Shown piece after piece: positions 1 to 41,329 of a stretch of DNA of 41,329 nucleotides (the stretch's first letter is position 1; every line of letters starts with the position of its first letter). The DNA is taken from contig PWLN01000103.1 of NCBI GenBank assembly GCA_003559375.1, forward strand, positions 1-41,329, given 5' to 3'. Source of the stretch: Balneolaceae bacterium. Lineage in GTDB: Bacteria; Bacteroidota; Rhodothermia; Balneolales; Balneolaceae. The notes below the pieces were generated by a model, which made no database searches, was not told the origin of the DNA, and worked only from the letters and a program-made list of their open reading frames with translations. The translations under genes and the position numbers were made by a program.

Positions 1-815
1 ATAAGCCATGGCACCAGAGAAGCATTTTCAACAGGATCCCATGCCCAGTATCCTCCAAATGAAAGTGTTTCGTAAGCCCAGTATCCTCCGAGAAAGATGG
101 CCGTCAAGAGTGAAAGATTCGCAGCCAATGTCCAGGGTAGTGCTGGACGTATCCACTCATGGTACCTTTTTGTCCAAAGAGATGCGATTGCGAACGCAAA
201 AGGGACGGTCATCATTGCGAAGCCAACAAAAATTATGGGCGGATGAATCATCATCCATGGGCTTTTCAAAAGATCGTTCAATCCTGTACCATCAGCCGGC
301 ACAAAATCGGGATTTGCCTGTATAAACGGTGCACCTGCCATCTCCTGGGCAATAGTCCGGAAAGGTGTGGCGCCTACTTGTGTGAAATTGAGATCCCAGC
401 CCACAACCATCGAAAGCAGAAAAAACTGGGTGAGTGCCATCACAAACATTACAGGCGCTTTGTATGGTTTGCGTGTCCAGGCAATCAGTCCCAGGCCAAC
501 CAGGAAGCCACAAAAAATCCATAACATAAAGCTTCCCTCCTGTCCGCCGTAGAATGCTGAAAAGAGATACTTTGTTTCCAGATCAAGGCTGGTGTAGTTC
601 CATACATAATAGTATTGAAACTGATGTGTCATGATAAGGTATATCAGAGCTGATGAGGAAGCGAGAACCAACAGCCCTTTCAATCCCCAGATCCAGTTAC
701 CGATCTTTTCAATGGATTTATCCTCTTTTACCGTTGCCCATGCGTAAAAAAGCATGGCGGCGAGAGAGGCTACAAATGCGCCGCTTAGAAGAAGATTACC
801 GAAAAATGATACCAT
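1..815 (-). CDS. ccmF: Cytochrome c maturation heme lyase CcmF, N-terminal part, truncated by the window edge
   Basis: Translated by hand from ATG at 815-813: MVSFFGNLLLSGAFVASLAAMLFYAW..., with the WWD-type signature GGYWAYETLSFGGYWAWDPVENASLVPWL near the edge. Directly downstream of ccmE. Not in the ORF track because it has no stop inside the window. Confidence 0.93.
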   Translation of the reverse strand, partial: MVSFFGNLLLSGAFVASLAAMLFYAWATVKEDKSIEKIGNWIWGLKGLLVLASSSALIYLIMTHQFQYYYVWNYTSLDLETKYLFSAFYGGQEGSFMLWIFCGFLVGLGLIAWTRKPYKAPVMFVMALTQFFLLSMVVGWDLNFTQVGATPFRTIAQEMAGAPFIQANPDFVPADGTGLNDLLKSPWMMIHPPIIFVGFAMMTVPFAFAIASLWTKRYHEWIRPALPWTLAANLSLLTAIFLGGYWAYETLSFGGYWAWDPVENASLVPWL

Positions 816-821
816 AACTAA

Positions 822-1217
822 TTAACTTCCAGCTGTGTTTAACAGTTCAAGCTCGCTTGGATCATTATATTTTGACGGACATTTCATCAGCATTTCACTG
901 GCATGAAATATATTATTGCGCATCTCCCCAATCACTACTAATTGTGTTGCCTGCTCAAAATTGTTAGGCTTGGGCCTTGGGTAGACTACTCGTCTTATAT
1001 TACCGTCCTGGTCTTTCATATGAAATGAAAACAGCATTGTGTCTCTTGAAAATCCGTGTTCGAGTGTACTTTCCCATGTTCCAATTACATGAGACGTGGA
1101 TCGGTCAGCGGCTTCTTCAAAATTGACGTATGTACTGATACTGTTTCCAAAATTATACATCAGCATAGAGGTAAAAAATACAATTGCAAAAACCCCAACA
1201 ATGAGCTTAGGTTTCAT
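822..1217 (-). CDS. ccmE: Cytochrome c maturation heme chaperone CcmE, Cys-type (CxxxY)
   Basis: 131 aa, N-terminal TM segment, small OB-fold-like domain, C-terminal LMKCPSKYN motif. Start overlaps the upstream stop (ATGA). Lies between ccmC/ccmD and ccmF. Confidence 0.85.
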   Translation of the reverse strand: MKPKLIVGVFAIVFFTSMLMYNFGNSISTYVNFEEAADRSTSHVIGTWESTLEHGFSRDTMLFSFHMKDQDGNIRRVVYPRPKPNNFEQATQLVVIGEMRNNIFHASEMLMKCPSKYNDPSELELLNTAGS

Positions 1218-1468
1218 TTTTCTTCATCTTTTATTGTTTTTTCAAGTTTAGTAAGGTTTCTGTCAATTTTAATCATATAAAAAAGAAGCACAAACCAAAT
1301 GATCAAGCTTACACCAAGCACAACAAAAATGAGATCATTTGATGCCATCATCTGTACAAAATAAGATGATTGTTCAATGCCCTCAAGCCCCTCCCAACGA
1401 TCGGAGTAACTTTTTGTTAAAGTATCAACGGCCACTGAGGCTGTTTCTTGTCTTAAAGTGTTGGTCAT
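1214..1468 (-). CDS. CcmD-family small membrane protein
   Basis: ORF track gives 1214..1528, but the Met at 1468 forms an ATGA overlap with the ccmC stop (1465-1467), so it is the likelier start. Single TM segment followed by the basic tail MIKIDRNLTKLEKTIKDEEK. Confidence 0.7.
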   Translation of the reverse strand: MTNTLRQETASVAVDTLTKSYSDRWEGLEGIEQSSYFVQMMASNDLIFVVLGVSLIIWFVLLFYMIKIDRNLTKLEKTIKDEEK

Positions 1469-2172
1469 AGATTGCCGGAAACTTGAAGTTTCAACCTTTT
1501 GTAACGCTTTACGATATCCATCATCCAAATCGCAAGCCCTATAAAACCGATTACTGCCGGATAAAAAATCAACCTCAATTCCGGAGCTGTAATATCACTG
1601 AATGCGGGATTTCCCTCAGCACCGGGATGCAGGCTTGGGAGCTGGCGTGGTATAATATAAAGTAAAAAAGGGATGGTTGTTACACCAAAAATGTTATAAA
1701 CAGCTGCAATTTTTGCCCTTTTTATAGGATCATTAAATGCAGTGCGTAATATAAAATAGGCTACAAATATCAGCATAGCCAGTGCGGAGAGGTTCATTCT
1801 CGGTTCAGAAAAAGTCCACCATGTTCCCCATGTAAAACGCGCCCATAAAGATCCTGTAAGCAGTCCGCAAATTCCAAAAACAAGCCCAACAGCTGTTGCA
1901 GTCTCCGCTTTTAAATCCCAGTCCAGTTTTTCATCATTCAGATATCGAATACTGTAGTAAAATGCCATCACAAAAGCTACCATCATGGTAAACCACATTG
2001 GCACATGAAGAAACAGATTCCGGGCAGATTCTTCAAGTATAGGAATATTGGGAATTCTGATCAGAAAACCGGCCGAGATTACTACCGTCATCCAGATCGC
2101 AACAATATATTTCCAGGGCTTCAAAATAAACTGCAATAAAATGGGGTTTCTAACAGAATTTAAAGATAACAA
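1465..2172 (-). CDS. ccmC: Cytochrome c biogenesis heme exporter subunit CcmC
   Basis: 235 aa multi-TM protein with the Trp-rich motif TWGTWWTFSEPRMNLSAL and conserved His segments. First gene of the ccmC-D-E-F string. Confidence 0.88.
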   Translation of the reverse strand: MLSLNSVRNPILLQFILKPWKYIVAIWMTVVISAGFLIRIPNIPILEESARNLFLHVPMWFTMMVAFVMAFYYSIRYLNDEKLDWDLKAETATAVGLVFGICGLLTGSLWARFTWGTWWTFSEPRMNLSALAMLIFVAYFILRTAFNDPIKRAKIAAVYNIFGVTTIPFLLYIIPRQLPSLHPGAEGNPAFSDITAPELRLIFYPAVIGFIGLAIWMMDIVKRYKRLKLQVSGNL

Positions 2173-2287
2173 GAATGAATCACTTTTTTATGAAATGATT
2201 ATGAACGCAGATTCATTATGTTGTATGTACTTTAAGAGCTTTAGTATTTTAATTTTGGTTATGCGATGTTTTGAAATGATAGTTAAT

Positions 2288-2320
2288 GGACAATAGACAA
2301 TAGACAATAGACAATGGACT
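2288..2320. repeat. Heptamer tandem repeat (GGACAAT/AGACAAT)n
   Basis: ggacaat-agacaat-agacaat-agacaat-ggact, 7-bp period. Confidence 0.95.
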
Positions 2321-2352
2321 TCGATGGCGCAAGCGTCTCGTTTATCCCCACG

Positions 2353-2412
2353 GGGCTTGTGCCTGCAGGGCTTATGCCTGTGGGGTTTGTGTGCTTTGGA
2401 CTTGTATCACCC
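2353..2412. repeat. 15-bp tandem repeat, about 4 degenerate copies
   Basis: gggcttgtgcctgca / gggcttatgcctgtg / gggtttgtgtgcttt / ggacttgtatcaccc. Confidence 0.85.
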
Positions 2413-2414
2413 TA

Positions 2415-2449
2415 AACTTATAACTAAGAACTAAAAACTCAGAACTCAA
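2415..2449. repeat. Heptamer tandem repeat (AACTNAN)5
   Basis: aacttat-aactaag-aactaaa-aactcag-aactcaa. Confidence 0.9.
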
Positions 2450-2465
2450 CACACGTTTTTCTTAA

Positions 2466-2984
2466 ATGTCTGACAAGTCGTTTACTATTCATCCTGAAAT
2501 CACACATCATTTTTGGTGGTTTGTTATCGGAATCTTTCTAATCCCCCTGCTCGGGGCAGGAATCTACATCATATACAGAAAATATCACGAAATAAGATCA
2601 AACACGTATATTTTCACCGACCGCCAAATTATCTGCAAAAATCAAAAATTCACTGATACCATTGATCTTGCCGACATTAGAGGCATTGATTTAGCTCAGC
2701 GCTGGATTGATATAAAGTTTGATATCGGTACATTAACTCTCAGAACAAATGGCCGTTCTCTCGGGATGTTCGGCATAAAAAACCCTGAAACAATATCAGG
2801 TATGATCATGTCGGCCGCAGAGGCTGAGCGCCTCCGTCTTTCGCAGCCTCAAATCTCAAAAAGAACCGACCCTGAAAGATCTGCAGGCACGCTTGACCGG
2901 CTCGATTATCTGACCGGGCTTTGGCAACAAGGCCTCATCTCCGATGAAGACTTCCTTAAAGAGCGTAAATATTTTGAGGATTAA
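2466..2984 (+). CDS. Membrane-anchored PH-like domain protein with C-terminal SHOCT motif
   Basis: 172 aa, one hydrophobic segment, bacterial PH-like middle region, C-terminal LDRLDYLTGLWQQGLISDEDFLKERKYFED, typical of SHOCT. Confidence 0.7.
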   Translation: MSDKSFTIHPEITHHFWWFVIGIFLIPLLGAGIYIIYRKYHEIRSNTYIFTDRQIICKNQKFTDTIDLADIRGIDLAQRWIDIKFDIGTLTLRTNGRSLGMFGIKNPETISGMIMSAAEAERLRLSQPQISKRTDPERSAGTLDRLDYLTGLWQQGLISDEDFLKERKYFED

Positions 2985-3146
2985 TATGATTACCTTCGGG
3001 ATCAGAGTTTGAGTGTAATCTCAAGTGGAATTGTTGAACTGTATATTTCTGATAATGTATTTCTCAACGGTTTAATGTTCCATATCACCAATTAGCATAG
3101 TGTCCTTTTTCAAAACGCAAAAAGCATAAATCTTTAGTTTAACTCC

Positions 3147-3584
3147 ATGGAAAAACATTTTTTCTTGTTAGCTGCCATATTTATAATCATCTTATTAACA
3201 AATACCGGCATTTTACAGGCTCAGGGATTTCATACTGTGAACAACACCCTGCTGCTGGAAACAACTTCTGCATGGAACGGTGATAAGATTAATTATCCCG
3301 AAGGGGAAGCTAAAATTACTGTACTGAAAATCGAGATTGAGCCTGGTGTGGAAACCGGCTGGCATTATCATCCAGTACCCTCATTTGCCTATATTCTGCA
3401 AGGAAAACTTGAAATTAGCCTTGAAGATGGCAGCAAAATTACTGCTTCGGCAGGTGAAGCGGTCGCAGAGGTCACCAACAGGATCCATAATGGGAAAAAT
3501 ATCGGAGATGACACTTTGATACTTGTTGTATTTTATACGGGAATTGATGGGAGCCAACTTACTATTCTTCAAGAAGGTGAGTAA
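3147..3584 (+). CDS. Secreted cupin-domain protein
   Basis: Signal peptide MEKHFFLLAAIFIIILLTNTGILQAQG, then cupin motifs EPGVETGWHYHPVPSFAYILQGKLEISLEDG and AGEAVAEVTNRIHNGKN. Confidence 0.85.
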   Translation: MEKHFFLLAAIFIIILLTNTGILQAQGFHTVNNTLLLETTSAWNGDKINYPEGEAKITVLKIEIEPGVETGWHYHPVPSFAYILQGKLEISLEDGSKITASAGEAVAEVTNRIHNGKNIGDDTLILVVFYTGIDGSQLTILQEGE

Positions 3585-3668
3585 TACTATTTCAATCGAA
3601 AAAAAATGGCAGTGAAATCAGCCCCCTGAGGAATGATTAACTTTTTCGGAAATACATCAAAACAGTAA

Positions 3669-3687
3669 CTCGGGTCGCTGACCCGAG
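3669..3687. terminator. Perfect hairpin between convergent genes (possible bidirectional terminator)
   Basis: CTCGGGTC-gct-GACCCGAG, 8-bp perfect stem between the convergent ends at 3584 (+) and 3796 (-). No clear U-tract. Confidence 0.45.
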
Positions 3688-3795
3688 AGCACAATATTTC
3701 GCTATAAAAATAAATACCCATCATGAGACCGAATACTTGTGTGCAATAATCAGCCGGATTGCACCCACTTCGGGAATTACTCCTATTAGTAAGAT

Positions 3796-5085
3796 TTAAA
3801 GATGTGGCCCCAGCATTTGAGTAATCCATCCCAGCATCTTCTGATAAACTGGCCTGTTCTCTAACATATCAAGGGTATAAGGCCTCGATTGAACCAAATC
3901 TTTTTCAAAATACCGTATTCTTTTTTCGGCAAATTCCCTGCTGAGAATGTTGAGATTGGTTTCATCGTTTATTCGGAACGACCGGTTATCAAAATTTGCA
4001 GACCCAATGCTTACAAACTTATCATCAACAATAAGAAGTTTAGAGTGGTACATTGCCGGTTGATACTCATAAATTTCTACTCCTGCTTTGAGTAAGTTAT
4101 ACCACCGGTTTTTTGAAGCATATCTGAAATAAGCCTGATCAATATTTTCACCCGGTAATATGATCTGAACGTTTACTCCTCTGTAAGCAGCATCGGCTAA
4201 TGCATCAAGCATATCGTGATCCGGAAAAAAGTAAGCTGTGTTGAGTCTAATGGATTCTCTGGCTGATGAAATCGCATAAAGAAACATTTTGCGAATCATC
4301 TTCTGCCCTTCGCGGGGATGGCTGGTGGTTACCTGTGCCCTGTTATTTCCTGTTGCTTCAAGTTCCGGGTAAAAATAGGAATTGGTCAGAAGCTTACCGG
4401 TGGCTGTAACCCAGTTTTCAGAAAATGCACGCTGCAATTCGTTCACCACCGGCCCGGTGATTTTGTAATGATAGTCGCGGAATCCTCCCTCCTCCAATGG
4501 AATTCTCCAATCATCGCCCATATTTACACCGCCCGTAAAAGCTATTTTACCATCTATCACCATCAGTTTACGATGGGTTCTGTGGTTAAACCGTGAAAGC
4601 TGAAACCATGCCGGGCTTCTCCATCTTATCAGATTAACTCCGGCATCCTTCATTATTCTTAACTGATCGCCATTAGAACTTCTTGATCCTACAAAATCCA
4701 TTAAAAAATAAACTTCCACTCCCCTTCTTGCCGCTGCCGCCAATTCTTCAGCTATCGGATTACCGGCTTCCGTGCCCCAGAAATTGTACGTCTCTTTTGT
4801 TATTGAATACCTGGCACCTCTGATTGAATTGAGTAAGGATTCAAATATCAACTCACCATCATCAAGAATCTCTACTTGATTTCCATCTGTCCAGTTTCTC
4901 CCGATCAGAAGGCCAGATTCCCTTAAAAACCCGGGTTCATCTACCCGATATTCAGCAACAATTGGCTGAGTTACCCTCATTTCTTTTGGTGTTGCATTGA
5001 AATACAACAAACTACCAATTATAAAGATAATGAGCAGTGTCACAATGCCTGCCGGTATATGCCATACGTTAAGTTGAAGTTTCAT
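3796..5085 (-). CDS. Phospholipase D-like / cardiolipin synthase family protein
   Basis: 429 aa, N-terminal TM, two HKD motifs: HRTHRKLMVIDGKIAFTGG and YHSKLLIVDDKFVSIGSANFDNRSF. Confidence 0.9.
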   Translation of the reverse strand: MKLQLNVWHIPAGIVTLLIIFIIGSLLYFNATPKEMRVTQPIVAEYRVDEPGFLRESGLLIGRNWTDGNQVEILDDGELIFESLLNSIRGARYSITKETYNFWGTEAGNPIAEELAAAARRGVEVYFLMDFVGSRSSNGDQLRIMKDAGVNLIRWRSPAWFQLSRFNHRTHRKLMVIDGKIAFTGGVNMGDDWRIPLEEGGFRDYHYKITGPVVNELQRAFSENWVTATGKLLTNSYFYPELEATGNNRAQVTTSHPREGQKMIRKMFLYAISSARESIRLNTAYFFPDHDMLDALADAAYRGVNVQIILPGENIDQAYFRYASKNRWYNLLKAGVEIYEYQPAMYHSKLLIVDDKFVSIGSANFDNRSFRINDETNLNILSREFAEKRIRYFEKDLVQSRPYTLDMLENRPVYQKMLGWITQMLGPHL

Positions 5086-5184
5086 ATAAAAATTTAGTAG
5101 CGATCAATGAAGTTAACAGGACACCATTCTGTATAAATATGATTTCCTGAAAGTACAGTTAACGTAAGCCGGGAGGTGAATCGT

Positions 5185-5480
5185 TTACCGGCAAGTAACA
5201 TGTTGGAGTACATCACTTGCCCAATCAACGTATTCTGGCCTTTCTATGAATTGATAAGCTGCAAACATGCGAAGTCCCATAATTTTCCCCGCATTTAACA
5301 TTTCTACATAATGGCTAAGTAAATTTTTGAATTCGGTTTCTGTAGCCATCTTCAACTTCATCGTAAAAATCGTTGAGATACATTCCCATAATGCCGCTAT
5401 GTTCTTTCGATAGTTCTGCAATCCAACGGGCATGACGCAGCGACATTTCATGCGTCCAGCCCCATGCAGCGCGTTCAATT
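5185..5480 (-). pseudogene. Frameshifted gene fragment of unidentified family
   Basis: Two minus-strand frames give one plausible protein: LAKIERAAWGWTHEMSLRHARWIAELSKEHSGIMGMYLNDFYDEVED then ATETEFKNLLSHYVEMLNAGKIMGLRMFAAYQFIERPEYVDWASDVLQHVTCR. Removing one G near 5349 joins them. Confidence 0.6.
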
Positions 5481-5534
5481 TTAGCCAAAACATATGAATA
5501 AATAGTTGGCCGTCGTAATTAAAGAATTTCTAAC

Positions 5535-5834
5535 TCAAATAGAATCATTTAATGGCATTTCATATCCAAGTGATGCTAAATCAAGATTGGTCAAAAGAGC
5601 TGTAACATGATTACTCTCGGCAAATTTACCTGCGGTAAAATGTGCAATTTTTTCAGACAATTTTCTTTCAGCTGTTTCATGAATTCTATTTACAGGTAAG
5701 CAAAATCCTGCATTATGATCAACAAACAGGTATTTCTGAAGAAATGTAGTGCCTGTTTTATGATAACCCGCATGAATTAAAAGCCTTTTTTCCGGTTGAT
5801 TCATATCTGATTTGGCAGAAAGTTTTAAACCCAT
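5535..5834 (-). pseudogene. Truncated sulfotransferase (N-terminal fragment)
   Basis: PAPS-binding P-loop-like start LLIHAGYHKTGTTFLQKYLF, but the ORF ends after 99 aa, too short for a sulfotransferase domain. Confidence 0.65.
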
Positions 5835-5893
5835 AAATTAGCTATATTTCTGCGTGAGTTCTTCTGAATTTACAATAACATTGACTTTATTTA

Positions 5894-7021
5894 TTAGCCC
5901 TGGCACCAATATCCTGTTCTTTCAAGATCATATATATCATCCTCAATAAGCTGATAACTGTACAAAGATTTCAGGATAACAGCATCATAACCAGGTTTTG
6001 GCCGTTTATAAACAGGGAAATGTACTGAAGGAAGCATCCAGTTTATGATTGTTCCAATTTCATCCTGCCCCATCATTAAGCGTGGATATGTGCTTCCTGT
6101 TGTACGCAGATTCATCTCCTGGGCTTTCTGAACTCCATTTTTATCAGGCCTGAATTGTATGGAAAGCGGGCCAAATCCACCTTCTTCTATAAAAGCTTCA
6201 GCAAAGCGGTTTGCAAGCTCTTCCAATTCTGGATGATGTACCCGCTGCAATTTTGTGACAGCCCCAAAATTGTGATGATTTTTCAAAACAAAGATTTCAC
6301 CTATGCTACCGTCCGGACTGATAGGAACATGACATGTGTGATGCGACACACCTGGTATTTCAGTAAACAACGGTTTTGGCCCTTCGAGAGATGTTAAATA
6401 ATTCCGTACATCATCAGGATTGCCAAGATATTCTTGTAACATATATTCATCCTGATCATAGAAATGTACTGCATCTTTCCAATCCCCTACAAAATACACC
6501 CCTTTTGAAGCGAAACCTTGAATTGGTTTAGCTATTACAGGATATCCGAAACTATTGATAAATTCTTCTAAATCATTGTTCTCGATCTGTTCCCTTTTTA
6601 TGATTGATTCTGCAAATGGTAACTGATACTTTTTGCAAAAAAGATAACTTTTCCATTTATCAAGTGCGCAGTCCACAGATTGCAGGCTGCCATAAGGTAA
6701 TTTCCCGGGTAGTGTGTTATCTTTAATTTTTAATAGTTTATTTGCATAGGTATCTGCATCTCTGGCACACAATATTAAATCCGGTTCGGTTTTTTTGATA
6801 ATTTCACACATGGTTTCCGGATATTCTTCTGATGCAGTCGGTGGCACAAGATAACACTCATCACAACGAAAATTATTTGCTGTTAATGAAATACTGTTTG
6901 TTCCTGTTATATGGACAAGATTACGCCGGTTAAACTCTGGAAATTCCAGTGCATCAAGAATATTCTGCCCGACCAAACTACCTACACTTGCAATTAAAAT
7001 TTTAATTTTATCCTGTGCCAC
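5894..7021 (-). CDS. ATP-grasp domain protein (carbamoyl-phosphate-synthase-like fold)
   Basis: 375 aa; KILIASVGSLVGQNILDALE N-terminus, DKWKSYLFCKKYQLPFAES, GYPVIAKPIQGFASKGVYFV, and AQEMNLRTTGS metal-binding end. Confidence 0.82.
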   Translation of the reverse strand: MAQDKIKILIASVGSLVGQNILDALEFPEFNRRNLVHITGTNSISLTANNFRCDECYLVPPTASEEYPETMCEIIKKTEPDLILCARDADTYANKLLKIKDNTLPGKLPYGSLQSVDCALDKWKSYLFCKKYQLPFAESIIKREQIENNDLEEFINSFGYPVIAKPIQGFASKGVYFVGDWKDAVHFYDQDEYMLQEYLGNPDDVRNYLTSLEGPKPLFTEIPGVSHHTCHVPISPDGSIGEIFVLKNHHNFGAVTKLQRVHHPELEELANRFAEAFIEEGGFGPLSIQFRPDKNGVQKAQEMNLRTTGSTYPRLMMGQDEIGTIINWMLPSVHFPVYKRPKPGYDAVILKSLYSYQLIEDDIYDLERTGYWCQG

Positions 7022-7071
7022 TTAATTTTGAATAATAGTATTCATGATTAGTAAGTTAATGTCCTCGACTT

Positions 7072-7782
7072 TCATATCTTTCTGACATCCATGGTTTTGT
7101 TTACCCAGGGAAAGCGGGTTTCATTACTCTTTTTACCGGTAAACCTGCATAATTCTTGAAAGGCATTTTTTTCTGCAACATTGAGTACCAAAAGATCATT
7201 TGGCCGATTTCTGAAATAATTTTTAACACATCGGTTATGGCTGATATATCTTTCTTTCATCAGTTCTCTGTCATATGGGTCAACATCGGGTTCAAGGCCA
7301 TTTAACTCCTGTATTTCCAAAGGCCTGCCTTTATATATATAGAACGCTTCTTTTAAATCCTCTCGTGTTGGAACTTGCCCATTCTTTCCATACATCATTG
7401 AGTGAAATCGGATTCGAGAATCAACCCATTGGTCTGGAGTATCACGAATAGTAAGAATAAACTTGCTGCCCGGAAATGCCTGGTCCAATGCAATGAACGT
7501 GAACGGATAACTGAAGGGAAAATCCTGAAAAAATTGTGCAGACCTGCAATAACGAATTAGCCTTCTGAAATCCCGCTTTGCCCAGTCATGCAACATCAGC
7601 TCTGCCTCCCTCTGGTTTCCAATCCTGAAACCAAGTTGGCGCATCGCCACTTTTAATGACGATGTTCCGGTTTTATTCATTCCTATACCGAAATATTTTG
7701 TTTTTCCATAACATGCAATGATGCCATTCAAATATTGGAGACGTTTTCTGATTCTGGCCGGAATGAAAGCCACTTTTCTCAT
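7072..7782 (-). CDS. Sulfotransferase family protein
   Basis: 236 aa; KYFGIGMNKTGTSSLKVAMRQLGFRIGNQ (5'-PSB loop) and PGSKFILTIRDTPDQWVDSRIRF (3'-PB region). Confidence 0.85.
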   Translation of the reverse strand: MRKVAFIPARIRKRLQYLNGIIACYGKTKYFGIGMNKTGTSSLKVAMRQLGFRIGNQREAELMLHDWAKRDFRRLIRYCRSAQFFQDFPFSYPFTFIALDQAFPGSKFILTIRDTPDQWVDSRIRFHSMMYGKNGQVPTREDLKEAFYIYKGRPLEIQELNGLEPDVDPYDRELMKERYISHNRCVKNYFRNRPNDLLVLNVAEKNAFQELCRFTGKKSNETRFPWVNKTMDVRKI

Positions 7783-7882
7783 ATTTCAGAAGATTATGTA
7801 CTGTTTTGTATAAAAAAATATCTACTAAAAATAATGAAATAAAATCCACTTTTTTAGGGAAAGCAGTGTCTTTCTACCTACT

Positions 7883-9043
7883 CTACTGATCTTTACTGAT
7901 TATTTCATCAATCTTCTCAGATACAACAGAAGGATCTTCGTTCACTTTTGTTGAACGATCTCTCCACCAGTTTGCCAAAAATGATCCTGAGATGTTCATC
8001 CATGGGCCAAAAACTGCTGGTGCAAGCCCCATAGTTGCAGCTCTTCCCATTTCTACCGCAATACCGGATGCGAGTCCTCCATTTTGCATTCCAACTTCCA
8101 AAGCGATTGTACGGCACGATCTTTCGTCCATACCTATCAGACGGCATCCCCAATAACCGAAAAAATAACCTGCTGCATTATGAATCATAGCAGCCAGAAC
8201 CAGTAATAATCCAATCGTAAGCAGGTTATCCCTGCCGGCAGCTGTTATTACGCCAATGATAATTACAATACCGGCCATCGATATCACAGGCATGGCATCA
8301 TGCAGCCACTGTGCTTTTCCGCGGAAAAGCCAGTTGAAAATCAAACCGGCTATGATTGGGAAAATGACCATTTTAAAAATGCTTACCATCATGGCATAAA
8401 AATCGATCGGTACAAATTGGCCTGCAAACAGCTGCATGAGAAATGGTGTGGTAAATGGAGCCAATAGTGTTGCCACAGCCGTGAGTGTAACTGATAGGGC
8501 CAGATTCCCTTTTGCAAGAAATGCCATCACATTGGATGCAACCCCGCTGGGCGATGACCCAATCAGCACCACACCGGCAGCGATTTCCGGTGGAAATCCG
8601 AATGAAATGGCCAGTGAAACCCCAACCAACGGCATAATGGAATACTGGCAGACCAATCCTACTCCAACTGCTTTCGGCATTTTTATTACTCCTGCAAAAT
8701 CCTTAAGGCTTAACGAGGTTCCCATACCAAACATAATGATCTGGATAAGGGGAACAATCAGCCGTTCAGTATTATAGCCCCTTACTTCGGTGATCATGGA
8801 TGGATAAAACATGGCCAGTGTTACAGAGGCAAACACTGATACTGTAAATGAAAAACCTTTCAGATTCGGAAATTTTCTTATCCCGATAGCCATCAACACA
8901 AAAAAACCAACCGCAAAAAAGCCGATTTCAGACCTGTAACCCAATAGAAACATCACAAAAATGGCAGGAATACACAAAATCGAAAGATTAAAACAAACCC
9001 TGTAAAACTTTTCCTTTAACTCCATTCTATATGTTTCATCCAA
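7883..9043 (-). CDS. Bile acid:sodium symporter (BASS) family transporter
   Basis: 386 aa multi-TM protein; GMGTSLSLKDFAGVIKMPKAVGVGLVCQYSIMPLVG and GSSPSGVASNVMAFLAKGNLALSVTLTAVATLLAPFTTPFL motifs. Confidence 0.88.
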   Translation of the reverse strand: MDETYRMELKEKFYRVCFNLSILCIPAIFVMFLLGYRSEIGFFAVGFFVLMAIGIRKFPNLKGFSFTVSVFASVTLAMFYPSMITEVRGYNTERLIVPLIQIIMFGMGTSLSLKDFAGVIKMPKAVGVGLVCQYSIMPLVGVSLAISFGFPPEIAAGVVLIGSSPSGVASNVMAFLAKGNLALSVTLTAVATLLAPFTTPFLMQLFAGQFVPIDFYAMMVSIFKMVIFPIIAGLIFNWLFRGKAQWLHDAMPVISMAGIVIIIGVITAAGRDNLLTIGLLLVLAAMIHNAAGYFFGYWGCRLIGMDERSCRTIALEVGMQNGGLASGIAVEMGRAATMGLAPAVFGPWMNISGSFLANWWRDRSTKVNEDPSVVSEKIDEIISKDQ

Positions 9044-9079
9044 TATTTTTCAACTTCAAAAATCCACCATCAAACATCT

Positions 9080-9107
9080 CCATTGTCCATCGTCCATTGT
9101 CCATTGT
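9080..9107. repeat. Heptamer tandem repeat (CCATTGT)4
   Basis: ccattgt-ccatcgt-ccattgt-ccattgt. Confidence 0.95.
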
Positions 9108-9125
9108 CTATAGACTCTAAACCAA

Positions 9126-10094
9126 TCACCATGTCCTCTGCTGCAAATACTCCTGCATTTCCTCAACCGGAACCGGCAATCTGTTAATCCGATCCGCTTC
9201 CTTCACCCAGTTCAGAAAATCTTCCTCAATTTCCGCAGTCCATCTTGCATCTACCTGCCCGGGCGTATAGACTCCGGCCCTAACCCGCTCATGTACAAAT
9301 TCATCGCGCAGTGTCACAATCTCTGCTGTAACTACCACCTGTTCTACAAGATGCGGCGGGATAAACACCACTCCGATCTGCTTTGCAAGAATCACATCTC
9401 CCGGAAATACCGTAACACCTCCAATCCGCACCGGAACATTAATTCCCATAAGCATAACTTGCTCAAGAAATGATGGATGCCAGCCTCTTGTAAATGCGTT
9501 GAAGCCATTAATCGCAGACAGAGTTTCTGCATCGCGCAGTGATCCATCAAAGATAACGCCGTTTTCAGAACGGGCGAAAATGGAGTTACCGAGTTTGTCG
9601 CCAATCAAAGTTCCCTGGGCTATTTTTCCGAAATTATCCGCCACATAGATATCCCCCTTTTGTAGCTGATCAATGGGCCAGGAATTCATGGCTCCGATTT
9701 GCCCCGCATCAATTCCATCCTGAAACATTTTCTGCTGAATATTCGGCCGTAGCGGCATATAGTGTGCTGTAAGTGCCCTGCCTGTCATGGGCCTGTCATC
9801 ATGCAGAATTTTCCAGTTCCCCTCAAACTGATTTCGATACCCAAGCTCATTCAGAAGCTGCCATACATCTTCCACCTTGATCTTTTTTAGCCGGTCCAGC
9901 CATTCATCCGACACTAACGGCCTCCCGTCTGGAAGTCGGTTTCCATCCCATTCAGAGGTGTAGTAGAGAATCTGCTTTTGAGAAGCCATAACAGGGTCAC
10001 CCTGAACAGTCTGTCCAACAGCCTGAATAGCCATGCATTGAACAGCAATAGCAATAATTATTAGTTTGGTATTCATCTTTATGGTATTCATCAT
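9126..10094 (-). CDS. Secreted RraA/HMG-aldolase-like family protein
   Basis: 322 aa; signal peptide MNTKLIIIAIAVQCMAIQAVGQ; RraA-type core GDIYVADNFGKIAQGTLIGDKLGNSIFARSENGVIFDGSLRD and PVRIGGVTVFPGDVILAKQIGVVFIPPHLVEQVV. Confidence 0.82.
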   Translation of the reverse strand: MMNTIKMNTKLIIIAIAVQCMAIQAVGQTVQGDPVMASQKQILYYTSEWDGNRLPDGRPLVSDEWLDRLKKIKVEDVWQLLNELGYRNQFEGNWKILHDDRPMTGRALTAHYMPLRPNIQQKMFQDGIDAGQIGAMNSWPIDQLQKGDIYVADNFGKIAQGTLIGDKLGNSIFARSENGVIFDGSLRDAETLSAINGFNAFTRGWHPSFLEQVMLMGINVPVRIGGVTVFPGDVILAKQIGVVFIPPHLVEQVVVTAEIVTLRDEFVHERVRAGVYTPGQVDARWTAEIEEDFLNWVKEADRINRLPVPVEEMQEYLQQRTW

Positions 10095-10141
10095 TCAATA
10101 TGATTGTTCACTGTTTTTGTTCGGCTATATCACCTGTCAAT

Positions 10142-11485
10142 CTACTGAGTTGACACTTCAAGCCGTTCAAGTGTACCCAGTAATGCCCTTACTGTATGAT
10201 AGTTTCCTTTCCAAATATGGCTTTTTCTTGATCTTACACTGTTTGGAGTATTGTCCAGCCCGTAGTTATACCAGCCGCCATGCTCACTGTCGAATAACCA
10301 GGTTTTGATATAATCCCACTGCATGATAAATTTTTCGTAATAGTCCATTTCATCAACAGGATAAAGATCAGCCATGATCAGAAGGGTATTCAATCCTTCA
10401 GCCTGTGCCCACCAGTTTTTGGATTCATCCAGAATTGTGACGTGATCGTCACCTTTGAAATAATACCCGATATTGAAAAAACCGCCGGTTTGGTTGTCCC
10501 ATCCCGTTTCAAGAGTGTGGTCTGTCATGATTTTGGTAATTTGATGTGTTCTTTCATCGTGATCCCTTCCAAGTGCGTGTGCCGCCTCAAGAAGCAGAAA
10601 AGCTGTCTCAATATCATGCCCTGGAGTTACATGATCATAATTAATATTTTCCAAAATCAGGGCTTCCGTTGAATCACGGTAAGAAAGATGAGTCCAGTCA
10701 TCACGAAAATAGAGTTTAAGATAACCTTGTTCGGCTGTCATTGTATCCCGAACTACGTAAAACATCTCCTCAAGACGCTCCCTTACCGTTACATCCGGCC
10801 AGGCTTCATAAAATTCAGTGAGCGCCTCCAGAATATGAATACCGCTGTTATAATCTTTGGGGTATCCGGATGTTTCAGGTGTTCCATCTCTGGCCAGCGG
10901 CTGGAAATACCCTCCGTAGACTTTATCATGAGAATGGTCATCAAGCCATTGAAATAGTTGATTCGCCAGATAGAGAACATCCGGATCACCGGATAGCCTG
11001 TAATAAGCAGCGAGGCCATAAAGTGCAAAGGCGTTGCCATACAATGTCTTTCCAAAATCACCCTGATTATCGGGGATCGGCACTCCCTCACGGGTAACCA
11101 TTTGAAAAAAACCACCGTATTCTTCATCCCACATCTTGTCCCTCAGAAACTCGAAACCATGTCCAGCATATTCTGCATAACTACTATCCGGGTACTTTCC
11201 TGCAAGCTTTGACAGAGTCCAGATATGACGTGCCTGTGTCACTATCATTTTCTCCTGTGCCTCCTCTTGCTCCCATTTGTATGAAAAATTGCTCAGATAG
11301 CCACCATATTCCCGGTCAATCACACGAGGATACCACGCATCGAGTTTTCTATCCAGCTCTTCTTGAATTTCAGCTGCAACCGGGGCCCGCTCATAAACCG
11401 GTAAATGATGTTCATGTCTGTTGCAATTCAAAACGAGATACGGCAACATCAGTAAGATGGCAAAAAGAATTGAATTATTTTTCAT
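10142..11485 (-). CDS. AGE (N-acylglucosamine 2-epimerase) family epimerase, probable lipoprotein
   Basis: 447 aa; lipobox-like MLPYLVLNC; AGE-family segments QARHIWTLSKLAGKYPDS, YGNAFALYGLAAYYRLSGD, PGHDIETAFLLLEAAHALG, KNWWAQAEGLNTLLIM, WKGNYHTVRALLGTLERL. Confidence 0.87.
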   Translation of the reverse strand: MKNNSILFAILLMLPYLVLNCNRHEHHLPVYERAPVAAEIQEELDRKLDAWYPRVIDREYGGYLSNFSYKWEQEEAQEKMIVTQARHIWTLSKLAGKYPDSSYAEYAGHGFEFLRDKMWDEEYGGFFQMVTREGVPIPDNQGDFGKTLYGNAFALYGLAAYYRLSGDPDVLYLANQLFQWLDDHSHDKVYGGYFQPLARDGTPETSGYPKDYNSGIHILEALTEFYEAWPDVTVRERLEEMFYVVRDTMTAEQGYLKLYFRDDWTHLSYRDSTEALILENINYDHVTPGHDIETAFLLLEAAHALGRDHDERTHQITKIMTDHTLETGWDNQTGGFFNIGYYFKGDDHVTILDESKNWWAQAEGLNTLLIMADLYPVDEMDYYEKFIMQWDYIKTWLFDSEHGGWYNYGLDNTPNSVRSRKSHIWKGNYHTVRALLGTLERLEVSTQ

Positions 11486-12910
11486 CTAACTCCATGTCCT
11501 GTCCCAGGAGCGGATCTGATTCCACTCCGGTGTTGGTGCAAATAATTCTTCTCCTTCTATCAGGTACTTTTGCAGCATCTCATACACTGGTTCGGCACCC
11601 AGGCCGGGAGCTTCCGGCACGTTGATATATCCGTTCTGTACCAGCGGTTTTTCTATCCCGGTAATCAGGTTGTCAAAGTCGGGTTCATCAACAGAATGGT
11701 GTTCCAGAACCCCGATATATTGGCACGCTGCTGCTGCATGAACCGATGCGAGCATACCAAGCGGCGAACCGGCATAGTGCAGATTTGAAGCGATCCCGTT
11801 TTCAGCCGCATAGTCTACAATCCTCTTGGTTTCAAGGATGCCGCCAGCCGATCCAAGGTCCGGATGCACCAGGTTTACCGCCCGTTTGTCTATGAGTTCT
11901 TTAAAGCCTTCCAGGCCAAAAATATCTTCTCCGGTCATGGTCGGGGTTGTGGTTGCCTCTGTGATATCCCGCCAGTCGTCAAAATAGAACCATGGAATAA
12001 GGTCTTCCATATAGGCCAGTGTGTATTTTTCCATCCTGCGGCAAAGCTTGATGGCTTCATTTTTATCAAAGTGGCCGGTATGATCTATTCCAAGCTGAAC
12101 CTCATATCCCACGGTTTCACGCATTACACGTACATACTCTTCAAACAGATCGAGCCCTTTTTCAGTAATCTGAACCCTTGTAAATGGGTGTTTGATCTGT
12201 CCATATTCCCCCTGTCGTGGAGAATACTGGCTTTGCAGCCTTCGATCTCCATAGGGTACATGGGCATGTGTGTTCACCAGCACATCGCTGCCTCCCACTC
12301 TTGAAATCAGTTCCATTCCGAGATCCATTTTGAGGGAGGTATAGCCTTTATCAACACGTGTTCGTTTCATGAGCCGGGCATACTCATGGGGATCTGCCAC
12401 TACTTCCGTATCGGCATAAACACGAACCCGATCACGGTATTTCCCACCAAGAAGCTGGTAAACCGGTACTCCATATGCTTTTCCGGCAAGATCCCAAAGT
12501 GCTGTCTCCACACCCGACACCCCACCGCCTAAACGGCCATGATTGGCGAACTGTTTAATCAGCTTGAAGATCTTTTCCACATTACATGGATTTTCACCTA
12601 AAATCCGGCTTTTTAGCATGAGGGCGTATTCTTTTGCCGCTCCATCCCTCACGTCGCCATAACCGGATATCCCCTGATTGGTATCGATACGTACAATCGG
12701 TGTTCTGAAAATCACGCCTCCGATTTCTGCAATACGCAAGTCGGTAATGCGCAATTCTGAGGGCGAAGAATTCCGGTTTACTTTAGATGTGAGATATTCA
12801 AGCTGATTTTCATAAGGTGCTATTGCCATTGCTCCGAGGCCAAGCCCTCCTAATCCGGCAGTTTTCAGAAAATCGCGACGACCTTTATCATTATGTGGTT
12901 TTCGCTTCAT
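11486..12910 (-). CDS. Mandelate racemase/muconate lactonizing (enolase superfamily) enzyme with Tat signal
   Basis: The start at 12910 gives MKRKPHNDKGRRDFLKTAGLGGLGLGAMAIAP (twin-arginine signal); the track's extra N-terminus is repeat DNA. Core: GVSGVETALWDLAGKAYGVPVYQLLGG, metal-ligand candidates LGIDHTGHF, LAYMEDLIPW, TGEDIFG, and HYAGSPLGMLASVHAAAA. Confidence 0.85.
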   Translation of the reverse strand: MKRKPHNDKGRRDFLKTAGLGGLGLGAMAIAPYENQLEYLTSKVNRNSSPSELRITDLRIAEIGGVIFRTPIVRIDTNQGISGYGDVRDGAAKEYALMLKSRILGENPCNVEKIFKLIKQFANHGRLGGGVSGVETALWDLAGKAYGVPVYQLLGGKYRDRVRVYADTEVVADPHEYARLMKRTRVDKGYTSLKMDLGMELISRVGGSDVLVNTHAHVPYGDRRLQSQYSPRQGEYGQIKHPFTRVQITEKGLDLFEEYVRVMRETVGYEVQLGIDHTGHFDKNEAIKLCRRMEKYTLAYMEDLIPWFYFDDWRDITEATTTPTMTGEDIFGLEGFKELIDKRAVNLVHPDLGSAGGILETKRIVDYAAENGIASNLHYAGSPLGMLASVHAAAACQYIGVLEHHSVDEPDFDNLITGIEKPLVQNGYINVPEAPGLGAEPVYEMLQKYLIEGEELFAPTPEWNQIRSWDRTWS

Positions 12911-12946
12911 GTTTTCAAGATTTGTAGTTATTTGGTTATGGTAGGA

Positions 12947-12995
12947 AAAAGTGAAAAGTGTAAAATCAAAAATGAAAAGTGAAAAGTGAAAAGTG
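12947..12995. repeat. Heptamer tandem repeat (AAAAGTG)7
   Basis: aaaagtg-aaaagtg-taaaatc-aaaaatg-aaaagtg-aaaagtg-aaaagtg, in strict 7-bp phase. Confidence 0.95.
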
Positions 12996-13089
12996 TTCAG
13001 CATGCAAATTTTGAACTTGATTCAGAATTCACATGCTCGTGAAAAGTGAATGAATTTTTTTCATCTTCAGGAAAAACTCAAAATATTAC

Positions 13090-13117
13090 TTTTCAGTTTT
13101 CAGTTTTCACTTTTTTC
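13090..13117. repeat. Heptamer tandem repeat (TTTTCAG/C)
   Basis: ttttcag-ttttcag-ttttcac-ttttttc; inverted orientation relative to 12947-12995. Confidence 0.9.
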
Positions 13118-13131
13118 TCAAAATACTCCAA

Positions 13132-14121
13132 TCACTCGAGCCAAACCCGCCAGTTTCGCGATCCCGTTTCAATAACCCGATTTATGGTTTCTAAGCCCAC
13201 ACGCTGATCTTGATTCAACCGAGTACGGTTTTGTTCAAGCCATTCAAAAAAATCTGCCTCAATGGAAGCCGACCATCTTGTGCCATAGGTTTCATCAAGC
13301 GAATAAATGCCTTCCTGAATCCGCTGAATTCTGAATGCATCCGTCAGTCTTTCCACTTCAGAACTCACGATAACAGTTTCTGCCAAATGAGGCGGGATAA
13401 ACAGTACTCCTCCCTCTGTTGCTAAAACCACATCACCGGGAAGTACAATGGCTTCACCAATCCGTACCGGTCCGTTGATGCTGATAAGCATCATTTCCCG
13501 TATAAAAGAGGGATGCCATCCCTTTACCCAGGCATTAAAACCTACGATTTCCCTTATACCACCCAGATCACGAGCAGAACCGTAAAAAACAGGCCCATTC
13601 CCTGAATTGGTATAAATCGCCTGAGCCAGATTATTCCCAATCAGCGTGCCTTCGTTGATTTTTCCAAATCCGTCTGCAACATATACATCACCATTTTGCA
13701 GTAAATAAATCGGCCATTGATTCGCTCCGCCCTGAAATCCTTGCTGCAATCCCTGTTCGTTCATTCGCTCTGCAAGTTCGGAGCTTGCCGGCAGAAATGC
13801 CGCGGTTAGTGCACGACCGGTCATGACTTTTTGCGGGTGAATGATATGCCAATCCCCCTCAAATTTGTTGTTATAACCGGCTCCTCTGATCGTCCCCCAG
13901 GCTTCTTCCAGGCCAACATACTTCATACGTTTTAATATTTCATCTGAAACAAACGGCCTTCCGAAGCGATCTCTCTCACCTTCCCATTCAAGGGTGTAAA
14001 AAATGACCTGATCATTTGGCACAAGTTGTGGCTGTGCTGTTACACTGTTAGCAATAATTAAACCTATTATGAAGGTTGCAACAGTGTATGTAAGTGATCC
14101 GGACCTCTTATGGGCGTTCAC
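13132..14121 (-). CDS. Secreted RraA/HMG-aldolase-like family protein (paralog of 9126-10094)
   Basis: 329 aa; signal peptide ...YTVATFIIGLIIANSVTAQ; same core GDVYVADGFGKINEGTLIGNNLAQAIYTNSGNGPVFYGSARD and the same C-terminal extension (RWSASIEADFFEWLEQ). Confidence 0.82.
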   Translation of the reverse strand: MNAHKRSGSLTYTVATFIIGLIIANSVTAQPQLVPNDQVIFYTLEWEGERDRFGRPFVSDEILKRMKYVGLEEAWGTIRGAGYNNKFEGDWHIIHPQKVMTGRALTAAFLPASSELAERMNEQGLQQGFQGGANQWPIYLLQNGDVYVADGFGKINEGTLIGNNLAQAIYTNSGNGPVFYGSARDLGGIREIVGFNAWVKGWHPSFIREMMLISINGPVRIGEAIVLPGDVVLATEGGVLFIPPHLAETVIVSSEVERLTDAFRIQRIQEGIYSLDETYGTRWSASIEADFFEWLEQNRTRLNQDQRVGLETINRVIETGSRNWRVWLE

Positions 14122-14302
14122 AATTCTGTTTGGATTATTTTTACAGAAAATATTATCACAGGATTATTATCATTTGCAGGTGAATTGTAACAGCAAAGTG
14201 AAGTAATCTGGAGATATTATTAAAGCAACGCTGACAGATCTATAGATGCTGTCAGGTCGCTTTTAAGAATGCCTTTCAAATGAATACATTTCGACAAGAC
14301 AG

Positions 14303-14698
14303 CTATCGATTTGAGATTTTATCATCAACTGAATAAGCACCGCTACCCATCAAAAAGAGTGCCAGTGAGGTTAACAACAACATAAGATCGAGCCTCGCTG
14401 CAGAGAATTCGCCTCCAAGTTTTGTGAAATAGAGAGCCCCAAGCATAGTAATCGCGAGAAGCAGATAAGGGATCTTTGCGTAGGCACCAAGTAATACCAT
14501 TATGCCGCCTACAAATTCAACTATGGCAACAACCCATGCCATCACTGCAGGTAACGGTACACCGATGTTTGTAAAAAAGTTAATTGTACCTTCAATTCCG
14601 GTAAGTTTCCCCCAGCCGGCTAATATGAAAATGATACCAACTCCTACCCTGAGCAGCAATAGTGCCAGGTCACTGTATTTGCTTTCTGATTGTGCCAT
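14303..14698 (-). CDS. DoxX family membrane protein
   Basis: 131 aa, 4 TM; LLLRVGVGIIFILAGWGKLTGIEGTINFFTNIGVPLPAVMAWVVAIVEFVGGIMVLLG. Confidence 0.85.
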   Translation of the reverse strand: MAQSESKYSDLALLLLRVGVGIIFILAGWGKLTGIEGTINFFTNIGVPLPAVMAWVVAIVEFVGGIMVLLGAYAKIPYLLLAITMLGALYFTKLGGEFSAARLDLMLLLTSLALFLMGSGAYSVDDKISNR

Positions 14699-14901
14699 AT
14701 AATTACAGATTAGATTAAAGGTTAATTACGGTAATTCATTTAGTTCTCTTAATTTAAGGCCACTAAACTAAATTGCAAATTAATTGATCAATAATTAAGT
14801 AAATATTGTAGCTACGCCACTAATTTTTACATTTATAAATGGATTATAGATTTCTAATTGACCATTTTTATAGTAAATATTCAATAACCTTTTTTTACAC
14901 T

Positions 14902-15711
14902 ATGAATTATCGTTATCTGTTTAACAAATTCTTTCTAATCATCAGCATTTTTTTTTTACCGAACCTTATTTTCGCTCAAACTCTCTATTTGAAGGTTGAT
15001 TACTTTAAAGCTCCCTCAGAAAAAATTGGCGAATATCTGTATGTGGAGCAGGATCTTTGGAAGCCGATCCATCAGGAAAGGTTAAACCGGGGCATCATAC
15101 TCGGGTGGAGTTTTTACCAGGTGTTTGTAGGTGAACCTGATGTACCCTATAACTACATAGCTGTTAATGTGTTCGATGATTTTGAACTGGTAGACTATTA
15201 CGGCCTTGGTGAAATTGTGGCTGAAGTTTATCCCGACAAAAACCTGGCCGATTTTTACCAGCAAACCCGTGAATCCAGGGAAGTAGTCCGTACCGAGATC
15301 TGGCGGGTTGACGGTTTTGCCGGGGCTTCAACAGACAATCTTCCGATAGGTAATTATATCACAAAAAACTTTTTTGATGCCAGAGGCGGCACAGGTGAAT
15401 ACTCTGCAATGGAACTCGATTTTTGGGGTGGCATACACGAAGTACGTGTGGAGCGGCAAATCCTGAACAGCTGGGCTATGTACAGCCTTTATTATCCCGG
15501 TGGTGATTCCCGCCTGTATACATACAGCACTGTGGATTATTATGATAATCTTGGTGACCTGACCATTGGCGCCGGCATCGATTTTGCCAGAATTGCATAC
15601 CCAGACAGATCTGATGAGGAATTGAATGACCTGTTCGCCCGGACAGCTACATCCCGGTCATTATTCAAAACAGAAATCTGGAAACTTCTGGATTCGGTTG
15701 GATATGACTAA
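14902..15711 (+). CDS. Secreted protein of unknown function with two internal repeat domains
   Basis: Likely start is the second Met (MNYRYLFNKFFLIISIFFLPNLIFAQ signal peptide). The two halves align to each other (see findings). Confidence 0.75.
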   Translation: MNYRYLFNKFFLIISIFFLPNLIFAQTLYLKVDYFKAPSEKIGEYLYVEQDLWKPIHQERLNRGIILGWSFYQVFVGEPDVPYNYIAVNVFDDFELVDYYGLGEIVAEVYPDKNLADFYQQTRESREVVRTEIWRVDGFAGASTDNLPIGNYITKNFFDARGGTGEYSAMELDFWGGIHEVRVERQILNSWAMYSLYYPGGDSRLYTYSTVDYYDNLGDLTIGAGIDFARIAYPDRSDEELNDLFARTATSRSLFKTEIWKLLDSVGYD

Positions 15712-15760
15712 GATGTATTTATAATGTTATGCGTATAGATGCAATTTTTTAAACAGAGTG

Positions 15761-15802
15761 GCAGATGGCTGATAGCTGATAGCTGATAGCTGATAGCTGA
15801 TA
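15761..15802. repeat. Heptamer tandem repeat (GCTGATA)n
   Basis: gcagatg-gctgata x5. Confidence 0.95.
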
Positions 15803-15918
15803 GAAACATGTCACAATTAAACACATCAAACAAAACTTTACATTCACGGCATGAGTCGTAACTAAATAGTTTTTATAAAATAACTAATCAAACTAACTTT
15901 TTAACAAACAAATAAGCA

Positions 15919-17172
15919 ATGAAGCATATGAAAACATTGAAATTAGGATTTATTGGCGCCGGATTTATTGCCAATTTTCTGGCACTTGCCATGAAACAGG
16001 TTCGGCATTGTGAACTTGCCGGAATTTATGCACAAAACGGTGGTGATCAACTTGCTGAATATGCTAAAAAAAACAGGCTTGGTGAACCGAAAGTATTTAA
16101 TACTGTTTCAGAAATATGTAATCATTGTGATGCAGTTGCAATTCTGACTCCGAATTACACGAGGGTTGCTATCATGGAAGAGATAGCTGAAGCTGTAAAA
16201 GCAGGGGCTCCATTAAAAGGTGTGATTTGTGAGAAACCCCTTGGCAGAACTGTTGAAGAAGCAGTCCGTATGGTAAACCTCGCTGCGGATTCGAAGCTGC
16301 TTACATCCTATTTTGAAAACCAGCTTCATATGAATGCAATCAATAACGCCCTGGCTCAATTGCGCCCTCAACAGGAAGTAATGGGCAATTTTACTCTTGC
16401 CCGAAGTACGGAAGAACACGCCGGCCCTCATAGTGCATGGTTCTGGGATCCTACCCAACAAGGTGGTGGCGTGCTTTCCGACATGGGTTGTCATAGTATC
16501 GCGGCAGCACGGCATATACTTACACCCGCCGGGAAACCGGTAACTTTCCTCGAACCGGTTGCCATGCAGTGCGATACTTCGTTATTGAAATGGGGACAGC
16601 CCAAATACCGTGAGCAACTCCTGTCAAAATTTGGTGTGGATTATGCAAAAACACCGGCAGAAGATTTTGCTACCGGAATTCTGACCCTGAAAAACCCGGA
16701 GACCGGCCAGCTTGTTAAAGCCCAGTTTACCGATTCCTGGATGTATGATAAGCAGGGCCTGCGGCTCTGGATGGACGCTTTAGGGCCCGGATATGCTATG
16801 GAGGTAAATTCACTCATCTCCCCGCTCGAAATCTTTATTGGCGATGAAGCAGCTGAAGGTGTTGCCGATGCAGAAACGGCACTCGAAAAATCAACCGCAT
16901 CAAGGGGGTTACTGGCTGTACACCCTAATGAAGCAGATCTATACGGCTACACCACTGAATTGCAGGATGCTGTCGACTCATTCCTCGATGGCAAAAACGG
17001 ATTACTTGATTTTGCCTATGGCGCAGAAGTAACCTGGCTGGTACAGGCGGCTTATATGGCTGCTGAAAAAAGGGTAACCCTTGATCTGACTGATGATAAA
17101 GTGAAGGAAGAACTGAAAACCTACCGCTCACTCATTTCCCAGGGCAAGGGCGCGGAAGTGCTATTTTCATGA
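15919..17172 (+). CDS. Gfo/Idh/MocA family oxidoreductase
   Basis: 417 aa; Rossmann start LKLGFIGAGFIANFLALAMKQV, CEKPLGRTVEEAVRMV (EKP motif), GGGVLSDMGCHSIAAARHIL. Confidence 0.9.
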   Translation: MKHMKTLKLGFIGAGFIANFLALAMKQVRHCELAGIYAQNGGDQLAEYAKKNRLGEPKVFNTVSEICNHCDAVAILTPNYTRVAIMEEIAEAVKAGAPLKGVICEKPLGRTVEEAVRMVNLAADSKLLTSYFENQLHMNAINNALAQLRPQQEVMGNFTLARSTEEHAGPHSAWFWDPTQQGGGVLSDMGCHSIAAARHILTPAGKPVTFLEPVAMQCDTSLLKWGQPKYREQLLSKFGVDYAKTPAEDFATGILTLKNPETGQLVKAQFTDSWMYDKQGLRLWMDALGPGYAMEVNSLISPLEIFIGDEAAEGVADAETALEKSTASRGLLAVHPNEADLYGYTTELQDAVDSFLDGKNGLLDFAYGAEVTWLVQAAYMAAEKRVTLDLTDDKVKEELKTYRSLISQGKGAEVLFS

Positions 17173-17210
17173 GTTTTTGTCTATCATTTTGGTTCAACCA
17201 ATAGGAAAAA

Positions 17211-17245
17211 ATCGAAAATCGGATATCGTAAATCGGATATCATCA
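17211..17245. repeat. Heptamer-phase repeat (ATCGGAT/ATCGTAA)
   Basis: atcgaaa-atcggat-atcgtaa-atcggat-atcatca. Confidence 0.85.
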
Positions 17246-17410
17246 AAACGGGATTTCATAAATAGCCAAATAAGTATCCCAAATTTAACATGTGCAATAT
17301 CATTTCTAAGTTAACGGAGATCCCTCTACTCGCTGACGTGACAATCGGGATGACGAGAGTCTTGGAGTGAACCTGGCGGCGCAGGAAAAATCCCGATTTG
17401 CCAAAACCTT

Positions 17411-17480
17411 GATATTCGATTTTCGGTATCAGATATGCGATATGCGAAGTGTTTAAGATCCGATATCTCATATCTGCAAT
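17411..17480. repeat. Degenerate heptamer-phase repeat (GATATGC-like), partly inverse of 17211-17245
   Basis: gatattc-gattttc-ggtatca-gatatgc-gatatgc-gaagtgt-ttaagat-ccgatat-ctcatat-ctgcaat. Confidence 0.75.
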
Positions 17481-17508
17481 CGTCCCGCAGGGATCCCAAT
17501 GGGGCATA

Positions 17509-18846
17509 TCATTCAACCACACCTACCACAACACTCAACGGCGCCATTCTCCCCAGGGATTTGATGAGCAGGTTTGCTTCTGGTGATTCACTGCCAATTC
17601 CGTGGTATGTAATTTGAATTGGAATTTCCTGTCCCGGTGCCAAAACAAAAGGAGGATTAAAAGGCAGCTCCGCAGAAAAACCGTTGGTGTTATCAAGCTG
17701 AATATAGGTAATGAGGCTGGCCTGGTTACCATTTTTGCTTGTCAGTATGAGTTGTTTCGTTTCACCACGCTGAACCGGCGAAAATGTTACACTTTCTGCA
17801 GACACAGTAATTTCTGCCTTTTCCAAAGGATTTGCCGAGATTTGTGGATTTATCTCTGCCGCAAGTATTTCAAATGAATTCAGTTCTGGTCCGCCGCCCC
17901 GATTACCGCTACCGGCGCCAACCACAACCATGTCATCAAAATAGATGGCCTGAGTACCGTGCCTGCCTTCCAGTGAGCGGTTCAGAAGGCTCCATCTGCC
18001 TGAAGATACATCCAGCATTTCCACCTCATCGTGTGAGATTTGCTGGCTTCCGCTTTCACCTCCGATAATCAGCAGATTTCCCTGATGAACGGCGGCAGCC
18101 GTTCCGGCCCGCTCTGTTGGAATATCACCCTCTGGTGATGGCAGCGTAGTCCATTCTCCCGTTCTGAAATTGTAAACATCGGTCTCTTTCACAGTAGCCT
18201 GAAATCCCTGCGACTGATAGCCGGAACGCCGTCCCCCTGCCACATACAGCTTATCGTCAATCACTGCGGCATGCAGGTGGTCGCGGGAACGGGGTGCATC
18301 GGGAAGAATTCGCCAGCTGTTAGTGGCAGGATCAAATTCATCCAGCCAGTTTACCCAGCCCGAATTGTGCCCGTCTATAATTCCGCATACCAGGTAGATT
18401 TTACGGTCGTAAACCACAACACCGGCCGCACCTCTCCTTCTTTCTGCCGGTATTTCAGGACCCAATGCCCATAAATCCAGTACCGGATCATAAATAAGAA
18501 TGTGAGAAAGAGGTGTCTCATGTGGCCAGCCCCCGCTCAGGGCGCCCATTACATAAACCAGGCCATCCATCTCCACAGCCTGAATATGATGAATCTCAAA
18601 AGGAGGCATCGCACCCTGAGTCCACTCCTTTGTTTGTGTGTTATAAATATCATTGCGTTTCATTCCTCTTCCACCGAGTAGAATAAAATAATCACCTGCC
18701 CTGACTAACGCATTTTCATGGCGTTCCACAGCGTTTCCGCCACTTTCTTCCAATGGGTGCCATTGATAGGTTTGTGCATCAACCATATATGGAATGGCAG
18801 CTAATAATAAAATCAGTGTGATTCGTTTGATGATTCGATTATGCAT
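17509..18846 (-). CDS. Secreted kelch-repeat protein with C-terminal Ig/ASH-like domain
   Basis: Likely start MHNRIIKRITLILLLAAIPYMVDAQ. Repeated kelch blocks (YFILLGGRG, LVYVMGALSGG, KIYLVCGIIDG, KLYVAGGRRSG, LLIIGGES, MVVVGAGSG), then a beta-rich tail VTFSPVQRGETKQLILTSKNGNQASL. Confidence 0.82.
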   Translation of the reverse strand: MHNRIIKRITLILLLAAIPYMVDAQTYQWHPLEESGGNAVERHENALVRAGDYFILLGGRGMKRNDIYNTQTKEWTQGAMPPFEIHHIQAVEMDGLVYVMGALSGGWPHETPLSHILIYDPVLDLWALGPEIPAERRRGAAGVVVYDRKIYLVCGIIDGHNSGWVNWLDEFDPATNSWRILPDAPRSRDHLHAAVIDDKLYVAGGRRSGYQSQGFQATVKETDVYNFRTGEWTTLPSPEGDIPTERAGTAAAVHQGNLLIIGGESGSQQISHDEVEMLDVSSGRWSLLNRSLEGRHGTQAIYFDDMVVVGAGSGNRGGGPELNSFEILAAEINPQISANPLEKAEITVSAESVTFSPVQRGETKQLILTSKNGNQASLITYIQLDNTNGFSAELPFNPPFVLAPGQEIPIQITYHGIGSESPEANLLIKSLGRMAPLSVVVGVVE

Positions 18847-18968
18847 TCTTTTAATCCGGTTTAGTGTTATTGATTTAGATGGTAGAAAATTCATGGATCT
18901 TCCAAAATTTAAATTTTTTCTCATTTCAGGATAGCAGTCAGCCATCAGCTTTAAGGTTAAATCAATCA

Positions 18969-20231
18969 TCAGGCTAACAATGAAATGAATGCTGCTATCA
19001 GGCCGGGAATCACTGCAAGGATTAGCAATGTAATGAGCTGTCGGCTCTCTCTCATTCCTACAAAAAAAGCAAAGATAAAGCCTTTCACAACCGTATTTGT
19101 TGCAGATGCCAGAACAATACCCATTACAGCAACATCATGGCTCAACTCATCCAGTGCAAGGCGGGACAAAGAGAGGGTGATTGCATCAACATCCATGAGG
19201 CCGGAAATCACCGATAATACATAGATTCCCCGGTCGCCAAATAAATTGAGCATGGCCGCTGATAAAAACATAATGATCGCAAGCAAAAGGCCGAACTTGA
19301 TAGCCATCGTCAGCTTAAATGGGTTATCGAGCTGCAAGTCTGGATCAGCCTGTTTATATACGCCCTTCTTCCAAAGCCAGTAACCGCCTCCCAGCACGCA
19401 AAAAAACATTAATGTAACCGGAAGCCATAAATCATTCAAAAGAAGAGGATTAACAATAGCAACCTCGACCATAACCCGGATAAACATGATGGATGATGCA
19501 ATCATGACTCCCCCCATAAACATACTTTTAGCAGGAAACTCTTTTGCAAACTGGGACAGGCTGAGTGTTACCGCTGTTGACGATGCCAGGCCTCCGGTTA
19601 TGGATGTAACTAATGTTCCCATCCTGTTTCCGATATGTTTGATTGCAAAATATCCCACGAACGATATGCCGCATATCAAAACAACCATCAGCCATATCCA
19701 ATAGGGATTCAGTGATTCCCAGGGGCCAAAACCTCGATTTGGAAGCAATGGCAGCAATATCACTGAAATAATGAGCAGTTTGATACCGGCATAGATCTCC
19801 TCTATTTCGATGTTTCTGAGCCATTTGTGGAGTACAGGTTTCATTCCCAATAAAGCTACTGCAACAACAGAAGTAGCCAATGCATAATTATAAAAACCCA
19901 TCGCTGCCCATGCTGAAAGAGCAAATGTGAGCATCATTGAAAAAGCGGTTGTAGTGCCAAGGTCACCGCTCGTTCTGGCTTCAAGTACATGGCCGGCAAC
20001 AATCATGAGGGACACGGCAAGAAAAGAGGCTGCCAAAAACCAGTCACCTAACTCCACAGAAATGATCGCACAGATTCCACCGAGCAAGCCAAGAAGACTG
20101 AACGTTCGAAGTCCGGCCACACGAACACCTTCTTCTTCTTTACGCCCGCTCCAGCCTCTCTCAATTCCGATCAGAAGCCCGATTGCAAGTGCTGCGAGAA
20201 GTTTAATGATGATTTCAAATTCTGTGTCCAT
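18969..20231 (-). CDS. MgtC/DUF4010 family membrane protein
   Basis: 420 aa; LLAALAIGLLIGIERGWSGRKEEEGVRVAGLRTFSLLGLLGG N-terminus; C-terminal GLMDVDAITLSLSRLALDELSHDVAVMGIVLASATNTVVKG. Confidence 0.85.
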   Translation of the reverse strand: MDTEFEIIIKLLAALAIGLLIGIERGWSGRKEEEGVRVAGLRTFSLLGLLGGICAIISVELGDWFLAASFLAVSLMIVAGHVLEARTSGDLGTTTAFSMMLTFALSAWAAMGFYNYALATSVVAVALLGMKPVLHKWLRNIEIEEIYAGIKLLIISVILLPLLPNRGFGPWESLNPYWIWLMVVLICGISFVGYFAIKHIGNRMGTLVTSITGGLASSTAVTLSLSQFAKEFPAKSMFMGGVMIASSIMFIRVMVEVAIVNPLLLNDLWLPVTLMFFCVLGGGYWLWKKGVYKQADPDLQLDNPFKLTMAIKFGLLLAIIMFLSAAMLNLFGDRGIYVLSVISGLMDVDAITLSLSRLALDELSHDVAVMGIVLASATNTVVKGFIFAFFVGMRESRQLITLLILAVIPGLIAAFISLLA

Positions 20232-20249
20232 ATCACCAATTTACAAAAC

Positions 20250-21407
20250 TCATTCAGCAGATTTCTTCTTCGCTTTTTCAGTTGCTTTCCGCCTGAGTTC
20301 GCTCACTTTTTTCGCAATTGCACTGCGCTCTTCACTTTTATCACCGGTTTCCCGCCCCAGCAGGTATCCAAAGTGGTTCAGTGAGTCTACTTCATCACAA
20401 ATCACCTTAATAATGGCACCGAGAGGAATAAACAAGATCATACCGGCCAATCCCCATATTTGAGCTCCTATAAAAATCAGCAGCAGCGTGGCAAGGGCAT
20501 TCATGCTTACCTGGCTTCCAACAATAGTTGGGGTAAACAAATTGCTCTCGAAAAGCTGGATAATGTAAAAGCCCAATAAAATAATGAGAGGATAGATCAG
20601 GGAATCCATCGTGATCAGTGAATAGAGAATCGGCAGGATTGAACCCATGATGGGGCCAACAAACGGGATTACATTCAACATAGCCGCAAAAACACCGAAA
20701 AAGATAGCATGATCCACGCCTATCACTGTAAGCATAATGGAATTTAATACAGCCAGTATGGCAATAACCATCAGCAACCCGGCGATATATCGTTGAACAA
20801 GGGTTTTTACCTTGTTGATGATCACTCTTACTTTCTCTTCATTGCCGCTGATTCCTTTACCAAATGCCTTTAATACAAATGTTTTAAGCAAATCACGAAA
20901 CAGTAAAATCAGATACATATAAACCGGGACCAGGAAAACTGCCGTGATGGTTGAGGCCGCTCCGGTTATACCCCTGGTAAGGGAGGCCGTATTTTCTCTT
21001 ATAAAATCAATAATTTCAGATACAACACGATCCAGGTTTATTTCCCCTTCAACTCCAAACCAGGTCGCAAGAAATACATCAAATGATTCGATCAGCTCTT
21101 CCAGGCGCTCCACAAACATGTCGGCATCCCGTGCAAAAGCTGCCATTTGGTTATAAAAGAAAAATCCGATACCTGCCAAAAACAACAAACCAACAATAAT
21201 GGCTGCTAATGAAGAGAGTATCCTTGGCACCTTATAATTTTCCAGCCACCTGCAAATGGGAGATAACAAAATCGAAAAAAAGAGTGCAAAGAGTAGTGGC
21301 AGCAGTATGGTTTTTGCCATGATCATGGCATAAACTGTAAGAATCAATGCTGCAAGAAAATAGGTGTACTTTACATACCATTTTTGCTCAACGTCTGTCA
21401 TAATCAT
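20250..21407 (-). CDS. AI-2E (PerM-like) family transporter
   Basis: 385 aa; ILLPLLFALFFSILLSPICRWLE, FFGVFAAMLNVIPFVGPIMGSILPILYSLI, GSQVSMNALATLLLIFIGAQIWGLAGMILFIPLGAIIKVICD. Confidence 0.9.
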   Translation of the reverse strand: MIMTDVEQKWYVKYTYFLAALILTVYAMIMAKTILLPLLFALFFSILLSPICRWLENYKVPRILSSLAAIIVGLLFLAGIGFFFYNQMAAFARDADMFVERLEELIESFDVFLATWFGVEGEINLDRVVSEIIDFIRENTASLTRGITGAASTITAVFLVPVYMYLILLFRDLLKTFVLKAFGKGISGNEEKVRVIINKVKTLVQRYIAGLLMVIAILAVLNSIMLTVIGVDHAIFFGVFAAMLNVIPFVGPIMGSILPILYSLITMDSLIYPLIILLGFYIIQLFESNLFTPTIVGSQVSMNALATLLLIFIGAQIWGLAGMILFIPLGAIIKVICDEVDSLNHFGYLLGRETGDKSEERSAIAKKVSELRRKATEKAKKKSAE

Positions 21408-21551
21408 GTTTTCGGGTTATAGTCAGCTCAATCTGTAATTAAAAGAATAATTTACCCTTCTTACAAAATTTTCGGTACAACTTTTAAAAATATGATTAAA
21501 AAGTAGTTATTTAGTATTTAATCTATACAAATAATTACCCTTTACCCACAA

Positions 21552-22025
21552 ATGCTCAAAACAGACAACGATAAAACCACCATCTTAATCCGATTTCTTG
21601 TAGGGTCGGTCTTTCTCTTCGAAGGAATTCAGAAATTCATTTATCCCGGTCTACGCGGAGCAGGTCGTTTTGAACGTATCGGTATCCCTTTCCCGGAATT
21701 TTCAGGTGTATTTGTTGGCAGTTTTGAAATTGTATGCGGTTTGCTTGTACTCGCCGGACTACTCACACGCTATGCCGTTATACCGCTCATCATCATTATG
21801 ATTACAGCTATCATTACAACTAAAATCCCCATCCTTTTGGGATATGGCTTTTGGGGTTTTTCACTTCGCGAACTCGACACCTATGGCTTTCTGAGTATGA
21901 TGCATGAATCCAGAAATGATCTTGCCATGCTTATCGGTTCAATTTTCCTTTTGATAAAAGGCGGGGGTTATTGGTCGGCTGACCTTAAGTGGTTTCAACC
22001 GGACAGAACTCATAAACTAACGTAG
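21552..22025 (+). CDS. DoxX family membrane protein
   Basis: 157 aa; LIRFLVGSVFLFEGIQKFIYPGLRGAGRFERIGIPFPEFSGVFVGSFEIVCGLLVLAGLLTR. Confidence 0.85.
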   Translation: MLKTDNDKTTILIRFLVGSVFLFEGIQKFIYPGLRGAGRFERIGIPFPEFSGVFVGSFEIVCGLLVLAGLLTRYAVIPLIIIMITAIITTKIPILLGYGFWGFSLRELDTYGFLSMMHESRNDLAMLIGSIFLLIKGGGYWSADLKWFQPDRTHKLT

Positions 22026-22030
22026 TTTTC

Positions 22031-23314
22031 ATGAAAGGTGAACTCCAACGCAGTATCAGAACACCGGGAGCTATATTGATGGGGCTTGGCTCCATTGTGG
22101 GAACCGGGATCTTCGTCAGTATTGCCATTGCCACCCAAATTGCCGGAACCGGTGTTATCATTGCCATTGTGATTGCGGCATTGCTTGCAATATGCAATGG
22201 CCTGAGCAGTGCACAACTCGCAGCAGCCCATCCGGTAAGTGGTGGCACATATGAGTACGGCTACCGTTTTCTGAATTCCTGGTTTGGTTTTACGGCAGGC
22301 TGGATGTTCATGACCGCAAAATCGGCATCGGCAGCCACTGCGGTGTTAGGATGTGCCGGTTATATATTCTACGCTTTCAATATCCATTCTGGCCGGTTAT
22401 GGCTGGTTGCTGCCGGACTCACTATTCTCCTGTTCATGACAATTCTTGTATCAGGTGGCATCAGTCGCAGTAATTTTGCGAACAAAGTGATTGTATCGAT
22501 AACTCTGGCCGGGCTGGGTGCCCTCATTATCGCCGGCTTTATTCTATATGGCGTTCCGATTGAACCAATTTCGATTGCCCTTTCAGATACTTCATTATCT
22601 TCCATATTGTACGGCTCAGCACTTATGTTTGTGGCTTACACAGGTTACGGAAGAATCGCTACACTTGGTGAAGAGGTGGACGAACCAGGAAAAACCATTC
22701 CCAGGGCAATTATCCTTGCAATGGGGGTTATCGTACTGCTTTACCTGCTCGTATCACTCACTGCATTGAATGTAATGGGTTCAGATGCTTTCGGCAAAAC
22801 GGTTCAAGGTGAAGCCGCTCCGCTTATGATTGTGGCGCAGGCAATGTCAGTACCAGCTATCGGTACAATCATAACCATTGCTGCTGTTACTGCAATGCTG
22901 GGTGTACTGCTGAACCTGATTCTTGGTTTATCCCGGGTATTGTTGGGAATGGCCAGAAGGCGTGATGTACCCTTTATCCTTTCCAAAATTAATCCAAACA
23001 CAAAAAGTCCGGTAGCATCAGTTCTTGTAACATCTGTAATTATTGCAATTCTGGTGATGAGCGGTGATATCGTATTTACCTGGTCGTTCAGTGCGTTTAC
23101 AGTTCTTATCTATTATGCAATCACTAATCTTTCAGCATTGAATCTGCCAGCAGATTTACGCCTTTATCCGCGTATTATACCTGTATCAGGATTATTCGGC
23201 TGCCTCTTTCTTGCCTTCTGGATCGAACCACGGATCTGGATACCGGGATTGATATTGATTGGAATCGGACTCGTTTGGCATGCGTTGGCCCAAAGGCTGC
23301 AAAATGCTGATTAA
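22031..23314 (+). CDS. APC family amino acid permease
   Basis: 427 aa; RSIRTPGAILMGLGSIVGTGIFVSIAIATQIAGTGVIIAIVIAALLAICNGLSSAQLAAAHPVSGGTYEYGYRFL; GYGRIATLGEEVDEPGKTIPRAI. Confidence 0.9.
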   Translation: MKGELQRSIRTPGAILMGLGSIVGTGIFVSIAIATQIAGTGVIIAIVIAALLAICNGLSSAQLAAAHPVSGGTYEYGYRFLNSWFGFTAGWMFMTAKSASAATAVLGCAGYIFYAFNIHSGRLWLVAAGLTILLFMTILVSGGISRSNFANKVIVSITLAGLGALIIAGFILYGVPIEPISIALSDTSLSSILYGSALMFVAYTGYGRIATLGEEVDEPGKTIPRAIILAMGVIVLLYLLVSLTALNVMGSDAFGKTVQGEAAPLMIVAQAMSVPAIGTIITIAAVTAMLGVLLNLILGLSRVLLGMARRRDVPFILSKINPNTKSPVASVLVTSVIIAILVMSGDIVFTWSFSAFTVLIYYAITNLSALNLPADLRLYPRIIPVSGLFGCLFLAFWIEPRIWIPGLILIGIGLVWHALAQRLQNAD

Positions 23315-23534
23315 ACAGATTCATTTTGGAGTACTCACCACGTCATTCCACGGCGATTGCCTGGAATTCTATTCTTGTTTAGACTCCGCATCCTAATCAA
23401 TGAAATGATTTTTTTTATTAAATAATCATCAGTAGATCAAAAAAAGTCAGTAATTTTAATATAGATGATGACGCAATACAACATGCTGAATCGACAATAT
23501 GCCGGGTAACTGTTGAGTTAATGTACAGCAGGAA

Positions 23535-23594
23535 GTATTGATAGATGATACTACTGAGGATCATCATCTGACAGTAGTATTGATCTATCAATAT
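23535..23594. promoter_or_regulatory. Near-perfect 22-23 bp inverted repeat reaching the start codon of the L,D-transpeptidase gene
   Basis: Arm 1 GTATTGATAGATGATACTACTG (23535-23556), 15-nt loop, arm 2 CAGTAGTATTGATCTATCAATAT (23572-23594); ATG is 23593-23595. Confidence 0.7.
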
Positions 23595-24510
23595 GGAAAC
23601 AGCCCGTAACATATTTTTCTTGATGGCATTAACGATGTTGTTATTGTCTCACAACAACAGAAGGGAGAACTATATTTCTTATACGATTACGCCTGCAGAG
23701 ATGTATCCGAAAAGTGCGCAGATCCAACATCATTTTACGGATACAGTAAAAATCGAGGACTATTTCAAGGTGATGGATAATCTGGTTGATCAATATCGTA
23801 CTATGCTCACACATGCGGTTACGGAGCATCTGATCATCAGGAATAATCCCTGGGTGATCGATTCGCTTGCTGCAACAGATTATTACCGATTAAAGGAGAG
23901 AGGAATCATCAACCTTGATCCTAAAAAACTCCCAATATTTGCACCGGGTCAATATCTGATTATCCCCGATTCCTTAACGGCAGATAGCCTGAACAGGGTT
24001 TTTAAACAGACTTACCTGGATCTCAATATTCCGGAATTTAAACTACGGATAATTCAGGCAGACAGTCTTATCCATGAATTCGCGGTTCGCGTAGGCCGTA
24101 ATGAGAACAGGTATCTTGCCATGTCGGGACGAATTACTGATCTGCGCACACATACAGGAGAGGGGATGATAATTCGACATGCAAAAAATCCAGCGTTTAT
24201 TAATCCAGTCAACAATCGCAGATATCTTGTAACCACGCGAGATGACGGAGTAGTGACAGCTTTACCCAATATTCCCTGGCTGGAAACCGAGATCAATGGT
24301 GTGCGCTATGGCCAGCTGATTCACCCAACAACCAACATCGAAACCCTGGGAAAAGCCGTTTCTAATGGTTGTATTGGCACTTCTGAGGCAGCCGGCTGGT
24401 ATATTTATTATCATGCTCCGTTAGGAACGCGTATTGTTATCCGTTACGATTTAAACATCATCGATAACGAAGGGAATACCATGGAGCTGCAAAATATCTA
24501 CAACTTGTAG
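23593..24510 (+). CDS. L,D-transpeptidase (YkuD) family protein
   Basis: 305 aa; catalytic-like segment QLIHPTTNIETLGKAVSNGCIGTSEAAGWYIYYHAPLGTRIVIRYDL. Confidence 0.85.
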   Translation: METARNIFFLMALTMLLLSHNNRRENYISYTITPAEMYPKSAQIQHHFTDTVKIEDYFKVMDNLVDQYRTMLTHAVTEHLIIRNNPWVIDSLAATDYYRLKERGIINLDPKKLPIFAPGQYLIIPDSLTADSLNRVFKQTYLDLNIPEFKLRIIQADSLIHEFAVRVGRNENRYLAMSGRITDLRTHTGEGMIIRHAKNPAFINPVNNRRYLVTTRDDGVVTALPNIPWLETEINGVRYGQLIHPTTNIETLGKAVSNGCIGTSEAAGWYIYYHAPLGTRIVIRYDLNIIDNEGNTMELQNIYNL

Positions 24511-24546
24511 ATTTCGGAAGTCTGTCACTTAAACAGGTAAAGCACA

Positions 24547-24592
24547 AACGAGACGTTTGCGCTATCAATGTGAACGAGACGTTTGCGCTATC
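24547..24592. repeat. Two copies of hairpin motif AACGAGACGTTTGCGCTATC, 26 bp apart
   Basis: 24547-24566 and 24573-24592 are identical 20-mers; a diverged inverse copy lies at 2323-2343. Confidence 0.9.
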
Positions 24593-24608
24593 CAGGTTCA
24601 GGGTTTAC

Positions 24609-26204
24609 TCAGCTCAAAGAGATATATTTCACATTATGCACCCCATCCAGATCGTAAATGCTCTGCAGTTCTTCCTTGTTGAGCTTTTTATCCACAATCA
24701 CAGCAGTAATGGCATTTGAACCTTTTCCGGTACGCCCAAGGCTGAGCGCCGCGATATTAATATCCTGGCTGGCCAGCTTTCCTGCAACAGAAGCAAGCAT
24801 ACCCGGCCTGTCGATGTTTTGATACATAAGTATATCACCTTCAAGCCTGAGTTCAATTCCAAAGCCATCGATTTCCACGATACGGTAATCGCCAGGGCCA
24901 AAAACTGCTGCAGATATTTGCTTGTAATCTGAGCTATCGCCAAGGCGAAGAGTAATGAGGTCGTTGTAGTTTTTGTCGTCGCTCTTGTTGGTTTCACTCA
25001 GCCTGAATCCGCGTTCAGTTGCATAATGTCTGGCATTGATGAGGTTTACAGACTCATCAACATACTGGGAAAGCATTCCTTTTAAAATGGCATCGGTCAG
25101 AACCTCAGAATATTTTGTACAAAGCCCGGTGTATTCAAATGAAAAGTTGTTCGCATTTTTTGGCATGATCTGTCCGGATACACGTCCCAATTTTTCGGCA
25201 AGTGCAACATATGGCTGAACTTCTTCATTGGTAAGCAGCGAGATCGATTTACTGTTCAGGCTGCCTTTGTAGCTCTTGTTTTCAAGAGCATCGGCAATCT
25301 GGTTTGCAATCTGAACGGCAACTTTTTCCTGGGCTTCCTCTGTTGATGCTCCAAGGTGTGGTGTACAGATAATTGCAGGGTGTTTGAGAATGTTATAAAG
25401 TTCAGGTGTTGGGGGCTCATCAGAGTAAACATCAAGTGCTGCTCCGGCTACAATTCCCTGCTCTATCAGCGGCAGCAAGTCTTGTTCATTGAAAATTCCG
25501 CCTCTGGCACAATTTACCAGCCGGATTCCTTTCTTCAGTTTTGAAGCATTCTTGAGTGTTACAAGATCGCGGGTTTTCTCAGTTAAAGGTGTATGAACGG
25601 TTAAAAAGTCAGACAATCCAAGAAGCTTATCCAGTTCTACAAGGCTCACGCCAAGCCTGCCAGCATGTTCTTGTGTTGTAAACGGATCGTAAGCATATAT
25701 ATCCATCCCGAACTCTCCCATACGCAGCGCAACTTCTGAGCCGATTTTTCCAAGTCCAACAATTCCCAGCGACTTGCCGTGAACCTCGGTTCCCATAAAC
25801 TTTTTACGGTCCCATCCCCCGTTTTTAACCCGTTCTACAGATTGAGGAATATTTCTGGCCAGGGCAATAATCATTCCACAGGTATGCTCGGCAGTTGAAA
25901 TTGTGTTGCCATCAGGGGTATTCATTACCAAAACCCCTTTGGAGGTTGCAGCAGATATGTCAATATTATCAACACCTACTCCAGCACGACCGATTATTTT
26001 AAGTCCGTTCGAATTTTTTAAGAGTTCTGAGTCAACTGTAGTGGCACTTCGCACCACAACGGCTTCATAGTTACCAATAATTTTCTTGAGTTCATCCAGA
26101 GTAATCTTTTCAGGTTGGTCTGATTTGATACCCCTTCTTTCAAAAATTTCCGCACAAACGGGGTCAACATTATCAAGTAATAATACTTTATAAGACATAA
26201 GCAA
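24609..26204 (-). CDS. serA: D-3-phosphoglycerate dehydrogenase
   Basis: 531 aa; [68 protein letters not shown]-terminal ACT-like domain [19 protein letters not shown]. Confidence 0.96.
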
Positions 26205-26224
26205 AGAGCTAAAAAATTAATTTA

Positions 26225-26815
26225 TTAAATGGTGATAAAATCGCTTATTAATGATTGAACATCCGATATGCCTGCTCCGCTTTCTGCCGAACAAGCGAGT
26301 ACCGGAACCTCAATATTCATCTCGTTCAGTAACTTTTTCGTATAACTTATAGATGAATTCAATTTGTTTACTGATATTTTATCGGATTTTGTAAGCAGTA
26401 CTGTAAAAGGTTTCTCATTACTTCCCATCCAGTAAAAAAAATCTTCGTCCAGTTTTGTAGGCTGGTGACGGGAATCAACAAGATGAAATATCAATTTAAG
26501 AGTTTTACGCTTTAGTAGATATTCCTGGATATCCTTTCCCCATCGGTCACGCTCTTTTTGCGGAACTTTGGCAAATCCAAATCCGGGCAAGTCAACAAAA
26601 AAGCATAAATCACCGATTTTATAATAATTCATCTGCTGGGTTTTGCCAGGAGTATTACTGGTTCTTGCCAGCCTTTTTTTGTTTGTAAGCCTGTTAATTA
26701 AGGATGATTTACCCACATTAGACCTGCCCGCGAAGCAAAACTCAGGTAAACTCTCTTCAGGACAATGATTTATTGACGGCGCTGATGTGATAAATCTTAC
26801 AGATTGAAAATCCAT
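26225..26815 (-). CDS. engB: Ribosome biogenesis GTPase EngB/YsxC
   Basis: 196 aa; EFCFAGRSNVGKSSLINRLTNKKRLARTSNTPGKTQQMNYYKIG, FVDLPGFGFAKVP, LLTKSDK. Confidence 0.96.
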   Translation of the reverse strand: MDFQSVRFITSAPSINHCPEESLPEFCFAGRSNVGKSSLINRLTNKKRLARTSNTPGKTQQMNYYKIGDLCFFVDLPGFGFAKVPQKERDRWGKDIQEYLLKRKTLKLIFHLVDSRHQPTKLDEDFFYWMGSNEKPFTVLLTKSDKISVNKLNSSISYTKKLLNEMNIEVPVLACSAESGAGISDVQSLISDFITI

Positions 26816-28317
26816 CAGGAAATTTCGTTTTCTTCTTTCTCTACTCCAAAATGAACTGGTACCGGATAGTCACCTGTGAAACAGGCTGTACAATAAGAAT
26901 GCCCTGATGAATTTGCCTCTTTAACAGCACTCACAAGGCCCTCAGGAGAAAGATATCTCACACTATCTGCGCCAATTTCTCTTGCGATAGTTTCTATATC
27001 TCCATTGCATTTGTTGGCAATCAATTCGTCAGGACTGGGAAAGTCCATCCCATAAAAGCAGGGATGCGTAATGGGAGGTGAACTCACTAAAAAATGAACT
27101 TCTTTCGGTCTGGCCTCACGGATCATCTCAACGAGATGTCTTGATGTTGTCCCCCTCACTATTGAATCGTCAACAATGATTACAGACCGCCCTTCCAACA
27201 CGCCTTTTACTGTGTTAAACTTTGTTCTTACTTTTTGTTCTCGTGATTTCTGGCCCGGTGAAATAAACGTACGCCCAACATAATGATTTCGAATCAGGCC
27301 GATATCGTATTTACAATCATATCCAAGTTTTTGGTTCTCGTGAGCATAACCGATTGCAGCTGTGTTGCTTGAATCAGGTACTGAAATCACAATGGGCTTC
27401 TTGTCGTCTTTACTGTTAGAAATCACCTTATTCACAGGATGCTCTTTAGCAAGCTGTTTACCGAGGTTCCGGCGAATTTTGTCAACCATTTCACCAAAAA
27501 TCCTGCTATCGGGCCTGGAAAAGTACACATATTCAAAAATGCACTGACTGGTTTCCGTGCCGGGTTCCTTATCGAGGAAAAAGCTCTTTGGTTCATGGTT
27601 CACAGCTGCTTCCCTGTCGATTATCAATACCTCTCCCGGTTCAACATCCCGGATAAACTCAGCTCCAATGATATCAAATGCGCAGGTTTCACTGGCAACG
27701 GTATATGCACCGTCAATTTTACCCAGCGCTAGTGGACGAAAGCCATTCGGGTCACGCACAGCAATTAATTTATCATCCGTTAAAATGACCAGGCAATAAG
27801 CGCCCTCAATCTGCCCGAGTGCATCCATCACCTGATCAACCTGGTCTTTTTCCCGGCTGTGTGATATCAAATGGAGAATGAGTTCGGTATCAGATGTGCT
27901 TTGAAACAATACCCCTTCATCCCTGAAACGCTCTCTGAGAATGCGGGCATTTGAGAGATTGCCGTTATGGCCAATTGCCAGGTTCCCATTTCTGTAGTGC
28001 ACCCTGAAGGGCTGGATGTTTGCAGGATTTTTTGCAGCGCCTGAAGTGGAATACCGGTTATGGCCGATCGCAGAGCTGCCCCTCAGCTCACGCTTGAATA
28101 TACGCGGATCATCAAAAACAGAGAGTACAAGCCCAAACCCTCTGTGCATGGGCATAGTATTACGGTTTTTTCTTTCATCATAGAATGTAGTTACAATTCC
28201 GGCCGATTCCTGGCCACGGTGCTGAAGTGCGTGTAACCCATAATAGGTGAGCAGGGCCGCTTCGGAGTGATTATAGATACCGAAAATACCGCAATAATCG
28301 TGGGGTTTGTCGATCAT
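26815..28317 (-). CDS. purF: Amidophosphoribosyltransferase
   Basis: 500 aa; CGIFGIYNHSEAALLTYYGLHALQHRGQESAGI, GHNRYSTSGAAKNPANIQPF, PRPP motif VIIVDDSIVRGTTSRHLVEMIREA; Cys pattern SYCTACFTGDYP like Fe-S-type PurF. Confidence 0.97.
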   Translation of the reverse strand: MIDKPHDYCGIFGIYNHSEAALLTYYGLHALQHRGQESAGIVTTFYDERKNRNTMPMHRGFGLVLSVFDDPRIFKRELRGSSAIGHNRYSTSGAAKNPANIQPFRVHYRNGNLAIGHNGNLSNARILRERFRDEGVLFQSTSDTELILHLISHSREKDQVDQVMDALGQIEGAYCLVILTDDKLIAVRDPNGFRPLALGKIDGAYTVASETCAFDIIGAEFIRDVEPGEVLIIDREAAVNHEPKSFFLDKEPGTETSQCIFEYVYFSRPDSRIFGEMVDKIRRNLGKQLAKEHPVNKVISNSKDDKKPIVISVPDSSNTAAIGYAHENQKLGYDCKYDIGLIRNHYVGRTFISPGQKSREQKVRTKFNTVKGVLEGRSVIIVDDSIVRGTTSRHLVEMIREARPKEVHFLVSSPPITHPCFYGMDFPSPDELIANKCNGDIETIAREIGADSVRYLSPEGLVSAVKEANSSGHSYCTACFTGDYPVPVHFGVEKEENEIS

Positions 28318-28453
28318 TATTGGTTAAGAGTTCAGAAAATTTTTGTAAGGAGAAAAGATATGGAAAAGCCTTGTAAATAACATTTATGAAAGTTAATCAT
28401 TCAAAATATAAATTGACAAACAGTGATTAATTCGTGATTTCTTTATACGATTC

Positions 28454-28933
28454 ATGCAGCTCTTTCGTAAATTTAAGGTTATGAAAAGTCAAAAAATCAC
28501 ATCATCTGTCCAATTCATCTTCCGCATTATTCTTGGTGGTATGCTGATTTTTGCGGGCGTATTGAAACTGATTGATAATACAACACTTTTTGAATCTGTA
28601 GCATACATAACCTGGCTTCCGGTATGGGCAAAAAGCCTGATCATTAATTGGCTTCCTTACATTGAAATTGCAATTGGTGCGCTGTTAATCACTTATCTGG
28701 TCGACATAATCTCAATTCCTGCTAATGCTCTTATATACCTGAGCTTCTTTATTTTCGCTGTTTGGGGGATGGGTTCAGGACTTGAAATCGACTGCGGATG
28801 TTTTGGTGACCTTGACAGCTCTTCATTTATCGGGCAGCTTCTTGGTTCCGAACTCGGCTGGAAAATGACAATACGAAATGCATTATTTACCCTGATGTCA
28901 CTATTTCTGTTCTGGAAACCTGCAGCATCCTGA
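28454..28933 (+). CDS. MauE/DoxX-like membrane protein
   Basis: About 150-159 aa, 4 TM; FRIILGGMLIFAGVLKLIDN and DCGCFGDL motif. Start may be 28481 (MKSQKITS). Confidence 0.8.
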   Translation: MQLFRKFKVMKSQKITSSVQFIFRIILGGMLIFAGVLKLIDNTTLFESVAYITWLPVWAKSLIINWLPYIEIAIGALLITYLVDIISIPANALIYLSFFIFAVWGMGSGLEIDCGCFGDLDSSSFIGQLLGSELGWKMTIRNALFTLMSLFLFWKPAAS

Positions 28934-29050
28934 GTGCTACCCTGATAATTGATATCACAACTGTCCACTTGTGCCTATGGTAAAACGTTATAGAATTTTT
29001 AAAATATCTTTATTTCTGAGATTTTAGGAATGATGAATTCGCTCCTTCTC

Positions 29051-29150
29051 AAGGCTCATCTTTTGTACGCGAAGCGTTCCGAGCGAAGCGATTCCCATGA
29101 AATGCTCATTATTTATACGCGAAGCGCTCAGAGCGTAGTGATTCCCACGA
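29051..29150. repeat. 50-bp imperfect direct tandem duplication
   Basis: aaggctcatcttttgtacgcgaagcgttccgagcgaagcgattcccatga / aatgctcattatttatacgcgaagcgctcagagcgtagtgattcccacga; about 41/50 identical by eye. Confidence 0.9.
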
Positions 29151-29441
29151 AGTGATATCCTTTGGCATAGCCATCCCTTCGGGGCCACTCCAGCCCGACG
29201 ACGCCGAAGGCATCCCGATGGGGAAATACACCGTTGGTATTCCGGTCAGGATGGCAAAGGATCCGGGTGTTTTCAGGCAGCGCAGACAACTCCCGGCATG
29301 ACAAATTCTGAATGCACCGCCTCTGATAAAAATCCGGCATGTCATCCCGAACAAAGCCATTTCAGTGCCTTTCAGCAAGGGCGTAATCGCCACACGGGGA
29401 TGGCTATTCGAAAGAAAATACCTGTTCATAACCCGCCCCCA

Positions 29442-29595
29442 CAGGCCATCGGCCTGAGATAACAAAGCTTGGGGCAGCGGAGATAATAGATTCTCTGCAA
29501 AGGTAAGATGTTCACAAAAGGTTGTTAGTCGTATCAAACGGGAACCGCGCCCCAAGACAAACGATGCGCCCACACCCGGGCAGGCTGTAAGCCTG
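29442..29595 (+). repeat. Palindrome-capped ~154-bp element, copy 1
   Basis: caggccatcggcctg...TAACAAAGCTTGGGGCAG...AAAGGTAAGATGTTC...GCCCCAAG...caggctgtaagcctg. Same block order as copy 2 in reverse. Confidence 0.85.
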
Positions 29596-29954
29596 CAATA
29601 GCCCCTTCGTTGATTCATCGAAAACTTCAGTAAGGAATCTCAACATTCCGGTTCATACTTCTATACACAAACAACCAAACCGGATCACTATATATGGGCC
29701 AGTCACTCTGCCACCTTTGTGTTCACCTTACATTTTCAACCAAGTAATGGATCCCCTTTATCCATTCCAAGATTTAAGATGAACTTCATATCTATATTGC
29801 CGATCAGCAAATCCATCATCAGGCAACTACTTGCCGGCAGGAGACTGACAGGGTTATGCAGGAGTGTGATGGTATTGAGTATGACCCTGATCACTTTTGG
29901 AGATAAATCCGGATTGCGTAGGAAATAATACATCGATTCTGGTACCGTCTATCC

Positions 29955-30110
29955 CAGGCTTACAGCCTGACAATTTGATGGGTCCACCGTCTTACTTGGG
30001 GCGTGGTGTGTGCCTATGGCGTCTATCTGCATGGTTCGAACATCTTACCTTTGGCAGAGTACTTCTCTATAAAACTGCCCCAAGCTTTGTTATTTGAGGC
30101 CTACAGCCTC
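29955..30110 (-). repeat. Palindrome-capped ~156-bp element, copy 2 (inverted)
   Basis: Reverse complement reads gaggctgtaggcctc...TAACAAAGCTTGGGGCAG...AAAGGTAAGATGTTC...GCCCCAAG...caggctgtaagcctg. Confidence 0.85.
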
Positions 30111-30123
30111 GGGGATAGTCAAA

Positions 30124-30195
30124 ATATCGCCCCGAAGGGATCCCAATGGGAAACACCGAATATCGCCCCGTAGGGATCCCTTCGGGAAATATCGA
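30124..30195. repeat. 36-bp tandem duplication (REP-like)
   Basis: atatcgccccgaagggatcccaatgggaaacaccga / atatcgccccgtagggatcccttcgggaaatatcga. Confidence 0.9.
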
Positions 30196-30324
30196 ATACT
30201 GAATTTCGAATTTTCAGAATAAGATAAACCTGGATTCAACAAGATTGCCGTCTCCTTTAGCTGACGGATTGAAAAGCTTGCCGAGAACTAATCCCGAGCG
30301 AAACTCTCTGAAAAGCGGAAAACC

Positions 30325-30393
30325 TTTGTCGGGACTTTTGCTATCGCTCAAACTTTTCGCTTCGCGGGAATCGCTACCGCTCGAAGCACTTTT
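30325..30393 (+). repeat. 69-bp dispersed direct repeat, copy 1
   Basis: tttgtcgggacttttgctatcgctcaaacttttcgcttcgcgggaatcgctaccgctcgaagcactttt; ungapped match to 34182-34250. Confidence 0.88.
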
Positions 30394-30433
30394 CACTTTT
30401 CACTTTTCACTTTTCACTTTTCACTTTTCACTT
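30387..30433. repeat. Heptamer tandem repeat (CACTTTT)6.7
   Basis: Six perfect cactttt units plus a partial unit. Confidence 0.97.
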
Positions 30434-30454
30434 AAAAAAATAATCCACTACTCA

Positions 30455-31597
30455 TTACACTTCCCACCGATATGTGCGATGCGTTTTATGATGAAAGCAG
30501 CCAAGTGCTTCAAGGCTGCGTTGCATGAGCCAGTTTTTTTCGCTAACCCAAACCCCCTCAAGATAATCGAGCTGCGGGGCCGCTTTATGTGTCATTTGTA
30601 TACCTCTGACAAAAACCAGAGCTTCCATGCCCAATTTTCTGAATTTTGGCACAGTCCCAAAAACTATGATCCGCAACCGGGTTGCTTTCTTCTTTATTCT
30701 GAGAATTTTTGGAAGATGCCACCATTTGAGCAGTCCTTTTGTCTGAACGGAAATCTCATTAAGGTCGGGTATACTAACGATAAATGATGCCGGTTCGCCA
30801 TTTACAAATGCAATCAATACACTCTCAGGGATCATGATCTGCTTCAGCTGTTTAACCATGTTTTTCACCGTTTCCCGGGTCAGTTCCGTAAACTCATGTT
30901 CGCGGTCTGCAATATCCTGTTCACTCCATGCCTTGTTGTAGATGGCTCTGATTGCCTCAGCATCCTCATTTATATTCTTAAGGTCAATGGGCCGCAGTAA
31001 TACCCCCGGTCGGTTCTCAATCCGGTCTGTAATTTTTACAAGCCGATCCGGCAAGGGGGTTGAAAATTTGCGTTTGTAGCTCCAGTGGTCATCAAGTTTA
31101 ACAGCACCTGTATTTTCAAGAATGACCTGATAGTAAGGCGGATGATAAAACATTCCATATATAGGCGGCTCCTCAAAGTTCTCGACGAGCAGCCCCCAGT
31201 AATTATTATTTTCACCAAAATTGACTGGCCCACGAAACGCTTTATAACCATGCTTTGCATGCCATTCTTTAACAAAATGGATCATTCCATCTGCTACATC
31301 CTGATCTTCAATCATCTCAACAAATCCAAACCCACCCAATTTTGGTTCAAAAACCGCATCTTTTTCAGAGTGATTCATCACTGCGAAACGGGCAACCAAC
31401 CGGCTGCCATCGTACATGAGATATCTTTCACACTTTCCTTTGTTGAAGAAAGAGTTTTGACGTGGATCAAAGATTTTCTCAATCTCAAACCTTAGTGGCG
31501 GTATCCAATTTGGGTAATTTTCATAAATCTGAAAAGTAAATTGATGAAACAGTTCAATTTCATTTTTACTTTTGACAATTTTAAAATGATAAGCCAT
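30455..31597 (-). CDS. GNAT-like N-acetyltransferase family protein
   Basis: 380 aa; PPLRFEIEKIFDPRQNSFFNKGKCERYLMYDGSRLVARFAVMNH, GYKAFRGPVNFGENNNYWGLLVENFEEPPIYGMFYHPPYY. Confidence 0.7.
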   Translation of the reverse strand: MAYHFKIVKSKNEIELFHQFTFQIYENYPNWIPPLRFEIEKIFDPRQNSFFNKGKCERYLMYDGSRLVARFAVMNHSEKDAVFEPKLGGFGFVEMIEDQDVADGMIHFVKEWHAKHGYKAFRGPVNFGENNNYWGLLVENFEEPPIYGMFYHPPYYQVILENTGAVKLDDHWSYKRKFSTPLPDRLVKITDRIENRPGVLLRPIDLKNINEDAEAIRAIYNKAWSEQDIADREHEFTELTRETVKNMVKQLKQIMIPESVLIAFVNGEPASFIVSIPDLNEISVQTKGLLKWWHLPKILRIKKKATRLRIIVFGTVPKFRKLGMEALVFVRGIQMTHKAAPQLDYLEGVWVSEKNWLMQRSLEALGCFHHKTHRTYRWEV

Positions 31598-31914
31598 TAT
31601 TTAGTTAGTGCTTTGCAATCAGAAAAATTACTTTTTTCAGGTATTTTATGACAAGCCGGAAATTTCAACCGGAAATCACAATTTGGAATTAACTAAAAAG
31701 TACAAGGGCCTATAGATTGAACCAAGTAAATGAAGAAAATAATCCTGAATTTTAAAACGGAATTTTAAGTATCATTTTTATGTGTTAGGTACAGAATGAG
31801 GGTGCTGTGGATTGTCAGCATCTTATTAAACTTTCAACCTTACTATGATTTGTTTGGCTACTATCAGAAGATTGCTTTTGAACTTAGCTATTAATTATTT
31901 AGATCCTTTACGGT

Positions 31915-32346
31915 TTGTTTATGGCCAATGATAAAAGAACTTTGGCAGTTGTGTTGTTACTTTTTTCATGCATCACATCTGCATTGCTATTATGGAAAGC
32001 AGAACCACCAAACCGTACTACACTAACATCATCTGCTCAGCTCGATTCACTCATCAATCTGACCATCAATGATTTTATGATACCACAATCAAATGTACGG
32101 ATGCGTTCTGTAAAGGTTGATTCTCTATTTACCAGAAATATTTATTCGATTCGGGTACCTCGAGATTTTTCCAAAACCTCATTTCATTATCAGCTTCATC
32201 AGGAACTCCTGCCTTTCAATGCATCAACTGCAGGCCGTGTGGAATTCCCTGACTATAACCTGCAAATTCATGTAATTTTCAATAACAAAGTGCATCGATC
32301 CGTTTTTATTATTACAGATCCGCTGCTACAACAGATACATCAATAA
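31915..32346 (+). CDS. Hypothetical protein with N-terminal TM/signal segment
   Basis: 143 aa, hydrophobic N-terminus MANDKRTLAVVLLLFSCITSALLLW, ends 8 bp before the next gene. Confidence 0.65.
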   Translation: MFMANDKRTLAVVLLLFSCITSALLLWKAEPPNRTTLTSSAQLDSLINLTINDFMIPQSNVRMRSVKVDSLFTRNIYSIRVPRDFSKTSFHYQLHQELLPFNASTAGRVEFPDYNLQIHVIFNNKVHRSVFIITDPLLQQIHQ

Positions 32347-32353
32347 ATGTCTT

Positions 32354-33211
32354 ATGAAGTGGATTGAGCCAAAAAAAATTCTGAAAAAACTTGAGCTCAC
32401 AGAATTTCCTCAACCTGATATCATTGAATTGAACTACCCTGTTTTGATGTGTCATGGCTATGGAGGTTTTACAATGCTGCTTACCCCGGCTCCCCTGCAC
32501 AACTCTTGTATGAGGCTGAGGGGCTATGGCATTCATGCATTCGCACCTAATATTGTACCTTATGCAACTATCGAAATAAGGGCAGAGCAGTGGGCTGAGG
32601 TTATTCAGAAGCTCATATCTCAATATGATTATGAAAAAATGAATGTCGTTGCCCACAGCATGGGCGGACTGGATATACGGTATGCAATATCAAATTTAAG
32701 TATGGCAGATTCAATTGCTTCATTAACCACAGTTGCCTCCCCTCATCATGGAACAAGTCTTGCTGAATTGGTACTGAATACACCTGAAACACTTAAAGAA
32801 AAACTTGGTGAACTAATCGATTGGTTTGGTGAAAGTATCTATCCCGGCCAAAAAAGTGATGCAGTTGCTGCAGTTGAGCAGCTTACACGTGATTATATTA
32901 CTACTGAATTTAACCCAAATACACCGGATGCAAAGCAGGTTCTCTATTTCTCTTACAGTGCAGCAGTTGGCAAGGGAACCAAAGAACCACTGAATCCAAT
33001 TTACCGCCTTCAGAACCAACTCATCTATCAAAATGAAGGAGTGAATGACTCGTTTGTCACAGTTAAAAGTGCAAAATGGGGTAAACACATTAACACACTT
33101 CCCATAAGCCACCTGGAGCAAATAGAAATTCAGGTCAGTAAAGAGAGAAAGCCAATAGTTGAAAATTTCTGGAAAGACCTTGCATTAAACCTTCAAAAAA
33201 ATGGCTTGTAA
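32354..33211 (+). CDS. Alpha/beta-hydrolase, triacylglycerol-lipase-like
   Basis: 285 aa; YPVLMCHGYGG, MNVVAHSMGGLDIRYAISNL (G-H-S-M-G nucleophile elbow), VASPHHGTSLAELVL. Confidence 0.85.
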   Translation: MKWIEPKKILKKLELTEFPQPDIIELNYPVLMCHGYGGFTMLLTPAPLHNSCMRLRGYGIHAFAPNIVPYATIEIRAEQWAEVIQKLISQYDYEKMNVVAHSMGGLDIRYAISNLSMADSIASLTTVASPHHGTSLAELVLNTPETLKEKLGELIDWFGESIYPGQKSDAVAAVEQLTRDYITTEFNPNTPDAKQVLYFSYSAAVGKGTKEPLNPIYRLQNQLIYQNEGVNDSFVTVKSAKWGKHINTLPISHLEQIEIQVSKERKPIVENFWKDLALNLQKNGL

Positions 33212-33246
33212 AGAGTGGCAGAGTGTACCACAACACTATACAGGTT

Positions 33247-34011
33247 TCAAAGTTCAATTGATTTTAAATCATTGAGCAATGAATAAGCTGTGAGGTCGTA
33301 CTGGATGGGTGTCAGCGAAGCATATCCTTTTTCGAGAGCAGTAATATCATTGTTATCACCTTCATCCAGAAGCTGAAATTTTCCGGTCATCCAGTAGTAT
33401 GATCTGTTATGAGGGTCAATTCTGCCTTCAAATTCCTCTACATATCTGCTGTTTGCCTGTCTTACCCACTTAATCCCCTTTAACGGGCCGGCAGGAGCAT
33501 TCAAATTTAGTGTGACCCCCCTTGGCAAGCCATGATTCAAAACATATCCAATCACTTTTCTGGCTGCGTCTTTACAGCCGCTCAGGTCAGCATTTTCATC
33601 ATAGTCGGTACAAGAGATTGCAATGGAAGGATAGCCCAATATGGTTCCCTCTGTAGCGGCACTTACAGTACCGGAATAGAGGATGTTAATCCCCGCATTA
33701 CTTCCGTGATTTATACCGCTCACAACCAGGTCCGGCTTTCTGTTTAATAGTTGGTTATGTGCCAGTTTGATAGAATCAGCCGGAGTTCCTGAAACAGCCT
33801 GTCCGTTAAAACGGTTGTCAATGCGAAATGCACGGCTGCGAAGAGGGGTTTGAATGGTAATCGCATGCCCCACTGCACTTTGTTGCCGGTCGGGTGCAAT
33901 AATTTCTACATCTCCAAACTCGGCAGATATTTCTGCCAGAGCTTTTATTCCCGGCGAAAAAATCCCGTCATCATTACAGACCAGAAGCAGGGGCTTTCTG
34001 TGATTCGACAT
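33247..34011 (-). CDS. surE: 5'/3'-nucleotidase SurE
   Basis: 254 aa; LLVCNDDGIFSPGIKALAE, APDRQQSAVGHAITI, VSGINHGSNAGINILYSGTVSAATEG. Confidence 0.96.
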   Translation of the reverse strand: MSNHRKPLLLVCNDDGIFSPGIKALAEISAEFGDVEIIAPDRQQSAVGHAITIQTPLRSRAFRIDNRFNGQAVSGTPADSIKLAHNQLLNRKPDLVVSGINHGSNAGINILYSGTVSAATEGTILGYPSIAISCTDYDENADLSGCKDAARKVIGYVLNHGLPRGVTLNLNAPAGPLKGIKWVRQANSRYVEEFEGRIDPHNRSYYWMTGKFQLLDEGDNNDITALEKGYASLTPIQYDLTAYSLLNDLKSIEL

Positions 34012-34046
34012 AATTGATACTTAATTTTGCGTGTTTATTTTAATAT

Positions 34047-34088
34047 GGCAGAAGGCAGACGGCAAATAGCTTGTAGCTGATAGCTGAA
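34047..34088. repeat. Heptamer-phase array with drifting unit
   Basis: ggcagaa-ggcagac-ggcaaat-agcttgt-agctgat-agctgaa. Confidence 0.85.
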
Positions 34089-34181
34089 AATAATGAATCT
34101 TCACTTTGCATTTTGAGTAAGCCTTTATTCAACTCTATTAATGAATATCTTATGGCCTGGCAATCGGCGCATCCCGATATG

Positions 34182-34250
34182 TTTGTCGGGACTGTCGCAT
34201 CCGCTCCAGCTTTTCGATTCGCGGGAATCGCTAACGCTCTGAGCACTTTT
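34182..34250 (+). repeat. 69-bp dispersed direct repeat, copy 2
   Basis: tttgtcgggactgtcgcatccgctccagcttttcgattcgcgggaatcgctaacgctctgagcactttt. Confidence 0.88.
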
Positions 34251-34252
34251 AC

Positions 34253-35077
34253 CTAATATTGTTCCGTTTCGTTTGGAAAATCACCCGATTTAACATCATA
34301 CACGTACCTGCCAACTGCATCTTTCATAATCTCATGAAGATCAGAATAGCGTCGCAAAAAACGGGGTGAAAAATCCTTGTTCAATCCCAGCATGTCATGC
34401 AAGACGAGCACCTGCCCATCACAATTCGGTCCGGCCCCGATTCCAATCGTAGGTACAGATACAAGCTCTGTTACCTGCCGTGCGAGTTCACTTGGAATTT
34501 TTTCCAGCACTATCGAAAAAACACCAGCTTCCTCAAGTTTTTTGGCATCCTGTAATAACTGATCTGCTTCTTTCTGATCCTTGGCACGTACCTTATATGT
34601 GCCAAATTTATAGATGCTCTGAGGTGTAAGACCAAGATGGCCCATCACCGGTATGCCTGCATCCACAATTTTTCGCACAGTTTCAGTTATTGTTTTGCCA
34701 CCTTCAAGCTTTACAGCATGAGCACCGGCTTCTTTCATCATGCGTCCGGCGTTAATCAACGCTTCTTTGGCCGTAACCTGATATGTCATAAACGGCAGGT
34801 CGGCAATCACAAGTGCCCGTTGAACAGCCCTTACCACACATGATGTGTGATAGATCATGTGGTCAAGTGTCATAGGAATGGTTGTATCAAAACCCGCCAT
34901 AACGTTACTGGCGGAATCACCAACCAAAATTACGTCGATACCGGCCGAATCCACAATGCCTGCCATTGTGAAATCATAAGCCGTCAACATGCTGATTTTT
35001 TCACCACTTCGTTTCATTTCCACAACGGTTTGTGTGGTTACTTTATCAGGGCGCGAACTCTTGCCTTGTGTGCTCAT
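34253..35077 (-). CDS. panB: 3-methyl-2-oxobutanoate hydroxymethyltransferase
   Basis: 274 aa; [99 protein letters not shown]. Confidence 0.96.
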
Positions 35078-35080
35078 AAT

Positions 35081-35512
35081 TTATTCCCTGGTTACAATTG
35101 CTGCTGAAGCTTCAAGCTCGCATGTAACCTTACCATCAACCGTTGCCACACCTTCCATGGTTACAAAGTTGCGTCTCATATTCGAAAGTTTCACTTCCAT
35201 CCTGAGCTGATCACCAGGAACCACTTGCTGACGAAATTTGGCATTTTTTATGCCTGTAAATACAATCAGTGAATTTTCCGGATCCTTGACATGGGCTTTC
35301 ATGAGCATTATACAGCCAGACTGTGCCATTGCTTCTACCTGCAATACGCCCGGCATAATCGGAGCGCCAGGAAAATGACCGTTAAAAAACTCTTCATTTA
35401 CCGTAACATTCTTGATGGTTACAATACGGTCTTCTTCAGCTTCAAGTACCCGGTCTACAAGTAAAAACGGGTAACGATGCGGCAGGTATTTTTTGATTTC
35501 TTCGATTTTCAT
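35081..35512 (-). CDS. fabZ: 3-hydroxyacyl-ACP dehydratase FabZ
   Basis: 143 aa; LPHRYPFLLVDRVLE, NEEFFNGHFPGAPIMPGVLQVEAMAQSG. Confidence 0.95.
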   Translation of the reverse strand: MKIEEIKKYLPHRYPFLLVDRVLEAEEDRIVTIKNVTVNEEFFNGHFPGAPIMPGVLQVEAMAQSGCIMLMKAHVKDPENSLIVFTGIKNAKFRQQVVPGDQLRMEVKLSNMRRNFVTMEGVATVDGKVTCELEASAAIVTRE

Positions 35513-35686
35513 GTGTGGCAGTTTAGTTGTTTTTCTGAATATTTCTTAATCATGTCAAAATTCTGGGTGTTTAAAGCGCCGGACATGTGTACACAGAATT
35601 AACCTTTTTTTTATCCAAAATGTCAATATACCAATTCTTGCGTCAATTAAAGAGACAACAAACGAAATGAATTTATTAAGGGAAAT

Positions 35687-35765
35687 GTCATCAGTCGAGT
35701 TCTTCTGAAATGTGAACCAGTTTAAAAAATATGACCTTTTGCGAATCGACTCGGCTGATGACTCG
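35687..35765. repeat. 79-bp element with terminal inverted repeats, copy A
   Basis: GTCATCAGTCGAGTTCTTC...GAATCGACTCGGCTGATGACTCG. Confidence 0.93.
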
Positions 35766-35787
35766 CGTAGTACAAGCAAAGATACAA

Positions 35788-35866
35788 GTCATCAGCCGAG
35801 TTCTTCAGTAATATGAACCAATTCGAAAAATGTTACCCTTTTCTAAGTAACTCGGCTGATGACTCG
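35788..35866. repeat. 79-bp element with terminal inverted repeats, copy B
   Basis: GTCATCAGCCGAGTTCTTC...AAGTAACTCGGCTGATGACTCG; same length and orientation as copy A, 22-bp spacer. Confidence 0.93.
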
Positions 35867-35890
35867 ATACGATACGAAATAACAACCAAC

Positions 35891-36580
35891 CTATTTAACA
35901 GTTCCGATATAGATAAAAGCAATTCCTCCGGTCAATTTTTCTGCCCTCATTTCATCAAATACATCCGCTTCTGCCATCAGCTCGAGGAACTTCTCTCCTG
36001 CAGGAAATTTCGCACTTGTTTCAGGAAGGTAAGTGTATGCCTCCCGGTTTCCGCTGATCAAGCCCCCCACAGCAGGCATTACGTGTTTACTGTAGAAGCG
36101 AAATGGTACTCCAACAATGCCCGAAGGCTGCCCAAATTCAAGAACAATTACGCGTCCTCCCGGTTTTACTACACGGGCCATTTCCCGAAGACATAAGAGA
36201 GGATCATCTACATTTCGGATACCAAAAGCAATGCTTGTTATGGTAAAAGAATTATCCTCATACGGCAGATTCATTGCATCAGCCACCTCAAAATCAACCA
36301 CCAGCTTTCTTTTGTAGGCTTTTGCCGGTGCAAGTTCAAGCATTTCTTTGCAGAAGTCGGTGCCTAGTACATACCCTCCATGGCCAACAGTTTTTTTAAA
36401 TTCAATGGCAAGGTCACCGGTACCGGTAGCACAGTCAAGGACCCGGTCGCCCGGTTTTGCTCCACTCTCAAGTACTGCTTTTTTCCTCCAGGCATTATGC
36501 ACGCCCATTGATAAAATTCCGTTTATGCGATCATAATCATTCGCAATGTCGGAAAACATATTTTTAACTTTTTCACTCAT
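35891..36580 (-). CDS. ubiE: Demethylmenaquinone/2-methoxy-6-polyprenyl-1,4-benzoquinol methyltransferase
   Basis: 229 aa; MFSDIANDYDRINGILSMGVHNAWRKKAV, VLDCATGTGDLAIEF, FGIRNVDDPLLCLREMARVVKPGGRVIVLEFGQP. Confidence 0.95.
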   Translation of the reverse strand: MSEKVKNMFSDIANDYDRINGILSMGVHNAWRKKAVLESGAKPGDRVLDCATGTGDLAIEFKKTVGHGGYVLGTDFCKEMLELAPAKAYKRKLVVDFEVADAMNLPYEDNSFTITSIAFGIRNVDDPLLCLREMARVVKPGGRVIVLEFGQPSGIVGVPFRFYSKHVMPAVGGLISGNREAYTYLPETSAKFPAGEKFLELMAEADVFDEMRAEKLTGGIAFIYIGTVK

Positions 36581-36619
36581 ATATGTTGTTGATCAATTTC
36601 TTTGGTATTCGAATTAAAT

Positions 36620-37240
36620 CTATAGGCCATTCAAATGCGATGTTTTATTGAGGTAAATCGGACTGAATGCCCCATGCTTGTGAACAAATTGGTTAACGGC
36701 TCCATTCTCATGTTCAATAAGATGCATATTTTTAATCCCATAGCCTAACCATTCAGCAAACAATATCCTCATTAACCTGCCGTGAATAACAAGTGTGATT
36801 AATCCCTCTGGTTGTTTATTGATCATTGATAAAATGACTTCCATTGCCCGGTTATAAACTTCCATTGGAGACTCTCCGCCGGGTATTCTGATATTTATTT
36901 CCCCCCGTTTCCAGGCCTGATCAATCTCTGCCAATTCGACGATAACTTCTTCATAAGGCTTGCCCTCAAATTCTCCGAAATCCATTTCATCAAGGGAAGG
37001 TGATTGTATTAGTGGCAATCCTGATCTTTTACTAAAATAGCCTGCAGTTTCTATCGCCCGCTTCAGGCTGCTACTGACCAGTATATTGGCTTCATAGTTC
37101 AACAAATAGGAAGCAAGTTTTTTGGCCTGTTTAATTCCTTTCGAATTCAGAGATGCATCTATACCCCTGCCCTGCATCAAACCGTTTTTATTGTAATCAG
37201 TCTCCCCATGCCTGGCAATCAATAACCGGATCTCACTCAT
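36620..37240 (-). CDS. Histidine phosphatase (phosphoglycerate-mutase-like) family protein
   Basis: 206 aa; LLIARHGETDYNKNGLMQGRGIDASLNSKGIKQAKKLA (RHG motif). Confidence 0.92.
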   Translation of the reverse strand: MSEIRLLIARHGETDYNKNGLMQGRGIDASLNSKGIKQAKKLASYLLNYEANILVSSSLKRAIETAGYFSKRSGLPLIQSPSLDEMDFGEFEGKPYEEVIVELAEIDQAWKRGEINIRIPGGESPMEVYNRAMEVILSMINKQPEGLITLVIHGRLMRILFAEWLGYGIKNMHLIEHENGAVNQFVHKHGAFSPIYLNKTSHLNGL

Positions 37241-37875
37241 TTCTTTCTTTTTTGGTTGTAATCTATAATAGCTTGCTGTACATGCCTGTCCAGTTTTTCG
37301 ACCTCTTTAGGTGCCATATTCTGATATAATGAATACCGAACCAAAACCATTTTCAGGGTGCGGTCATTCAGGGGAAGTTTCCCAATTTTAGAGTTCGATT
37401 CGAGTTTATCCCATAATCGTCTCAGCAAGCCAATTTTAAACAGAAAGAAAAGTACAATACCAATACTTACAGCTGTGTACATTCCGTAAATACCCATAAA
37501 ACTTAAGGCTACAGCCGCAATTAAGAGTTGAAAAAAATCTTTATTTAAGAATTTTAAAACAGGAGTAAGTGCAATAGTAACAAATGCGCTTTTTTGGTGA
37601 TACCACAAGTAATGGAAAACCAGTGCCACAGCTGCTGCAACCCAGGGGTTAATGAGGTAAGCAAGCGCAAAGAAAATGATCATGGCAAGAGAGTCGGCTG
37701 AATCAATCCAAGTTACTGCCTTGTCAATAAGATCCTCAAAAGAATATATCTTCATTAACCCGGGCACATAATCATTTATGGTTTCACGTGTAGCATGGAA
37801 CCAATGCCCATTTGATGTTACAGTTGAAAACGGGGTTTCAAGTACGTTAATTGAATGTAATCTCTTCGAATTCAT
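37237..37875 (-). CDS. Hypothetical multi-TM protein
   Basis: 212 aa, several hydrophobic segments, end overlaps the start of the downstream phosphatase gene by 4 nt. Confidence 0.7.
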   Translation of the reverse strand: MNSKRLHSINVLETPFSTVTSNGHWFHATRETINDYVPGLMKIYSFEDLIDKAVTWIDSADSLAMIIFFALAYLINPWVAAAVALVFHYLWYHQKSAFVTIALTPVLKFLNKDFFQLLIAAVALSFMGIYGMYTAVSIGIVLFFLFKIGLLRRLWDKLESNSKIGKLPLNDRTLKMVLVRYSLYQNMAPKEVEKLDRHVQQAIIDYNQKRKK

Positions 37876-37936
37876 AGTGCCAAAGATAGGCTCATTTCTG
37901 ATTAAATGGTACTTTTACCACCTGGTTTCAACCAGA

Positions 37937-38716
37937 TCATGCTTTGGCAACAGTTAAGATAACGGATTTCGCTTTACCGGATTGAGCGATGGTATTCGCC
38001 AGTTCAAAAGTTGTAGAACCCGTTGTAAATACATCATCTACAATAATGGGAATAACTCCGGAAAGAAATTCCTGATCCGAAATCAGAAATGCATCTTTCA
38101 GATTATCAGACCTCTCAGCAAGACTCAAACCTGTTTGTGTATTTGTTCGTTTAACCCTTACTAAAGTATCAATTGGGGCAATCTCCCAACTGGTAGCACG
38201 ATTAATACCTTCACTAATTACTCTTGCCTGATTAAACCCCCGTTTTCTCAATTTAGACCGATGTAATGGCACCGGAAGCAGAACAGGCCTCTTTTCATCT
38301 GTAAATAATGAGACGCTATCAGAATAGCTTTTTAAAAACGATTTACCCAGCAAAAACCCCAGTTCCTCTCCCACACTCCTAATATTATTATACTTCAGGT
38401 CATGTAGCATTTGCTGCAAATAGCCGCCTTTATCAAAATTCCAAAGTGAGAATTGCAAGAATATAAATTCTGGAAGTATATCACCTTTTAAAGATATTGC
38501 CGGTTCAAAGCGCTCCTTTTCACACCATTCACAAATATGTTTATAGTAGCCTGCAACAGAACAACTACAGCAAACACAAGTAACCGGGAAAGCAATCTCT
38601 GATAATTGGCCAATAATTTTTTTAAGAATCATCATATAGATAAGAACCTTAAAAATGAAATATCTTACAGTACAAGAGCATTTATTTTGTCTTATCATTA
38701 CATTTAAGTCTGTCAT
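37937..38716 (-). CDS. comF: ComF family phosphoribosyltransferase-like protein
   Basis: Zn-finger-like FPVTCVCCSCSVAGYYKHICEWCE, PVLLPVPLHRSKLRKRGFNQARVISEGI, PIIVDDVFTTGSTTFELANTI. True start probably near 38635. Confidence 0.88.
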   Translation of the reverse strand: MTDLNVMIRQNKCSCTVRYFIFKVLIYMMILKKIIGQLSEIAFPVTCVCCSCSVAGYYKHICEWCEKERFEPAISLKGDILPEFIFLQFSLWNFDKGGYLQQMLHDLKYNNIRSVGEELGFLLGKSFLKSYSDSVSLFTDEKRPVLLPVPLHRSKLRKRGFNQARVISEGINRATSWEIAPIDTLVRVKRTNTQTGLSLAERSDNLKDAFLISDQEFLSGVIPIIVDDVFTTGSTTFELANTIAQSGKAKSVILTVAKA

Positions 38717-38754
38717 AATTTCAAATATTAACAGAATAAATCTTATTCTCCTTT

Positions 38755-41329
<2,575 letters not shown>

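Follow-up and report, generated by a model that had tools for sequence, protein, structure and literature searches.

Conserved linkage of exported enolase-superfamily and RraA proteins with a BASS transporter: candidate core of an extracytoplasmic sugar-acid pathway

Genes for an exported enolase-superfamily (MR/MLE) enzyme, exported RraA-family proteins, and a BASS-family Na+ symporter constitute a real module conserved across phyla, as judged from gene order and export motifs. We analyzed this module in a 41,329-nucleotide stretch of a Balneolaceae bacterium (contig PWLN01000103.1; here, the window), and we think it fairly probable that the locus encodes the central part of a sugar-acid pathway that runs outside the cytoplasm, in the periplasm, and ends in keto-acid import by BASS. 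The evidence consists of gene families, export motifs, linkage, catalytic residues, and an RraA-BASS tail common to an amino-sugar-acid route. We found no description of such an exported pathway in the literature searched, where most subscription journals were absent.

The central metabolism of sugar acids is taught as cytoplasmic. If the proposal is true, some steps of sugar breakdown, PLP-dependent deamination among them, would take place outside the inner membrane in Bacteroidota and several other phyla, which would import a small keto acid in place of the sugar. A large BASS clade would gain a likely cargo class, and testable functions would become available for Tat-exported MR enzymes and for exported RraA, EF0837-type, DgaE-type, and Rid proteins.

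Gene layout and export signals

The minus-strand run from 7883 to 14121 comprises five consecutive ORFs, all present, and the families assigned to them in the earlier note (MR, AGE, two RraA, and BASS) agree with Pfam, in which all five score above curated cut-offs. The first gene, read along the minus strand, encodes RraA-1 (13132..14121; 329 aa, GTG start; PF03737, 56.1 bits) and is followed by those for the acid-sugar-dehydratase-like MR/MLE enzyme (11486..12910; PF13378/PF02746), a putative lipoprotein of the AGE/cellobiose 2-epimerase family (10142..11485; PF07221, 127 bits against a cut-off of 23.4), RraA-2 (9126..10094; 322 aa; PF03737, 74.3 bits), and the BASS symporter (7883..9025; PF01758, 139 bits). 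Both RraA proteins have the RraA/HMG-aldolase fold. The AGE start immediately abuts the MR stop. MR probably starts at the ATG at 12910, instead of 13003, since the N-termini of its orthologues begin shortly before GRRxFLK, and BASS probably starts at the ATG at 9025, the listed ORF start being the TTG at 9043. An identical five-gene order is found in a relative (locus L025 of genome G011) and probably also in G020, where it is spread over two contigs. The flanking ATP-grasp and sulfotransferase genes (5894-7782) were rejected as members because they are missing at that place in G011, in which a homologue of the ORF near 5185 comes directly after BASS. A promoter scan was uninformative (19 found versus 15.6 in shuffles).

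MR, AGE, and both RraA proteins carry predicted export signals, as the earlier note had claimed for four of the five genes, and the motifs are repeated in relatives. These calls come from motif rules applied to sequence. The window MR protein shows a Tat signal with the twin-arginine motif GRRDFLKTAG, which recurs in 83 of 87 MR proteins, and the remaining 4 appear truncated or mis-started in the ORF set. The N-termini of both RraA proteins are hydrophobic, end in ...AQ or ...GQ, and are read as Sec signals; a strongly hydrophobic N-terminus was present in 77/84 RraA proteins compared to 271/640 unlabelled ORFs. The AGE protein contains LVLNC, which is lipobox-like with an atypical LNC, and its orthologues have more regular lipoboxes such as CTGC and IGGC.

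Linkage of the genes across genomes

We compared 76 intact MR loci drawn from Planctomycetota, Verrucomicrobiota, Omnitrophota, and Bacteroidota, the last including Balneolia. RraA lay no more than three genes from MR in 51 of these loci and BASS in 24, with both in 21; 22 loci had neither nearby. If the RraA genes of a genome, a few at most, were placed at random, adjacency would be expected in well under 1% of cases, compared to the 67% observed. Among 60 near genomes, RraA was present in 9/9 MR carriers versus 4/51 others, and in the Balneolaceae relatives RraA, MR, and BASS were the most constant genes between varying flanks. The AGE gene, the variable flanking genes, and the 22 MR loci devoid of RraA and BASS could fit a loose set of exported enzymes for unrelated glycans, brought together by chance or phylogenetic inertia. 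However, since RraA, MR, and BASS stay together amid differing flanks in several phyla, the linkage is not due to chance, and together with the observed adjacency this makes such a loose set very improbable.

The conserved neighbourhood postulated in the earlier note thus recurs across phyla for MR, RraA, and BASS, and AGE is present in just 7/76 MR loci. Epimerization, which that note had placed among the core steps, was therefore rejected as such: AGE is accessory to the module. The window AGE scores 141.7 bits against the EpiA model (cut-off, 800), and its nearest solved structures are N-acylglucosamine 2-epimerases and cellobiose 2-epimerases.

From a periplasmic sugar acid to an imported keto acid

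From these data we infer each reaction, the substrate's stereochemistry, and what BASS carries. A sugar acid would be formed in the periplasm, probably by a quinoprotein dehydrogenase and a lactonase such as those of relatives, and dehydration by the Tat-exported MR would turn it into a 2-keto-3-deoxyaldonate, for example KDG. This keto acid would be the substrate of the Sec-exported RraA protein(s), in the simplest case metal-dependent pyruvate lyases, and the 2-keto acid that results would be taken up with Na+ through BASS. AGE may widen the range of entering sugars.

Sugar-acid metabolism, already proposed in the earlier note, is supported by the genes of relatives, but that proposal lacks an oxidation step, which several Balneolaceae relatives supply with genes for an exported PQQ dehydrogenase and/or lactonase. 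The PQQ aldose dehydrogenase and SMP-30 lactonase of some relatives are exported by motif. Locus L029 (genome G012) combines the module with both of these, two UxuA-family proteins with Tat-like signals, SusC/D, KDG kinase, and KDPG aldolase; L040 has PQQ and SMP-30 genes near the module, and L039 a UxuA-like protein predicted to be Tat exported. In the window, neither a PQQ dehydrogenase nor a lactonase adjoins the module, and the PQQ gene of the same genome is only partial, at a contig end. The upstream families found here classically yield 2-keto-3-deoxygluconate or an isomer. RraA and BASS also occur without MR, in loci L118, L119, L137, L138, and L140, with exported EF0837-type amidohydrolases, DgaE-like PLP lyases, and Rid proteins as neighbours. 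In these loci, the RraA-BASS pair appears to end an exported amino-sugar-acid route, and the best reading is that RraA and BASS would be the shared tail of an extracytoplasmic pathway from sugar acids to keto acids.

Enolase-superfamily acid-sugar dehydratases form 2-keto-3-deoxy acids. The window MR protein matches MR_MLE_C (146.6 bits; cut-off, 29.4) and MR_MLE_N (44.5 bits; cut-off, 22), and Lys194, Asp196, Asp276, Glu302, Glu328, Asp351, His378, and Glu403 are invariant in 87/87 orthologues. When aligned with 2qq6, these include the three acidic metal ligands (D276, E302, and E328) and the His-Asp dyad (D351 and H378). The protein falls below the cut-off of every NCBIfam equivalog (for example, 175 versus 311 for galactonate dehydratase), and its substrate is uncertain, as it has a D-H-x-G-H motif where solved relatives, 2qq6 for one, have D-x-H. 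An AlphaFold2 model built from 11 sequences was poor (pLDDT 69) and was left unused.

With the active site of HMG/CHA aldolase as a reference for R123 and D124 (PMC5065237), equivalents of these two residues are present in both window RraA proteins and in 84/84 and 83/84 RraA proteins, respectively. The D102 equivalent is also present in RraA-2 and is replaced by Asn (GNN) in RraA-1. RraA-2 is the kind paired with BASS, and the RraA-1 kind adjoins MR in relatives. The RraA-2 model (pLDDT 91.5) gave 3k4i, 5x15, and 3noj as top Foldseek matches, and 5x15, the Streptomyces coelicolor RNase E inhibitor RraAS2, is the best sequence match of the exported RraA proteins. A role as plain RNase E regulators was rejected because of the apparent export of the proteins and their intact aldolase R-D pair, and so was an aromatic (LigK-type) pathway, as no aromatic-degradation genes were recognized in the neighbourhoods examined. 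A third RraA of the same genome (L122) belongs to a different subfamily, scores ∼29 bits against the profile, has Ser as residue 102, and is found without MR or BASS.

The symporter has an SBF domain scoring 139.4 bits (cut-off, 24.3). Its best BASS model is PanS, at 253.8 bits, under the model's cut-off of 400, and its nearest solved structures are ASBT-YF and ASBT-NM. ASBT-NM binds pantoate via residues that include Asn265 (PMC10645422); this Asn is kept in the window BASS, and the equivalent of Thr112, another pantoate-site residue, is Val, as it is Val, Leu, or Met across the BASS proteins compared. BASS would import a 2-keto acid, either pyruvate or an intact keto-deoxy acid.

A tentative reading is a complete Entner-Doudoroff-like pathway of the non-phosphorylative type, located outside the cytoplasm. 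Sugars and amino sugars would be oxidized, dehydrated, or deaminated to 2-keto-3-deoxy acids, with a PLP lyase and Rid proteins, likewise exported, serving the amino-sugar branch; RraA-fold aldolases would cleave these acids in the periplasm, and BASS would import pyruvate alone, with Na+. Pyruvate is only one option for the BASS cargo, since the nearest characterized BASS proteins handle pantoate or ketopantoate and since KDG kinase and KDPG aldolase are found together with the module, in keeping with import of the intact keto-deoxy acid.

The same facts leave a sizeable chance, though short of an even one, that MR makes periplasmic KDG, which BASS carries intact to a cytoplasmic KDG kinase and KDPG aldolase, RraA doing something else, such as keto-acid isomerization or dehydration of a side substrate. 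Besides the PanS-like features of BASS, both cytoplasmic enzymes are clustered with the module in L029, encoded in the genome of the window (G000:C69), and found in 47/50 named carriers. KDG kinase was present in 12/12 MR carriers versus 101/285 other genomes of the phylum sample (p = 6e-6), which favours some import of intact keto acid; however, both enzymes are common for other reasons, and larger genomes and the catabolism of uronates (for example, in L133) may account for part of the association. In addition, L100 and L104, both from MAGs, have RraA-MR-BASS with no KDPG aldolase detected and with sugar kinases only ∼30% identical. Linkage to MR is also commoner for RraA than for BASS, so RraA probably acts directly on the product or substrate of MR.

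The type of reaction is a further question. Aldol cleavage by RraA, as put forward in the earlier note, is consistent with the conserved R-D pair, but less so with Asn102 in RraA-1 and with FlDet, an RraA-family protein of the Bacteroidota alginate degrader Flavobacterium sp. UMI-01, which is not an aldolase but a dehydratase/decarboxylase converting keto-deoxyglucarate to alpha-ketoglutaric semialdehyde (PMC8563752). In a Weimberg-like scheme, RraA would be a dehydratase or dehydratase/decarboxylase and BASS would import a semialdehyde or a dicarboxylic keto acid. The closest characterized relative of FlDet is RraAS2 (PMC8563752), the best match of the exported RraA proteins as well. Yet FlDet (237 aa) is of cytoplasm type, strict for keto-deoxyglucarate, and refuses KDG (PMC8563752), and no semialdehyde dehydrogenase was recognized as a recurrent neighbour, so we consider this scheme unlikely.

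Comparison with known systems

The proposed pathway combines elements of several characterized systems. The window MR shares the MR/MLE fold, Mg ligands, His-Asp dyad, and Glu with acid-sugar dehydratases acting on D-galactonate, gluconate, and mannonate, but these are cytoplasmic, whereas the window protein has a Tat signal, the D-H-x-G-H motif, and a long insertion after strand 2. HMG/CHA aldolase (3NOJ) has the same fold as the RraA-2 model (Foldseek E 8e-14) and the almost invariant R123 and D124; the exported RraA proteins differ in being longer at both ends and about 20% identical, and RraA-1 lacks Asp102. FlDet, compared by its published description only, uses a 2-keto-3-deoxy sugar acid, as proposed for the window RraA proteins, but has no cleaved signal peptide (its native N-terminus was sequenced) and lies in another neighbourhood. 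PanS, ASBT-NM, and plant BASS1/2/5 share with the window BASS the fold, the Na+ symporter family, and a small hydroxy- or keto-acid cargo, the latter predicted here; the BASS proteins of the module differ by Val, Leu, or Met at the Thr112 equivalent (Val in the window) and by their linkage to genes for putative periplasmic enzymes. Finally, the ong oxidative chitin pathway of Pseudoalteromonas, which converts GlcNAc1A to GlcN1A and then KDG (PMC9537276) by means of a deacetylase, a PLP deaminase, and a Rid protein, follows the same logic as the amino-sugar branch. The ong enzymes are cytoplasmic, with a D-aminoacylase-type deacetylase and a fold-type III PLP enzyme, whereas the branch represented by L119 is predicted to be exported and to use EF0837-type and DgaE-type enzymes.

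Gene order and surroundings of the module

ORF calling in the window recovered five consecutive minus-strand genes at 7883-14121, and the families to which the earlier note had assigned them were borne out, as every Pfam domain scored above its curated cut-off. In order, the genes encode an RraA-like protein (RraA-1), an MR/MLE dehydratase-like enzyme (MR), an AGE epimerase, a second RraA-like protein (RraA-2) and an SBF/BASS Na+ symporter. The MR stop directly abuts the AGE start, 47 bp separate AGE from RraA-2, and the RraA-1 to MR gap is ~220 bp with the MR start at 12910, where we set it because orthologues start there. The window is contig C458 of its own genome (4.19 Mb, 92% complete), whose near relatives include MAGs labelled Balneolaceae and Rhodohalobacter sulfatireducens.

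Tandem heptamer repeats of varied units (e.g., CACTTTT x6.7, AAAAGTG x7) lie mostly between genes, at 2285-2319, 9075-9108, 12947-12995, 13090-13114, 15764-15803, and 30387-30433; the RraA-2/BASS and RraA-1/MR gaps are among these sites. At 5894-7782, genes for ATP-grasp-like and sulfotransferase-domain proteins separate BASS from an ORF near 5185. They look inserted in the window, or lost in the relative G011, because the homologue of this ORF directly follows BASS there (locus L025). AI-2E-family and MgtC/DUF4010 genes lie upstream of the module (18969-21407); in the relative G020, where the module is split over two contigs (L024/L120), such genes appear to lie on both sides, suggesting a local rearrangement.

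Linkage across genomes and predicted export

In eight relative loci, two of which end at contig boundaries, RraA, MR (doubled in some) and BASS formed the constant part and the flanks differed. Scanning genome contigs with an MR alignment yielded 80 loci in Bacteroidota (including Balneolia and Rhodothermia), Planctomycetota, Verrucomicrobiota, and Omnitrophota. Clustering of neighboring ORFs placed MR, RraA, BASS, and AGE at the top, followed by SusC-like, sulfatase, and SusD-like proteins. Among 76 loci with an intact MR, RraA lay within three genes of MR in 51, BASS in 24, both in 21, and AGE in 7; because a genome of several thousand genes has only a handful of RraA genes, a chance RraA-MR neighborhood is expected in well under 1% of loci. 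Across 60 near genomes, RraA was present in 9/9 MR carriers versus 4/51 noncarriers.

A twin-arginine motif was found in 83/87 MR proteins, a strongly hydrophobic N terminus in 77/84 RraA proteins, and lipobox-like N termini in window-type AGE orthologues. No export motif was detected in the few 2-keto-3-deoxygluconate (KDG) kinases or the KDPG aldolase of the same dataset. Judged by these motifs, MR, RraA, and AGE are predicted to be exported. At the level of sequence, the analysis strengthens the general idea that sugar acids are processed by exported enzymes and a keto acid is then imported.

Conserved residues and the possible fate of the keto acid

K194, D196, D276, E302, E328, D351, H378, and E403 are conserved in 87/87 MR proteins. 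In their D-H-x-G-H motif, D-H and G are invariant and the second H almost so, whereas the solved relative 2qq6 has D-x-H. All MR proteins score under every equivalog cut-off and therefore cannot be given a substrate name.

R123 and D124, whose roles in HMG/CHA aldolase are described (PMC5065237), are conserved in 84/84 and 83/84 exported RraA proteins, respectively. Asp102 is kept in 68/84, including RraA-2, and is Asn in RraA-1 and its close orthologues. The predicted structure of RraA-2 (pLDDT 91.5) matches 3k4i, 5x15, and 3noj. PDB entry 5ir2, titled as a novel gut-microbe cellulase, fits the RraA fold and profile and may have been mis-annotated in its title. A third exported RraA subfamily, with Ser at the Asp102 position (L122:8666-9550, L123:6118-6990; similar in L124, L126, L127, L131, and L132), is without linkage to MR or BASS and in L122 and L123 adjoins a putative lipoprotein that by eye resembles DUF1080/3-keto-disaccharide hydrolases.

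The transporters nearest to the window BASS are ASBT-YF, ASBT-NM, and PanS. Compared with the pantoate site of ASBT-NM, Thr112 is replaced and Asn265, which ASBT-NM requires to bind pantoate (PMC10645422), is kept.

We consider it probable that the module serves an exported pathway in which RraA and BASS would act on or after a 2-keto-3-deoxy acid. For the last step we slightly prefer cleavage, followed by intact import and then dehydration; the latter two are partly nested in this explanation as alternative endings, and our likelihoods do not sum to one. Import of the keto-deoxy acid itself by BASS is a serious but lesser possibility. KDG kinase occurs in 12/12 MR carriers versus 101/285 others in a sample from the phylum (Fisher P = 6e-6) and, within the family, in 7/7 versus 10/29 among the genomes listed; KDPG aldolase and a KDG-kinase-like match (a few weak) each occur in 47/50 named carriers. 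This co-occurrence favors some intact import, but genome size and uronate catabolism are confounders, and two loci (L100 and L104) have RraA-MR-BASS with KDPG aldolase not detected. RraA accompanies MR more often than BASS does, an argument for RraA acting on the MR product. That RraA instead dehydrates the keto-deoxy acid seems unlikely, despite the precedent of FlDet, a Bacteroidota RraA enzyme that acts on such an acid as a dehydratase/decarboxylase (PMC8563752).

Upstream enzymes and comparison with known pathways

The RraA-BASS tail is joined by three kinds of upstream enzyme: MR, UxuA-family proteins, and an amidohydrolase/PLP lyase/Rid set. MR stands with a PQQ dehydrogenase, SMP-30 lactonase, KDG kinase, and KDPG aldolase in locus L029, with PQQ and SMP-30 proteins in L040, and with PQQ in L049. 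UxuA-family proteins with Tat-like N termini occur in L029 and L039. The epimerise-dehydrate-cleave scheme, with pyruvate as product, is partly supported: AGE is optional and an oxidation step is to be added, cleavage and cargo being putative.

In two loci that lack MR (L118 and L119), RraA and BASS occur together with EF0837-type amidohydrolases, which exceed the PRK09237 cut-off; with DgaE-like PLP lyases of Tat type, which at ~200-210 bits fall short of their cut-off of 385; and with Rid proteins of Tat or lipoprotein type. This combination recurs in distant Bacteroidota families (L137, L138, and L140), where an SMP-30-like protein and CBM9 frequently accompany it. The exported amidohydrolase/lyase/Rid cluster is shared in part by L141, which has BASS and no RraA, and by L134, L136, and L139, which have neither. 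With its SMP-30-like and CBM9 proteins, the cluster looks like an extracytoplasmic amino-sugar-acid pathway, and an exported Rid protein adjoining an exported PLP lyase is consistent with extracytoplasmic enamine/imine chemistry.

Dehydratases of the gluconate or mannonate type, like lyases of the glucosaminate type, form KDG or its isomers; going by family names, the shared intermediate would be KDG-like. The amino-sugar logic has been demonstrated biochemically in the ong pathway, the oxidative chitin pathway of Pseudoalteromonas (PMC9537276). That pathway is cytoplasmic, whereas the amino-sugar branch described here consists of exported-type proteins. For the proposed route as a whole, the chemistry is of known kinds, and the predicted compartment is unusual.
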